From Gammaproteobacteria bacterium (lineage in GTDB: Bacteria > Pseudomonadota > Gammaproteobacteria > Steroidobacterales > Foliamicaceae), in NCBI GenBank assembly GCA_009838035.1, contig VXSK01000028.1, forward strand, positions 1 through 64,000: a stretch of 64,000 bases of DNA, written 5' to 3'. The notes beneath the pieces are model-generated. The model did not search any database. It saw only the letters and a list, made by a program, of their open reading frames with translations, and had not been told where the DNA came from. The position numbers and the translations under genes are program-made. Positions 1 to 64,000 of this stretch are shown piece by piece; the stretch's first letter is position 1, and each line of letters starts with the position of its first letter.

Positions 1-64
1 TGAACGGCTCGCGGTCGATGATGGGCACGAAGTCGTAATGCCTGGATTGAGTCAGATTCGACAT
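1..64 (-). CDS. Probable polysaccharide-deacetylase-family hydrolase (N-terminal fragment, cut by window edge)
   Basis: Only the first 21 codons lie in the window. An ATG at 64 on the minus strand is preceded by AAGGAG at a normal distance, so the start is well supported. The peptide begins MSNLTQSRHYDFVPIIDREP. A short arginine/aromatic stretch followed by DFxPIxDR is typical of NodB-fold polysaccharide deacetylase/allantoinase-like proteins encoded beside small amidohydrolases in hydantoin, pyrimidine or ureide catabolism. The upstream isochorismatase-family gene on the same strand fits such a pathway. The family call rests on these few residues and the neighbour only. Confidence 0.4.
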   Translation of the reverse strand, partial: MSNLTQSRHYDFVPIIDREPF

Positions 65-108
65 GGAGGTCTCCTTTTGTGGATTGTGGTCCGGAGCGTT
101 TGCCTGAG

Positions 109-738
109 CTATAGACTCTGGAGGTATTCGAGGGCTTCCGCCTTGGACACCACGTCGCCGTACTTGGCGTGGATGTCGAACAGATTGGCTTCGTGCGGCC
201 CGTCGTGCCGGTCGCCAACGCATTCGCGGACCACGATTGGCCGGTAGCCGTGCTGTACGGCGTCAACCGCGGAGGCGCGGATGCAGCCCGAGGTGGTGCA
301 GCCCAGAATGATGAGCGTGTCCGCGCCCCTGGCGGCCAGGATCGATGAAAGGCTGGTGCCGAAGAAACAGCTTGCGTAGTTTTTGGTCAGGACCGTTTCT
401 CCCTCGGGCGGGGCGACCTCGTCGCAGAACTCGGCATACAGATTGCCGGGCACCAGGTCCTTGAGCACCGGCGCCTTGAGCGTCCAGACGCCTCCGTCCT
501 CGTAATTGGTCGGGTTGTAGAGCACCCGGGTATGGATCACCGGCACGCCCCCGGCGCGGGCCGCCTTGATGACGTCCGGCACCTCCTTCAGGCAAGCCAC
601 GACGCCCGGCGCATAGAGCGGCGAACCTTCGGTCGTATATCCCTTGAGCAGGTCGATAACGATAACGACCGGTTTCTTGCCGAAGCCGAGACGATTGTCC
701 CAGACGCCGGCGTAGTTTTTATCGGCAGCTTGCGCCAT
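109..738 (-). CDS. Isochorismatase-family cysteine amidohydrolase (N-carbamoylsarcosine amidase-like)
   Basis: Predicted cytosolic cysteine hydrolase of 209 residues. The catalytic triad is visible: Asp29 in VIVIDLLKGYTTEG, Lys119 in LTKNYAS and the nucleophile Cys152 in GCTTSGCIRAS. The TTEGxPLYAPGV stretch and GCTTSGC motif resemble N-carbamoylsarcosine amidase and related ureide/maleamate amidases more than true isochorismatases. I chose the ATG at 738 because GGGGAG lies just upstream and the family alignment starts there; the frame stays open further upstream to 834 but without family similarity. The next gene downstream on the same strand begins like a polysaccharide deacetylase, which suggests a two-gene catabolic unit. 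The exact substrate cannot be told from sequence. Confidence 0.88.
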   Translation of the reverse strand: MAQAADKNYAGVWDNRLGFGKKPVVIVIDLLKGYTTEGSPLYAPGVVACLKEVPDVIKAARAGGVPVIHTRVLYNPTNYEDGGVWTLKAPVLKDLVPGNLYAEFCDEVAPPEGETVLTKNYASCFFGTSLSSILAARGADTLIILGCTTSGCIRASAVDAVQHGYRPIVVRECVGDRHDGPHEANLFDIHAKYGDVVSKAEALEYLQSL

Positions 739-905
739 GATGCTCTCCCCTTCGTTTGGCAGTTTGCAAGTCGTTTCCCGGTTGCCGTGGCGCCGGACAC
801 CCTGCGGTTGCATGGAACCAGGTTGCCGCGGCAAGGCCGAATAGTATCACCCGTATTGCGCGCGCGGCGTGGCGGGTGGCGGGTTTCCGGACTATCCGGC
901 CCCCA

Positions 906-1406
906 TCACAGTACTTCCTCCAGCAGGCCCGTCCTGACGTTGTAGACAAAGCCGCGAACCTTGTCCCTTACGGGGATGAACGGGCATGCCTGGATGCGGC
1001 GAATCGACCGGCGCACGTTTTCCTCGAGGTGCGTAAACGACTCCAGCGCGAACGAGGGCCGTAGACCGGTGTCCGCTTCGATCTCGTCCTTCAGTTCATC
1101 ATCGCGGAAAGTAAGCATTCCGCACTCGGTGTGCTGGACGACAACGATCTCCTCGGTGCCCAGCAGGCGCTGCGAAATCAACAGCGAGCGGAGCACGTCA
1201 TCGGTCACGACGCCTCCGGCGTTGCGGATCACGTGCGCGTCGCCCTCGGAAAGGCCGAGCAGCCTGCCGGTCTCGATGCGGGCGTCCATGCAGGCCACGA
1301 CCGCGGCCTTGCGCCGCGGGGAAGCCGGCGCGTCGGCCTTGTCAAAGTTCTCGGCATAGCGCCTGTTGTTTTCGACGCAGAAGTCGGCAAATGTCTTGGC
1401 GCCCAT
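906..1406 (-). CDS. Beta-class carbonic anhydrase
   Basis: Zinc enzyme interconverting CO2 and bicarbonate, 166 residues, predicted cytosolic. Zinc ligands are visible as Cys39 with the Asp41/Arg43 dyad in VVACMDAR, and His92 and Cys95 in QHTECGM. The length and the spacing of ligands match the short beta-CA subclass related to mycobacterial Rv1284 rather than the longer Can/CynT type. The gene is monocistronic as far as can be seen: the next minus-strand start is at 738, and upstream lies the repeat-bearing spacer 1407-1739. The start ATG at 1406 is followed directly by a family-like N-terminus. Confidence 0.9.
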   Translation of the reverse strand: MGAKTFADFCVENNRRYAENFDKADAPASPRRKAAVVACMDARIETGRLLGLSEGDAHVIRNAGGVVTDDVLRSLLISQRLLGTEEIVVVQHTECGMLTFRDDELKDEIEADTGLRPSFALESFTHLEENVRRSIRRIQACPFIPVRDKVRGFVYNVRTGLLEEVL

Positions 1407-1470
1407 GCTGTTTCATGCTCAATGGGGTTGCATATAGTCGGGGGCGGCAGTTTACTCCATCCGAGAGCCG

Positions 1471-1661
1471 TCGCTCCTCGTGTTTCCATCGCCCTTCGTT
1501 CGTCTCCCTCCTCGTTGGAGACGCCATCCTGGCTCGATTCTCGCTGTTTGTGCTTCCTCGCCCTTCGTTCGTCCCCCTCCTCGCTGGAGACGCCATCCAT
1601 GGCTCGATTCTCGCTGTCCCTGCTCCAACGCTCCCACGAGGATGGGGACGAACGAAGGGCT
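1471..1661. repeat. Tandem copies of a ~100-bp palindromic repeat element
   Basis: This 191-bp stretch in the 333-bp spacer between the carbonic anhydrase and the initiator tRNA holds a two-unit direct repeat of period 69 (starting near 1490 and 1559). The second unit is a complete palindromic element at 1560-1660: two 30-nt arms (1560-1589 and 1631-1660, 27 of 30 positions complementary) around a 41-nt centre. The centre contains, on the minus strand, ACAGCGAGAATCGAGCCA. The first unit (1490-1558) has one arm and most of the centre only. The same centre recurs at 23561-23659. Frames reading through this stretch are not credible genes. It resembles a REP/MITE-type non-coding element. Confidence 0.8.
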
Positions 1662-1718
1662 AGAGTTGGCGCTACAAGAGCTGGCGGCGTACAGCTCAAT
1701 TGCGACGGCGTTTTCCTG

Positions 1719-1724
1719 TATAAT
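1719..1724 (+). promoter_or_regulatory. -10 box of the tRNA-fMet/rimP operon promoter
   Basis: A perfect TATAAT lies 16 nt before the first base of tRNA-fMet, in an AT-richer patch of an otherwise GC-rich region. No convincing -35 box is found at 16-18 nt spacing (TTGCGA at 1700-1705 is too close). Position and sequence still make it the best candidate promoter for the stable RNA and the genes that follow. Confidence 0.45.
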
Positions 1725-1739
1725 TTTCTCCCTCGCGGT

Positions 1740-1816
1740 TGCGGGGTGGAGCAGTCAGGCAGCTCGTCGGGCTCATAACCCGAAGGTCACAGGTTCAAAT
1801 CCTGTCCCCGCTACCA
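1740..1816 (+). tRNA. metY: Initiator tRNA-fMet (CAU)
   Basis: A 77-nt cloverleaf with anticodon CAT at 1774-1776 and an encoded CCA. Initiator identity is shown by three consecutive G-C pairs next to the anticodon loop (GGG before and CCC after) and by the lack of a Watson-Crick pair at position 1:72. Here that pair is U1-U72 (T at 1740, T at 1812), where E. coli has C1-A72. Placement directly before rimP-nusA-infB is the same as E. coli metY, which supports the symbol. Confidence 0.93.
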
Positions 1817-1833
1817 ATATTGGTTTTGCGATG

Positions 1834-1853
1834 GCCCCGCGAGGGGCTTTTTT
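1834..1853 (+). terminator. Intrinsic terminator/attenuator after tRNA-fMet
   Basis: Stem GCCCC (1834-1838), loop GCGA, stem GGGGC (1843-1847) and six T residues (1848-1853) form a textbook intrinsic terminator 17 nt after the tRNA. The 3' stem arm GAGGGG is also the only Shine-Dalgarno-like sequence before the rimP ATG at 1858. The hairpin may therefore both attenuate readthrough from the tRNA promoter and mask the rimP ribosome binding site. Confidence 0.65.
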
Positions 1854-1857
1854 GTGC

Positions 1858-2334
1858 ATGGTGAATTTGATTCTGGACAGGCTGAACGGACTGCTGGAGC
1901 CCTGCGTCGAAGCGATGGGGTACGAACTGGCGGACCTGGAACTGAAACGCGAGCGGCGCGGCCAGGTGCTGCGCCTGTTCATCGACCAGGATTCGGGCAT
2001 CGGTCTTGAAGACTGCGAGCGGGTGAGCGGCCAGGTCAGCGCACTGCTCGACGTGGAGGACCCGATTCCGGGGCATTACAACCTGGAGGTGTCATCGCCC
2101 GGTCTCGACCGAAAGCTGGCGAAACCCGAGCATTTTGACCGCTTTGCGGGGCGCCGGGTGCAGGTGAGAATGCGCGGCCCGCATCTCGGCCGCAGGAACT
2201 TCGGCGGCACGCTCCTGGCGCGCGAAGGCGATGTCATCGTGCTGGACGTTCACGACGGAACCGGGCGGGTCGAACTGGACTTGGGGGACGTCATGGTGGC
2301 GAGACTGGCTCCGGAAATTCGCTTCGAGGACTGA
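1858..2334 (+). CDS. rimP: Ribosome maturation factor RimP
   Basis: Cytosolic factor needed for 30S subunit maturation, 158 residues against about 150 in E. coli. It has the two-part RimP layout: an N-terminal domain with YELADLELKRERRGQVLRLF and DCERVSGQVSALLD followed by YNLEVSSPGLDR, then a C-terminal SH3-like barrel (GRRVQVRMR, FGGTLLA). The ATG at 1858 is chosen since the family starts here; the open frame continues upstream through the tRNA, which is not meaningful. The SD lies in the hairpin of the preceding terminator. nusA follows after 3 nt, as in the conserved rimP-nusA-infB operon. Confidence 0.93.
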   Translation: MVNLILDRLNGLLEPCVEAMGYELADLELKRERRGQVLRLFIDQDSGIGLEDCERVSGQVSALLDVEDPIPGHYNLEVSSPGLDRKLAKPEHFDRFAGRRVQVRMRGPHLGRRNFGGTLLAREGDVIVLDVHDGTGRVELDLGDVMVARLAPEIRFED

Positions 2335-2337
2335 CGG

Positions 2338-3870
2338 ATGTTTGGCAGCAAGGAAATACTGGAAGCCGTGGAGCTTCTGTCCAACGAGAAAGCCATCGGC
2401 AAGGACGTGGTCTTTTCCGCCGTGGAGGCGGGCCTCGCGGCTGCGCGGCGCCGGCTGCTCGCCGAGGACGTCGAGATCCGGGTGGCCATCGACCGGCATA
2501 CCGGCGAGCAGGAATACTTCCGGCAATGGGAGGTCATGGAAGACGAGTCCGAGGAAATCGAAGCGCCCACACGCCAGTTGCGCCTTGCCGAGGCCCGCCA
2601 GATCGATCCCGAGGCGGAACCCGGCGGTGTCGTGGAGAAGCCCATGGACGGTATGGACCTGGGCCATATCGGCGCCTACACGGCCAAGCACGTCATCAAC
2701 CAGAAAGTACGCGAAGCCGAACGCGCGCTGATCCGGGAACGCTACCAGGGCCGGATCGGCGAATTGCTGAGCGGCGTGGTCAAGCGTGTGGACCGGAACG
2801 GCGTTTACGTGGACCTGGGCGGCGGCGTCGAGGGCTTTGTGCCGCGCGAGCACATGATTCCGAGAGAGCCGATTCGCCCGCAGGACCGCGTCAAGGGCCT
2901 GCTCTACGAGGTGGCGACCGAAACCCGCGGACCGCAGTTGAAGCTGACCCGGACCAGCCCGGAATTCCTGATGGCCCTTTTCAGGGTGGAGGTTCCCGAA
3001 GTCGGGCAGGACCTGATCGAAATCCTGGGCGCGGCCCGCGATCCGGGTGCGCGGGCCAAGATCGCCGTGCGTTCCAGGGAGCCCAGGATCGACCCGGTGG
3101 GCGCCTGCGTGGGCATGCGCGGATCGCGTGTGCAGGCCGTCACCAACGAGATTGCGGGCGAGCGGGTGGATATCATCCTCTGGGACGAGAACCCGGCGCA
3201 GTTCGTCGTCAACGCGATGTCGCCGGCCGATGTCGTGCAGATCATGGTGGATGAGGACCACCGCCGCATGGACATCGCCGTTTCCGAATCCATGGTGTCC
3301 CAGGCGATCGGCCGCGGCGGGCAGAACATACGCCTGGCCAGCCGCCTGACCGGCTGGGAACTGAACGCCATGACGCCCACCGAGATCGAGTCGAAGATCG
3401 AGGGGGAGAATCGGCAACTCATCGAAATGTTCCGCGAGCAGCTGTCGGTGGGCGAAGACGTCGCCCAGGTGCTGGTGGACGAGGGAATCACCGATCTCGA
3501 GGGCATCGCCTACTCCCCGGTCGCCGAGCTTTACGCGATCGAGGAATTTGACGAACCGCTGGTGGACCAGTTGCGCGGACGCGCGCGCGACGTGCTGCTG
3601 ATGGACGCCCTGAGCCGCGAAGAGGAAATGGAGCAGGCCGCCCCGGCCGACGACCTGTTCGAAGTGGAGGGCATGACCCGAGCGCTGGCTTACTCGCTGG
3701 CCGGCCAGGGCGTATCCACCCGGGAGGACCTGGCCTGGGAGGAAGCCGACTACCTGGCCGAGCATATCGAAGACCTGACGGAAGAGTTTGCCGGCCAACT
3801 GATCATGGCGGCGCGGGCGCCGTGGTTTGCCGAGGAGGAGCAGGAGGAGGCGCAGGCGGAAAATGACTGA
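2338..3870 (+). CDS. nusA: Transcription termination/antitermination protein NusA
   Basis: RNA-polymerase-associated factor acting in pausing, termination and rRNA antitermination; 510 residues. In order: N-terminal RNAP-binding domain (KEILEAVELLSNEKAIGKDVV), S1 domain (around residues 135-200, GVVKRVDRNGVYVDLGGG), two KH domains (VGACVGMRGSRVQAVTNE and VSQAIGRGGQNIRLASR), and C-terminal acidic repeats (AQVLVDEGITDLEGIAY and a second copy near the end), like the AR1/AR2 repeats of E. coli. It starts 3 nt after rimP and overlaps infB by 8 nt, so the three genes are very likely one transcript. Confidence 0.97.
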   Translation: MFGSKEILEAVELLSNEKAIGKDVVFSAVEAGLAAARRRLLAEDVEIRVAIDRHTGEQEYFRQWEVMEDESEEIEAPTRQLRLAEARQIDPEAEPGGVVEKPMDGMDLGHIGAYTAKHVINQKVREAERALIRERYQGRIGELLSGVVKRVDRNGVYVDLGGGVEGFVPREHMIPREPIRPQDRVKGLLYEVATETRGPQLKLTRTSPEFLMALFRVEVPEVGQDLIEILGAARDPGARAKIAVRSREPRIDPVGACVGMRGSRVQAVTNEIAGERVDIILWDENPAQFVVNAMSPADVVQIMVDEDHRRMDIAVSESMVSQAIGRGGQNIRLASRLTGWELNAMTPTEIESKIEGENRQLIEMFREQLSVGEDVAQVLVDEGITDLEGIAYSPVAELYAIEEFDEPLVDQLRGRARDVLLMDALSREEEMEQAAPADDLFEVEGMTRALAYSLAGQGVSTREDLAWEEADYLAEHIEDLTEEFAGQLIMAARAPWFAEEEQEEAQAEND

Positions 3871-6424
3871 CCTGACTGTCGCCAAACTTGCCGAGAATCT
3901 CAAGGTGCCGGTGGAGCACCTGATGGACCAGCTTGAGCGCGCCGGGCACAGCTTCGAGGACGCCAGCCAGACCGTGCCGGACGTGGCCCGCGAAGAGTTG
4001 CTGGCCTTTCTGCGCAGCCGTCACGGGCACGGTGAGTCCGTGTCCAGGGACTCCGCGATGCCGCGGGAAATCAGCATTACCCGCCGTGAATCGGTGGAGG
4101 TAGTGCAGGTTGACCAGGGGCGCCGCCGGGCCGTCCAGGTCGATTTTCGGCGCAAGAGGAAATTCGTAAACCGGGCGGCGCTGGAGCGCGAAGCCCTTGC
4201 GCGGCGCCAGGAAGAGGAAGCGCGCAGGCTGGAGCAGGAAAGCCAGGCCGCGAAGGAAGCTGAAGAGAAGGAGAAGCAGCTCGCCGAGGAAGAGGCGCGC
4301 AAGGAGAAGGAGGAGGCCGAACGCGAGGAGGCGCTCAAGGCGCAGGCCAAGGAAGACGCCGAAAAGCAGGCGCAGGAGGAGGCCGATCTCGAGAAGGCTC
4401 AGGAACAGGCTCGCCTGGAGCGGGAGCAGGCGGAGCGACAGGCGGAGGAGAAGCGCAGGGCGGAGGCGGCCCAGGCGGCCCGGGTCCGCGAAGATGCCGC
4501 GCGCAAGCCGGCGAGGGCCCCCAAGGCTGCACGATCGAGGAAGGCTCCGCCGAGGGAAGAGCTGCACGTGGCCGCCCATGTGCGCCCGCGCCGCACCCGA
4601 CGCCGCAAGGCGCGCCGGCACGCGACGGCCAAGGTGGAGAACGTCAACGCCTTTGTGCGGCCCGCCGCGCCGATCGTGCATACGGTGGAAGTTCCCGAGT
4701 CCATTACCGTGTCGGAACTGGCGCGCCAGATGGCGGTCGGCGCGGAGAAGGTGATCGCCAAACTCATGCAGGAAGGCGTGTTGGCGGGCATCAACGATAC
4801 CCTCGACCAGACGACCGCGATGATCATCGTCGAGTCCATGGGCCACGAGGTCGTCGCCCAGGCTGAAGCCAACGAAGAGGCGGTACTGCTCGAGCGGGCC
4901 GTTACGGTTTCCGGGGAAGAGGAGCCGCGCGACCCGGTCGTGACCATCATGGGCCATGTCGATCACGGCAAGACTTCGCTGCTGGATTACATGCGCAGCA
5001 GCAGCATCGCCGCTTCGGAAGCGGGCGGCATCACCCAGCACATCGGTGCTTACCGGGTGCGGACGGGCGACGGCGCGATCACCTTCCTGGACACGCCCGG
5101 CCATGCGGCCTTCACCGCCATGCGGGCCCGGGGCGCCAGCCTGACCGACATCGTTATCCTGGTCATCGCCGCCGACGACGGCGTGAAGCCGCAGACCGAG
5201 GAGGCGATCAAGCACGCGCAGGCCGCCGAGGTGCCCATCGTGGTTGCGATCAACAAGATCGACCTGGAGGACGCCGATCCCACTCAGGTGCGCAACCAGC
5301 TCAACGTGCTGGGCCTGGCGCCGGAGGAATACGGCGGCGATACGCAGGTCGCCGAGATTTCGGCCCTTACCGGCGAAGGCATCGACGATCTGCTTGAGAA
5401 AGTACAGCTGCAGGCGGATTTGCTGGAGCTCATGGCGAAGCGCAAGGGCGGCGCCCGCGGCGTCGTGATCGAATCGACCATCGAGACCGGCCGCGGGCCG
5501 GTAACTACGCTCCTGGTGACGGAGGGCCGCCTGCGCAAGGGCAACATTCTGCTGGCCGGCGCGGAGTTCGGGCGGGTCCAGTCCCTGCGCAACGAAAGCG
5601 GCAAGCAGATCGACCATGCCACGCCTTCCACGCCGGTTGTGGTGCAGGGTCTTTCCGGCGCCCCGGAAGCGGGCCAGGACGCGGTCGTGTTTCCGGCGGA
5701 ACGCTATGCAAGGGAACTGGCCGAATGGCGCGCGCGCGCGGCCCGCGAGCGGCAGCTTGCGCAGCGCAAGGGTCAGCCGGCTTTCTCCGGCGCATTCCCC
5801 GGCGAAGACGAGACCCAGACCGTACGGCTGCTGGTGAAAGCCGACGTGCGCGGCAGCGTCGAGGCGCTGTGCGACGCGCTGGCGCGCCTGAGCCGCGACG
5901 AAGTGGAGGTGGATCTCGTATCATCCGGGGTCGGCGGCATCACCGAGTCCGACATCAACCTGGCGGCCACGTCGGAGGCTTCCGTGATCGGCTTCAACGT
6001 GCGGCTGGATCCGGGCGGACAGCAGGCGCGCAAGGCCACCGGCGTGGAGGTGCGATACTACAGCGTGATCTACGAAGTCCTCGATGACGTGCAGGAGGTC
6101 ATCAAGGGCCGCCTGGCGCCGGTGCTGCGCGAATCCATCGTGGGCAACGCCGAAGTCCGGGAAGTGTTCCACTCACCGAAATTCGGGGACATTGCGGGCT
6201 GTCTGGTTACCGACGGCCTGGTCAAGCGCAACAATCCCATACGAGTCCTGCGGGATGCCGTGGTGATATACGAAGGCGAACTGGAATCCCTGCGGCGGTT
6301 CAAGGACGATGTCGAACAGGTGCGGGCGGGAACCGAGTGCGGTATCGGCGTGCGCAACTACAAGGACGTGCGCGAAGGCGACATCATCGAGTGTTTCGAA
6401 AGCGTGGAGGAGGCCAGGACCTGA
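3863..6424 (+). CDS. infB: Translation initiation factor IF-2
   Basis: GTPase placing fMet-tRNA on the 30S subunit; 853 residues. The ATG at 3863 overlaps the nusA stop by 8 nt and gives the usual start ([17 protein letters not shown]2N domain). A highly charged, coiled-coil-like linker rich in Glu, Arg, Lys and Ala spans about residues 105-250, followed by a second IF2N-type domain ([15 protein letters not shown]). The G domain begins with the P-loop GHVDHGKT (residues 364-371), then DTPGHAAF and NKID. The C-terminal fMet-tRNA-binding domains follow. It is the translation partner of the tRNA-fMet at the head of the operon. Confidence 0.97.
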
Positions 6425-6470
6425 CGGGCCTCCGTGCCGGAGCACCCGGGCGCAGCAGCCGCTGACGGAC

Positions 6471-6833
6471 GTGCCCCGCGAATTTACACGCGCGCAAAGG
6501 CTGTCCGCGCGGGCATTGCGCGTTTTCGCCACCATGACCTATTCGGAACTTCGCGACCCGCGGCTGAGCGGCGTCCAGTTCACGCATGTGGCGTTTTCGC
6601 CGGACTTGAGCGTCTGCCGCGTCTGGTACCTGCCCGGATCCGCCGACGGGGAATCGACCGCGGCTTCCCTGAAGGCTGCGAGCGGCTACATGCGCAAGCG
6701 CCTCGGGGAGTCCTTTCGCCTTCGCCGGCAGCCGGAACTGCGGTTCGTGCTCGACGAAAGCGTCGCCCGGGGCGAGGCGCTGGAAGGACTGATCGAGGAC
6801 GCCGTGCGCAGAGACCGGGCGGCCCGAAAGTGA
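6471..6833 (+). CDS. rbfA: 30S ribosome-binding factor RbfA
   Basis: Small KH-fold factor for 16S rRNA processing and cold adaptation; 120 residues from a GTG start at 6471, a little shorter than E. coli RbfA (133). The start is set by homology: PREFTRAQRLSARAL corresponds to the family N-terminus, and an upstream extension in this frame would run back into infB. The signature stretch ELRDPRLSGVQFTHVAFSPDL, seen here in two parts, matches the family. It lies 46 nt after infB, and its stop overlaps the truB GTG start (GTGA). Confidence 0.9.
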   Translation: MPREFTRAQRLSARALRVFATMTYSELRDPRLSGVQFTHVAFSPDLSVCRVWYLPGSADGESTAASLKAASGYMRKRLGESFRLRRQPELRFVLDESVARGEALEGLIEDAVRRDRAARK

Positions 6834-7771
6834 CGGGCCCCGATCGCAGAAAGCGTGACGTAAGCGGGCTGCTGTTGCTCGACAAACCGCCCGGAATGAC
6901 GTCCAACGCGGCCTTGCAGCGGGTCAAGCGCCTGTTCGCCGCCCGCAAGGCGGGGCACACGGGCAGCCTGGACCCGATCGCCACCGGAATGTTGCCGCTG
7001 TGCCTCGGCGAGGCCACGAAGTTGTCCGCATTCCTGCTCAAGGCGGAAAAGACCTACCGCGTGACCGCCCGGTTCGGGACCAGGACGGACACTGGAGATG
7101 CGGCCGGAAAGCCCGTTGCCGAAACCGTGCAACGGCCGCGGGAACGATCGCAACTCGAAGCCGTCCTGAGCCGGTTTACCGGGGAAACCGAACAGGTTCC
7201 GCCCATGTATTCGGCGCTCAAGCACAAGGGCAGACGGCTTTACGAACTGGCGCGCGCAGGACAGACCGTGGAGCGCGCGCCCCGGCGTATCCGCATTCGC
7301 CTGTTCGAACTGGAGGAGTATTCGCCGGCGGAGGCCGTGTTCCTGGTGGCCTGCGGTGGAGGGGTGTATGTCCGCACCCTGATTGAAGATGTCGCCGAAT
7401 CAATCGGCACGCTTGCCCACGTGAGCGCGCTGAGGAGGCTGGGCGTGGCGCCGTTTGAAGAATCGGGCATGGTGACCATGGACCGGATCGAGGCCGTTGC
7501 GGCCGGGCGACGTTCCGGGCTGGATGCGCTTCTCCTGCCCGCCGATGCCGCCGTTCCGGCTTTACCTGCCGTAAGGCTGTCTGCGAGCGAGAGTTTCTAT
7601 CTGCAGCGGGGGAACCCCGTTGCCGCGGCCTGTGGGACGCGGCCGGGTCCGGTCCGTCTGTACGCGGCTGCCGAAGGCTTCATCGGCATAGGGGAAGCCA
7701 CAATCGATGGCCAGGTGGCTCCGCGCCGCCTTCTGAAGCCCCAGGGGGAACATCTCCGCGGGGGCGAATAG
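6830..7771 (+). CDS. truB: tRNA pseudouridine(55) synthase TruB
   Basis: Makes pseudouridine 55 in the T-loop of elongator tRNAs; 313 residues, the family norm. The catalytic Asp48 sits in [16 protein letters not shown], and [13 protein letters not shown] is the usual start of the catalytic domain. The GTG at 6830, overlapping the rbfA stop by 4 nt, is preferred because it gives the E. coli-like position of the catalytic Asp; the longer frame to 6434 is a shadow of rbfA. The C-terminal part contains a PUA-like region. Part of the infB-rbfA-truB-rpsO chain. Confidence 0.95.
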
Positions 7772-7796
7772 GGCGTTCTACGCTTGCGAACCGGAG

Positions 7797-7802
7797 TACA
7801 AT
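7797..7802 (+). promoter_or_regulatory. Possible -10 box ahead of rpsO
   Basis: TACAAT in the 64-nt gap between truB and rpsO. E. coli rpsO has its own promoter in the same place. No good -35 is seen, so this is tentative. Confidence 0.28.
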
Positions 7803-7835
7803 ACGCCGCTTGAACAAGGGCTGAAGAAAACAGGC

Positions 7836-8105
7836 ATGCCACTTACGACAAGTGATATCAGCGCGACCGTGCAGGAATATCAGCGCGGTTCGGCGGACAC
7901 AGGGTCCCCCGAAGTGCAGGTTGCGCTGCTGTCGGCGCGCATCAATGCGTTGTCCGGCCATTTCCGGGCGCACAAGCAGGATCATCATTCGCGCAGCGGC
8001 CTGCTGCGCATGGTCAATCGCCGCCGCCGGCTACTCAAGTATCTGCGGAACAAGGATCAGGAACGCTATGCCAAGCTGATTTCCCGCCTCGGCCTGCGAC
8101 GCTGA
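7836..8105 (+). CDS. rpsO: 30S ribosomal protein S15
   Basis: 89 residues, exactly the E. coli length, and clearly homologous along its whole length ([39 protein letters not shown]). It is a primary 16S rRNA binder organising the central domain of the 30S subunit. It lies between truB and pnp as in Enterobacteria and Pseudomonas. In E. coli S15 represses its own translation through a leader structure; I cannot identify an equivalent pseudoknot here. Confidence 0.97.
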
Positions 8106-8131
8106 GCGACCGGGGAATGTTTGCCCGAACC

Positions 8132-8147
8132 ACTCCGCCCATGGAGT
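8132..8147 (+). other. Small hairpin in the rpsO-pnp spacer
   Basis: ACTCC/GGAGT stem with a 6-nt loop in the 95-nt gap between rpsO and pnp. No T tract follows, so it is not an intrinsic terminator. In E. coli this gap holds the RNase III-cleaved stem-loop for pnp autoregulation, but this stem is much shorter and the equivalence is speculative. Confidence 0.2.
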
Positions 8148-8200
8148 AAGGATGGCGTGCGCACAAGGGGCGCGTCGAAACCATTGCAAGAGAGGAAGCA

Positions 8201-10624
8201 GTGTCTATCGTAACGAAAGAATTCCAGTACGGCAGCCATACGGTAACGCTGGAAACAGGAAAAATCGCGCGCCAGGCCGATGGCGCCGTCGTGGTGAGCA
8301 TGTCGGAAACCGTCGTGCTCGTAACCGTTGTAGGCGCCAGGGAGGCCGATCCCAGCCGGGATTTCCTGCCTCTGACGGTGAACTACCAGGAAAAGACCTA
8401 TTCCGCGGGCCGGATTCCCGGCAGCTTTTTCCGCCGCGAAGGACGGCCGACGGAAAAGGAAACCCTGACCTGCCGGCTCATTGACCGGCCCCTGAGACCG
8501 ATGTTCCCCAAGGGCTTTCACCACGACGTCCAGGTAATCGCCACGGTGCTGTCCACCAACCAGGAAGTCGATCCGGACATACCCTCCATGCTGGGTGCGT
8601 TCGCGGCCATGGCGCTGTCGGGACTGCCCTGCGCCGGGCCGATCGGAGCGGCCAGGGTGGGATGGGTGGACGAAGAGTTCGTCATCAACCCCACCGCCAC
8701 GGAACTGGAGTCGTCGAGGCTCAACCTCGTGGTGGCCGGCACCGAGAACGCCGTGCTGATGGTGGAATCGGAAGCGGACCTGCTGCCGGAGGAAATCATG
8801 CTGAATGCCGTACTGTTCGGGCATGAGCAGATGCAGGCGGCGATCCAGGCGATCGGAGAGTTCGCCGCCGAGGCCGGCAAGCCTGCCTGGGACTGGCAGC
8901 CGAAGGCGGAGAACGAGGAACTCGCCGCGGAGGTGACCCGCGTCGCCGGGAAGGATGTTTCCGCGGCCTACACGGTCACGGAGAAGACCGAGCGCAATGA
9001 GAGCCTTCGCGAAGTCCGTGCGCGGGTAATCGGGGAGTTGGCTGCCGAGGACGCAGCGTCTTCGGAGTTGCGGGAACTAACGTCCGCGCTCAAGAGCCTC
9101 GAGAAAGACATCGTGCGCAAGCGGGTGCTGTCGGGCGAGCCGCGTATCGACGGCCGCGACAATTTCACGGTTCGCGGTCTGGACATCGAGGTGGGCGTGC
9201 TGCCCCGCACCCACGGTTCGGCATTGTTCACTCGCGGCGAAACGCAGGCCCTGGTCACCGCAACACTGGGCACCGACCGCGACGCGCAGATCGTCGAGGG
9301 CCTGGAAGGCACCGGCCGCGACCGGTTCATGCTGCACTACAACTTCCCGCCGTATTCGGTGGGGGAAACGGGCTTCATGACCGGACCCAAGCGGCGCGAA
9401 ATCGGCCACGGGCGGCTGGCCCGGCGCGGCATAGCGGCGGTGCTGCCCAACATGGAGGAGTTTCCGTACGTGCTCCGCGTGGTCTCGGAGATCACCGAGT
9501 CGAACGGCTCCAGTTCCATGGCCAGCGTCTGCGGTTCCAGCCTCGCGCTGATGGACGCCGGCGTGAAACTGAAGGCCCCGGTGGCGGGCATTGCGATGGG
9601 CCTGGTGAAGGATGGCGACGATTACGCGGTCCTGACGGACATTCTGGGCGATGAGGACCACCTGGGCGACATGGACTTCAAGGTGGCCGGCGCCGAAGAG
9701 GGCATCAGCGCCTTGCAGATGGACATCAAGATCGACGGAATAACCAGGGACATCATGGCCGAAGCCCTGGAACAGGCACGCACGGCGCGCCTGCACATAC
9801 TGTCCGAGATGAACAAGGTGATAGCGACGTCCAGGGAGGAGATCTCCGACTGGGCGCCGTCCATCTTCACGATGCAGATCGACAGGGAGAAGATCGGCGA
9901 CGTGATCGGCAAGGGTGGTGCCGTTATCCGCTCGATTACCGAGGAAACCGGGGCGGAAATCAATATCGAGGACGACGGCACGGTGAAGATCGCCTCGGTC
10001 GATGGCGAGTCCGGCAGAGAGGCGCGCCGGCGGGTCGAAATGATCGTTTCCGACGTCGAAGTCGGCCAGATCTATGACGGCAAGGTGGCGCGGCTGATGG
10101 ACTTCGGCGCATTCGTCACGATCGTTCCGGGCAAGGACGGCCTGGTGCACATTTCGCAGATTTCGGACGAACGCGTGGACCGTGTCAGCGACCGTCTTTC
10201 CGAGGGCGACGCGGTGCGGGTCAAGGTGCTGGAAGTGGACCGCCAGGGCCGGATACGCCTGAGCATGCGCAACCTGGACGGAGAATCGGAGGACACTGGC
10301 TCGTCGCCCCCTCCGCGCAGCCGGGTTCAGGAGATCGAAGTCGGCAAGGTCTACGAGGGCACCGTGTCCAGCGTGATGGATTACGGCGCCTTCGTTACGG
10401 TGCTGCCGGGCACCGACGGTCTGGTACACATATCCCAGATGTCCGACCGGCGCATCGAGCGCACCAGCGACGTGGTGAAAGTGGGCGACAGCGTCAGCGT
10501 GCGGGTCATGGAAGTGGACGGGCGCGGGCGCATCCGCCTGACCATGCGCGGCCTTCAGGACGGAGGCGCCGCCGCCGGCGATGGCGCCGGCCGCCGCCGC
10601 CCACGCCGCCGCCGCCGCGCCTGA
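8201..10624 (+). CDS. pnp: Polyribonucleotide nucleotidyltransferase with two S1 domains
   Basis: Phosphorolytic 3'-5' exoribonuclease, 807 residues against 711 in E. coli. It starts with GTG after AGAGGA. Layout: RNase PH domain 1, helical domain, RNase PH domain 2 ([30 protein letters not shown] with the acidic catalytic pair), KH domain (about 556-615, [18 protein letters not shown]), then two tandem S1 domains at about 620-692 and 713-785, and an Arg-rich tail. The S1 units are clearly related ([20 protein letters not shown] against [20 protein letters not shown]). The usual PNPase has one, so the extra length is explained by an S1 duplication. Last gene of the operon. Confidence 0.96.
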
Positions 10625-10632
10625 GCCTGGGA

Positions 10633-10651
10633 GCGAGGGCATGTCCCTCGC
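10633..10651 (+). terminator. Hairpin just after pnp (possible terminator or decay-stop)
   Basis: GCGAGGG (10633-10639), a 5-nt loop and CCCTCGC (10645-10651) start 8 nt after the pnp stop. There is no T run, so if it ends transcription or protects the 3' end it does so without a classic U tail. The GAGGG/CCCTC stem resembles the small palindromes inside mutS and alaS in this window. Confidence 0.35.
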
Positions 10652-10690
10652 GGCGTCCCGCGGGTAGCCCTTTCCGTTTATGGGAAAATC

Positions 10691-10715
10691 GCTCCGCGTG
10701 CCGCCCACGCGGAGC
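10691..10715. other. Perfect 10-bp inverted repeat before the secreted-protein gene
   Basis: GCTCCGCGTG (10691-10700), 5-nt loop, CACGCGGAGC (10706-10715), ending 19 nt before the ATG at 10735. No T tract follows on the plus strand; on the minus strand the stem would be followed by TTTT, but no minus-strand gene ends here. It may be a leader structure or a protein-binding dyad. Confidence 0.35.
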
Positions 10716-10734
10716 CAGGCCGCCTGAGGAGCGA

Positions 10735-11610
10735 ATGATGCCGCGCATAGCCAATAGATTCTTGCCCTGTTTGATTGCGACCGTGGCGATTGCCGCCCCC
10801 TCGATTCTCGCTGCACCTGCCGACGAACCAGACGTCGCTCCGGATACTGAAATCACACCGGCTCCGACAGGGGAGGAGCAAAGTGACGATCAGGCGCCTA
10901 TCGAAGAGGAGCTAAGTGACGATCAGGAGCCTATCGAAGAAATCGTGGTAGAGGGCGAGCGCCCCAGGCCCCGCCGGCCAAGAGTGTCGCCCAATAGACC
11001 GTTCGTGGGATACGTGGAGAACCGCCCGGGCAGAAGGGTGATTGTCGGCGTCGCTTTGCCCAGGACCATGGAATCGCTTACTTCCCGTATAGAAGATTCG
11101 GCGTACAACGAATCTCCTCCTCTCGACATTGCGAATGAATTGCGCGAGGCATGTGCTTCGACAGGTTTTTCGGGAGAATCGGGCTTCCGGCCGCGCTATC
11201 GACAAAACAGCTTGCTGTCGTGGGCAATGAGGGAACGGGTTCCTTGGCGTTACCGCGAAGAGGGTTCCCTGCATGCCTATGAGTGCCTTGGCGAGAGACG
11301 TGAGGCTGTTGCGGTAGAAATCGACGAGATGTGGGTGCAAAGTGTCGTCGATCGCTGGGAATTGAACGCTGACGAAGCCGACCGCTTACGTGCTCTTGAG
11401 CATGAGGATATCGTCCTGATCCAGCAATTCTCGCAAATCGTCGAGCCGACGGACGGCACTCCCGGTGAGTGGGTAAGAACGCCTTTGCCCGATTTGCAAA
11501 ACAAATCGTTGCTCGATGCGCTGCTCCATGAGGACGGGGACGAGCCTGCGACGAAGCAGGCGTTTGAGCTGGTTCGCGAAGTTGTGACCTTCGTCAAGGA
11601 ACAGTCATGA
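10735..11610 (+). CDS. Hypothetical secreted protein with an acidic repeat
   Basis: I do not recognise this 291-residue protein. It has a Sec-type signal peptide (LPCLIATVAIAAPSILAAPA, cleavage likely near residue 27). An acidic Pro/Asp/Glu-rich segment with two copies of SDDQxPIEE follows, then EEIVVEGERPRPRRPR and a roughly 200-residue region without a known motif. Two ATGs (10735, 10738) follow GAGGAG; the second has the better spacing. Base and codon use look less GC-rich than its neighbours, with many T-ending codons, hinting at an orphan or acquired gene. It converges on the TPR gene with a gap of only 6 nt. Periplasmic or surface location is inferred from the signal peptide alone. Confidence 0.75.
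   Translation: MMPRIANRFLPCLIATVAIAAPSILAAPADEPDVAPDTEITPAPTGEEQSDDQAPIEEELSDDQEPIEEIVVEGERPRPRRPRVSPNRPFVGYVENRPGRRVIVGVALPRTMESLTSRIEDSAYNESPPLDIANELREACASTGFSGESGFRPRYRQNSLLSWAMRERVPWRYREEGSLHAYECLGERREAVAVEIDEMWVQSVVDRWELNADEADRLRALEHEDIVLIQQFSQIVEPTDGTPGEWVRTPLPDLQNKSLLDALLHEDGDEPATKQAFELVREVVTFVKEQS
10881..10940 (+). repeat. 33-bp tandem duplication inside the secreted-protein gene
   Basis: Two direct copies with a 33-nt period (starts at 10881 and 10914) share AAGTGACGATCAGG and CCTATCGAAGA with one difference between them. They encode the duplicated acidic 11-residue unit SDDQ(A/E)PIEE plus linker. The near-identity at the DNA level points to a recent in-frame duplication. Confidence 0.75.
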
Positions 11611-11616
11611 TCTGTT

Positions 11617-13215
11617 TCAGAACCGCGATGCGTTGATCCAGGTGTCGGAGCGGGCCCAGGCCCGCTCGAAATCCCGCTGAACGGCAGGGTCCGGTTTGCC
11701 CTGCGCGGCGAGCGCTTCGCGCAGGCCGAACAGTGACCAGCCGTTGCGGGGATGCTCGGCGAGATCGTCGCGGTACACGCGTTCCGCTTCGGCATGACGG
11801 CCTGCCTCGAGCAGCGCCGCGCCCAGCCAGTGACGCGCTGCGAACGGCAACGGTTCCGGCTCGTTGAAGTCGAGCTTGCCTTCGTGTTCGGCGGCGCGCT
11901 CGAATGCGTCGATGGCGGCGTCCAGATTGCCGTCTTTGCGACTGACCTCGCCGGCCAGGATTTCCGCCAGCACGCCAAGCAGCAACGAAGCGGGCTCGAA
12001 GTGGGCCCTGGCGTCGGTTGTTTCGGCAAGCTCCCTGAGCCGCGCGAGGTGCGCCCGCCCGGTATCCGGCTCGCCGAGCCTGACGCTGGCGTAGCCCTGC
12101 GCGAAGTCCCACACCCCGGCGGCATAGTCGCGCCGTGGACGGTCGCCCGCTTCGGCGATCTCATCGAAACGGCCGAACCGCACGAGCGTCAGGAGTTGCA
12201 GGGACTTGCGGCGGGTCAGCTTTGCGTAGTCCTTTGCGGCGCGCAGCGCGACTGCGCCCTGACCGTCGTAAGAGGCCGCGAATGACAGCATTTGCAGATT
12301 GTGCGTGGGGTAGGTCGAAACTCCCAGGGAAGCCTTCGCCTTGAGGTCCGTGTGCCAGGCCTGGATGCTGGCGCGAACGCTGTCTCCCCAGCGCCCCACT
12401 TCGTTGAAGGTGTGCGATGGCATGTGGTTGATGTGGCTCGCTCCGGGAATGGCGTTGCCGATGTGCTCGGCGCAGGGTTCCGCAACTTCCGGACGGGCCG
12501 TCGATTCGGTGGCGTGTATGTAGAGATGGCAGGCGCCCGGATGGCGGATGTCGCGCGCCAGCACGCCTTCGAGCACGGCGTGAATCCGCTTCACGTCCGG
12601 ATCTTCGAGGTCGCGGTAGCCGCGCCTGGGCTCGAGCAGAAAAAGCGCCTCGGCGTACAGCGTCGCCGCGTCGGGATCGTCCGGATACTGCTCGGCCAGC
12701 AGCTGCGCCGCATCGGCGTAGGCCCGATCCTGGACACGGCGGTCCTCGTAATCGTAATCGGCCACATAGCGGACCGAAAGCGCATCGATATAGGCCTGCT
12801 CGCGCGGGCTGGCCTTGCCGCGCAGGTCGCGAGCCCTGCCGATTGCCGCATACGCATACGGCGCCTCGCGCTCCCGCATGTGAACATTCAGATACGAACC
12901 CCAGGCCCATGCTTCGCCCCAATAGCAGATGGCGCACTCGGGGTCGGCTTTCTGCGCTTCGCGAAACGAGCGCACGGCTTCGTACTTGGCGAATGCGTAT
13001 CTGAACTGAAGGCCCTGGTCAAAGAAGGCCTGGGCTTGCGGATTGTCCGACGATATCTTGTGCGAAAAGGGGCCGAGCGCCTCGGGCATGTGCGGGAACG
13101 GCTCCGCAAGCATGGCGTCCAGTCCGCCGGCCGAACGCTGTTGCGCCGATGCCGCCAGGGACACGAGCAGCAACAGCGCGGCCGCCGCCGCGGCCCGGCT
13201 TCGCCAATTCGCCAA
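11617..13215 (-). CDS. Secreted tetratricopeptide-repeat protein
   Basis: 532 residues with a clear signal peptide (ALLLLVSLAASAQQ, cleavage near residue 25) and a helical TPR-like body. Recognisable pieces are FFDQGLQFRYAFAKYEAVRSF, EAQKADPECAICYWG and ARHWLGAALLEAGRHAEAE. Conserved-looking motifs HLYIHATES and HINHMPSHTF, with many His residues, are typical of a periplasmic TPR family common in Proteobacteria and Acidobacteria whose function is not known. The start MANWRSR gives the signal peptide directly. It faces the hypothetical gene at 10735-11610 with almost no spacer. A role as a protein scaffold or metal binder is only a guess. Confidence 0.75.
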   Translation of the reverse strand: MANWRSRAAAAAALLLLVSLAASAQQRSAGGLDAMLAEPFPHMPEALGPFSHKISSDNPQAQAFFDQGLQFRYAFAKYEAVRSFREAQKADPECAICYWGEAWAWGSYLNVHMREREAPYAYAAIGRARDLRGKASPREQAYIDALSVRYVADYDYEDRRVQDRAYADAAQLLAEQYPDDPDAATLYAEALFLLEPRRGYRDLEDPDVKRIHAVLEGVLARDIRHPGACHLYIHATESTARPEVAEPCAEHIGNAIPGASHINHMPSHTFNEVGRWGDSVRASIQAWHTDLKAKASLGVSTYPTHNLQMLSFAASYDGQGAVALRAAKDYAKLTRRKSLQLLTLVRFGRFDEIAEAGDRPRRDYAAGVWDFAQGYASVRLGEPDTGRAHLARLRELAETTDARAHFEPASLLLGVLAEILAGEVSRKDGNLDAAIDAFERAAEHEGKLDFNEPEPLPFAARHWLGAALLEAGRHAEAERVYRDDLAEHPRNGWSLFGLREALAAQGKPDPAVQRDFERAWARSDTWINASRF

Positions 13216-13274
13216 TTTCCTGATTGAATCCCCCCTGGAGTGCGTTGCGCGGCGCTAATGCCTGATTCGCGGGA

Positions 13275-13709
13275 TCACCGGGTAGTGCGGTCGCGGTACT
13301 GCCGCTCGGCCATTTCGCGGTGCTGCTGGGCCTCCACCGACAGCGTTGCCACCGGGCGGGCTTGCAGCCGCTCCAGGCCGATCTCCTCGCCGGTTTCCTC
13401 GCAATAGCCGTAGCTGCCGTCATTGATCCGCTCCAGCGCGGCATTGATTTTCTTGAGCAGCTTGCGCTCCCGGTCGCGGGTCCTCAGCTCCAGGCCGAAT
13501 TCCGATTCCTGGGTCGCACGGTCGCTGGGGTCGGGAAAATTGCTGGCATCGTCGCGCATGTGATGCACCGTGCGCTCCACTTCGCCCATCAATTCCGCCT
13601 TCCAGGAGAGCAGTATCTTGCGGAAATGCTCCAACTGGGCGTCATTCATGTACTTCTCACCCTTCTTCGGGCGATAGGGAGCAATGCCGTGTATGAGTTG
13701 GTCTTTCAT
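13275..13709 (-). CDS. dksA: DksA-type RNA polymerase regulator with degenerate zinc motif
   Basis: Secondary-channel regulator that works with ppGpp at ribosomal and stress promoters; 144 residues. The coiled coil carries the conserved tip FPDPSDRATQESEF, retaining the DPxDRA residues. In E. coli four cysteines bind zinc; here the positions are Cys103, Thr106, Ser124 and Ala127 (CEET, then 17 residues, then SVEA), leaving one cysteine. This resembles the zinc-independent DksA2 type of Pseudomonas (CxxT...CxxA) taken one step further. ATG at 13709 gives MKDQLIHG and the family start GEKYMNDAQLEHF. A TATAAT sits 20 nt upstream. The following gene upstream is queF. Confidence 0.9.
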   Translation of the reverse strand: MKDQLIHGIAPYRPKKGEKYMNDAQLEHFRKILLSWKAELMGEVERTVHHMRDDASNFPDPSDRATQESEFGLELRTRDRERKLLKKINAALERINDGSYGYCEETGEEIGLERLQARPVATLSVEAQQHREMAERQYRDRTTR

Positions 13710-13728
13710 GGTGTTGCAAGCGCGCGGC

Positions 13729-13734
13729 ATTATA
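13729..13734 (-). promoter_or_regulatory. Possible -10 box for dksA
   Basis: A perfect TATAAT on the minus strand in the 28-nt gap between queF and dksA. The -35 region would lie in the queF 3' end and shows no match, and the resulting leader would be only about a dozen nt. Confidence 0.35.
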
Positions 13735-13737
13735 GCG

Positions 13738-14133
13738 TTATGCGGTCTCTTCGGCGCGGCTTTCATCCACCGGCGAATCGGGGTCCCATCCCGGCGAACG
13801 GTGCTCCGCCGTGACCGTGGTGTAGAGACCGCCCCGGACATTGAAGCGGGCGCTGATTCGCATATGGCGCGGCCGGGTCAGCGACACCAGTTCATCGAGG
13901 ATCTCGTTTGTGACCGCCTCGTGAAACGCGCCGCGGTCGCGGAACGAGTTCAGATACAGTTTCAGCGACTTGAGTTCCACGCAATGGGCGTCCGGCACGT
14001 AGTCGATCACAAGCTCCGCGAAGTCCGGCTGTCCGGTCTTGGGGCACAGGCAGGTGAACTCGGGCGCGCGCACCCTGATGGTATAATTGCGGCCCGTGCG
14101 CGGGTTCGGGAAAGTCTCCAGGATGGGGTTCAT
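13738..14133 (-). CDS. queF: NADPH-dependent 7-cyano-7-deazaguanine reductase QueF (type I)
   Basis: Reduces preQ0 to preQ1 in queuosine synthesis; 131 residues, the short unimodular form found in Bacillus rather than the roughly 280-residue E. coli form. The nucleophile Cys30 lies in [15 protein letters not shown] with the catalytic Asp37, and the QueF signature is [16 protein letters not shown]. The ATG at 14133 matches the family start ([16 protein letters not shown]); a longer frame to 14181 runs into the divergent smc start. It shares a 47-nt divergent spacer with smc. Confidence 0.94.
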
Positions 14134-14180
14134 GGCAGGGCAATTTACACCACCAGCCCCGCCCTTGAGAACCGCAGTCA

Positions 14181-19236
<5,056 letters not shown>

Positions 19237-19311
19237 CGGCGCGTTGCGGTCCGGCAGGCAAGCTGTCACACTTGCGGCAGGAAACCAGAGAACCCCACAG
19301 GGGCGTTTGAG

Positions 19312-20067
19312 GTGACGATTCTTCTTGGAGTGAATGTCGATCACGTGGCTACCTTGCGCCAGGCGCGGGGAACCGCGTACCCCGATCCGGTGGAGGCCGC
19401 GCGGCAGGCGCTGTATTCCGGCGCCGACTACATTACCGTGCATTTGCGCGAGGATCGGCGCCACATCCAGGACCGCGATGTTGCGCGCCTGATCGGGATG
19501 CCGGACGTGCGCGTGAACCTGGAGATGGCCGCCACGGAGGAAATGCTGGCGCTCGCCGAGCAATGGCGTCCCGAGGATTGCTGCCTGGTGCCCGAGCGGC
19601 GCCAGGAACTCACGACCGAGGGCGGGCTGGACGTTCGCGCGCAGGCCGAAACGCTTGGCGGCGCCTGCGCACGCCTGGCGGACGCCGGGGTGCGGGTATC
19701 GCTGTTCGTCGATCCGGACGAGGCGCAGTTGCGTGCAGCGGCCGAAGCCGGAGCGCCGGTGGTCGAGTTGCACACGGGCGTTTATGCGGACGCCGCCAAC
19801 GCGTCGGCCCGGGCGGAGGAACTGGCGCGTGTCAGCCGCGCCGCAACGGTCGCGGCGGGGCTGGGACTGGTGGTTAACGCCGGGCACGGCCTGCATTACG
19901 AAAATACGGCCGCGGTGGCGGCGATTGGGGAGATTGCCGAACTCAATATCGGTCATGCTATCGTTGCCCAGGCGATATTTGATGGTTTCCCCGGGGCCGT
20001 AAGGCGAATGAAGGACCTTATGGAAGCGGCCCGCGGGCAGGAGCAGGCAAGGGGGCGGCGACGATGA
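19312..20067 (+). CDS. pdxJ: Pyridoxine 5'-phosphate synthase PdxJ
   Basis: Condenses aminoacetone phosphate and deoxyxylulose 5-phosphate in the DXP-dependent vitamin B6 pathway; 251 residues, a TIM-barrel enzyme. Conserved segments are [17 protein letters not shown] at the start, the [11 protein letters not shown] loop, the LEMAATEEM strand and [11 protein letters not shown] near the C-terminus. GTG start at 19312. It overlaps acpS by 4 nt (ATGA), the same pdxJ-acpS arrangement as in E. coli. The 75-nt gap after ligA contains no clear promoter. Confidence 0.96.
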
Positions 20068-20453
20068 TTTACGGAATCGGAACGGACCTGCTGCGGATCG
20101 ATCGCGTCGAGCGCGTATACAGGCGGTTCGGCGACCGGTTCGTCCGCCGCGTATTGATGGATTCCGAACAGCGAGAATTCGCCGCCGCAAAGAGACCTGC
20201 GCGTTTTCTGGCCATGCGGTTCGCCGCCAAGGAAGCGATCGTAAAGGCGCTGGGCACGGGGTTTCGCCACGGAATGTGGGTCCGCGATTCCGGAGTGCGG
20301 CATGACCGCAGGGGCCGCCCGGAGATCATCTTTTCACCTCGCGGCAAGGCTGCGTGCGCCGCCGCCGGAGTCAGCGGCGGTTACCTGAGTTTGACTGACG
20401 AAGCCGGCCTGGTTGTGGCGACGGCGATACTGGTATCGGGGGACAGCGGATGA
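20064..20453 (+). CDS. acpS: Holo-[acyl-carrier-protein] synthase AcpS
   Basis: Transfers 4'-phosphopantetheine from CoA to acyl carrier protein; 129 residues, usual size. Magnesium ligands are visible as Asp8 in [14 protein letters not shown] and Glu57 in [13 protein letters not shown]. Conserved [11 protein letters not shown] closes the fold. Translationally coupled to pdxJ (4-nt overlap) and to the following exonuclease gene (4-nt overlap). Confidence 0.96.
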
Positions 20454-21349
20454 GTGCGAAACTGGTTCTTGACATTGAAACGGTCCCGGATGCCGAAATG
20501 GGGCGGGGGCTGTACGGACTGGACGACCTGGACGAGGGTGAGGTGATGCGCGCCATGCTGCATCACTATCAGCAGCGCACAGGCCTGGAGTTCCTTCCTC
20601 CGATTCAGCACAAGGTGGTGGCGATCGGTGTCGTGCTTCGCAACGACGAAGGGGTGCGGCCGCTGGTGCTCGGTGAGGAGGATGCCAAGGAATCCGAACT
20701 GATCATGCGTTTTTTCCGCGGGCTCGGGCACTACGTTCCCGACCTGGTTACCTGGAACGGGGCCGCTTTCGACCTGCCGGTGCTGAACTTCCGCGCGCTG
20801 CGCCACGAGATCCAGGCCAAGAACTACTGGGAAACCGGAGTGAACGACCGGGCCTTCCGCTTCAACAACTACCTGTCGCGTTTCCACTGGCGGCATACCG
20901 ACCTTATGGATGCGTTGTCCGGCTTTCAGGGTCGCGGGCGGCCAAGCCTGCGAGAAGCCTGCGCGCTGCTCGGCCTGCCCGGCAAAAACCTGATGGAAGG
21001 ATCAAGCGTCATGGACGCCTACCTCGAAGGGAGGATCGGCGACATCCGACGCTATTGCCTTGAGGACGCGCTGAACACCTACCTCGTGTCCATCCACTTT
21101 GACTACCTTCGGGGAAACCTGACGCAGGACAGCCTGGATGACGAGTACGGACTGCTGATCGATGTGCTCAAGTCAAGCGGCGAGCAGCACCTGACGGAGT
21201 TTGCCCGCAAGCTGGAGGCCGAACCCGAGGATCGGAAGGAGGCCGCCGACGCGGAATCTGCCGGCGATGCGGGTTCGGATGACGATCAGCCCGCTGCGGA
21301 CCCGCAGCCGGGAGAAGCCGCCAGGGAAGAATCGGCGACCGTTCACTAG
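20450..21349 (+). CDS. PolB-like 3'-5' exonuclease (DEDD family)
   Basis: Predicted single-strand DNA or RNA exonuclease related to the proofreading domain of B-family polymerases (the DNA_pol_B_exo2 family); 299 residues. Acidic metal ligands are recognisable: Asp8/Glu10 in LVLDIETVPD, the ExoII-like stretch VTWNGAAFDLPVLNFRA, and a C-terminal Asp in RRYCLEDALNTYLV. The last 60 residues are an acidic low-complexity tail. It is coupled to acpS by a 4-nt overlap. The physiological substrate is unknown for this family. Confidence 0.85.
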   Translation: MSAKLVLDIETVPDAEMGRGLYGLDDLDEGEVMRAMLHHYQQRTGLEFLPPIQHKVVAIGVVLRNDEGVRPLVLGEEDAKESELIMRFFRGLGHYVPDLVTWNGAAFDLPVLNFRALRHEIQAKNYWETGVNDRAFRFNNYLSRFHWRHTDLMDALSGFQGRGRPSLREACALLGLPGKNLMEGSSVMDAYLEGRIGDIRRYCLEDALNTYLVSIHFDYLRGNLTQDSLDDEYGLLIDVLKSSGEQHLTEFARKLEAEPEDRKEAADAESAGDAGSDDDQPAADPQPGEAAREESATVH

Positions 21350-21361
21350 TTCCCACGAACG

Positions 21362-21844
21362 ATGGCGGCTGAAGTCCTCATCGGCATATCGCGGCAAACC
21401 CTGCAGCTCCTCGAGGGCGGCAAGGTTGTCGGTCGATGGCCCGTATCCACGTCCCGTTACGGTCCCGGAGAACTGACCGACAGCATGGGAACGCCCCGCG
21501 GCCGGCATCGCATCCGGGCCTGCATCGGGGACGGGCAGCCGTCGGGCGCGGTGTTCGTGGGACGTCGCGCAACCGGCGAAATCTACTCCGAGGAACTGGC
21601 CAGGCAGCACCCCGGGAGGGACTGGGTGCTCAGCCGAATCCTGTGGCTGTGCGGCGAACAGCCCGGGTATAACCGGCACGGCCGCGTGGACAGCATGCGC
21701 CGCTACATCTACATTCACGGCACGCCCGATTCGGAACCGATGGGCGTGCCGCGCTCGCACGGCTGCGTGAGGATGCGCAATGCCGACGTAATCGCGCTGT
21801 TCGATCGTGTCGGCCCCGGCTGCCGCGTCGACATCCAGCCGTAG
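21362..21844 (+). CDS. L,D-transpeptidase (YkuD) family protein without signal peptide
   Basis: 160 residues forming a single YkuD domain. The active site IHGTPDSEP...RSHGCVRM contains His119, His133 and the nucleophile Cys135. These enzymes cross-link peptidoglycan or act as L,D-carboxypeptidases, normally in the periplasm. Here no signal peptide or membrane anchor is visible: the protein begins MAAEVLIGISRQTLQLLEGG, directly in the catalytic fold. It may be cytosolic, in line with nagZ next door, or exported by another route. The gene lies 12 nt after the exonuclease gene and 11 nt before nagZ. Confidence 0.88.
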   Translation: MAAEVLIGISRQTLQLLEGGKVVGRWPVSTSRYGPGELTDSMGTPRGRHRIRACIGDGQPSGAVFVGRRATGEIYSEELARQHPGRDWVLSRILWLCGEQPGYNRHGRVDSMRRYIYIHGTPDSEPMGVPRSHGCVRMRNADVIALFDRVGPGCRVDIQP

Positions 21845-21855
21845 GGGGGCGGGAG

Positions 21856-22794
21856 TTGGGCCCGCTGATGATCGATCTCGAGGGCCTGGCCCTGCAGTCG
21901 GCGGAGGCGGACCTGTTGCGCCACGAAGCAGTCGGCGGCGTCATCCTGTTCAGCCGCAATTACCGGCTTCCGGGCCAGGTGCGCAGCCTGGTTGCCTCCA
22001 TTCGATCCGCCGCCGAACGTCCCGTGTTGGTCGCCATCGACCAGGAGGGCGGCCGGGTCCAGCGCATGCGCTCGGGTTTCTCCGTCCTGCCGCCGGCCCG
22101 CGTTCTCGGCGAGGTCCACGATTCCGATCCCGGCCGGGCCATGGAGCTGGCCCGCGCACGCGGCCGCCTGCTGGCGCTGGAACTGGATGCGGTCGGTATC
22201 GACTTCAGCTTTGCGCCGGTTGTGGACGTGGACCACGGCAGGAGCGGCGTGATCGGCGACCGCGCCCTGCACGGCGATCCCGAAGTCGTGTCGATTCTCG
22301 GCACGGCCTTCGTTCAGGGCGCCGCTTCCGGCGGCATGGCCTGCGTGGCCAAGCACTTTCCGGGTCATGGCTGGGTAGCGGCCGATTCCCACGTCGAGCT
22401 GCCGGTGGACGAGCGGGACTACCCCGCATTGCTTGCCGATCTTGTGCCCTTCGAGCGGCTTTTCGCGGCCGGCGCGGGGGCGGTCATGACCGCGCATGTG
22501 CAGTATCCCGCGGTGGACGATCCCACGCCCTGCTATTCGCAACGGTGGTTGGGCGAAGAGCTGCGCCGGCGCTTGGGTTTTTCCGGCGCGATCTTTGCCG
22601 ACGATCTTTCCATGCACGGGGCGGGTCAGGCCGGCGATCTCGGACAGCGCGTGGAGGCCGCCCTGGAGGCCGGGTGCGACATGCTGCCGATCTGCAACGA
22701 CCCCGAGGGTGTGCGCGAACTCCTGAGGGACTGGCGCTTCGACATCAGCCCAGGTTCCGCCACGCGTCTGAATCGCCTGCGCCGCGCCGCTTGA
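21856..22794 (+). CDS. nagZ: Beta-N-acetylhexosaminidase NagZ
   Basis: Cytosolic GH3 glycosidase removing GlcNAc from anhydromuropeptides during cell-wall recycling; 312 residues. Landmarks are AIDQEGGRVQRMR, the KHFPGHG loop with catalytic histidine, and the Asp nucleophile in FADDLSMHGA. The TTG at 21856 after GGGGGGCGGGAG is chosen because the product then begins MGPLMIDLEG, matching the E. coli start MGPVMLDVEG; ATG at 21868 is the alternative. Overlaps the next gene by one base (TGATG). Confidence 0.94.
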   Translation: MGPLMIDLEGLALQSAEADLLRHEAVGGVILFSRNYRLPGQVRSLVASIRSAAERPVLVAIDQEGGRVQRMRSGFSVLPPARVLGEVHDSDPGRAMELARARGRLLALELDAVGIDFSFAPVVDVDHGRSGVIGDRALHGDPEVVSILGTAFVQGAASGGMACVAKHFPGHGWVAADSHVELPVDERDYPALLADLVPFERLFAAGAGAVMTAHVQYPAVDDPTPCYSQRWLGEELRRRLGFSGAIFADDLSMHGAGQAGDLGQRVEAALEAGCDMLPICNDPEGVRELLRDWRFDISPGSATRLNRLRRAA

Positions 22795-23561
22795 TGGCGA
22801 TTGACGGGCTGGCGGTGATTTCGGGTGCTCCGGCGGAGCGGCTGGGCATGGGGCCGCCGGAGAGTCCGGCGCCGACAGAGGATCAGCCCTATGGCCCGCC
22901 TTCGGCGCCCGTGGAGATACGGCGGCTCAATCGGGTTCCGGTTCTCTACCTGAACAGGCACGGCGCGGACTACGCGATCGCGCCTCATCGGATCAACTAT
23001 CGCGCCAACCTAAAGGCCCTGGCCGAGGCCGGCGCCAGGCGCATTCTGGGCGTTCATTCGGTGGGCGGCATCGCCGCGGAGGCCGTCCCCGGCGCCATCG
23101 TCATACCGCATGACCTGATCGACTACACCCACTCGCGCGAGACCAGCTTCGCTCAGGACGGTGCGGGCAAGAGCGCGTTCGTCGAGTTCGCGAACCCTTT
23201 CGACGCGAACATGCGTAGGGGCCTGGTCGCGGCCGCTGAAGGCACGGACTGCATTGTGCGGGGCGTCTACGGCGCGATGCAGGGTCCGCGGCTGGAAACC
23301 GCCGCGGAAATCGACCGGCTGGAACAGGACGGATGCACGCTGGTGGGCATGACCCTGATGCCGGAGGCGGTGCTGGCCCGCGAACTGGGCATTCCCTATG
23401 TCTCCCTGTCACTGGTGACCAACCATGCCGCCGGCCGGAACAGGCAAGGCGAAATGGCCGGCATCATCGAACAGCACGCCGTCTGGCTGGACACGGGCCT
23501 CAAGCGCGCCCGGGAGTTGCTGCTCCGCTGGCTCACCGAACCGCGCGCGCACCCACGGTAG
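22794..23561 (+). CDS. S-methyl-5'-thioinosine / 5'-thioadenosine phosphorylase family protein
   Basis: Purine nucleoside phosphorylase superfamily member of 255 residues. Visible motifs are NRHG (phosphate site), HRINYRAN, HSVGGI, YGAMQGPRLETAAEI and GMTLMPEAVLARELG. In Pseudomonas aeruginosa the gene next to nagZ encodes S-methyl-5'-thioinosine phosphorylase, and the same neighbourhood here supports that function in polyamine and quorum-signal by-product salvage. The ATG at 22794 overlaps the nagZ stop. The final base of the stop codon is also the first base of the palindromic repeat that follows. Confidence 0.88.
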   Translation: MAIDGLAVISGAPAERLGMGPPESPAPTEDQPYGPPSAPVEIRRLNRVPVLYLNRHGADYAIAPHRINYRANLKALAEAGARRILGVHSVGGIAAEAVPGAIVIPHDLIDYTHSRETSFAQDGAGKSAFVEFANPFDANMRRGLVAAAEGTDCIVRGVYGAMQGPRLETAAEIDRLEQDGCTLVGMTLMPEAVLARELGIPYVSLSLVTNHAAGRNRQGEMAGIIEQHAVWLDTGLKRARELLLRWLTEPRAHPR

Positions 23562-23659
23562 CGCCTTTGTGTGCCTCGTTCTCGCGGGAACGTTGGAGCA
23601 GGACAGCGAGAATCGAGCCAGGATGGCGCTTCCAGCGAGAAGGAGGCACACAAAGGCGC
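23561..23659. repeat. Palindromic repeat element, second locus
   Basis: A 99-bp element with two 29-nt arms (23561-23589 and 23631-23659, 27 of 29 positions complementary) and a 41-nt centre containing ACAGCGAGAATCGAGCCA. Its centre matches the element at 1560-1660 (which is in the opposite orientation), and the loop length is identical. The arms differ at many positions, yet both remain self-complementary. It fills most of the 130-nt space between the phosphorylase stop and the convergent csiV-like gene and may act as a terminator-like or mobile palindrome. Confidence 0.85.
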
Positions 23660-23691
23660 GAAATCGAAGCGCCCAAAGAAGCGGTCAGCCC

Positions 23692-24339
23692 TCAGTCACC
23701 CGCTTCCGGACGCGGACGATAGCGGAACAGGCGCGCGATGGCCCCGAACCGGGGATGGTCGAAGTAGTGGACTTCCCCCAGCAGGAGTCGGCGCCGTTCC
23801 CGGATTCGATACTCGCCAACGTCCTCTTCAACCGCGGGCATGCGCAGGTCGAGTGCGAGATGCACGAACCGTTCCTCTTCCAGTGACGCCAGCCCGCTGA
23901 AGGGCAGCGGCCCGGCAGCAAGCGTGGACAGCCGCAACGGTATCGGTTCGCCGCTCCACTGCGCCGGCATGGCCCAGGCGAAGTGCGCCAGTGGCCGGTA
24001 GCCGGCACTGCGGCGCATCGATAACCAGATGCCGTCCAGGGCGAATTGCGCGCGGGTCAGCGCCAGAAGGCCAGCCGGTGGGCCGGGCGTCGCGGAATCC
24101 GAGTCCGGCAGCTCCAATGGCGCGGGCCAGATCTCGGGAGGCGGCAGATCCGGGGACGCATGCATGAGGTCCTCGGTGCTTTCCTCCGGCGCCAGTTGCA
24201 GAAAAACGATCATTTCCAGGGCCACCCGGAACTCGCCATCCTGCGCCTGCACGGGCCCGGCAAGCAGGAGGCACGCCGCGACCTGAATCAGGGCGACGAT
24301 CGGCAGGCCAGGGGATCTATGCGGCAGGGGACGAGGCAC
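23692..24339 (-). CDS. CsiV-like periplasmic protein
   Basis: 215 residues from a GTG at 24339; the frame is open to 24387, but that would overlap the mfd 3' end, and neither start has a clear SD. The N-terminus carries a signal peptide (IVALIQVAACLLLAGPVQAQ). The mature part has FRVALEMIVFLQLAPEES, SGEPIPLRL and a C-terminal stretch RRRLLLGEVHYFDHPRFGAIARLFRY, features of the CsiV family, whose Pseudomonas homologue sits between mfd and the thioinosine phosphorylase exactly as here. In Vibrio, CsiV binds peptidoglycan and is required for the D-amino-acid response. Function here is inferred from family and position. Confidence 0.72.
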   Translation of the reverse strand: MPRPLPHRSPGLPIVALIQVAACLLLAGPVQAQDGEFRVALEMIVFLQLAPEESTEDLMHASPDLPPPEIWPAPLELPDSDSATPGPPAGLLALTRAQFALDGIWLSMRRSAGYRPLAHFAWAMPAQWSGEPIPLRLSTLAAGPLPFSGLASLEEERFVHLALDLRMPAVEEDVGEYRIRERRRLLLGEVHYFDHPRFGAIARLFRYRPRPEAGD

Positions 24340-24343
24340 GACA

Positions 24344-27300
24344 CTAGTGTACGGTTTCGGATCCGCGGGCCTCTTCAAGCGATTCAAGCAGGCGTTCTAT
24401 GTAACCAAAGCGCCGCTCGGGCCGGGACAGATCGGCCCGAAACCTGAGCGCGCCATGGGGCCGCAAGGAATATTCTTCCGGCTGCCGCCGGGCCAGTGCG
24501 GCGAGATGCAGGGGGTCCACAGGCGTGTGGTTGTAGAACTCCGCCTCGCCGCCGCGGTCCGCGGCCTGCAGCACCCGTATGCCCAACTCCCGCATGCGCT
24601 GCTGGATTCGCGCCTGCCGGAAGAGATTCATCGCCTGATCGGGCGCCGGGCCGAAGCGGTCCACGAGTTCGACCATGAGCGCGTTCAGGCTTGATGCGTC
24701 CGCGGCGGTAGACACGCGCTTGTACCAGCTCAGGCGCTGGTTGACGTCGGGCATGTAGTCCTCGGGCAGCAGCGCGCCCAGGTTCAGCTCGACGTCCGCG
24801 CGCGGCTGCGCCGCGACACCCGGGCGCTCGGCGGGACTGTCCCGCAACTCCTGCACGGCCCGGCTCAGCATGTCGTTGTAGAGGCTGAAGCCGATCTGCT
24901 GTATTTGCCCCGACTGCTCCTCGCCCAGCAGTTCTCCCGCGCCCCGGATCTCCAGGTCGTGGGTAGCGAGCAGGAACCCGGCGCCGAGTTCGCCGGCGGC
25001 CTGTATCGCTTCCAGGCGCTTGTGCGCGTCGGCGGTCATCTCCTTTTCGTGCGGGCGGATCAGGTAGGCGTAGGCCTGGTGATGGGAGCGTCCGACCCGG
25101 CCCCGCAACTGGTGCAACTGGGCGAGCCCCAGCCGGTCCGCGCGGTTGATCAGCATGGTGTTGGCGTGGGGAATGTCCAGTCCGCTTTCGATGATGGTCG
25201 TGCACACCAGCACGTCGAAGCGGCGGTGATAGAAGTCGGTCATCACGCGCTGGAGTTCCGCGTCAGGCAGTTGGCCGTGGGCCACTTCCAGCCGCGCGTC
25301 GCCGAGCAGCGCCTGCACTTCGCGCGCGATTCGGTCGATGTCCCTGACCCGGTTGTGGACGAAGAACACGGCGCCCCCGCGGCGCAGTTCCCGCCCGCAG
25401 GCCTCGCGGATCAGGCTGTTGCGCCACGGCGTGACGAAGGTCCTGACCGCCATGCGCGCCGGTGGCGGCGTGGTGATCAATGACAGATCGCGCAGGCCGC
25501 CCAGGGACATGTTAAGCGTCCGTGGAATAGGCGTGGCCGTGAGCGTCAGGACGTGCAGGTCGGCCCGCAGGCTCTTGATGCGTTCCTTCTGGCGCACGCC
25601 GAAGCGGTGTTCCTCGTCGACGACCAGCAACCCCGGACGCTTGAAGCGCACCCGGGCGTTCAAAAGGCCGTGGGAGCCGACAACAATGTCCGCGCGCCCG
25701 TCGGCAAGCCGCTCCCGCACCTCCTCGTTCCTGCGGCCGGCGCCGAAGCGGGTCAGCATTTCGACCCGGACGGGCCAATCGGCAAAACGGTCGCGGAACA
25801 CGCGGTAATGCTGCTCGACCAGCAGCGTGGTCGGCGCCAGGACCGCCACCTGGTGGCCCTGGAATACGGCTGCGAAGGCTGCGCGCAGCGCCACCTCGGT
25901 CTTGCCGAAACCCACGTCTCCGCAGATCAGCCGATCCATCGGCCGGCCGGCCGCGAGATCGTCCAGCACCTGCTCCACCGCGCGTTCCTGGTCGTGCGTA
26001 AGCCGGTAGGGGAAGCGGGCCGTGAATGCGCTCATCTCCGCGGGCGGGGCCTCGATGGCCGGCATGGTCCGCGCGGCGCGCCGGGCCTGCAGTTGCAGCA
26101 GTTCGGCGGCGACGTCCCGCAACTGGCGTTCCGCGCGCCGCTTGATCCGATCCCAGGCGTCCGAGCCCAGCCGGTGCAGAGGAGCGTGCTCGGGGCTTCC
26201 GCCGGTATAGCGGGTAATGAGCTGCATGTCGGACACGGGCACGTAAAGGCGGTCGCCGCCCGCGTACTGCACGCGCATGAACTCGGCCGGCGCGCCTCCC
26301 GCGTCCATGTGCTGCAATCCCTCGTAACGGCCGATGCCGTGGTCCTCATGCACCACGGGCGCTCCCGGCACAAGGTCGGCCAGGCTTTGCAGTATGGCTT
26401 CGGGCGGCGGCTGCCCGCGCCGCCGGCGCCGGGTAAGCGGTCGCTGCCGGCCGAACAGCTCGCGTTCGGTGAGCACGGTCAGCTCGTCGTGGAGCACGAT
26501 TCCGTGATCCAGCGGGCTCTCGGCCAGGCACAACGGCGCATTGGAGGCCAGGAAATCGCTCCAGGACGCGACGTCCTGCGCCTTGAGTTGCCTGCCGCGC
26601 AGCAACTCGCGAACCAGTTCGCGCTGACCGGCAGTTTCCGCGGCCAGCAGAATGCGCCGGCCGGGCGCTTGCGCGTAGGCTTCCAGTGAAGTGTGCTCGT
26701 CGCTGCGGGTCAACGGCACCATCGGCGCCGGCCGCGCACTGACGTCCTGCGCCCCGGCCCGAACGGCAATGTCCGCCAGTGACTCGGGCCGACAGTGGAC
26801 GCTGCGCAGGCCCGCCACGGCGGTCTTGTGCAGGTCCGGAGGCGCGAAGAGTTCTTCCGGCGGCAGGCAGGGTTGTTCCAGGTCGCCGTCCCGCTGCCGG
26901 TACCGGTCCATTATGGCTTCCCACTCCGATTCAAGAGCGGTTTCGACGCCCGGGAGAAGGACGACCGCGCTGTCGGACGGAAGGTAGTCCCAGAGGGTTT
27001 CGGTTCGTTCGAAGAACAGCGGCAGGTAATTCTCCGCCCCCTGCGGCGCCACGCCCTCGCCCAGTTTCCGGAAAACCTCCGCCCGCGCCGGATTTTCCGG
27101 GAACCGCCGCCGGAATCGTTCCCGGAAGCCGTCGATGCTGTCCGAGTCCAGCGGAAGTTCGCGTGCTGGCAGGAGGCTGAACGAATCCAGTTTTCCGGTG
27201 CTGCGTTGCGAGGCCGGGTTGAACCGACGGATGGATTCGACCTCCCGGTCAAAGAACTCGATCCGCACCGGCGCCGGGGAGCCGCTGGGAAAAATGTCCA

Positions 27301-27859
27301 GCAGCGCGCCGCGCACGGCATATTCTCCGGGCTCATTGACCAGCGGCACCCGAAGATAGGCCGCTTCGTCGAGTCTTCTCCGAAGGTCTTCGGGATCCAG
27401 TTCCTGCCCGGTACGGCAACTGACCCCCAGCCACTGGCGAAGCTGCGCGCGCGGCGGCAGGCGGTCCAGCAGCGTGGGTGCGGCGACAAACAGCGTCCGC
27501 GCCGTTTGAGGAGCCTCGTGAACCAGCAGGCCGGACAGCGTTTCCAGGCGCCGCGACGTGATTTCGGGATGCGGGCTGAACAGGTCGTAGGCGAGCGTTT
27601 CCCGGTCGGGCAGGAATGCCACGCCCTCGTCGCGCCCCCGCAACCACGCCACCTGCTGCATGAATTGCTCCACGCGTCCCGGCTCGGGCGTCACGACCAG
27701 TACGCATGGCGAAACGCCGGCGTCAATCAGGCCGGCGCAGACCAGCGGCGCCGCGCCCGCGCTGACCCCATGCAGTTGGAGCACCACATCGCGCCCATCC
27801 GGCCAGACAATCGGCCGTATTGCCGACAAAGCCGCAGCGGGGGCCCGTTCGTCTTTCAT
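24344..27859 (-). CDS. mfd: Transcription-repair coupling factor Mfd
   Basis: Removes RNA polymerase stalled at lesions and recruits UvrA; 1171 residues (E. coli 1148). Domains: UvrB-like N-terminal part (LFSPHPEITSRRLETLSGL), RNAP-interaction domain (ILQSLADLVPGAPVVHEDHG, GGDRLYVPVSDMQLI), SF2 helicase motor with Walker A GDVGFGKTE and DEEH box, translocation motif region (RGRVGRSHHQAYAYL) and C-terminal autoinhibitory domain. ATG at 27859 is selected as the family start; a longer frame to 28000 would overlap the divergent lolC. It shares a 64-nt divergent spacer with lolC and is followed by the csiV-like gene. Confidence 0.97.
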   Translation of the reverse strand: MKDERAPAAALSAIRPIVWPDGRDVVLQLHGVSAGAAPLVCAGLIDAGVSPCVLVVTPEPGRVEQFMQQVAWLRGRDEGVAFLPDRETLAYDLFSPHPEITSRRLETLSGLLVHEAPQTARTLFVAAPTLLDRLPPRAQLRQWLGVSCRTGQELDPEDLRRRLDEAAYLRVPLVNEPGEYAVRGALLDIFPSGSPAPVRIEFFDREVESIRRFNPASQRSTGKLDSFSLLPARELPLDSDSIDGFRERFRRRFPENPARAEVFRKLGEGVAPQGAENYLPLFFERTETLWDYLPSDSAVVLLPGVETALESEWEAIMDRYRQRDGDLEQPCLPPEELFAPPDLHKTAVAGLRSVHCRPESLADIAVRAGAQDVSARPAPMVPLTRSDEHTSLEAYAQAPGRRILLAAETAGQRELVRELLRGRQLKAQDVASWSDFLASNAPLCLAESPLDHGIVLHDELTVLTERELFGRQRPLTRRRRRGQPPPEAILQSLADLVPGAPVVHEDHGIGRYEGLQHMDAGGAPAEFMRVQYAGGDRLYVPVSDMQLITRYTGGSPEHAPLHRLGSDAWDRIKRRAERQLRDVAAELLQLQARRAARTMPAIEAPPAEMSAFTARFPYRLTHDQERAVEQVLDDLAAGRPMDRLICGDVGFGKTEVALRAAFAAVFQGHQVAVLAPTTLLVEQHYRVFRDRFADWPVRVEMLTRFGAGRRNEEVRERLADGRADIVVGSHGLLNARVRFKRPGLLVVDEEHRFGVRQKERIKSLRADLHVLTLTATPIPRTLNMSLGGLRDLSLITTPPPARMAVRTFVTPWRNSLIREACGRELRRGGAVFFVHNRVRDIDRIAREVQALLGDARLEVAHGQLPDAELQRVMTDFYHRRFDVLVCTTIIESGLDIPHANTMLINRADRLGLAQLHQLRGRVGRSHHQAYAYLIRPHEKEMTADAHKRLEAIQAAGELGAGFLLATHDLEIRGAGELLGEEQSGQIQQIGFSLYNDMLSRAVQELRDSPAERPGVAAQPRADVELNLGALLPEDYMPDVNQRLSWYKRVSTAADASSLNALMVELVDRFGPAPDQAMNLFRQARIQQRMRELGIRVLQAADRGGEAEFYNHTPVDPLHLAALARRQPEEYSLRPHGALRFRADLSRPERRFGYIERLLESLEEARGSETVH

Positions 27860-27923
27860 ACGGCGCGCATTATGAAGGCGAACATCGCGGGGAAGCACAA
27901 GCGGTTCGTGGGACAATGTCGCG

Positions 27924-29168
27924 ATGATCCGGCCCCTAGCGCTTGCCATCGCCTGGCGATACCTGCGTGCGCCCACGCGCAACCGCTTCGTTTCCTTCAT
28001 CGGCCTGGCTTCCGTAATCGGTCTGGCCTTGGGAGTAGCCTCGTTGATCGTCGTGATTGCGGTAATGGACGGCTTCGCCGCCGAATTGCGCGAACGGCTG
28101 CTCAGGTTTGACGCCCAGGTGAGCGTGCTCGCCGAAGACGGGCTGGGCGAATGGCGCGAAACCGCGGAAGAACTGGCGGCATTGCCAGGTGTCCGGCGGG
28201 TCGGTCCGGTGGTGGAACTGGAAGCGCTGCTCGTCTCCAGGCGGCGCTATGCCGGCGTGCAGTTGCTGGGAATAGCCGCCGATCCAGCCATGCAGGCAGC
28301 GCCGTACGGCCAGTCCGTCATCGCGGGATCCTTCGCCGATCTGCACGCCAATGCCGGTGGGCTGGCGCTCGGACGCTACCTTGCGGACACGCTGGGCGTG
28401 CGCGTGGGCGACACCGTCCGGGTGCTGATCCCCCGGCCCAACGGCGCCGCGCCGAGCCTGCGGGACCTTCCGGTCAGCGCGGTATTCGTTGCGGGCAACG
28501 CCGGGCCGGACAGCAGCCTGGCGCTGGCGGGTCTGCCGATCGTTTCGGAACTCGCCGGCCTTGAAGGCCGGGTCAGCGCGCTGCAGGTGAGCGGCAGCGA
28601 TCCGTATGAAACGCCGGCCGTGGTGGAAGCCTGGGCGGCAGGCTCCGAACGGGTCGGCGCCGAAAGCCTGACGACGCGCTCCTGGATGCAGCAGCATGAG
28701 GCGTTGTTCCGAACCGTGGAACTGGAACGCCTGGCCATGGGTGCGCTGCTGTTCACGATCATCGCGGTGGCCGCGTTCAACATCGTTGCTACGCTGGTCA
28801 TGTCGGTCAACGAGCGCCGCAGCGAGATTGCCATTCTGGCTACCCTCGGAGCCCGAACGCCCACCATCATGGCGGTTTTTTCGCTGCAGGGCCTGTTGGC
28901 GGGAATCATCGGGGTGGGCCTGGGAGGCGCGCTGGGCGTCTGGCTGACGCTGAACGTGGACGCTGCGATGCAGTTCCTTGAAAACCTCTTCGGGTTCGAC
29001 TTCCTGCCGGCGGAGTCCTTCTATCTCACCGGAGTGCCTTACGAATTGACCGCGACGCTCGTCATTACGGTGACCGGGCTGGCGCTGCTGCTGTCGACGC
29101 TGGCGTCCTGGTACCCCTCGCGGCATGCGGCGCGGGTGGACCCGGCCGGCATCCTTCGCTACGAGTAG
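27924..29168 (+). CDS. lolC: Lipoprotein-releasing ABC transporter permease LolC
   Basis: Inner-membrane subunit that extracts lipoproteins for delivery to LolA; 414 residues. One membrane helix near the N-terminus (about 25-50), a large periplasmic MacB-like domain, and three C-terminal helices (about 270-295, 315-345, 370-395). It starts LALAIAWRYLRAPTRNRFVSF, and the VMDGFAAELRERLL segment after the first helix is typical of LolC/E. The paralogue at 29173 resembles LolE more, so this one is called LolC. First gene of a lolC-lolE-lolD cluster. Confidence 0.9.
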   Translation: MIRPLALAIAWRYLRAPTRNRFVSFIGLASVIGLALGVASLIVVIAVMDGFAAELRERLLRFDAQVSVLAEDGLGEWRETAEELAALPGVRRVGPVVELEALLVSRRRYAGVQLLGIAADPAMQAAPYGQSVIAGSFADLHANAGGLALGRYLADTLGVRVGDTVRVLIPRPNGAAPSLRDLPVSAVFVAGNAGPDSSLALAGLPIVSELAGLEGRVSALQVSGSDPYETPAVVEAWAAGSERVGAESLTTRSWMQQHEALFRTVELERLAMGALLFTIIAVAAFNIVATLVMSVNERRSEIAILATLGARTPTIMAVFSLQGLLAGIIGVGLGGALGVWLTLNVDAAMQFLENLFGFDFLPAESFYLTGVPYELTATLVITVTGLALLLSTLASWYPSRHAARVDPAGILRYE

Positions 29169-29172
29169 GCCC

Positions 29173-30414
29173 ATGCGAGCGTTCGAACTCTGGATGGCGT
29201 CGGCGCAGCTCAGGGCGAACCGCCGCGGGGGGTTCGTTTCGCTGGTATCGATGCTATCGATGCTGGGAGTCGCGACCGCGGTGGCCCTGCTGGTGGTCGT
29301 GCTGTCGGTCATGAACGGTTTCGACCAGGTCGTGCGCGAGCGAATACTCAGCGTGCTGGCCCACGGCAGCTTTCACGGCCCCGCCGGTGAACTGGGCGAA
29401 TGGCGTGAACTGCGCGACGCCGCCCTGATGCACCCGGAGGTCGAATCGGCGGCGCCGTATATCGATGGACAGGGCGTGCTGAGCGCGCCGGATGCCGTTG
29501 CGGGCGTTCAACTGCTGGGCTTTGCACCTGATGAGGCGGCTTTCCGGGCTCTGGGCGGTCTCACCAGGGACATGGCGCTGGAGACGCTTGCGGCCGGTTC
29601 GTGGCGGATCGTGCTGGGCAGCGAACTGGCGAGGCGCCTGGACGTGGGGGAGGGCGACGATGTCCTGCTGCAGGTACCGCAGGGCTGGAGCACGCCGGCG
29701 GGAATCGCGCCGCGCATGCGCCGCCTTGAAGTTGCGGGCGTCTTTCACGCCGGAATGAACGACTTCGACCGCTCGCTCGCCTGGATGCACTACGAGGATG
29801 CGCGCCGGCTATTCGGTCTGGGCGAGGCCGCCGGCGGGCTGCGGGTGATGCTCAGGGACCCCTGGCGGGTGGAAGCGGTGATGCCGGAAATCGCGGGCGA
29901 AAGGGCCGGGAATCTGTTTGTTCGCTACTGGACCTGGGAACACGCCAGCTTTTTCTATTCCATCGCGATGACCAAACGCATAACCATTATCATTCTGACG
30001 CTTCTTGCGGCGATCGCCGCTTTCAACATTGTCTCCAGCCTGGTCATGATCGTGCGCGAGAAAACCCCGGACATTGGCATCCTCAGGACGCTCGGATCCA
30101 CGCCCCGTTCGGTCATGGCGATTTTCGCCGGGCACGGGGGTTTCGCGGGCCTGCTTGGCATCGGGCTCGGGCTCGCCGTGGGGATTCCGCTGGCCGTGTG
30201 GGCCGGGCCGCTCACTTCGGCCGTCGAACGGTTTTTGGAAACCAGCATCGTCAGCCCGGGCTACAGCCTGGATGAAATGCCCAGCCGCATCCTGGTTCCC
30301 GAAGTCGTCGCGGTATGCGCGCTGGCGCTGCTGTTGTCCCTGGTCGCAACCGTCTATCCGGCGCTGCGCGCGGCCCGCACCGACCCGGCCAGGGCCACCC
30401 GCCTGGACTCCTGA
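29173..30414 (+). CDS. lolE: Lipoprotein-releasing ABC transporter permease LolE
   Basis: Second permease of the Lol extractor, 413 residues, with the same four-helix topology as the preceding gene. RRGGFVSLVSMLSMLGVA and VLSVMNGFDQVVRERILSVL resemble LolE N-terminal sequences. The C-terminal helices contain AFNIVSSLVMIVREKTPDIG. The ATG at 29173, 4 nt after the lolC stop, is preferred; the upstream in-frame extension runs into lolC. It ends 1 nt before lolD. LolC and LolE together bracket one pair of LolD subunits in E. coli; the same is expected here. Confidence 0.9.
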   Translation: MRAFELWMASAQLRANRRGGFVSLVSMLSMLGVATAVALLVVVLSVMNGFDQVVRERILSVLAHGSFHGPAGELGEWRELRDAALMHPEVESAAPYIDGQGVLSAPDAVAGVQLLGFAPDEAAFRALGGLTRDMALETLAAGSWRIVLGSELARRLDVGEGDDVLLQVPQGWSTPAGIAPRMRRLEVAGVFHAGMNDFDRSLAWMHYEDARRLFGLGEAAGGLRVMLRDPWRVEAVMPEIAGERAGNLFVRYWTWEHASFFYSIAMTKRITIIILTLLAAIAAFNIVSSLVMIVREKTPDIGILRTLGSTPRSVMAIFAGHGGFAGLLGIGLGLAVGIPLAVWAGPLTSAVERFLETSIVSPGYSLDEMPSRILVPEVVAVCALALLLSLVATVYPALRAARTDPARATRLDS

Positions 30415-30415
30415 C

Positions 30416-31123
30416 ATGAATGAAGCGAAGTCCGCGGCCCACGCACCGCCCTTGTCCTGCCACGGGTTGGTCAGGCATTTCCGCGAGCAGGGCCGGGTTC
30501 TTGAGGTGCTGCGCGGCGTGGATCTCGAGATTGCCGCCGGCGAGCGCCTGGCGGTCGTGGGCGCCTCGGGTTCCGGGAAGACGACGCTGCTTCAGTTGCT
30601 CGGCGGCCTGGACACGCCCACGCGCGGCTGGGTCGAGCTGAACGGCAGGAATTTCAGCGCGATGCGGCCTGCGGAACGCGGAAGCAGGCGCAACCGCCAC
30701 GTCGGTTTCGTTTACCAGTTTCATCACCTGCTGCCCGAGTTCAGCGCCGTGGAAAACGTCGCGATGCCGCTGCTGATCCGTCGATCCGGCACATCCGAAG
30801 CGTTGGCGAACGCGCGCGAGCTGCTCGAGCAGGTGGGGCTGGGCGAGCGGCTCATGCATCGTCCGGCAAAACTCTCGGGGGGCGAACGTCAGCGCGTGGC
30901 CGTGGCGCGCGCGCTGATCACCCGACCGTCAGTCGTGCTTGCCGATGAACCTACCGGCAACCTGGACCCCGAATCCGGCGAACAGGTGTTCGAGCTCCTG
31001 CTGAAGCTGAATCGGGACACCGGGACTGCGCTGGTCGTGGTGACCCATGACTTGAAGCGCGCCCGGCGCATGGACAGGGTCCTCGCCCTGCGCGACGGCC
31101 GGCTGGCCGAAGCGGGCAACTGA
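30416..31123 (+). CDS. lolD: Lipoprotein-releasing ABC transporter ATPase LolD
   Basis: ATP-binding subunit of the Lol system, 235 residues. Walker A GASGSGKTT (49-57), Q-loop with YQFHHLLPEFSAVENV (the typical LolD stretch), signature LSGGERQRVAVARAL, Walker B VVLADEPTGNLD and H-loop VVVTHD. The ATG at 30416 starts 1 nt after lolE; the frame upstream is a shadow of lolE. Gene order C-E-D differs from the C-D-E order of E. coli. Confidence 0.95.
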   Translation: MNEAKSAAHAPPLSCHGLVRHFREQGRVLEVLRGVDLEIAAGERLAVVGASGSGKTTLLQLLGGLDTPTRGWVELNGRNFSAMRPAERGSRRNRHVGFVYQFHHLLPEFSAVENVAMPLLIRRSGTSEALANARELLEQVGLGERLMHRPAKLSGGERQRVAVARALITRPSVVLADEPTGNLDPESGEQVFELLLKLNRDTGTALVVVTHDLKRARRMDRVLALRDGRLAEAGN

Positions 31124-31142
31124 ACGCCGTCCCCCGCTGCTG

Positions 31143-33500
31143 ATGCTGCGGCTGGGCATGGCATGGCTGGCCGGCGTCTGCCTGGCATTCCTGGTCCTTC
31201 CGCCGCCTCCCGATCCGTATCTTTTCGCCGTCATTCTGGCCATCGCGGCGCTGACCGCATGGGTCATGCGCGGTACGCTCATCGGCGTTGCGCTGCTGGG
31301 CGCTGCCGTCGCCCTTTGTCTGGGCGCGATACGGCTGGAGCAGCGCATGCCGGACTCCGCCGGCCGCGTGGACCGGATCGTGACCGGGGTGATCGACGAC
31401 TTTCCGAGCGTCGCCGCCGGGACCTGCCGCTTTCGGCTCCGGGTCGGCGAGATCGCGGACCCGGGGCCGCGTCTCGAGCGCATCCAGGTGACCTGGTACG
31501 AATGTCGCGAGCCGCCGCGGGCAGGGGAAACCTGGCTCTTCAAGCTGCGCGTGCGCGCTCCCAGGGGCCTGTTCAACCCGGGCGGATTCGATTTCGAGCA
31601 GTGGGCGTTTCGCGAGAACCTGAGCGCAACGGGCTATGTGCGCGATGAACTCGCGCCGCAACGCCTGGCCGGCTGCGAAGCGGGCCCGCGGCTGCTGTGC
31701 GCCCGGGCCGTACTCGTGGAACGAGTGCGGACCTGGCTTAAAGGCAATCCCGGAGTGCCGTACGTCATCGCGCTGACCACCGGAGCGCGGCATTTGCTGA
31801 CCGATGGAGACTGGGAGGCCCTGCGACGGACCGGGACCGCGCACCTGTTTGCGATATCGGGCCTGCACGTGGGTGTCGTGGCCTGGTTCGCCTGGCTGGT
31901 GGGTTCCGCCCTGGGCCGCATTGCCCAGAGCTTGCCCGGCGGGATTCGGGCGCGCCATGCGGCCGCCGGCATGTCGTTCCTGGCAGCCCTTGGCTACGCG
32001 GCGCTGGCCGGCTTTGCGGTCTCCACGCTGCGCAGCCTGGCAATGATTACGGCCGTTCTCGTGTTCGCCCGGATGCGCCGCTACGGTGGACTCGGGGCAG
32101 CCCTCGGCGCCGCCCTGCTGGTGGTTCTCGTGCCCGATCCGTTTGCGGTGCTTTCGCCCGGGTTCTGGTTGAGTTTCGGCGCAGTGGCGCTTCTGGCGCT
32201 CAGCGTGCTCGGCCTGCGCGAACCGGTCGCCGGTTCCGGCGGGCAGGGTGCTTCAATCGCGTCCTCCCGGGTACGCCGGCTGGCCGTGGCCCAGTGGCGC
32301 ATTTCCCTGGGACTGGCGCCGCTGGTTCTGGTTTTTTTCGGCGAGGTTTCGTTGATCGGGGCGGCCGTCAACCTCATCGCGATTCCGCTCTTTTCCCTGC
32401 TGATCGTGCCGGGCCTGCTGGCGGCCCTGCTGTTGACCGTCGTCTGGCCTGCCGGCGGCGTATTCCTGCTCGACAACGGCGCCGGCCTTCTCGCGGCCGT
32501 GATGTCGATGCTGTCACAGCTTTCCGTTCTGGAAATGGCCGCGTGGTCGCCGCCGGATTTCGGATTGCTGCCCGCCATCCTGGCCGTTGCCGGGGTCGCC
32601 TGGCTGCTGGCTCCCAGGCCGGTCCCGGCACGCTGGGCTGCCCCGCTGCTGCTTGTTCCGGCGGTGCTGGGCCTGGACCGGAATCCCGACCGGACCGAAC
32701 TGGCGGTCACCGTGCTGGATGTGGGCCAGGGCCTGTCGGTACTGGTGCAGGCGCCCGAATACAACCTGCTGTACGACGCCGGCCCCCGGTATTCCTCCAG
32801 TGACGCGGGCGACAGCGTGGTCCTGCCCGCCATGGACTCGCTGGGCGTGCAGCGCCTGGATGCGCTGGTGGTCTCGCACGGCGACAGCGATCATGCGGGC
32901 GGAGCGGCGAGCGTTCTGCGCGCGCATCCCGAAGCGGAGCTGATTGCTCCCGCCCTGTACGGACTGGAACCGGAGCGATACCGGCGCTGCGTTGCCGGAG
33001 TGCAGTGGGCCGCCGGTGCGGCGCGGTTTCGTGCGTTGAACCCGGACCCGGGCGCGGGATCGCGCGGCAACGACGACTCCTGCGTCCTGGTCGTCGAGGC
33101 CCCGGGCGTGCGGGTGCTGCTGCCGGGCGACCTGGAATCCCCCGGCGAGTCCCGACTGGTCGACAGGGCCCTTGACGGGCCGTTCGACCTGGTCCTTTCA
33201 CCGCATCACGGCAGTTCAAGTTCCTCTTCGCGCGAGTTCGTGCAGGCCGTGCGCCCCCGCCTGGTGGTGCATTCCACCGGATTCTTCAACCGCTGGGGGT
33301 TCCCCAGGGAAACGGTCGTCGCACGCTGGGCCGAGGCAGGGGCCCGGCAGTGGGACACGGGCGCGAGCGGCGCGCTGCGATTCGAAACACGCGGCGGTAG
33401 TCCGCTGGAGCTGGCGACGGAGTGGCGCCGCGACAGGGCGCGGCTCTGGACCTATCCCGCGCCGGCCGAACGTGATTCGGAATTTCCGGGCGCCGGGTAA
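31143..33500 (+). CDS. comEC: DNA internalization-related competence protein ComEC/Rec2
   Basis: Polytopic inner-membrane channel for single-stranded DNA in natural transformation; 785 residues. An N-terminal OB-like domain with DUF4131 character (about 60-180, FNPGGFDFEQWAFRENLSA), the Competence domain with the HLFAISGLHVGV motif, about 8-10 membrane helices to residue 510, and a C-terminal metallo-beta-lactamase-like domain (VLDVGQGLSVLVQ, VSHGDSDHAGG, PHHGS). All segments look intact, so DNA uptake ability is possible, but no other competence genes are in the window. It lies 19 nt after lolD and 9 nt before msbA. Confidence 0.92.
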   Translation: MLRLGMAWLAGVCLAFLVLPPPPDPYLFAVILAIAALTAWVMRGTLIGVALLGAAVALCLGAIRLEQRMPDSAGRVDRIVTGVIDDFPSVAAGTCRFRLRVGEIADPGPRLERIQVTWYECREPPRAGETWLFKLRVRAPRGLFNPGGFDFEQWAFRENLSATGYVRDELAPQRLAGCEAGPRLLCARAVLVERVRTWLKGNPGVPYVIALTTGARHLLTDGDWEALRRTGTAHLFAISGLHVGVVAWFAWLVGSALGRIAQSLPGGIRARHAAAGMSFLAALGYAALAGFAVSTLRSLAMITAVLVFARMRRYGGLGAALGAALLVVLVPDPFAVLSPGFWLSFGAVALLALSVLGLREPVAGSGGQGASIASSRVRRLAVAQWRISLGLAPLVLVFFGEVSLIGAAVNLIAIPLFSLLIVPGLLAALLLTVVWPAGGVFLLDNGAGLLAAVMSMLSQLSVLEMAAWSPPDFGLLPAILAVAGVAWLLAPRPVPARWAAPLLLVPAVLGLDRNPDRTELAVTVLDVGQGLSVLVQAPEYNLLYDAGPRYSSSDAGDSVVLPAMDSLGVQRLDALVVSHGDSDHAGGAASVLRAHPEAELIAPALYGLEPERYRRCVAGVQWAAGAARFRALNPDPGAGSRGNDDSCVLVVEAPGVRVLLPGDLESPGESRLVDRALDGPFDLVLSPHHGSSSSSSREFVQAVRPRLVVHSTGFFNRWGFPRETVVARWAEAGARQWDTGASGALRFETRGGSPLELATEWRRDRARLWTYPAPAERDSEFPGAG

Positions 33501-33509
33501 ACTCGGAAC

Positions 33510-35264
33510 ATGCAGCCCAAAACTCCGATGAGGCGCCTTGCGGCGCTGGCCGTCCCGTACTGGCGCAGCTTTCTGCTCGCGGTCCTGGCCATGGCCGTAT
33601 TCGCATTGACTGAATTCGGGTTCGCGTTTGCCGTCAAACAGCTGACGGGACTGCTGGTCAATGAAGGGGGGCCCTGGGCGAGATGGTTGCCGGCCGGCGT
33701 GCTGGCCCTGTTTCTCATACGCGGCGTTTCCGGCTTCGTTTCGGCCCATCAACTGGGAAGAATCGGCCGCTCGGTGGTCGGGCAGCTCAGGTCGATGCTG
33801 TTCGAGCGGTTCCTGCACATGCCCGTGCGCGCGGTCGAAAATCAGCCGCGCGCGCAATTGCTCTCGCGCATGCTGTACGACGCCGAGCAGGTAGCGGATG
33901 CGGGGTCGACGGTCATCACGACCATCGTTCGCGACAGCCTCACAGTGCTCGTGCTGGTCGCCTACATGGTCTACCTCAGTGCCGGACTGTCCGCGGTGGT
34001 GCTCGTCGTCGCGCCGCTGATCGCATTGACCGCGCGGGTGCTGTCGCGGCACTTCCGCCGCTACAGCAGCCGGATACAGGAAAACATGGGCGAGGTCTCG
34101 CGGCTCACCGATGAGGCCTTGCGCGGGCTCCGCATCATCAAGGTTTTCGGGGGCGCACATCGGGAGAGCGAACGCTTCGCCCGCGCCAACGAAAGCAACA
34201 AGAGGCTGCATCTCAAGCTGATCATGGCGAGGGCCGGCGGCGACGGCGTCACGATGCTGCTGGCTGCCGTGGGCGTTGCCCTGGTAGCCTGGTTCGTCGC
34301 CCGGTATTCCGTCACCGAGGGGCTCGCGGTCGACGACTTTACCGGCTTTATTGCGGCCATGCTGCTGCTGATGACGCCGCTGAAGCATCTCACCAACGTC
34401 AATGCCTCCCTGCAGCGGGGACTGGCGGCCGCGGAATCGGTATTCGGCCTGCTGGACAGCGCGGTGGAGTCCGATGCCGCCGCGACGCCGGCCCTGCCGA
34501 GCGGAAAGCGCGCCGGGGGCGAGCTGGAATTCGTCAACGTTTCGTTTTCCTATGACCGCGAGGGCGCGGCGGCACTACGCGACGTAACGCTCGCAATCGA
34601 GCCCGGCGAGAGGGTGGCGATCGTGGGGCGATCGGGCAGCGGCAAATCCACCCTCGTGAGCCTGATACCGCGCTTCTTCGAACCGGACGCCGGAGAACTG
34701 CGGCTGGACGGGCGCCCGCTGAACGATTGGCGACTGGCGGACCTGCGTGCGCAGATCGCTCTGGTGACGCAGGACGTCATGCTTTTCAATGACACGCTGG
34801 CGAACAACATCGCCTACGGCTCGCTGTCCGGCACCGGTGCGGGCGCGGTGGAGGCAGCGGCCCGGGCCGCCCACGTCATGGAGTTCGTGGAATCCAGACG
34901 CGACGGCCTGGACGCGCTGGTGGGCGAAGGGGGCCTGAGCCTGTCCGGCGGGGAGAGGCAGCGGGTGGCTATCGCACGGGCCCTGCTGAAGGACTCGCCG
35001 GTCCTGATTCTCGACGAGGCCACCTCGGCACTGGACAGCCGCTCGGAGCGCCACGTGCAGGAAGCCCTGGACCGGCTGATGCGCGGCCGAACCACGCTGG
35101 TCATCGCCCATCGGCTCAGCACAGTGGAACATGCGGACCGCATCGTGGTCCTGGAACGCGGCCGAATCGTTGAAGTGGGGCCGCACGCCGAACTGCTTGC
35201 CAGGGGCGGCCACTACGCCAGCCTGCACAGGCTGCAATTCCGAAATAGCAGGAATGCCGGCTGA
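33510..35264 (+). CDS. msbA: Lipid A export permease/ATP-binding protein MsbA
   Basis: Homodimeric ABC exporter that flips lipid A-core across the inner membrane; 584 residues, usual length. An N-terminal domain with six membrane helices (about 15-310), then the nucleotide-binding domain with Walker A GRSGSGKST, Q-loop LVTQDVMLFNDTLANNIAYG, signature LSGGERQRVAIARALL and Walker B VLILDEATSALD. It overlaps lpxK by 11 nt, the usual msbA-lpxK coupling. In Pseudomonas-like genomes an exbB/exbD-type pair often separates comEC from this block; here there is none. Confidence 0.94.
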   Translation: MQPKTPMRRLAALAVPYWRSFLLAVLAMAVFALTEFGFAFAVKQLTGLLVNEGGPWARWLPAGVLALFLIRGVSGFVSAHQLGRIGRSVVGQLRSMLFERFLHMPVRAVENQPRAQLLSRMLYDAEQVADAGSTVITTIVRDSLTVLVLVAYMVYLSAGLSAVVLVVAPLIALTARVLSRHFRRYSSRIQENMGEVSRLTDEALRGLRIIKVFGGAHRESERFARANESNKRLHLKLIMARAGGDGVTMLLAAVGVALVAWFVARYSVTEGLAVDDFTGFIAAMLLLMTPLKHLTNVNASLQRGLAAAESVFGLLDSAVESDAAATPALPSGKRAGGELEFVNVSFSYDREGAAALRDVTLAIEPGERVAIVGRSGSGKSTLVSLIPRFFEPDAGELRLDGRPLNDWRLADLRAQIALVTQDVMLFNDTLANNIAYGSLSGTGAGAVEAAARAAHVMEFVESRRDGLDALVGEGGLSLSGGERQRVAIARALLKDSPVLILDEATSALDSRSERHVQEALDRLMRGRTTLVIAHRLSTVEHADRIVVLERGRIVEVGPHAELLARGGHYASLHRLQFRNSRNAG

Positions 35265-36237
35265 CGCGCCAGTGCCGTGGGGGCGGCGCGGCTGGCTCAG
35301 CGCCTTGCTCTGGCCGGCGGCGGGCCTGTTCGCCACCGCCGCCACCATGAGACGGACAGCCTACCGCAAGGGCTGGGTGCGTTCGTTTTCGGTGGACGCC
35401 CCGGTGGTGATCGTGGGCAATATCAGCGTGGGCGGAACCGGCAAGACGCCGATTACCGGCTGGCTGGCACAGTCGCTGGCAAACGCAGGCCGCAGGCCGG
35501 CCATCGTCAGCCGCGGCTACGGAGGACGCCGGCAGAGCCTGCCGATGCGCGTCACGCCACACTCCGATCCGGGCGAAGTCGGCGACGAGCCGGTGATGCT
35601 GGCGAAGCAGGCCGAATGCCCGGTGTGGGTCTGCATAGACAGGGCCGGCGCCGCCCGCCGGGCGGTAGCGGAAGGCGCGGAAATCGTGCTGTCGGACGAC
35701 GGACTGCAGCACTACCGCATGGCGCGGGATTTCGAGATTTGCGTCGTTGACGGTGACCGTGGCCTGGGAAACGGTCGTCTGCTTCCGGCCGGTCCGCTGC
35801 GCGAGTCTTCCCGGCGTCTCAGGGAAGTGGATGAAGTTCTGGTCCAGGGCATGGAAAGCGAGTTCCCCGGGCTGAAATTCGAATTGCGGATCGACCGGGC
35901 GGTGCGGCTGGACGGGGCTGGGGAGCGGCCGTTGGCGGAATTCGCCGGCCGGCGGGTCCTGGCGCTGGCGGGGGTCGGCTTCCCGCAGCGCTTTCATGCG
36001 GCGCTTGGGGCTTATGGTCTTGAAGTGGAGCCGGTCCGCGCGCCGGACCACGGCCGGGTTTCCCTGGAATCGTTGCTGAAACGTGGTTTGCCGGTGATCA
36101 TGACGGCCAAGGACGCCGTAAAGTACCCGGACCCCGGTGGAGGGGATCTGTGGTGGACTCCCGCAATGGTTTACATGCCCGAAAGTTCCCGCGAGCGAAT
36201 CCTCCACAGGGTTCTCGCTTTGCTCGACAAGAACTAG
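35254..36237 (+). CDS. lpxK: Tetraacyldisaccharide 4'-kinase LpxK
   Basis: Phosphorylates the 4' position of the lipid A disaccharide at the inner membrane; 327 residues. One N-terminal membrane-associated helix (SALLWPAAGLFATAA), then the P-loop VGNISVGGTGKTPITG (about 54-69), the SRGYGG stretch, VLSDDGLQHYRMARD and DGDRGLGNGRLLPAGPLRE, all typical of LpxK. The ATG at 35254 overlaps msbA by 11 nt. kdsB follows after 15 nt, so lipid A phosphorylation and Kdo activation are encoded together. Confidence 0.95.
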   Translation: MPADAPVPWGRRGWLSALLWPAAGLFATAATMRRTAYRKGWVRSFSVDAPVVIVGNISVGGTGKTPITGWLAQSLANAGRRPAIVSRGYGGRRQSLPMRVTPHSDPGEVGDEPVMLAKQAECPVWVCIDRAGAARRAVAEGAEIVLSDDGLQHYRMARDFEICVVDGDRGLGNGRLLPAGPLRESSRRLREVDEVLVQGMESEFPGLKFELRIDRAVRLDGAGERPLAEFAGRRVLALAGVGFPQRFHAALGAYGLEVEPVRAPDHGRVSLESLLKRGLPVIMTAKDAVKYPDPGGGDLWWTPAMVYMPESSRERILHRVLALLDKN

Positions 36238-36252
36238 TGCGAACAGGCCCGG

Positions 36253-36990
36253 ATGACAGCCATCTTTCATATCGTCATTCCCGCGCGTTACGCGTCCAGG
36301 CGCTTGCCCGGCAAGCCCCTGACACCGCTGGCGGGGCGGCCGCTGGTGGAGCATGTCTGGCGCCGGGCCGGCGAGGGCGGGGCGAAAACCGTCGTGGTGG
36401 CCACCGACGACGAGCGCGTGGCCTCTTGCGTGGAGAACTTCGGCGGCCGGGCCTGTCTGACCCGTGCGGATCACGCCTCGGGATCGGACCGGGTAGCGGA
36501 GGTGGCCGGGCAGCTCGGGTTCGGACCGGACGAGGTGGTCGTCAACCTCCAGGGCGATGCGCCGCTGGTCGATCCCGCGCATATTCGCGCCGTAGCCGGC
36601 AGGGCGCTTCGCGACGATCTGGCCACGCTGGCTTCGCCGCTGCCCGACCCGGCCGGGGCCGCCGACCCCAATGTGGTCAAGGTGGTGCTGGATGCGGCCG
36701 GAAGGGCCCTGTATTTCAGCCGCGCGCCCATTCCCGCCAGCCACCCGGCCAGGGCCAGCCGCCCCCGCTTTCTGCGCCATACCGGCCTGTATGCCTACCG
36801 CGTTCGGGTTCTGAAGAGGCTGACGGCCGAGCCGCCCTGCGAGCCGGAAAGGTGCGAGGGGCTGGAGCAGCTCAGGGCCCTGTGGCTGGGCATGAGCATC
36901 GGCGTGGAAGTCGTGGACCCGCCACCGGGGCCGGAAGTGGACACGCCCGAAGATGTGCGCCGGGTGGAGTCGATGCTGCGCTCCGTATAA
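36253..36990 (+). CDS. kdsB: 3-deoxy-manno-octulosonate cytidylyltransferase KdsB
   Basis: Activates Kdo with CTP for LPS inner-core assembly; 245 residues. The nucleotide-binding start IVIPARYASRRLPGKPL, the ATDDERV and NLQGDAPLVDP motifs (with the metal-binding Asp), and RHTGLYAYR are diagnostic. It completes the msbA-lpxK-kdsB lipid A/Kdo block. In E. coli and Pseudomonas the block often contains a small Trm112-like gene between lpxK and kdsB; there is no room for it here (15 nt). Confidence 0.95.
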   Translation: MTAIFHIVIPARYASRRLPGKPLTPLAGRPLVEHVWRRAGEGGAKTVVVATDDERVASCVENFGGRACLTRADHASGSDRVAEVAGQLGFGPDEVVVNLQGDAPLVDPAHIRAVAGRALRDDLATLASPLPDPAGAADPNVVKVVLDAAGRALYFSRAPIPASHPARASRPRFLRHTGLYAYRVRVLKRLTAEPPCEPERCEGLEQLRALWLGMSIGVEVVDPPPGPEVDTPEDVRRVESMLRSV

Positions 36991-36991
36991 T
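36986..36991 (+). promoter_or_regulatory. Possible -10 box for the unknown gene at 37030
   Basis: TATAAT overlapping the kdsB stop codon, 39 nt before the ATG at 37030. The -35 region is poor (GTGGAG-like), so this is a weak candidate. Confidence 0.25.
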
Positions 36992-37029
36992 ATTTTCCCC
37001 CTGCCACCAGCCATCCAGCGAGGGATTTC

Positions 37030-37665
37030 ATGAGCGTTCAAGCTTTGCGCAAAGAAACCGACACCAGGCCGGGCGCCCGGCCTTCAGCCGCCGGCGGGCC
37101 TCCGCCCGGAGTAATGGGCGGTCCTCCGCCGAACGCCTGGACCGGCGTCGACACCGGCGTCGAAGGCCGTGAGGAGGAATTCGGCAAGTCGGTGGCGGTG
37201 GTGCTCAAGACCCTCAAGAACACGAAGCCCTATGCGCACGAGATCAACGACGCCCTGATCAAGGCGCGGCTTCAGGCCATGCAGTTCGCCAAGGACCAGG
37301 GATTGATGGAGGAATACGTGGCCCACGACATCAAGACCATGAAGCCGCTGACCAATATCATGAAGGGACTGGTCGAGAAGACCGGGCAACCCGAGATTGC
37401 CCTTATCGGCATCTTTGACCGCACGGCCTGCCACTACCAGTTGTGCCTGGAAACGGAGTCCGGTCCCGGAATGCGCCGCTGGCGTTCACCGTTCGCCCGC
37501 GTGCTTGCGGCCACTCACAGGATCGGACAGTTCGATCTGACCGAGGAGTGGATTCACGAGAACTGGACCCGGCCGCGGCTGCTCGGATACGCCGAAGCCA
37601 TAGGCGTGGAGATGCGCGTTTCGCACTGGCAGCCCGACGGCTGGCTGACCGCCGAAGTCGATTGA
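37030..37665 (+). CDS. Hypothetical protein with Gly/Pro-rich N-terminus
   Basis: 211 residues I cannot assign. The first 40 residues are low-complexity with two GGPPP units; from about residue 45 a compact, mostly helical domain follows (FGKSVAVVLKTLKNTKPYAHEINDALI and MKPLTNIMKGLVEKTGQPEI are recognisable stretches). Then comes ALIGIFDRTACHYQLCLE and a C-terminal WTRPRLLGYAEAIGVEMRV. No signal peptide or membrane helix. GAGGG precedes the ATG by a normal distance. It sits between kdsB and convergent rne, a position occupied in Pseudomonas by ptpA/murB. Its codon use looks native. Confidence 0.72.
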   Translation: MSVQALRKETDTRPGARPSAAGGPPPGVMGGPPPNAWTGVDTGVEGREEEFGKSVAVVLKTLKNTKPYAHEINDALIKARLQAMQFAKDQGLMEEYVAHDIKTMKPLTNIMKGLVEKTGQPEIALIGIFDRTACHYQLCLETESGPGMRRWRSPFARVLAATHRIGQFDLTEEWIHENWTRPRLLGYAEAIGVEMRVSHWQPDGWLTAEVD

Positions 37666-37674
37666 GGGTCTGAT

Positions 37675-39690
37675 CTAGGAGGGCGGTGGGGCGTCCGCCG
37701 CCGGCCTTCTGCGTCGCCTGCGTCTTCTGCGGCGCGGAGCCTGGCCGCCGGGCCCTTCGCCATCCTTCTTTGCCGCAGCCGGTGAAGGCTGGGCTTTTGC
37801 CCTGCCGTCTCCCTTTTTCTGCTTCTGCTGACCCTTGGGCCGGGAATCCGCTTTTGGCCTCTGCCCGCCTTTTGCCCTGGGGGCGCCTTTTTTCCTTCCC
37901 CTGCCACCGCTTTTCCCCTTCGGCGGATGCCTGGAACGCGTCCGTTTGGGCGGGTGGGCCTTCTGCTTCTTCTTACCGGCGTCCGCCTTTTTCTTCTTCC
38001 TGTCCAGCCCGAAGAGCCGGGCGAAGAATCCCGCCTTCGGCTTCTTCCTGCGGCTTTGCTTCTTCGCGGCCCTGGGCTTGCGCTCGGGTGGCGCGGTATC
38101 CGGCAGCGTTCGTTCCACAGCAGGCTTCTCGGGCGGTTTGGGACTGCTGGGCGTCAGCAGCGAAGGCGGCGGCGCCGTCACCGTCGCCATCTCGTAACTC
38201 GGCGTGTCCTCGTCGTCGTCCTTGCCCCGAACACGGCGCAACGCGTATTCCGGCGTCTCCATGGCGGAGTTGGCCACCAGCACGACGCTGACCTTGAACA
38301 CGTCCTCGATCTGCGAGAGCACGGCCCGCTTTTCGTTGAGCAGGAAATTCGCGACAACCAGGGGCAACTCGGCAACCACCTTGGAAGTGCCTTCCTTGCC
38401 CGCTTCCTCGCTGATCATCCGCAGCACGTGCAGCCCAAGCGATTCCACGCCCCGGATTCGCCCGGTGCCGCCGCACCTCGGGCAGGTCTCATGGGTCGCG
38501 TCGACAAGCGAGGTCCGCAGGCGCTGACGCGACATTTCGAGGATGCCGAAGCGCGAAATCTGCCCGATCTGGATTCTCGCCGGTTCGTTGCGCGTAGCCT
38601 GGCGCAGCCGTTCCTCGACCTGCCGGTTGGCGCCGGAGGAACGCATGTCGATGAAGTCGATCATGATCAGCCCCGACAGGTCGCGAATGCGGCACTGACG
38701 GGCGATCTGGTCCGCGGCTTCCAGGTTCGTCTGCAGCGCGGTCTGTTCGATGTCGTCGGCGGACGTGGCGCGCGCGGAATTGACGTCGATGCAGATGCCC
38801 GCCTCCGGCTGGTCGATGATGATCTGGCCGCCGGAAGGCAGGTTCACCCGGCGCCGGTACGCCGAGTCGATCTGGCTCTCGATCTGGTAGCGGTTATACA
38901 GGGGGCCGTCGCCTTCATGGCGCCGCAGCCGGTTCAGGAAGTGCGGCATCGTGTGCTTCATGAAGCTGCGAATGCTCTCGTACGCCTCGTCGTCGTCCAC
39001 CACGACCTCGCCGATGGAGTCGGACAGGTAGTCGCGCACCGCCCGCAGGATCACGCTGGATTCCTGCACCACCAGGAACGGTCCGTCGCGATCCAGCACG
39101 GCAAGTTTGATGGCTTCCCAGATCCGCAACTGGTTGTCGAGGTCCCACTGCAGTTCCTCGGTGCTCCTGTCGTGCCCCTGGGTGCGGATGATTACGCTCA
39201 TTCCCTTGGGAATATTGAGCTTGCCGAGCCTCTGCTGCACGGCCTGACGATCCTCGCCGCGCACCTGGCGGGACACGCCGCCGCCGCGCGGATTATTGGC
39301 GTTCAGCACCAGGTAGCGGCCGGCCAGCGAAACGTGGGTGCTGAGGGCCGCGCCCTTGTTGTCGCGCTCGTCCTTCTCCACCTGCACCACCAGCTGCTGG
39401 CCTTCTTCCACCAGCTCGGCGATGTTCAGCGGCTTGCCGGACTCCGGAGTCTTCAGGAAGTACTCGCGGGATATGTCTTCCAGAGGGAGAAAACCATGGC
39501 GCTCCGCGCCGAAATCCACAAAGGCAGCCTCCAGGCTGGGTTCTACGCGCGCGATGCGGCCCTTGTAGATATTGCCCCTCTTTTCTTCCTTTTCCCTGTG
39601 TTCAATGGCAAGGTCAAAGAGTTCTTGCCCATCGACCAGGGCAACGCGCACCTCTTCGTGCTGGGTGGCGTTTACAAGCATTCTTTTCAT
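37675..39690 (-). CDS. rne: Ribonuclease E (short C-terminal tail)
   Basis: Essential endoribonuclease for mRNA decay and rRNA/tRNA processing; 671 residues, against 1061 in E. coli. The catalytic half is complete: MKRMLVNATQHEEVRVALVD start, S1 domain (about 35-120), 5'-sensor and DNase I-like region with metal-binding Asp in IDVNSA and MIDFIDM, and the Zn-link CPRCGGTG. The tail of about 170 residues is Lys/Arg/Pro-rich and ends in an Arg run; no E. coli-like degradosome scaffold motifs are evident. The Met at 39690 is chosen by homology over an extension to 39750. Divergent from rluC as in E. coli and Pseudomonas. Confidence 0.94.
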   Translation of the reverse strand: MKRMLVNATQHEEVRVALVDGQELFDLAIEHREKEEKRGNIYKGRIARVEPSLEAAFVDFGAERHGFLPLEDISREYFLKTPESGKPLNIAELVEEGQQLVVQVEKDERDNKGAALSTHVSLAGRYLVLNANNPRGGGVSRQVRGEDRQAVQQRLGKLNIPKGMSVIIRTQGHDRSTEELQWDLDNQLRIWEAIKLAVLDRDGPFLVVQESSVILRAVRDYLSDSIGEVVVDDDEAYESIRSFMKHTMPHFLNRLRRHEGDGPLYNRYQIESQIDSAYRRRVNLPSGGQIIIDQPEAGICIDVNSARATSADDIEQTALQTNLEAADQIARQCRIRDLSGLIMIDFIDMRSSGANRQVEERLRQATRNEPARIQIGQISRFGILEMSRQRLRTSLVDATHETCPRCGGTGRIRGVESLGLHVLRMISEEAGKEGTSKVVAELPLVVANFLLNEKRAVLSQIEDVFKVSVVLVANSAMETPEYALRRVRGKDDDEDTPSYEMATVTAPPPSLLTPSSPKPPEKPAVERTLPDTAPPERKPRAAKKQSRRKKPKAGFFARLFGLDRKKKKADAGKKKQKAHPPKRTRSRHPPKGKSGGRGRKKGAPRAKGGQRPKADSRPKGQQKQKKGDGRAKAQPSPAAAKKDGEGPGGQAPRRRRRRRRRRPAADAPPPS

Positions 39691-40069
39691 TGTGAATCTC
39701 GTCCGTGTTCGGGCGGAGCCACGCCGCAGCCGCGCGCGGCGCCCACCCATGGGGGCGCCGGCAGCAGAGCATGAAGAGGTAATTCATCAGGAAAACGTCA
39801 GGTGCACGTTCGGGTCCTTGAAATTCATCCGGAAAGACCGGCGTTCCTCCGCCGCAATTGGAAACAGTTCCGGCAGGTCACTCCTGCCGATTGCGCAAAC
39901 GGTTGCGCGGGCGCGTGTCAGCAGCGCCGACGCATAATATAGCACGCGCTGCCAGCCTGGGCCTTATGCACTGCGGTGGGGCGCCCGCCGCGTGGGCGGC
40001 GCGCGCTATAGCACGGCACACGACCAGGCCGTGCATGGCCGAATACCCTGGGGGCATCGCTATTTGCCG
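39691..40069. other. Divergent rne-rluC leader region (379 nt, no gene)
   Basis: No coding sequence is credible here. It should hold the rne 5' untranslated region, which in E. coli mediates autoregulation by RNase E, and the promoters of both genes. The only AT-rich patch is GCATAATATAG at 39932-39942, which offers -10-like hexamers on both strands (TATTAT on minus, TAATAT on plus), but no good -35 on either. GC-rich inverted repeats (for example around 39975-40005, GCGCCCGCCG and CGTGGGCGGCGCG) suggest strong secondary structure near rluC. No riboswitch class is recognised. Confidence 0.4.
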
Positions 40070-41014
40070 ATGAAAGACAATGTTCTGATCGTTTCCGGAG
40101 ACGATGCCGGACGGCGCCTGGACAACTATCTGGCGGGCCGTCTCAAGCGCATGCGGCTGGCGCGGGTGCATCGCATGATCCGGCGGGGCGAGGTGCGGGT
40201 GAACCGGGGCCGGAAATCCTCGGGGCATCGCCTGCGGGCTGGCGACGAGGTTCGATTGCCGCCGTTTCTTCGACGGCGGCCCCCGCCGCCGGTGGCGTCC
40301 AGAGCGCGCTGGATAGAGCAGCACGTGCTGTACGAGGACGAGGGTCTGCTGGTTCTCGACAAACCGGCCGGGCTGGCCGTGCACGCGGGCGGTTCCGTCA
40401 GCCTGGGGGCGGTGGAGTTGCTACGCGCCGCCCGCCCCCGCGAGGGTTTTCTGCAATTGGCGCATCGGCTGGACCGGGGCACCAGCGGCTGCCTGCTGCT
40501 GGCCAGGAAACCCCGCGTCCTGAACGCCCTGCACAAGGCCTTTCGCGAGAGTGAGGTCCGGAAGACCTATATCGCCCTGCTGGCCGGGCGCCTGAAGGGC
40601 GGCGAGCGCCGGGTTGACCTGCCCCTGGACCGATCGCGCAGCACGGGTTCCGAGCGCAGGGTCCGGGCGGGTTCGGGCCAGCCGGCGCAGACCCGTTTCA
40701 TGCCCCGCCAGGGGTGGGGGGAGACCACGTTGGTCCGCGCCGTGCCGCTTACCGGCCGCACCCACCAGATCCGAGTTCATGCCGCCGCGATCGGCCACCC
40801 GGTGCTCGGCGATGACCGCTACGGCCAGACCCGGAGCGGGCCCGATCGGTCACTCGGCCTGAAGCGGCTGTTTTTACATGCCTCGGGGCTGGAGTTGCGT
40901 CATCCGCTGACCTCGCGGACATTGCGCCTGCATGCAACCCTGCCGGACGAGCTGCGCGCCGTTCTGGCGCGCCTCGGTCCCCCCGAGTTTGGCGCATCGG
41001 CCCGAAAAACATAA
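40070..41014 (+). CDS. rluC: 23S rRNA pseudouridine(955/2504/2580) synthase RluC
   Basis: RluA-family pseudouridine synthase, 314 residues. N-terminal S4 RNA-binding domain (RRLDNYLAGRLKRMRLARVH), then the catalytic core with the Asp in HRLDRGTSGCLLLAR and the LTGRTHQIRVHAA motif. The ATG at 40070 corresponds to the family start; an upstream extension to 39992 enters the GC-rich leader. Assignment to RluC rather than RluD rests on position opposite rne. A second S4/RluA-family gene (rluD) is at 42632. Confidence 0.92.
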   Translation: MKDNVLIVSGDDAGRRLDNYLAGRLKRMRLARVHRMIRRGEVRVNRGRKSSGHRLRAGDEVRLPPFLRRRPPPPVASRARWIEQHVLYEDEGLLVLDKPAGLAVHAGGSVSLGAVELLRAARPREGFLQLAHRLDRGTSGCLLLARKPRVLNALHKAFRESEVRKTYIALLAGRLKGGERRVDLPLDRSRSTGSERRVRAGSGQPAQTRFMPRQGWGETTLVRAVPLTGRTHQIRVHAAAIGHPVLGDDRYGQTRSGPDRSLGLKRLFLHASGLELRHPLTSRTLRLHATLPDELRAVLARLGPPEFGASARKT

Positions 41015-41038
41015 AATGCCGCGCTTTTGGGATCTGCG

Positions 41039-41713
41039 TTGGAAATAAAGCAATTTCTCTGCCTGGCGCGCTACGAAGCCGCAGGTGGTTTCCGGGTAGC
41101 CGCGATGCATTTCGACGGCGAGATACTGGGCCCGTGGGCGCGCCTTCAAGGCGCGGGAAAGGGGGGAGCGTTGTCTCTCAACGCCGTGCGTTACCGCAAC
41201 AAGTCCCCGGCCCGCCCACTGGATGTTTTTGTCGCGCCTGTCGAAGCCGCCACGCCCAAGCCTCCGCAGAACGAGAATCTTCTTGTCGCCGAGCGCCCCC
41301 GCTGGCGCAAGGTCGGAACCTATCCCCGGGAGCTCCTGGGCGATCTGTGCTCATCTCCGCTGGAGCTGTGGTCGGACCAGACCTCGACCAAGGCCGGTTC
41401 CTATGACCGTGTGCTGGCGCCGGAGGCCATGGAACTGGATTCGTCGCTGGTGCTGATCGAACTCGACCGCTACATTGTGGACGTGACGCGGCGCCCGGTG
41501 TCCGACCAACACGTTGTGCGGGTGCGCTTCAGCCACCTGGAACGCGAGTACCGCTTGCTGCTGAGCGAAGACGTGATGCGGCGCCGGTACGCGCGCTATT
41601 CGGTCGGCGAGTATGAAATCAAGCGCCCCACGGCGGCGTGCATCACGCTCGGGCCTCCGGGCAAGCAGGGACGCATAAAGCGGATCGCCGCGCTGATACC
41701 CTTGGAAGACTAG
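41039..41713 (+). CDS. Probable dual-OB (DuOB) domain protein
   Basis: 224 residues from TTG 41039 (TTG 41027 is an alternative; no SD is clear for either). It begins EIKQFLCLARYEAAGGFRVA. The central part has LLGDLCSSPLELWSDQ and LVLIELDRYIVDV, and the C-terminal part FSHLEREYRLLLSEDVMRRR, GEYEI and ACITLGPPGKQ. This layout (IKxFLCLA start; a ligand-like strand series; a terminal YRLxVTDP-like block with a GEY turn and a CxSLGEP-like strand) is what I know as the dual OB-fold domain found in predicted nucleic-acid or nucleotide-sensing and defence proteins. The call is from memory of the family and should be read as probable. It converges with bamD. Confidence 0.55.
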   Translation: MEIKQFLCLARYEAAGGFRVAAMHFDGEILGPWARLQGAGKGGALSLNAVRYRNKSPARPLDVFVAPVEAATPKPPQNENLLVAERPRWRKVGTYPRELLGDLCSSPLELWSDQTSTKAGSYDRVLAPEAMELDSSLVLIELDRYIVDVTRRPVSDQHVVRVRFSHLEREYRLLLSEDVMRRRYARYSVGEYEIKRPTAACITLGPPGKQGRIKRIAALIPLED

Positions 41714-41730
41714 CAGTCACGGGCTGCTAG
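41710..41730. terminator. Bidirectional hairpin containing both converging stop codons
   Basis: Perfect 7-bp dyad CTAGCAG (41710-41716) / CTGCTAG (41724-41730) with a 7-nt loop. The TAG stop of the plus-strand dual-OB gene (41711-41713) and the TAG stop of minus-strand bamD (41727-41729) occupy mirror positions in the two arms. No clear T run on either side, so its use as a terminator is inferred from position. Confidence 0.4.
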
Positions 41731-42515
41731 AAGAAGAAAAAGCGCCGCCGCCGCTGCTCCTCATCGACCTGCTCGCCCGGAAAGTTCGTGGCGAGCATCT
41801 GCTCGGCGTCCGTCGCCAGTTCATCCAGCCCTATCCTCCGGTACGCCTTTACCAGGATCTTGAGCGAACCGGCGATCTCGGGCGAGCCATGGTAGTTGTC
41901 GATCGCGAACCGCGCCCGGTTCGCGGCCGCGATCCAGGCGCCCCGGCGGAGGTAATAGTCGGCGACATGGTTCTCGTAGCGGGCCATGCGGTTGCGCAGG
42001 TACACCATGCGGCGCCGGGCGTCCGCGGCATATTCGCTCTCGGGATATCGCGTCGTCAGTTGCATGAAGGCGTCGAACGATTCGCCGGCGGTCAGGACGG
42101 GACGCCGGGAGTAGTCGATCCGGAACAGGCGCCCGAAGCGTCCGGGCTGGCGCGCAAACAGGGCCAGACCGCGCATGTAGATGGCGTAATCGACGTTCGG
42201 ATGGCGGGGGTTCTCGCGCTCGAACTCGCGCGCCGCCTCCACCGCGCTGTCCTGGTCGTTCAGCCGATAGTGGCAATAGATGATTTCCAGTTGAGCCTGG
42301 CGGGTTTGCGGATTGAACGGAAAGCGCGCCTTGAGCGTGCCGAGGAAACGCAAGGCCTTGCGGAAGTCGCCGCCTTGAAGCGCGGCATGCCCTTGTTCGT
42401 AGAGCACGTTGGCGGCCGACAGCTCGTCGCGCTCGTCGCCGCGGCCGCAACCGGCCAGAGCGGCACAGGCTGCCGCTACCAGCAGTATGCCGGCGAGGTT
42501 ACGAGTTGAGATCAT
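41727..42515 (-). CDS. bamD: Outer membrane protein assembly factor BamD
   Basis: Lipoprotein of the BAM complex that folds outer-membrane beta-barrels; 262 residues. The lipobox LAGC gives the acylated Cys near residue 22 after a short signal peptide (ILLVAAACAALAGC). Five TPR units follow, including LYEQGHAALQGGDFRKALRF and YPESEYAADARRRMVYLRN. The C-terminus ends in four Arg and four Phe, which is odd for this protein. The ATG at 42515 is preferred to a TTG at 42527. Divergent from rluD, as in E. coli (bamD/rluD/pgeF/clpB), with a good promoter in the spacer. Confidence 0.92.
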   Translation of the reverse strand: MISTRNLAGILLVAAACAALAGCGRGDERDELSAANVLYEQGHAALQGGDFRKALRFLGTLKARFPFNPQTRQAQLEIIYCHYRLNDQDSAVEAAREFERENPRHPNVDYAIYMRGLALFARQPGRFGRLFRIDYSRRPVLTAGESFDAFMQLTTRYPESEYAADARRRMVYLRNRMARYENHVADYYLRRGAWIAAANRARFAIDNYHGSPEIAGSLKILVKAYRRIGLDELATDAEQMLATNFPGEQVDEEQRRRRFFFF

Positions 42516-42554
42516 TTCGGTGCGCAAGAACTATCGCGGCAAGAACAAGAGTGC

Positions 42555-42584
42555 AGTATAACGAGCGCCCCCGCAGCATGTCAG
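42555..42584 (-). promoter_or_regulatory. Sigma-70-type promoter for bamD
   Basis: On the minus strand CTGACA (42584-42579) and TATACT (42560-42555) are separated by 18 nt, each one base off consensus. Transcription would start near 42548, giving a leader of about 33 nt to the bamD ATG. Confidence 0.5.
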
Positions 42585-42631
42585 CCCCGCCCTTTTTCTG
42601 CGAAGATGCGGGGCATGCGGAGTGTGGTTCG

Positions 42632-43570
42632 ATGAAGCGCCTGGTGGAGGAACGGGTCGTGATCCCCGGGGATCTCGGTGGGCGCCGGCTGGATGCGGCG
42701 CTGGCGAAGCTGTTGCCGGACTATTCGCGCAGCCTGATCAAGGTCTGGATAGAGCGCGGGCAGGTCTCCGAGGAGAGCGGCAGTCTATTGAGGCCCCGCT
42801 CGTTAGTGCAAGCGGGACAGGAATACGAGATTCGCGGGGAATTGGCGGCTGCGGGAGCGGTGGAGCCGGAGCCCGTGGAATTCGACGTGGCGCATGCCGA
42901 CCCGGACCTGATCGTCGTGAACAAGCCAGCCGGGCTGGTCGTGCATCCGGGCGCCGGGAATCCCGGCGGCACGCTGCAGAACGGGCTGCTGCATCGTTTC
43001 CCGGAACTCGAGGCCGTGCCGCGCTTCGGGCTGGTGCACCGGCTGGATGCGGGCACAACGGGGCTGCTGCTCGTGGCCCGCACGGCCGCCGCCCACCAGC
43101 GGCTTACCCGGGACCTGCAGGCCAGGCGGATTCGCCGCGAGTACCGGGCGGTGACGCGGGGTTGTCCGGTGGCCGGCGGGACCATGGAACAGCCCCTGGG
43201 GCGCCATCCCCGCGACCGGCTGCGTATGGCGGTTCGTCCGGGCGGGCGCAGCGCCGTTACCCACTATCGCGTCCTTGAACGTTTTCCCGTGAATGCGCTT
43301 GTCGCGGTCCGACTGGAGACGGGGCGCACGCACCAGATACGCGTGCACCTGGCGCACGCCGGGTATCCGCTGGTCGGGGACTCGCTGTATTCCCGCAGCA
43401 GGGACGGCTTCGGCCGTCCGGCGCTGCATGCCGGCCGGATCGGGACAAGGCATCCCGCGACGGATCGGGACTGCAATTTTGAGGCTCCATTGCCGGACGA
43501 CATGCGCGGTCTGCTGACGCGCCTCGCCGGGGAGGAGCGCGGCTGGGACGATTTCTCATGGAGCGGCTGA
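42632..43570 (+). CDS. rluD: 23S rRNA pseudouridine(1911/1915/1917) synthase RluD
   Basis: Modifies helix 69 of 23S rRNA; 312 residues. N-terminal S4 domain (GRRLDAALAKLLPDYSRSLI), catalytic motif HRLDAGTTGLLLVAR with the Asp nucleophile, and LETGRTHQIRVHLAH. The NKPAGLVVHPGAGN stretch is characteristic of RluD. The ATG at 42632 matches the family start. Its position between divergent bamD and downstream pgeF-clpB matches E. coli rluD, which supports the specific assignment. It overlaps pgeF by 13 nt. Confidence 0.94.
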   Translation: MKRLVEERVVIPGDLGGRRLDAALAKLLPDYSRSLIKVWIERGQVSEESGSLLRPRSLVQAGQEYEIRGELAAAGAVEPEPVEFDVAHADPDLIVVNKPAGLVVHPGAGNPGGTLQNGLLHRFPELEAVPRFGLVHRLDAGTTGLLLVARTAAAHQRLTRDLQARRIRREYRAVTRGCPVAGGTMEQPLGRHPRDRLRMAVRPGGRSAVTHYRVLERFPVNALVAVRLETGRTHQIRVHLAHAGYPLVGDSLYSRSRDGFGRPALHAGRIGTRHPATDRDCNFEAPLPDDMRGLLTRLAGEERGWDDFSWSG

Positions 43571-44241
43571 TTCGCCCCGATTGGCCGGCGCCCCGGCCGG
43601 TTCGCGCCGCCAGCACGCTGCGCGGCGTCGAACCCGGCGAGGCATGGCGCCTGCTGGAGATCCCCGGCGAACCGCGCTGGCTCTCGCAGATGCACGGCAG
43701 GGACGTTGTATGCGCCGACGGTGACTGGACCGAAGTCGAGGCCGATGGCTGCGTGTCGTTCAGCGCGGGGCGCGCGTGCATGCTGCGCACCGCCGACTGC
43801 CTGCCGGTCCTGTTTTGCGATGCTGCCGGAAGTCGCGTCGGAGCGGCTCACGCCGGCTGGCGCGGCCTGGCTTCGGGCGTGATCGAGGCGACCGTGGCCG
43901 CATTGTGTGAAGGCGGTCCCGGGGCGATCGACCCGCCGGACCTGATGGCGTGGATCGGTCCCGGCATCGGCGGCCCGGCGTACGAGGTCGGCGCCGACGT
44001 TTTCTGGGCCATTTCCACCAGTACGCCCGATTCGGCGCAGTTCTTTGCCAGACGGGACAGCACGCACTGGCTTCTCGACCTGGCCGGCCTTGCGCGGCAT
44101 CAGCTACTCAGGCTCGGAATCAAGGACGTCTACGGCGCCCGCTGGTGCACGTTCTCGGATCCCGTCCGTTTTCATTCCTATCGCAGGGACGGAGGCACAG
44201 AGCGTCATTCCTCCTTTGTCTGGCTGGACCCGCTCGGTTGA
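43558..44241 (+). CDS. pgeF: Purine nucleoside phosphorylase/peptidoglycan editing factor PgeF (YfiH/DUF152)
   Basis: 227 residues of the laccase-domain (YfiH) family. Metal-site motifs are SQMHGRDVV, RTADCLPVLFCD, GAAHAGWRGLASG and WIGPGIGGPAYEVG, including the His/Cys/His zinc ligands. In E. coli the protein corrects misincorporated amino acids in peptidoglycan precursors, and homologues have purine nucleoside phosphorylase activity. It starts 13 nt inside rluD and is followed 30 nt later by clpB, the same order as E. coli. Confidence 0.93.
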   Translation: MERLIRPDWPAPRPVRAASTLRGVEPGEAWRLLEIPGEPRWLSQMHGRDVVCADGDWTEVEADGCVSFSAGRACMLRTADCLPVLFCDAAGSRVGAAHAGWRGLASGVIEATVAALCEGGPGAIDPPDLMAWIGPGIGGPAYEVGADVFWAISTSTPDSAQFFARRDSTHWLLDLAGLARHQLLRLGIKDVYGARWCTFSDPVRFHSYRRDGGTERHSSFVWLDPLG

Positions 44242-44265
44242 ATTCGCGCCGCCGGACGCTATATC
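44238..44265 (+). promoter_or_regulatory. Possible clpB promoter
   Basis: TTGAAT (44238-44243) and TATATC (44260-44265) with 16-nt spacing, the -35 overlapping the pgeF stop. The -10 block CGCTATAT also loosely resembles the heat-shock CCCCATNT. Initiation would fall almost on the clpB ATG (44272), implying a very short or absent leader, in line with the weak SD. Confidence 0.3.
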
Positions 44266-44271
44266 CGAGTA

Positions 44272-46863
44272 ATGGACCAATTCACCAACCGCGTGCGGGA
44301 AGCGCTGTCCGAGGCGCGGGCGGCCGCCGTGGATGCCGACCACCAGTTTCTCGAGCCGCTGCACGTCCTTCGGGCGCTGCTGGAGCAGGATAGGGGCGCC
44401 GTGCTGCCGCTCCTGCGCCGCGGTGGCGCCGACACCGGAAAACTCCAGACCGATCTTGCCGAAGCGCTGGAGCGCATGCCGAGCGTCCAGGGACAGGAGG
44501 GCGATCTGCACGCTTCGGCGGCGCTTGCGCGGGTGCTCAACCTGGCCGGCAAGCTGGCGCGCAAGCGCGGCGATACGCTGGTCAGCAGCGAGATCCTGCT
44601 GCTTGCCGCCGTGAGCGACAAAGGCGAGCATGCGCGACTGATGAACGACGCCGGCGTGGATCCTGCGCGACTGGAGGCGGCGATCGACCAGGTTCGCGGC
44701 GGGGAAACCGTCGACGAACCGGGCGCCGAGGAACTGCGGGGCGCGCTGGAGAAATACGCGATCGACCTGACCCGCAGCGCCGAGGAAGGCAAGCTCGATC
44801 CCATCATCGGCCGCGACGAGGAGATCCGCCGCACGATGCACATCCTGCAGCGGCGGACCAAGAACAACCCGGTGCTGATCGGCGAGCCGGGCGTCGGCAA
44901 GACCGCGGTGGTGGAAGGGCTGGCGCAGCGCATCGCCAACAGGGAAGTGCCCGAGGGGCTCAGGAACAAGCGCCTGCTGGCCCTGGATCTCGGCGCGATG
45001 ATCGCGGGCGCCAAGTACCGCGGCGAGTTCGAGGAGCGTCTGAAGGCGGTTCTGAAGGAACTGGCGAAACGGGAAGGCCGGATCATCCTGTTTATCGACG
45101 AGCTGCATACGCTCGTTGGCGCCGGCAAGGCCGAGGGCGCCATGGACGCCGGCAACATGCTCAAACCCGCCCTGGCGCGCGGCGAATTGCATTGCGTGGG
45201 CGCAACGACCCTGGACGAGTATCGCAAGAACCTGGAGAAGGACGGCGCGCTCGAGCGGCGCTTTCAGAAGGTGCTGATCGACGAACCCAGCGTCGAGGAC
45301 ACGATCGCCATCCTGCGCGGCCTGAAGGAACGCTACGAAGTGCATCATGGCGTCACGATTTCGGACGCCGCCATAGTCGCCGCGTCCACCCTGTCTCAGC
45401 GCTACGTCACCGACCGCAAGTTGCCGGACAAGGCCATCGACCTGATCGACGAGGCCGCCGCGCGCATTCGGCTGCAGATGGACTCCAAGCCGGAAGCCAT
45501 CGACCGGCTGGAGCGGCGGCTCATCCAGTTGAAGATCGAACGCGAGGCCCTGAGCAAGGACGAGGACGAGGGAGCGCGGCAGCGGCTGGCGGACCTCGAT
45601 GCCGAGATTGCCGAGCGCGAAGGACAACACGCCGAACTGTCGGAGACGTGGAAGACGGAAAAGGCCCGCACCCAGGAAACCGCCGGACTCAAGGAGCAAC
45701 TGGAACAGGCTCGACTGGCGCTGGAGAAGGCCGGCCGCGGGCAGGACCTGCAGCGCATGTCCGAGCTTCAGTACGGCGTAATCCCGGAGCTGGAACGGAA
45801 ACTTGAGGAGTCTCAGAATAACGAGCCGGAACACGCCGCCGGCGCCATGCTCTCCAGCCGGGTCGGGGAAGCCGACATCGCCGCCGTCGTGGCCCGCGCC
45901 ACGGGCATTCCGGTTGCCCGCATGCTGACCGGCGAGCGCGAGCGGCTCAACCGCATGGAGGACGAGCTGCATCGCCGCCTGATCGGCCAGGACGAGGCGG
46001 TACGTGCGGTGTCGCGGGCGATCCGCCGCTCGCGCGCCGGTCTCGCCGACCCGGACCGGCCTGCCGGCTCGTTCCTGTTCCTGGGTCCCACGGGCGTGGG
46101 CAAGACCGAGCTGTGCAAGGCGCTGGCGGAGTTCCTTTTCGACAGCGAGGCCGCGATGGTGCGGGTCGACATGTCGGAGTACATGGAAAAGCACGCCGTT
46201 TCACGGCTGGTCGGCGCGCCGCCCGGCTACATCGGCTACGAAGAGGGCGGGCAACTCACGGAGGCCGTGCGCCGCAAGCCGTATTCCGTCCTTTTGCTGG
46301 ACGAACTGGAGAAAGCGCATCCGGACGCGCTCAATATTCTGCTGCAATTGCTCGACGAAGGGCGCCTGACCGACGGCCAGGGCCGAACGGTGGATTTCCG
46401 CAATACGGTCGTGATCATGACCTCCAACCTGGCATCGGACCGGATCCGTTCACTGGCCGGATCCGAACACGAGGAGATCAGGAAGGCCGTGATGGACTCC
46501 CTGCGTTCGCACTTTCGCCCGGAGTTCCTCAACCGCATCGACGACATCGTTGTGTTCAGGCCGCTGACGCGCGACGAGATTCGCGCGATCGTGGACCTGC
46601 AGCTCGATCGGCTTGCGCTCAGGCTCGCGGACCAGGACCTGGGGCTCGAAGTTAAGGATGAAGTAAGGTTGCGGCTGTCTAATCTCGGCTACGACCCGGC
46701 ATACGGCGCCCGGCCGCTGAAACGGGTGATTCGCGACTATGTGGAGAACCCTCTGGCGGAATGGCTGCTGTCGGCGGACGCCAGGCCGGGCGAGACGCTG
46801 GAAGTGGCCGACAAGGACGGAGAATCCGTGATTTCGGTTCGCGACCGTCCCGAAGCAGCGTAA
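44272..46863 (+). CDS. clpB: ATP-dependent chaperone/disaggregase ClpB
   Basis: Hsp100 hexamer that solubilises aggregates with DnaK; 863 residues. N-terminal Clp_N repeats (about 1-145), first AAA+ module with Walker A GEPGVGKT (204-211) and [12 protein letters not shown], a coiled-coil middle domain (about 405-530), second AAA+ module with Walker A GPTGVGKT (605-612) and [16 protein letters not shown], and a C-terminal sensor-2 region. Complete and canonical. Followed by an intrinsic terminator at 46873-46896. Confidence 0.97.
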
Positions 46864-46872
46864 GATGGCAGC

Positions 46873-46896
46873 CCCGTGGGAAGCACGGGTGCTTTT
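46873..46896 (+). terminator. Intrinsic terminator of clpB
   Basis: CCCGTG (46873-46878), 5-nt loop, CACGGG (46884-46889), then TGCTTTT, 9 nt after the clpB stop. A second, weaker inverted repeat TGATGCA/TGCATCA (46896-46902 and 46920-46926) follows before the next gene. Confidence 0.55.
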
Positions 46897-46964
46897 GATG
46901 CAACGGTGACGACAGCGGCTGCATCAGAATTAAGTTGGGTGATGATTTTCAGAAGGAGATTGCG

Positions 46965-49742
46965 ATGAGGTATCTGAGACAGAAATTGATGGTCATGCTG
47001 CTGGTGCTGCCGGCGGCCGCCGCGGCGGAAGATCCGCTGGGCATTTCCGCCGGAGAGGGCGGGTTCGAATACGTAACGAGCGTAGAAGGCATACACGAGT
47101 ACTCGCTGCCCAACGGCCTGCAGGTACTGCTGTTTCCCGACAGTGCTCAGAAGCGAGTGACCGTGAACGTCACCTATCACGTCGGCTCCATGCACGAGAA
47201 CTACGGCGAAACGGGAATGGCGCATCTGCTGGAGCACCTGCTGTTCAAGGGAACGCCGGACCATCCCGACATCCCGGGGGATTTTTCCGAGCGGGGAATG
47301 CAATTCAATGGCACGACCTGGCTCGATCGAACCAACTACTTCGAGAGCTTCGAGCCCACCGATGACAACCTGGAATATGCGCTGCGCATGGAGGCCGACC
47401 GCATGGTCAACTCGCACATCGCCTACGAGGACCTGCAATCGGAATTTTCCGTGGTCCGCAATGAAATGGAGCGCGGCGAAAACAACCCGGGAAGGATGTT
47501 GTCTCAGCGCATCCGGGCGGCGGCCTTCGAGTGGCACAACTATGGCAACTCGACGATCGGCGCGCGCTCCGACGTCGAGGGCGTGGATATCGGCCGCCTG
47601 CAGGCCTTCTACCGCATGTACTACCAGCCGGACACCGCAACGCTGATCGTGGCCGGCGATTTCGACCCCGGGGAGGTCGCCGCGATCATCGCCGATTCGT
47701 TCGGCGCCATCCCGGCACCGGAGCGCGAACTGCCGAGCATCTACACCGTCGAACCGGTGCAGGACGGCGAGCGCCTCGTGACCCTGCGAAGGGTGGGTGA
47801 ACAAAGCCTGGTCGCGGCCGCCTATCACATTCCGGCCGGGGCGACCGCCGAAAATACGGCTCTCGGCGTGGTGGGGCGGATCCTGTCGGATTCCAGCCGC
47901 GGACGCTTGTACCGCAAGATGGTCGAGCCTGGCATTGCCGCCGGCGCGGGCGCCGGCGCCGATTCCTTTGCCTACCCGGGCCTTTTCCAGCTCAGCGCCA
48001 CGGTGCCGGTGGACGGCGATACGCAACTGGTGCTGGACACGTTGTTGGAAGTCGCGGAAGGCATTGTCGAGGAACCGATTACGGAAGAGGAACTCGAATG
48101 GGCGAAGCTTGCCCTGGTGTCGGGCTACGACAACGCCATCAAGAGCGTGGGCTTTCTTGCCAACCGACTCTCCGAGAGCATCGCTTCGGGCGACTGGCGG
48201 TACCTGTTCCTTTACAAGGACCAGCTCGATGCCGTCACCGTGGACGATCTGAACGAGGCCGCGGCCAGGCACTTCAAGCGGAGCAACCGCACCGCGGGCA
48301 TGTTCATACCGACCGAGAGCCCGGATCGCTCCACGGTCGAGTCCCGGGGCGATCAAAGCACGCAACTGGCGGCCCTGGCGGGCCGTCAATCGGTGAGCGC
48401 CGGTGAAGAATTTGTCCCGACGCCGGAGAACATCGCTTCCCGCACCGTAACGCAGGAACTCGCCAACGGCGGCTCGCTGTGGGCGATCGAGAAGAAGTCG
48501 CGCGGCGACCAGATCATCGTTTCGCTGAACCTGTTCTACGGCAGCGAAGAGAGCCTGGCCGGCAAACACGGGGTCCCCGGTTACGCGACGGGTCAACTGC
48601 AACGCGGCACGTCACGATACACGCGCGACGAATTGGCGACGGAATGGAACCGCCTGAAGAGCAGCCTTGGCGTGGGCGGCGGTGGGCAGAGCATCAGCGC
48701 CTCGCTCACGACCGACGAGGAGAATTTTGACGAGGCGCTGTCGCTCATGGCGCATGTGCTGCGCGAACCGGTCTTCGACGCCGACCAGCTCGAAGAGGTC
48801 AAGCGTTCCGCGCTGGCAAGCATTGCTGGTGCGCGGGGACAACCCCAGACCGAAGTCCAGGTCGCGCTGTCCAAGACGCTGAGCCCGTATGGACCGGACC
48901 ATTTCCGCTACGCGATGGACCTGGACGAGCAGGAAGAGATGATCCGCAACATGAATCGGGACGCGTTGGCCGAATTCTGGAATTCGCACGTCGGCTTCAA
49001 GGGCGCCATTGCGACCGCCGTGGGCAACGTAGATTCCGCTGCGCTGGCTGCGCGCCTGAACGAGTTGTTCGGCGATTGGGAAGCGCCGGTGGCGTATGTG
49101 CCCGCGCCGAGCGGCTATCACGCCGTGGAGTCCCGGCAGGAATGGCTGGATACGCCCGACAAGGCCAACGGGGTCATGGTCGCGGCGCTTCCGATTCCAC
49201 TGAACGTGCGCGACGAGGACTACGCCGCGCTGGCCATCGCGACCCGCATTTTCGGCGGCGGCGGGATGAGCAATCGTCTGATCGACCGCCTGCGCCAGAA
49301 AGAAGGCTGGTCGTACGGAGCGGGCGGCGGCATGAACGCGTCCAACCGCGAGGGCGACGATAGCGGCGCCCTCTTCATCCAGGCCATCGCGGCGCCGGAA
49401 AACCTGTCCAAGGTCAGGGCCGGCGCACTGGAGGAACTGCATCGGGCCCTGGACGACGGGTTTACGGCGGAGGAACTCATGGACGCGGTGGACGGTACGA
49501 TCTCCGGGAACCTGAGCTCCTGGTCAAGCGACGGCTCGCTGGCGAACATTCTCAGGGGCGGCGCGGAACACGGACTCGATGCAGAGTGGTACGGCGCCAT
49601 GCACGAGCGTTACAGGGCGCTTACGCTTGAGGAAGTCAACGACACCTTCCGCAAGTACTACAAGGCCGATGATTTCGTGATCCTGATCGGTGGCGACAAG
49701 GCCAAGGCCGAAGCCGGAGGCGCCGCAGCGGCCGCCGGCTAG
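46965..49742 (+). CDS. Secreted M16-family zinc metallopeptidase
   Basis: 925 residues with a short signal peptide (LMVMLLVLPAAAAAE). Two M16 halves as in pitrilysin/YhjJ-type proteins: the first contains the inverted zinc motif HLLEH (His87, Glu90, His91) and the distal Glu in VVRNEMERGENN; the second half (from about 490) is the inactive partner, ending with a glycine/alanine tail. ATG at 46965 follows AAGGAG with good spacing; the longer frame to 46935 would lose the signal peptide. Likely a periplasmic peptidase degrading small peptides. Its stop shares the four bases CTAG with the convergent glycosyltransferase stop. Confidence 0.92.
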   Translation: MRYLRQKLMVMLLVLPAAAAAEDPLGISAGEGGFEYVTSVEGIHEYSLPNGLQVLLFPDSAQKRVTVNVTYHVGSMHENYGETGMAHLLEHLLFKGTPDHPDIPGDFSERGMQFNGTTWLDRTNYFESFEPTDDNLEYALRMEADRMVNSHIAYEDLQSEFSVVRNEMERGENNPGRMLSQRIRAAAFEWHNYGNSTIGARSDVEGVDIGRLQAFYRMYYQPDTATLIVAGDFDPGEVAAIIADSFGAIPAPERELPSIYTVEPVQDGERLVTLRRVGEQSLVAAAYHIPAGATAENTALGVVGRILSDSSRGRLYRKMVEPGIAAGAGAGADSFAYPGLFQLSATVPVDGDTQLVLDTLLEVAEGIVEEPITEEELEWAKLALVSGYDNAIKSVGFLANRLSESIASGDWRYLFLYKDQLDAVTVDDLNEAAARHFKRSNRTAGMFIPTESPDRSTVESRGDQSTQLAALAGRQSVSAGEEFVPTPENIASRTVTQELANGGSLWAIEKKSRGDQIIVSLNLFYGSEESLAGKHGVPGYATGQLQRGTSRYTRDELATEWNRLKSSLGVGGGGQSISASLTTDEENFDEALSLMAHVLREPVFDADQLEEVKRSALASIAGARGQPQTEVQVALSKTLSPYGPDHFRYAMDLDEQEEMIRNMNRDALAEFWNSHVGFKGAIATAVGNVDSAALAARLNELFGDWEAPVAYVPAPSGYHAVESRQEWLDTPDKANGVMVAALPIPLNVRDEDYAALAIATRIFGGGGMSNRLIDRLRQKEGWSYGAGGGMNASNREGDDSGALFIQAIAAPENLSKVRAGALEELHRALDDGFTAEELMDAVDGTISGNLSSWSSDGSLANILRGGAEHGLDAEWYGAMHERYRALTLEEVNDTFRKYYKADDFVILIGGDKAKAEAGGAAAAAG

Positions 49743-50566
49743 AGTTGCCCGATGCCGTGCCCGGTGCGGGTGCGGCGCGTGCGCCGGGTTTCCTGGCGGA
49801 TCGCGAGATTGGCTGCGCGCACCTGCGGATCGACGTAGCCGCGCGGGTGGTCCAGGTGCAGGCAGGTGACCCGGTGGCGAATGCGCTTGCCGCGGATTCC
49901 GGCGTTCTCCAGGCGCTCGCCCAGTTCCCGGTCTTCTCCGCCGTAGCCCATCCGCTCGTCGAAACCGTTTGCCGCGAGGATGTCGGCTTTCCAGCCTGAA
50001 GCGTTGTGACCGTTCCAGCCGGCGGTGGCCGGGGACAGGCGGTCCAGCACCGCCCCGAAGCCCGCGCCGGCGGTGAGCTTGAGAAGCTTGTAGGTCGGCG
50101 GCATGCCGCGGCTGCGCAGCCTTGAGGCGGAGAAGCAGCGACTCGCCGCGATGTCGTCCGGCCCGATGTTGTGGGACAGTCCCAGCGGCAACCTGAGCAG
50201 GCCGCCCGAGAGGAAACGCCGCGGTTCGGCGAGGTCGAGATGCAGCGACACGAATTCCGGCTGAGGGATGCAGTCCCTGTCGGTAAAAATCAGGTATTCG
50301 CCCCGCGCCCTGGCGATGGCCTTGTTCAGGATCCGGCACTTGCGAAAGCCGCGGTCCTCCTGCCGGACGTGCTCGATCTCAAGCCCGGCGCCGGCGCGGG
50401 CATTGCGGATGACTTCGGCCGTGTCTTCGCCGGAGCCGTCGTCGGCCACGACCACTTCGAAGTCCCGGTGGGTCTGGTGGGCGAAGCCGCATAGCGTCTT
50501 TTCCAGCCATTCGGGCTGCCGGTAGGTGCTGAAAATGACCGTTACGTCAAACGGCCGTTTGCTCAT
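49739..50566 (-). CDS. Family 2 glycosyltransferase
   Basis: 275 residues, GT-A fold. Start FDVTVIFSTYRQPEWLEKTL, donor-binding VVADDGSGEDTAEVI, the metal-binding FTDRDC, and an acceptor-side stretch GFDERMGYGGEDRELGERL with the ED motif typical of processive or chain-end glycosyltransferases of the GT2/GT27-like type (galactosyltransferase C-terminal region). No membrane helix. The ATG at 50566 overlaps the DUF502 stop by 4 nt (ATGA). The sugar and acceptor cannot be inferred; a surface polysaccharide role is likely by family. Confidence 0.87.
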   Translation of the reverse strand: MSKRPFDVTVIFSTYRQPEWLEKTLCGFAHQTHRDFEVVVADDGSGEDTAEVIRNARAGAGLEIEHVRQEDRGFRKCRILNKAIARARGEYLIFTDRDCIPQPEFVSLHLDLAEPRRFLSGGLLRLPLGLSHNIGPDDIAASRCFSASRLRSRGMPPTYKLLKLTAGAGFGAVLDRLSPATAGWNGHNASGWKADILAANGFDERMGYGGEDRELGERLENAGIRGKRIRHRVTCLHLDHPRGYVDPQVRAANLAIRQETRRTRRTRTGHGIGQL

Positions 50567-51219
50567 GCTTCTCTCGCCCCGGCGTCGGGATCGACGCGGG
50601 GAAGATTGTGCGGGTCCGGAACCACGACGCCCACGGATACGACGAGCTTGATCGCATCCTCCACGCTCATGTTCAGTTCGATCAGATCCTTCTCCGGCGC
50701 CACGACCAGGAACCCGGAGGTCGGGTTCGGCGTGGTGGGTACGAACACGCAAACCGAATCCGGCGTGTGCTCGGCCAGCTGGCCTACCGTGCTGGAGGTC
50801 TGAAACGCGATGCAGTAGATACCCTTGCGCGGGTATTCGATCAGCAGCACCCGGCTGAAGGAGCCGCTCTGGCCGCTCAGGACCATTTCCAGGAAACCCT
50901 TTGCGGCCGTGTAAATGGTCTTCACGACCGGAATGCGGCGCAGCAACGCTTCCCAGAACCCGATAAAGCGTTTGCCGACCACATTGGCGGCCACCAGCCC
51001 GGTTAGGAACAGGAGCACCAGGCTGAGGACTACGCCCAGCCCCGGAATCGGACGTCCGAGCAGCGCTTCGGGTTGAAAAGGTTCCGGAATCAACTCGAGC
51101 GTCTGGTCCGCCAGGCCGATCAGGAACCGCAGCAGGATCACCGTGATTCCCAACGGGACCCAAACCAGCACTCCGGCCACCAGCACGCGCCTCAGGCGCG
51201 GCCACCAGTTCCTAAACAT
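50563..51219 (-). CDS. DUF502 family membrane protein
   Basis: 218 residues with two N-terminal membrane helices (VLVAGVLVWVPLGITVILLR and a segment ending VVLSLVLLFLTGLVAANVVG). Then come the family motifs IPVVKTIYTAAKGFLEMV, RVLLIEYPRKGIYCIAF and VFVPTTPNPTSGFLVVAPE. The family is widespread and of unknown function. ATG at 51219 is chosen since the upstream extension is Arg-rich non-family sequence antisense to the FmdB gene. DUF502 is often encoded beside fmdB and aspS in gammaproteobacteria, as here. Confidence 0.9.
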   Translation of the reverse strand: MFRNWWPRLRRVLVAGVLVWVPLGITVILLRFLIGLADQTLELIPEPFQPEALLGRPIPGLGVVLSLVLLFLTGLVAANVVGKRFIGFWEALLRRIPVVKTIYTAAKGFLEMVLSGQSGSFSRVLLIEYPRKGIYCIAFQTSSTVGQLAEHTPDSVCVFVPTTPNPTSGFLVVAPEKDLIELNMSVEDAIKLVVSVGVVVPDPHNLPRVDPDAGAREA

Positions 51220-51244
51220 TGCTGATACGGCTGTCAGCCATTGC

Positions 51245-51583
51245 TCATGCGGCGGCTGCGTCGGATGCCGGCTTCGCGCCCGATTCCTTGCCCGGGGAAG
51301 AGCCCGCCTTGTCCTTGCCGCCGTCCGTCTCCTTACCGGACGCCGCTTTGCTTGCGCCATTCCCTGCGTCCTTACCCGCGTCATCCTGCCTGTCGCGCCC
51401 GCTGTTCTTGAAATCGGTCTCGTACCAGCCGCTTCCCTTCAGCCGGAAGTGCGGCGCCGAAACCAGCTTCTTGAGGCCCGGCCGCTCGCATTCGGGACAA
51501 TCGCTGAGGAGCGGATCGCTCATCTTCTGCAGCGCGTCCAGCCGGTACCCGCACTCGCGGCATTCGTATTCGTAAATGGGCAT
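51245..51583 (-). CDS. FmdB-type zinc-ribbon protein
   Basis: 112 residues. The N-terminal 40 residues form a zinc ribbon with two CxxC pairs (MPIYEYECRECGYRLDAL and CPECE), the FmdB/CxxC_CXXC_SSSS family, followed by HFRLKGSGWYETDFK. The C-terminal half is a Gly/Ala/Lys/Asp low-complexity tail. FmdB was first seen as a regulator of formamidase genes; in most bacteria its role is unknown. Start ATG at 51583. It lies between aspS and DUF502 on the same strand. Confidence 0.9.
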   Translation of the reverse strand: MPIYEYECRECGYRLDALQKMSDPLLSDCPECERPGLKKLVSAPHFRLKGSGWYETDFKNSGRDRQDDAGKDAGNGASKAASGKETDGGKDKAGSSPGKESGAKPASDAAAA

Positions 51584-51618
51584 GGGAGCAGCAAATGAGC
51601 CTTCGGGCCGCGAGTAGT

Positions 51619-53382
51619 TTATAACGGCCGCAAGCCGAGTTCCCGCAGTTGCTTCGCTTCGACGGCGGCGGGCGCATCGGTAAGGGGACAGGCGCCGGAT
51701 TGCGTCTTGGGGAAGGCGATCACTTCGCGTATCGATTCGGCCCCGGCCATGAGCATGACCCAGCGGTCCAGCCCGAAGGCGATGCCGCCGTGCGGCGGGA
51801 CGCCGTAGTCCAGCGCCTTCAGGAAAAACCCGAACTGCCGGTCCGCTTCCTCCGCCGAAAGCCCCAGCAGTTCGAACACGGCCGCCTGCATGTCGCGCTG
51901 GTGAATGCGGACCGAGCCGCCGCCGATCTCGTGGCCGTTCAGGACCAGGTCGTAGGCGCGCGACGAGGCCTGCGCGGGCCGTTCCAGCAACTCGCCGGAC
52001 GCGGTCACGCCGGGCGCGGTAAAGGGATGATGAAGCGCCTTCCAGCGTTTTTCGTCTTCGTCGAACTCGAACCCCGGGAATTCCGTGATCCACACCGGCG
52101 CCCAGCCGCCGCCGATCAGGCCCCGTTCCCGGCCCAGCCGGTCGCGCAGTGCCGACAGCGTGCGGTTCACGATCGCGGCCGCTCCCGCCCCGAACAGCAG
52201 CAGGTCGCCCGCGGCCGGCCCGGTCTTTTCGAGCAGCGCCGCGATCTCTTCGTCGGCCAGGAACTTCAGCACCGGCGACTGCATGCCCTCCCGGCCGACT
52301 GCCGGATCGGCCACCTTGATCCAGGCCATTCCCCTGGCGCCCATGGCCTGCACGAATCCGGTCAGTTCGTCGAGTTCGCGGCGCGTCATTCCGGCGCCGC
52401 CGGGAATCTTCAGCGCCGCCACGCGGCAGCCGGGGTCCCGGGCCGGCGCCGAGAACACCTTGAATTCCGAATCCGCGAATATGCCGCTCAGCTCGACGAG
52501 TTCCAGCGGGTTGCGCAAGTCCGGCGCGTCGCTGGCGAACCGCTGCATCGCCTCGGCGTAGGTCATGCGCGGAAACGGATCCGCGAGTTCCACGTCCAGC
52601 ACGCCGGAGAACACCTCGCGCACCAGGGCCTCCATCAATCCCATCACGTCCTCTTCGTCCACGAACGACATTTCCACGTCGAGCTGGGTGAATTCCGGCT
52701 GCCGGTCGGCGCGCAGGTCCTCGTCGCGGAAGCAGCGCACGATCTGGTAGTAGCGGTCCAGTCCCGACATCATCAGCAGTTGCTTGAACAGCTGCGGGGA
52801 CTGCGGCAGGGCGTAGAAGCGCCCCGGCCGGTTGCGGGCCGGAGAGAGAAAATCGCGCGCGCCTTCCGGTGTGGCGCGGGTAAGCATGGGCGTTTCCACG
52901 TCCACGAAGCCGCGCCGGTCCAGGAACGCGCGTATCGCGGCGAAAACCCTGTGGCGCAGGCGCAGCCGGTCCAGCATTTCCGGCCGCCTGAGGTCAAGGT
53001 ACCGGTACTTCAGCCGCAACTCTTCGCCGGCGCCCTCGCCGTGGTGAAAGGGCAGGTCCCGCGCGGCGGAGAGGATTTCCAGCGACTCGGCCACCAGTTC
53101 GACTTCTCCCGTCTTCAGATCGGGATTGGCCGTGCCCTCGGGGCGGATGCGCAGCGCGCCGGTGGCCCGCAATATGCATTCGGCGCGGGCCTTTTCGGCA
53201 ACGGCAAACACGGCAGGCTGGTCCGGGTTGCAGACGACCTGCATGATTCCCTCGCGGTCGCGCAGGTCGATGAAGATCACGCCTCCGTGGTCGCGCAGGC
53301 CGTTGACCCAGCCGCACACCTCGACCCGTTGTCCATCGGCATCGGCGCGGAGTTCACCGCAGTAGTGAGATCGCATGTTCAT
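51619..53382 (-). CDS. aspS: Aspartate--tRNA ligase (probably non-discriminating, Asp/Asn)
   Basis: Class IIb synthetase of the bacterial type, 587 residues. Anticodon-binding OB fold at the N-terminus (CGWVNGLRDHGGVIFIDLRD), motif 2 region (YQIVRCFRDEDLRADRQPEF), a bacterial GAD insertion (about 290-420) and motif 3 (GGIAFGLDRWVMLM). His32 and Gly83 occupy OB-fold positions where E. coli, a discriminating enzyme, has Leu30 and another residue; His plus Gly is associated with the non-discriminating form that also charges tRNA-Asn for GatCAB. Two starts are possible: ATG 53382 or ATG 53376 (the latter matches the E. coli start MRTEYCG). Downstream: fmdB, DUF502. Confidence 0.95.
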   Translation of the reverse strand: MNMRSHYCGELRADADGQRVEVCGWVNGLRDHGGVIFIDLRDREGIMQVVCNPDQPAVFAVAEKARAECILRATGALRIRPEGTANPDLKTGEVELVAESLEILSAARDLPFHHGEGAGEELRLKYRYLDLRRPEMLDRLRLRHRVFAAIRAFLDRRGFVDVETPMLTRATPEGARDFLSPARNRPGRFYALPQSPQLFKQLLMMSGLDRYYQIVRCFRDEDLRADRQPEFTQLDVEMSFVDEEDVMGLMEALVREVFSGVLDVELADPFPRMTYAEAMQRFASDAPDLRNPLELVELSGIFADSEFKVFSAPARDPGCRVAALKIPGGAGMTRRELDELTGFVQAMGARGMAWIKVADPAVGREGMQSPVLKFLADEEIAALLEKTGPAAGDLLLFGAGAAAIVNRTLSALRDRLGRERGLIGGGWAPVWITEFPGFEFDEDEKRWKALHHPFTAPGVTASGELLERPAQASSRAYDLVLNGHEIGGGSVRIHQRDMQAAVFELLGLSAEEADRQFGFFLKALDYGVPPHGGIAFGLDRWVMLMAGAESIREVIAFPKTQSGACPLTDAPAAVEAKQLRELGLRPL

Positions 53383-53447
53383 TGAATACGCAAACGCCTA
53401 ATGGGCGGCCGCAACGCAGCGCCCGGGGTCAAATCAAGCCTGGTGAA

Positions 53448-54362
53448 CTAGCTTGCGCCGAGTTCCAGTTGCATCGCTTCCATGCGCTCGCGTTCCTTCT
53501 TGCCCGCCGGCATGATCAGGCATAACGCCACGACCAGAACCGAGGCGACAGCCACCGCGATAACCTGCCAGCCGTACTGCTCCAGATTGACGAAGAAATC
53601 GTCGACCCATCCCCATCGTCCGACGAATTCGTACGCGTTCCAACTGATGATCGCGGTTGCGACGGAGTAGCGCAACGCCGTGGCGACTCGCTTGAAGCGC
53701 AGCAGGCGCCGCAGCAGGTAGATCGCCCATACCGCGTTCAGCGCGGCGATCCCGTACGTGACCGGATGCTGGTCGCCCAGCACGTTCTCGTCGTAAATGA
53801 TGAGCAGGAAAAGATAGAAGAACCAGATGAGGTAAATGGTCTCCAGTGCGGTTATCGCCGCGAAGTTGCGCTTGTGCCCCTCGGTGGGCTTGCCGGTCCC
53901 CATGCCGAGCCAGCGATGGCACCAGCGGAAGAAATTGCATCGCGTCTCGCGATTGAACAGGAAATAGACCAGGGTGGCGAGCATCACCCCCAAAGAAGAC
54001 ATCATCACCAGGTATTCCGCGTTGGTGGCCACTTCGCCGCTCGCGTCCATAAGGTCCGGGACGCCCAGCCAGATCGCGTAATAGACGAACGAGAATTCCA
54101 CCCAGCCGGTCCACAGCAGCCAGGCGGCGAAATAGCCGAGCCAGGTACCGCTCACCTCGCTGTCCTGGCGCATGCCGAGCCAGAGCAGGAATGCACCGAT
54201 CAGGCCCATGGCGCCGGCCGCGTAATACATCCCCGGCGCACCGATCGCATGCTCAATCTGGATCATTACCGAGTGCCCCAGGCCCTGGGACACGAAGAAC
54301 ACCGCGAAAGGGAATAATCCGATAAACGGAGGACGGGCAAACACCCGGGCCAGCGCGTTCAT
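53448..54362 (-). CDS. Polytopic membrane protein of unknown function
   Basis: 304 residues with about eight hydrophobic segments (for example PFIGLFPFAVFFVSQGL, YAAGAMGLIGAFLLWLG, WLLWTGWVEFSFVYYAIWLG, YLIWFFYLFLLIIY, IAVAVASVLVVALCLIMP), rich in Trp and Tyr. Charged loop segments HRWLGMGTGKPTEGHKRNF and VGRWGWVDDFF stand out. I do not recognise the family; it has no transporter signature I know. The start ATG at 54362 follows GGAGG, a strong SD. Divergent from the maoC-like gene, with a TA-rich patch between them. Confidence 0.75.
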   Translation of the reverse strand: MNALARVFARPPFIGLFPFAVFFVSQGLGHSVMIQIEHAIGAPGMYYAAGAMGLIGAFLLWLGMRQDSEVSGTWLGYFAAWLLWTGWVEFSFVYYAIWLGVPDLMDASGEVATNAEYLVMMSSLGVMLATLVYFLFNRETRCNFFRWCHRWLGMGTGKPTEGHKRNFAAITALETIYLIWFFYLFLLIIYDENVLGDQHPVTYGIAALNAVWAIYLLRRLLRFKRVATALRYSVATAIISWNAYEFVGRWGWVDDFFVNLEQYGWQVIAVAVASVLVVALCLIMPAGKKERERMEAMQLELGAS

Positions 54363-54394
54363 GGAGCGACCTCCGGAAAGCCGAAATAAACTTC

Positions 54395-54405
54395 TATACT
54401 ATACC
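54395..54405. promoter_or_regulatory. TA-rich patch between divergent genes (possible -10 boxes)
   Basis: TATACTATACC holds a TATACT on the plus strand and a TATAGT on the minus strand (54403-54398). It is the only AT-rich part of the 92-nt spacer between the membrane protein (start 54362) and the MaoC-like gene (start 54455). No convincing -35 boxes. Confidence 0.3.
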
Positions 54406-54454
54406 GCTTCGACGGTTTCGACAGGCGTTGATCCGGGGCAGCGAGGCACGCGGG

Positions 54455-54913
54455 ATGAAGATCAAAAACCTTAAGGAATGGGAGGGCCGCGAGCTCACTC
54501 CGTCGGACTGGCTTGACGTGGATCAGGCACGGATCAACGCCTTTGCGGACTGCACCCTGGATCATCAGTTCATCCACGTGAATCCCGAACGCGTGGCCCG
54601 CGAAACGCCGTTCGGGTCCACCATCGCGCACGGCTTTTTGACGCTGTCGCTTTCGGTTCACCTCGAGTCGCCCGAGATGTCGGAAATCGAGGGAGTCGGC
54701 TTCGTCATCAATTATGGACTGGACAAGCTGCGCTTCATCAACCCGGTCCCGGCGGGTTCGCGCGTTCGGGTTCACTCCAGGTGCACCGAGGTCCGGGAAC
54801 GAGGACCGGGCCGGGTGGTCATCCGGCTGGAGAAATCCATGGAAATCGAAGGCCAGGAAAGACCCGCCTGGGTGGCGCAACAGCTCTTCATGCTGATAGC
54901 GCAGGATTCCTGA
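54455..54913 (+). CDS. MaoC-like (R)-enoyl-CoA hydratase/dehydratase
   Basis: 152 residues, single hotdog domain. The hydratase catalytic pair is visible as Asp36 and His41 in DCTLDHQFIHVNPERV, with the GSTIAHGFLTLSL segment typical of NodN/MaoC dehydratases. It hydrates trans-2-enoyl-CoA in fatty acid or branched acyl-CoA metabolism. ATG at 54455 is the family start (KIKNLKEWEGREL). It begins a three-gene acyl-CoA cluster with the SDR and the two-domain hydratase/dehydrogenase, spaced 26 and 7 nt. Confidence 0.9.
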   Translation: MKIKNLKEWEGRELTPSDWLDVDQARINAFADCTLDHQFIHVNPERVARETPFGSTIAHGFLTLSLSVHLESPEMSEIEGVGFVINYGLDKLRFINPVPAGSRVRVHSRCTEVRERGPGRVVIRLEKSMEIEGQERPAWVAQQLFMLIAQDS

Positions 54914-54939
54914 TTTCGGCGCAACAGCACACTAGCGGC

Positions 54940-55707
54940 GTGGACGAACTGTTCAACCTGGAGGGCCGCACGGCGCTGATTACCGGCTCCACGCGGGGCA
55001 TAGGGAAGGCCATCGCCACGCGGATGGCGGAGCACGGCGCACGGGTAACCGCATCCAGCCGCAAGGCGGAGGCATGCGAGCAGACCGCCGAGGAACTGAA
55101 CCTGCGCTTCGGCAAGGGAACCGCCATTTCCGCGCCCTGCAACGTCTATCACAAGGACCAGGTGGAGGACCTCGTGGCGCGCACCCGCGCGGCATTCGGC
55201 GCCATCGACATCCTGGTTTCCAACGTGGGCGTTAATCCGCATTTCGGCCCCCTGCTCGAAACGTCCGACAGCGCCCTGGAGAGAATCTGGCGCTGCAACG
55301 TCACGGCCAACCTGTGGCTCAGCCGGCTGGTCGTTCCGGACATGCGCAGCCGGGGACACGGCCGGATCGTGCTGATTTCCTCGTACGTGGGCCAGACGGC
55401 GCACGACAGGATCGGCGCCTACGGCATGTCCAAGGCCGCGGAGATCCAGATGGCGCGGAACCTGGCGCTGGAATACGGCCGCGACGGCATCACCGCCAAC
55501 GCGGTCTGCCCGGGACTGATCAAGACCGACTTCTCCCGGGCGCTCTGGAGCGACGCCGGGGCCCGCGAGAGCTTTCTTGACACGACGGCGCTGGGACGCA
55601 TGGGCGCTCCGGACGAAGTGGCCGGGCTGGTCGTGTTCCTCGCGTCGCCCGCCGGTTCCTACGTGACCGGTCAGGCGCTGCTGGTGGACGGCGGCATCCA
55701 CGTCTGA
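54940..55707 (+). CDS. Short-chain dehydrogenase/reductase (DHRS4-like)
   Basis: 255 residues, classical SDR. Cofactor motif TGSTRGIG (15-22), NAG-like LVSNVGVNP, catalytic Ser (147/148), Tyr161 and Lys165 in YGMSK, and the C-terminal YVTGQALLVDGG. Arg19 in the cofactor loop and the RK pair after strand 2 (ASSRKAE) favour NADP(H). GTG at 54940 is the most likely start (DELFNLEGRTALITG). Together with its neighbours it probably handles hydroxyacyl or oxoacyl intermediates; the exact substrate is not predictable. Confidence 0.88.
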   Translation: MDELFNLEGRTALITGSTRGIGKAIATRMAEHGARVTASSRKAEACEQTAEELNLRFGKGTAISAPCNVYHKDQVEDLVARTRAAFGAIDILVSNVGVNPHFGPLLETSDSALERIWRCNVTANLWLSRLVVPDMRSRGHGRIVLISSYVGQTAHDRIGAYGMSKAAEIQMARNLALEYGRDGITANAVCPGLIKTDFSRALWSDAGARESFLDTTALGRMGAPDEVAGLVVFLASPAGSYVTGQALLVDGGIHV

Positions 55708-55714
55708 GCGCATC

Positions 55715-57808
55715 ATGACGGTGAACGTGAGCGATCGCGGCCCTGTCCGGCTGATCGAAATGAATTCCCCGCCCGTGAACGCCCTCGGGGCAGGGCTGAG
55801 GACGCCGCTCATGGACGCGATCCGGGACGCGTCTCACGATGATTCAGTTGGCGTCTTGCTGCTGTCAAGCGGATTGAAGACCTGGTGCGCCGGCGCCGAC
55901 ATCAAGGAGTTCGGCCTGTCCGAACTGCCTGCCCCCGAGGCTTCGCTCAACGCCATATGCGATGCGCTGGACGCGTGTTCCAGGCCGGTCATCGCGGTGG
56001 TGGACGGTGTCGCGTACGGCGGCGGACTGGAACTTGCGCTGGCCTGCGATTACCGGGCCGTTTCCGGACGCGCCCGCTTTGCCTTTCCGGAGGTGAATAT
56101 CGGGCTGCTTCCGGGGGCCGGCGGGACCCAGCGGACGCCACGGCTGGTGGGCGTGGAACAGGCCTTGCGGATGTGCCTGGACGGCAAGCCGGTAAACGCC
56201 CGCGGGGCGCTCGAAATGGGCCTGGCCGACCGCCTGCTTGAAGGCGATCCGACCGAAGCAGCCTGCGCTTATGCGGAGGAATTGCTGGCGGCAGGCGCGG
56301 CAGTGCGAAAGATCTCCTCCGGGCCCGGCAAGCTCCCCTGGCCGGGAGTGGCGGCCGAGGCCTTCGCGGCGGCGCGCCAGTTGATTGCCCGAAGGATGCG
56401 GGGACGCGACTCGCCCGAGCTGATCGTGCAGTGCATCGAGCAGGCCGTCGCCTGCCGGGACGATTTTCACGCCGGCCTGGCCGAGGAGCGGCGCCGGTTC
56501 GTCAGTTGCCTGAAGAACCCGCAGAGCAAGGCGCTCTCGCACGTGTTCTTCTCCGAACGCGCCGCGGCCAGGGGCGCCGGCGGGGCCCCCGCGCGCGCCG
56601 TCGAGCGCGCCGCGGTGATCGGCTGCGGCACCATGGGCGGCGGCATCACCATGAATTTCGCGATCGCGGGAATTCCGGTGACCGTGCTGGAGACGGGAGA
56701 GGAGGCGCTGGAGCGGGGTGTGGGCGTGATGCGCAGTAACTTCCAGCGCTCGGAGAAGAGCGGTCGGATTCCACCGGGCGGCGCCGAGCGCTGCATGGGG
56801 CTGATTACCCCCACAACGGACTACGGCGCGCTGGATGGGGCCGACTTCGCGGTGGAAGCCGTCTACGAGAACCTGGACCTCAAGAAGCAGATTTTCACTC
56901 GCCTTGACCGGACCCTGGGCAGCGATGCGATCATCGCCAGCAACACCTCGTATCTCGACATCGACCGGATGGCCGAGGCAACCGGCCGGCCAGGGCAGGT
57001 GCTGGGCATGCATTTCTTCAGCCCCGCCAACATCATGCGCCTCGTGGAGGTCATCGAAGGCCGGCACAGTTCGCCGGAGACTGTCGCGACCGCGTTTTCG
57101 CTTGCATCGCGCATGAAGAAGATCCCCGTGTGGTCGGCCAACAGCCACGGTTTCATCGGCAACCGCATGTTGTCGGGGTACATGTTCGAGGCCTTTGAAT
57201 TGCTGTTCGAGGGCACGCCGCCCGAGTCGGTCGATGCGGCGCTGCGGGATTTCGGGCTGCCCATGGGGCCTTTCCAGATGGCCGACCTGGTGGGCCTGGA
57301 CCTGGGTTGGCGGGCCCGGGAGCTGGCCGGCAAGCCGCTTGACGAGCGAAAGCCGGGCGAACGCCTGGGCGACGCCCTTTGCGAGCGGGACCGTTTCGGG
57401 CAGAAGAACGGTCGCGGCATCTACAACTACAGTCCCGGCAATCGGGTTCCCGAACCCGATCCCGGGGTCGCCGGCCTGATCGAGGAACTGGCGGCAGAAC
57501 TGGGCTACGAGCGCGGACCGTCCGCGGGGGCCGAGGAGATCGTCAAGCGATGCATGTACCCGCTCGTGAACGTCGGCTCGGCGCTGCTGGAGGAAGGCGT
57601 CGCCCGGGCGGCGTCGGATATCGATATCGTCTATGTCTACGGTTACGGCTTCCCGGCCTGGCGCGGCGGCCCCATGCACTACGCCGAGCAACAGGGCCTG
57701 AACGCGGTGCTCAAGGACATCCGCGGATTTCACGACCGGTTCGGCGCCCGCTGGACGCCGGCGCAAAGGCTGGTCGAAGCAGCCGCGGCGGGGCGGGGAT
57801 TCGGCTAG
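55715..57808 (+). CDS. Bifunctional enoyl-CoA hydratase/3-hydroxyacyl-CoA dehydrogenase
   Basis: 697 residues with the FadB/FadJ layout. N-terminal crotonase domain (1-190: SPPVNALGAGL, CAGADIKEF oxyanion-hole motif, GGGLELALACDYR, FPEVNIGLLPGAGGTQR), NAD-binding Rossmann domain (about 298-480, VIGCGTMGGGI), and a C-terminal dimerisation domain with two HAD-C segments (HGFIGNRMLSGYM; VYGYGFPAWRGGPMHYA). The catalytic His lies in LGMHFFSPANIM. Beta-oxidation steps 2 and 3 are thus combined in one chain. No thiolase or acyl-CoA dehydrogenase is nearby. Called FadJ-like rather than FadB because no partner fadA follows. Confidence 0.92.
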   Translation: MTVNVSDRGPVRLIEMNSPPVNALGAGLRTPLMDAIRDASHDDSVGVLLLSSGLKTWCAGADIKEFGLSELPAPEASLNAICDALDACSRPVIAVVDGVAYGGGLELALACDYRAVSGRARFAFPEVNIGLLPGAGGTQRTPRLVGVEQALRMCLDGKPVNARGALEMGLADRLLEGDPTEAACAYAEELLAAGAAVRKISSGPGKLPWPGVAAEAFAAARQLIARRMRGRDSPELIVQCIEQAVACRDDFHAGLAEERRRFVSCLKNPQSKALSHVFFSERAAARGAGGAPARAVERAAVIGCGTMGGGITMNFAIAGIPVTVLETGEEALERGVGVMRSNFQRSEKSGRIPPGGAERCMGLITPTTDYGALDGADFAVEAVYENLDLKKQIFTRLDRTLGSDAIIASNTSYLDIDRMAEATGRPGQVLGMHFFSPANIMRLVEVIEGRHSSPETVATAFSLASRMKKIPVWSANSHGFIGNRMLSGYMFEAFELLFEGTPPESVDAALRDFGLPMGPFQMADLVGLDLGWRARELAGKPLDERKPGERLGDALCERDRFGQKNGRGIYNYSPGNRVPEPDPGVAGLIEELAAELGYERGPSAGAEEIVKRCMYPLVNVGSALLEEGVARAASDIDIVYVYGYGFPAWRGGPMHYAEQQGLNAVLKDIRGFHDRFGARWTPAQRLVEAAAAGRGFG

Positions 57809-57832
57809 TTTTGTGAGACACAACCCTAGCGC

Positions 57833-60490
57833 ATGACAGCCGGCGCGCGACCGCTGGCGGGGCATACGCCGATGATGCAGCAGTACCTGCGCATCAAGGC
57901 AAAGCACCCCGATGCCCTGCTGTTCTATCGCATGGGCGATTTCTACGAGATGTTTTACGGCGACGCCGAGCGCGCGGCCGTGCTCCTGGACATTGTTCTG
58001 ACCACTCGCGGACAGTCGAACGGCGAAGCGATTCCGATGGCCGGCGTGCCCGCGCATTCGGCCGATTCGTACATCGCCCGGCTGGCGCAAATGGGCGAAT
58101 CGATAGCCATTTGCGAGCAAATCGGTCGCCCCACGCCCTCCGGCGGACCGGTAAAGCGCGAGGTCGTGCGGCTGGTGACTCCCGGCACGCTGACCGAGGA
58201 AGCCCTGCTCGACAGCAGTGCCGAAAACCTGGTAGCGGCCCTGTACGGTAAGGACGGCGGTTACGGGCTGGCCTGGATGGAGTTGAGTTCCGGCCGTTTT
58301 TCGATCACGGAATGCCGCGGACTGGAAGAGCTTGAGGGCGAGCTGCAACGATTGCGGCCCGCCGAATTGCTGGTCGGCGAGGGAACGCGGCTGCCGGAGG
58401 CGCTGCCCGGCCGGCCCGCGGTTCATGAACGGAGGACCTGGCAATTCAGCGCCGCTTCCGCGCGGCGTTCGCTTCAGGACCAGTTCCGCGTGCATAACCT
58501 CGACGGTTTCGGCGTGGAGGACATGGACCGGGCGATCGCCGCCGCCGGATGCCTGCTGGACTACGTCAGGGACACGCAGCGTGGCGCCCTGCCTCACGTG
58601 CGCGCGCTCAACGTGGAGCGGCCCGGCGATGCGCTGCTGATGGATGCCGCCACGCGGCGCAACCTTGAACTGGACCGTTCGCTTTCAGGGCGGGACGAAT
58701 ACACGCTGGCCGGCGTCGTCGATCGTTGCGCCACTCCGATGGGCAGCCGGCTCATTCGGCGCTGGATCCATCGCCCGCTGCGTTCCCACGAGGTCCTGCG
58801 GCTCCGGTATCAGGCCCTGGAGGAATTGTGCGGCGATCAGGAGGGGTGGCGGGAGTCGATCCGCGAAGTCGGCGATCTCGAGCGCGTACTGGCGCGACTG
58901 GCCATCCGCACGGCCCGTCCGCGCGACCTGGAGCAGCTGCGGTCCGCCCTGAAGTCCGCGCCGGCGATGCGCGAGCGGCTCACGGCGCTGGACGCGCCGC
59001 TCGTGCAAACCCTGGCGGAGCGCATGGAAACGCCGCCGGACGGACTGCGCCTGCTGGAGGAAGCGCTGGTCGAGCATCCCGCCCCCAGAATTCGCGACGG
59101 CGAGGTGATCGCCGCCGGATACAGCGGGGAGCTGGACGAGTTGCGCGAAGTCAGCAGCAACGCCGACGCCGCTCTGCAGGACCTGGAGAAGGAGGAACGC
59201 GAGAGCAGCGGCATCGCCAACCTGAAGCTGGGCTATAACCGGGTACACGGTTACTACATCGAGCTTCGCCGCAGCCAGGCGGAGGAAGCGCCGGAGCACT
59301 ACATCCGCCGCCAGACACTGAAGCACTCCGAGCGCTACATCACGCCGGAACTCAAGCGCTTCGAACACCGGGTCCTGGGCGCGCGCGAACGCGCCCAGGA
59401 ACTGGAGGTGAGACTGTACGAGGAATTGCTGGAGAAACTGTCCGGGTGGCTCGCGGTCTGGCAGGACCTGGCGGCCGCCGTGGCCGAGACGGACGTGCTG
59501 GTCAACCTGGCCGCCCGCTCGCTGGAGCTGGGCTACGCGAGGCCTGAACTTACCGACCGGCCGGGGATTCGGCTGAAGGCCAGCCGCCACCCGGTAGTCG
59601 AGCGCGCGCTGGATTCCGAGTTCATCGCCAACGACCTGGCGCTGGACGACGATACCCGCATGCTGATCGTGACCGGCCCCAACATGGGCGGCAAGTCCAC
59701 CTACATGCGCCAGGTCGCGCTGATCGTGATACTGGCGCACATCGGCAGCTTCGTTCCCGCGGCCGAGGCCGAGATCGGGCCGCTGGACCGCATATTCACG
59801 CGCATCGGCGCCGGCGACGACCTGGCCGGCGGACGCTCCACCTTCATGGTGGAAATGACCGAAACAGCGAGCATCCTGCACAACGCCACCGGACAGAGCC
59901 TGGTCCTGATGGACGAGGTGGGTCGCGGCACCAGCACCTACGACGGCCTTTCTCTGGCCTGGGCGGCGGCCGGTTATATCGCCGAGCGCCTGCGCAGCTT
60001 CACCCTGTTTGCGACCCACTACTTCGAATTGACCGCGCTGGCCGAAACCGCGACGGCCTGCGCAAACGTCCACCTGGACGCCGTCGAGCACGCCGGAACG
60101 CTGGTGTTCCTGTATTCCGTGCGCGACGGTCCGGCGGACCGCAGTTACGGGCTACAGGTGGCGGCATTGGCCGGTGTTCCCAGGCAGGTCATAGCGTCGG
60201 CGAAGGGGATGCTGGAGGAACTCGAGCAGCGCTCCGGCCGGCTGATCGAGCGCGGGCAGGCGCAATTGCCGCTCACGCTCGATCCCGGGACAAAGGGCGC
60301 CGGCCCCGTGCGGGAGGGCGTCCCGCCCTCCGCGAAGACCGGACGCCTTCGTCCCAAGGCGAATCGTTCAAGGGCGGAGCAATTGCTGGCCGAGGTGGAT
60401 CCCGAACAGCTCAGCCCGCGCGAGGCGCTGGACCTTCTGTTCGAACTGAAAGGAGTAAGCGGGGGAGAAGATGACCGAACAAGAGATTAG
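57833..60490 (+). CDS. mutS: DNA mismatch repair protein MutS
   Basis: Mismatch-recognition ATPase, 885 residues. Mismatch-reading Phe37-x-Glu39 in MGDFYEMF, connector, lever/clamp domains, and the ATPase with Walker [10 protein letters not shown] (615-623), Walker [17 protein letters not shown] and His motif [11 protein letters not shown]. The C-terminal linker (about 815-850) carries a small palindromic insertion (60313-60331) encoding GREGVPPS, outside the catalytic core. It ends in a helix-turn-helix tail ([16 protein letters not shown]). Overlaps pncC by 20 nt. Confidence 0.96.
60313..60331. repeat. Small palindrome inside mutS linker
   Basis: GGAGGGCG (60313-60320), 3-nt loop, CGCCCTCC (60324-60331). 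Encodes EGVPPS in frame. The core GAGGGCGTCYCGCCCTC also occurs inside alaS at 63916-63932, where it encodes EGVSPS. Confidence 0.6.
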
Positions 60491-60974
60491 CCGTCTTGTA
60501 CGTGAACTGGGCGCCCTGTTGCTGGACCGGGGCGAGACGCTGGCGCTGGCCGAGTCCTGCACGGGCGGCTGGGTGGGGCAGGCGATCACCGGACTTCCGG
60601 GAAGTTCGGGCTGGTTTGACGCCGGGTTCGTGACGTATTCCAACGACGCCAAGAAGCGCCTGCTGGGAGTCAGTTCGCAAACACTGGACGAGTTCGGCGC
60701 CGTCAGCGCCGAAACGGCGGTGGAAATGGCCGCCGGCGCGCTTGAGCGCGGACGGACGGACTGGAGCCTGGCGGTGACCGGCATCGCCGGTCCCACCGGC
60801 GGCACGGCGGCGCGGCCGGTGGGCACGGTGCTTTTTGCCTGGGCCGGCCGCAACGGGCTTCGGGAGGCGGAAGCCATGCGCTTTGACGGCGACCGCCACG
60901 CCGTGCGGATACAATCGGTGGCGCATGCTCTGGAAGGGCTGCTGAAACGCGTCGACGGGACGGCCGGAGGCTGA
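60471..60974 (+). CDS. pncC: Nicotinamide-nucleotide amidohydrolase PncC (CinA C-terminal domain)
   Basis: Deamidates nicotinamide mononucleotide in the pyridine nucleotide cycle; 167 residues, the stand-alone CinA-C form. Signature segments are [24 protein letters not shown], seen in two parts, [17 protein letters not shown] and [10 protein letters not shown]. The ATG at 60471 overlaps mutS by 20 nt and is followed by recA, the common mutS-pncC-recA order of gammaproteobacteria. Confidence 0.94.
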
Positions 60975-61110
60975 TGCGAAAGGCCTTTTTTCGACGGTTT
61001 CTGGTGCGTCTGCCAAAAACCTGCTCAACCCGGAGAATTGCCGCCGTGCAATTCGCCGAGGCTATGGAATAATCTCGGTACCAGGACCTGAGCGGGAGCA
61101 CTTGAGCACC
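60975..61110 (+). promoter_or_regulatory. recA upstream region
   Basis: 136 nt between pncC and the recA ATG. I find no E. coli-type SOS box (CTG-N10-CAG with TA-rich centre). Weak promoter-like elements exist: TTGCCG at 61038 and TATGGA at 61063 with 19-nt spacing, or AATAAT at 61068. GGGAG at 61094-61098 is the only SD-like sequence. AAAGGCCTTTTTT near 60980 forms a small loop-less dyad after pncC. Confidence 0.3.
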
Positions 61111-62131
<1,021 letters not shown>

Positions 62132-62139
<8 letters not shown>

Positions 62140-62596
62140 ACGTACGGCCGGCTCCGACGGCCTGCTGGATACCGCGCTTCGCCTGCTGGCCAGGCGCGAG
62201 CATTCAATGCGGGAATTGCGTGCCAAATTGAGATTAAGGGGCCACGAGGCCTCGGCGATCGAGGCCGTACTGGAGGAACTGGCGGGGCGCAATCTGGTCA
62301 GCGACGAACGTTTCGCCGAGGCTTTTCTGCGCTCCCGGCTGGAGCGCGGGCAGGGCCCCCTCAAGATTCGCGCGCAACTGAAGGAGCGGGGCGTGGATGC
62401 GCCATTGGTCGACGCGGTCCTGAAAGAAGCGGAAGTCGATTGGGACCTGCGCGCCGCGGCCGCGCGCAGCCGCCGCTTTGGTGAACCGCCACCCGGGAAT
62501 CGGGAGGACATGGCGCGCCAGGCGAGATTCCTGCGGGGGCGCGGGTTTTCCGAGGGGCAGGTGGCGCGCGCCGTACTGAACGAAACCGTGCGATGA
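62132..62596 (+). CDS. recX: Regulatory protein RecX
   Basis: Inhibits RecA filament extension; 154 residues from a GTG at 62132, 8 nt inside recA. Three-helix repeats are visible: [22 protein letters not shown], in two parts, [21 protein letters not shown] and the C-terminal [20 protein letters not shown]. Translational coupling to recA and its stop overlapping the alaS start (ATGA) suggest one transcript. Confidence 0.94.
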
Positions 62597-64000
62597 AGAC
62601 TGCCGAGATACGCACTTCCTTCGTGGAGTTCTTTACCGGGCGCGACCACCGGCATCTGCCCGGTTCGCCGCTGGTGCCGCACAATGATCCCACGCTGCTG
62701 TTCACCAATGCCGGGATGGTGCAATTCAAGGACATCTTCCTCGGCCGCGAGCAGCCGCCGCACCCGAGGGCCGTGACCGTGCAGCGCTGCCTGAGGGCCG
62801 GGGGCAAGCACAACGACCTGGAAAATGTCGGTTACACCTCTCGCCACCACACTTTTTTCGAGATGCTGGGCAATTTCAGCTTCGGCGACTACTTCAAGCG
62901 GGAGGCCGTCCGCCTGGCCTGGGAATTCGTCACCGGGGACCTGGGCCTGCCGCCCGAGAAGCTTCTCGTTACCGTCTACGAGGACGATGACGAGGCGGCG
63001 CATTGCTGGCGCGAGGAGGCCGGGATCGATGATTCGCGGATCATTCGGCTGGGCGGTTCCGGCAATTTCTGGTCGATGGGCGATACCGGTCCCTGCGGCC
63101 CCTGCTCGGAGATCTTCTACGACCACGGACCGGACGTGGCCGGCGGCCCGCCGGGCAGCGCCGAGGAGGAAGGCGACCGCTTCGTGGAAATCTGGAACCT
63201 CGTGTTCATGCAGTCCGACCGCGACGCCGAAGGTCATCTCACCGACCTGCCGAAGCCGTCGGTGGATACCGGCATGGGGCTGGAGCGCACGGCCGCCGTG
63301 TTGCAGGGCGTCGGCAGCAACTACGAAATCGACCTGTTCCGCGACCTGATCGCCGCCGCCGCCGAAATCACGGGCACGGATGATCATGGATCCAACGCGC
63401 TGAAAGTCATTGCCGATCATGCCCGCGCCGCGGCCTTTCTCGTGGGCGACGGCGTTTTTCCGTCCAATGAGGGCCGCGGTTACGTACTGCGCCGCATCAT
63501 TCGGCGCGCGCTGCGCCACGGTCACGATCTGGGCGTCAGCGATGCCTTCCTTTACCGGATGCTGGGACCCATCGAAGAGGCGATGGGCGCGGCCTTTCCG
63601 GAACTGGCGGAATCGCGCGAGCTGGCCGAGCGGGTGCTGCGTTCCGAGGAAGAGCGGTTCGCGGCGACCCTGGAGCAGGGAATGCGCTACCTGAACCGGA
63701 CTCTGGAGGACGTGCGCGACGGGGTGATTCCGGGCGAAAAGGCCTTCGTCCTGTACGACACCTATGGTTTCCCCGTGGACCTCACCGCCGATATCGCGCG
63801 CGGGCGCGGCCTTGCCGTGGACATGCCCGGTTACGATGCCGCGATGGCCCGGCAACGCGAGCGATCCCGCAGCTCTTCCGGCATGAGCGCGCAGCAAAAC
63901 GATCCGTCCGGGGGCGAGGGCGTCTCGCCCTCAATTTTCCCCGAGAGCGAGTTTACGGGGTACGAGCGCCTGGAGAATTCCGCCCGCGTGATCGGGATCC
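62593..64000 (+). CDS. alaS: Alanine--tRNA ligase (N-terminal part, cut by window edge)
   Basis: First 469 codons of AlaRS, starting with ATG that overlaps the recX stop by 4 nt. Class II core is visible: [23 protein letters not shown], motif 2 region [34 protein letters not shown] (in two parts), motif 3 [14 protein letters not shown], then the tRNA-recognition domain ([17 protein letters not shown]). Near residue 440 the variable segment carries a palindromic insertion encoding GGEGVSPS. The order recA-recX-alaS matches E. coli. The editing and C-Ala domains lie beyond the window. Confidence 0.96.
63916..63932. repeat. Small palindrome inside alaS
   Basis: GAGGGCG (63916-63922), 3-nt loop, CGCCCTC (63926-63932), with outer complementary CGGGG/CCCCG (63909-63913 and 63939-63943) extending the hairpin. 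In frame it encodes EGVSPS. Shares its core with the palindrome in mutS. Confidence 0.55.

Follow-up and report, generated by a model that had tools for sequence, protein, structure and literature searches.

The 64-kb window (the whole stretch of DNA analysed here) contains two complete copies of a long palindrome on opposite strands, both where an earlier note on this DNA had placed them. One (23561-23659, plus strand) lies in the gap between two convergent genes; the other (1560-1660, minus strand) lies between a divergently read gene and a tRNA-Met at 1740. As read from the sequence, the first is made of a 30-nt arm, a 39-nt core and a second 30-nt arm, and the second has a core of 41 nt, the length that the earlier note had given for both. 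The arms, described there as 29-30 nt long with about eight or more differences, are 30 nt long and differ at more than eight positions. Both copies fold far better than shuffled sequences (z about -7). The 18-mer ACAGCGAGAATCGAGCCA occurs three times in the window against 0.08 expected, because a third, half copy consisting of the core and one arm lies at 1491-1547. The window has no Rfam match except a tRNA, and at the elements no family scores above its gathering score.

The G at 23561 is indeed the final base of a TAG stop codon, but the element does not begin there: it extends into the last codons of the upstream gene, because a conserved foot starts about 12 nt upstream. At the opposite end, the 3' foot GAAATCGAAGCGCC and the left stem base of this copy provide a 6-bp repeat, AGCGCC. 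Tandem half copies, in the window as well as at three other loci (Table 1), are joined at a point of similarity between the 3' foot (GGAAGCA) and the core (GGAGCA), which is what slippage or template switching would produce. Elsewhere in the window, about 1 kb with a 291-aa ORF (segment 10622-11613, ORF 10735-11610) is missing from the aligned region of a relative (G006).

Table 1. Positions of the palindrome copies and their parts in the window
Feature	Position	Strand	Basis or remark
5' foot of the 23561 copy	23549..23560	+	ends ..GGTA; conservation profile, 114 copies, background beyond -12
Left arm, 30 nt	23561..23590	+	sequence; fold z = -7.1
Core, type I, 39 nt	23591..23629	+	with GGA-loop mini-hairpin GCC-AGGAT-GGC
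Right arm, 30 nt	23630..23659	+	pairs with 23561-23590, few mismatches
3' foot GAAATCGAAGCGCC	23660..23673	+	sequence, conservation profile
Equivalent of the insertion-element entry point in G007 / CO36388bin_2	23598..23599	+	CGTTGGAG^CAGG; L275, L047; own-genome contig ends
Second complete copy	1560..1660	-	arms 1631-1660 and 1560-1589; core 1590-1630
Tandem half copy, core and right arm only	1491..1547	-	like half copies in L008, L040, L077

Copies, architecture and an insertion element in the core

The earlier note had left it to a whole-genome core search to find further copies or none. In the own genome (G000; 2,923,546 bases, 31 contigs) this search gives 33 matches with at most two mismatches, against one for the reversed pattern, and a covariance model gives 75 hits, several of which are one hairpin counted on both strands. 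All nine genomes of the genus have covariance-model hits, 21-57 each; outside the genus but within the order, two of 49 genomes have one or two weak hits. A long-hairpin scan that does not depend on the core, run on 1.2 Mb of G006, finds 58 hairpins versus none in shuffled sequence, and on inspection nearly all of them have the same scaffold with various cores. The same near-perfect hairpins are present in a single-contig relative (G004; L135, L136), and they are therefore not an artefact of fragmented assemblies.

Alignment of 114 copies on their outer stem ends reveals conservation over 12 nt outside the stem on each side, then background, which makes the unit about 125 bp long. It comprises 12-nt feet, an arm pair of about 27-30 bp and a core of about 40-60 nt with small GGA-loop hairpins. 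The type I core is AGCGAGAATCGAGCC; further types contain GTAAAAGCAGGATAGCGATTCCGAGCC, GAGCCAGGATGGCGGAACCGAGCCAGGATGGCG, GAGGCAGGGATGCCGGAACCAAGCTCCATGGATGGATTCATGCGTC and others. The feet also vary, GTAG being one of several variants and present in a subset. Some cores enclose a nearly identical extra hairpin, GTGAGCGCCGATGCCCCGGCGCGAACAGCG (L002, L126; G006 C9 197209, C6 131150 and C6 160449). The G006 hairpins (L193-L252) often stand in close pairs, 20-40 bp apart and frequently of different core type, in a REP-like manner (C9 148419/148555, C9 197070/197209, C6 75597/75728, C6 162398/162521).

With the 3' part of the late-listed core types (the GAGGCAGGGATGCCGGAACCAAGCTCCATGGATGGATTCATGCGTC kind and others) as search pattern, 14 of 369 Gammaproteobacteria genomes match. 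By inspection, about nine of the 13 other matching genomes have what appears to be the same core, mostly on a long hairpin with unrelated arms (L254, L264, L266 and L269 are examples). Matches at L256, L259-L261, L263 and L270 lie in coding-like sequence and were set aside as probable chance matches. Named carriers are the Gammaproteobacteria metagenome-assembled genomes SB0673_bin_2, RHO1_bin_71, CO36388bin_2 and COS2_bin_9, which their isolate names suggest to be sponge- or invertebrate-associated. This range points to mobile palindromes distributed patchily in Gammaproteobacteria. The type I and generic cores have no match in viral contigs, nor has the generic core in phages or plasmids. 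Neither the core sequences nor interspersed palindromes that covary turned up in a search of the open-licence literature, which may have missed an existing name.

A number of contigs break off within a type I core and there carry an extra sequence that they have in common. At the left junction CGTTGGAG is followed by TATCCATGTTGTCAAGCATGG.., at the right ..CAAACAGACAAG is followed by CAGGGACAGCG, the insertion-element ends being TATCCATGTTGTCAAG.. and ..CAAACAGACAAG. Since the junctions are common and the orthologous sites of relatives are uninterrupted, an insertion element has repeatedly entered the same core position without target duplication. Insertion at CGTTGGAG^CAGGG is seen at the ends of G000 contigs C4, C5, C6, C12, C15, C16 and C23 and at L047, L071, L085 and L275. 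The element is multicopy, with subterminal palindromes at both ends and an interior that is not assembled; one copy (L141) sits outside the palindrome family, flanked by CAGGG. Insertion sequences are known to enter REPs (PMC1525189), and IS1111 elements are known at attC and REP (PMC11187229). A group II intron was rejected as the invader: the own genome's only RVT hit comes without a group II RNA match, and the ends of the introns in G005 and G007 differ from those observed. Two contig starts of the own genome carry CRISPR-like arrays, with repeats GTTTCAATCCGCGCCCCCCGCGCGGGGGGCGAC (L172, G000:C7:1-250) and GCTTCAATGAGGCCGGGGCGCGCGCGCCCCGGATG (L186, G000:C25:1-250).

Gain, loss and placement

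Three genomes (G000, G005, G007) carry the hairpin at the 1560 site. The site is empty in G001, G002, G006 and G004, the last being the most diverged of the genomes compared there (85% flank identity); by parsimony, the three carriers gained this copy in their common lineage. At 23561 the hairpin is present in G000, G001 and G006; in G007 the site is interrupted, and in G004 it is absent. In G005 the site has collapsed exactly between the two AGCGCC copies, which involve the stem base and the conserved foot, and the 5' foot remains; with G001 (87%) occupied, this looks like a loss of the hairpin. Presence/absence differences are also found at L005, L022, L125 and other loci, and other own copies are missing from G006. 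The loci taken from the pattern scan (L031-L090) are biased to occupied sites, so calls of gain or loss rest solely on flank searches and the G006 stretches. The comparison revealed no clean target-site duplication, and as a rule the empty sites examined are also without additional bases in the flanks.

Under gene calls made by a simple GC-frame rule, the G006 hairpins lie in 18 convergent, 29 co-directional and 5 divergent gaps, against 70, 185 and 121 among all gaps longer than 60 bp, a depletion in divergent gaps (5/52 vs 121/376, p = 0.0005). For most copies the nearest stop codon is no more than about 35 bp away. Relative to co-directional genes, the core is on the same strand in 13 cases and on the opposite strand in 16; this lack of preference speaks against a role in mRNA. 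Nor does the core have a replication-strand bias, as judged from GC skew.

Paired changes in the arms

Covariation between two arms is the usual proof that an RNA stem is functional. In a covariation test on 41 copies, 96.7% of cells are paired and double changes occur in 25 of 36 pairs; in the outer stem, they occur in 25 of 27 pairs, with 272 double-changed cells versus 71 in shuffles. None of 500 shuffles reaches the observed values, and all measures also exceed those of all slid registers. The covariation of the arms described in the earlier note is thus confirmed, and the covariance check, which the earlier note had been prepared to see fail, yields significant covarying pairs.

Over 117 copies and stem offsets 3-24, we counted 2529 Watson-Crick pairs (98%), 17 G-T (0.7%), 8 A-C (0.3%) and 20 others, the excess of G-T over A-C being not significant (p = 0.11). 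The set was limited to copies with pairing at 18 or more of 26 stem positions, a cut-off that removed only two of 119, so the pairing was not created by the selection of the copy set. Comparison of paralogues within one genome shows differences at 46% of arm positions, of which 90% are paired, and at 7% of core positions. In 49 orthologous comparisons, which are not mutually independent, the median difference is 7.0% in flanks, 8.7% in arms and 4.3% in cores. Arm changes at orthologous sites are paired in 133 cases and single in 38, against about 7 paired changes expected with independent arms. A pyrimidine-rich left arm is maintained at stem positions 4-13, so that the arms are not entirely free. 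At some sites (L034/L134, L073/L138, L137/G006) similar flanks enclose wholly different arms and another core type, so replacement of whole hairpins also occurs. Compared with L087 and L016, L078 combines the left arm of one allele type with the right arm of another, so that either the core has recombined or the metagenome assembly is chimeric here.

Candidate explanations and known systems

The element is dispersed in dozens of copies with sharp conserved ends and is gained and lost at orthologous sites. It is intergenic, avoids divergent gaps and is found near 3' ends in both orientations; the two arms change in concert, almost without wobble intermediates. Two suggestions of the earlier note, a REP/MITE-type mobile palindrome and arm-to-arm conversion, agree with these observations. 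We think it probable that this is a chromosomal mobile palindrome, non-autonomous and about 125 bp long, with arms matched by template switching within the hairpin; the best reading is a REP/MITE-like element of an undescribed type. Copies would spread when a putative trans-acting enzyme recognises the feet and core, probably on an extruded or single-stranded hairpin. Template switching within the hairpin at replication (quasipalindrome correction) would copy a mutation of one arm into the other, or revert it, and in this way maintain complementarity; the arm sequence would drift freely, the core and feet staying constant as they would be needed for recognition. Exchange of hairpins between copies may add an occasional large jump in both arms. 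Such switching has been proposed to keep stems paired in RNA-gene hairpins (PMC8794818). Paired arm changes with few G-T pairs favour DNA-level arm-to-arm copying over selection on RNA, although strong selection against any non-Watson-Crick pair could leave paired changes as well, as could conversion between whole copies. The one-strand conservation of GGA loops is not explained by DNA mobility alone.

If whole hairpins were copied between loci, by ectopic gene conversion or by re-insertion into old sites, both arms would change at once. The three sites with swapped arms and core type are of this kind, as are L128 versus G006 and L051/L052, where six paired changes stand at 96.6% flank identity; these largest jumps look more like replacement than point-by-point correction. 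We nevertheless hold this explanation to be improbable, as many orthologue pairs differ by only one or two paired positions in an otherwise identical hairpin (L033/L004, L056/G006, L083/G006), 31 orthologue pairs carry 28 paired changes, and the origin of different perfect arms is left unexplained. A classical REP mobilised by a RAYT would also be palindromic, intergenic and biased to 3' ends, and GTAG occurs in some feet. That this is such a REP is nonetheless very doubtful, since the REP-associated tyrosine transposase that the earlier note had suggested looking for (Y1_Tnp domain, Pfam model) is absent from nine of nine genus genomes, one of them a single contig, where control genomes gave positives; moreover, published GTAG and CGTC stems measure 5-13 and 8-9 bp (PMC3733652), and GTAG is only one foot variant among several. 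This reading would come back into play if the genomes encoded a RAYT too diverged for the Pfam model to detect. The position of most copies close to stop codons would suit an ordinary transcription terminator or mRNA 3'-end stabiliser, which we rate as highly unlikely: no T tract follows the stem in the sequences read, the feet and the asymmetric core are conserved, and copies stand in either orientation and also in divergent gaps, at sites that are gained and lost. A 3'-end processing element, another suggestion of the earlier note, is disfavoured because both orientations are equal and the 1560 copy lies in a divergent gap.

The GGA loops leave open a candidate RNA role. Mini-hairpins with such loops number 91 on the core strand, versus 17 in shuffled cores and one on the reverse strand; the core strand was chosen partly by GGA-type motifs, so the contrast with the reverse strand is exaggerated, while that with the shuffles is unaffected. 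The CsrA consensus is RUACARGGAUGU and the RsmE hexaloop ANGGAN (PMC7652899), and both C[AGGGAT]G and TACAGGGATGTA, for example, are core loops that conform to these motifs. The small stems of distant relatives carry paired changes around a retained GGA, and CsrA is encoded. The element might be a structured RNA whose transcripts display CsrA/RsmA sites on a long stem, acting as sponges or as regulators in 3' UTRs and kept paired by compensatory selection. This is unlikely in view of an orientation that is not tied to the preceding genes, a 27-30-bp stem nearly without G-U pairs, type I cores that keep the loop poorly (a 5-nt AGGAT) and CsrA SELEX ligands that are mostly short-stemmed; for the long stem, the RNA hairpin under selection proposed in the earlier note is likewise disfavoured. 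More speculatively, and with little probability in our view, a class-wide mobile family might combine a long stem corrected at the DNA level with paired GGA hairpins of the CsrA type, dealing out regulator sites or a CsrA sponge across chromosomes.

Whatever the role of the loops, this is a large natural family with strong arm covariation but without the RNA wobble signature. It can serve as a test set for RNA selection versus DNA template switching, and as a warning for covariation-based RNA discovery. It also represents a patchy Gammaproteobacteria palindrome group without a known transposase, the core of which is itself the landing site of another mobile element.

The element belongs to none of the known families tested, REP-RAYT and MITE each failing in a defining feature. 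Like REPs of the GTAG and CGTC super-families (RAYT/TnpA-REP), it forms high-copy chromosomal palindromes, often in close pairs, that lie mainly between co-directional or convergent genes and are targets for insertion sequences; unlike them, it has a stem of 27-30 bp rather than 5-13 bp (PMC3733652), a branched core, arms of free sequence and a host genus without RAYT. For the invader of the core, as distinct from the palindrome, the parallel is with IS1111/IS110 or IS200/IS605 elements in REP or attC: a multicopy element, known here from its ends only, entered the same position at several copies without target duplication. CsrA/RsmA binding hairpins share the GGA in small C-G-closed loops, often two per element, whereas here the loops sit on a long stem, in both gene orientations and in dozens of dispersed copies; structured regulatory RNAs differ in that the element covaries strongly while G-U intermediates are rare. 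Bacterial MITEs (ERIC, NEMIS/Correia, RUP) resemble it as short non-coding repeats of about 125 bp with one long hairpin, near genes and with no enzyme of their own, and as non-autonomous insertions between relatives (at the 1560 site, three genomes occupied and four empty, including the most distant). However, MITE copies have terminal repeats in common, whereas here the arms differ (46%) around a constant centre (7%), and neither a parent element nor a clean target duplication was found. Quasipalindrome correction by template switching, finally, accounts for matched arms and for paired changes made in one step (PMC8794818), but it has been described as a mutation process acting on hairpins rather than as the upkeep of a dispersed repeat family.
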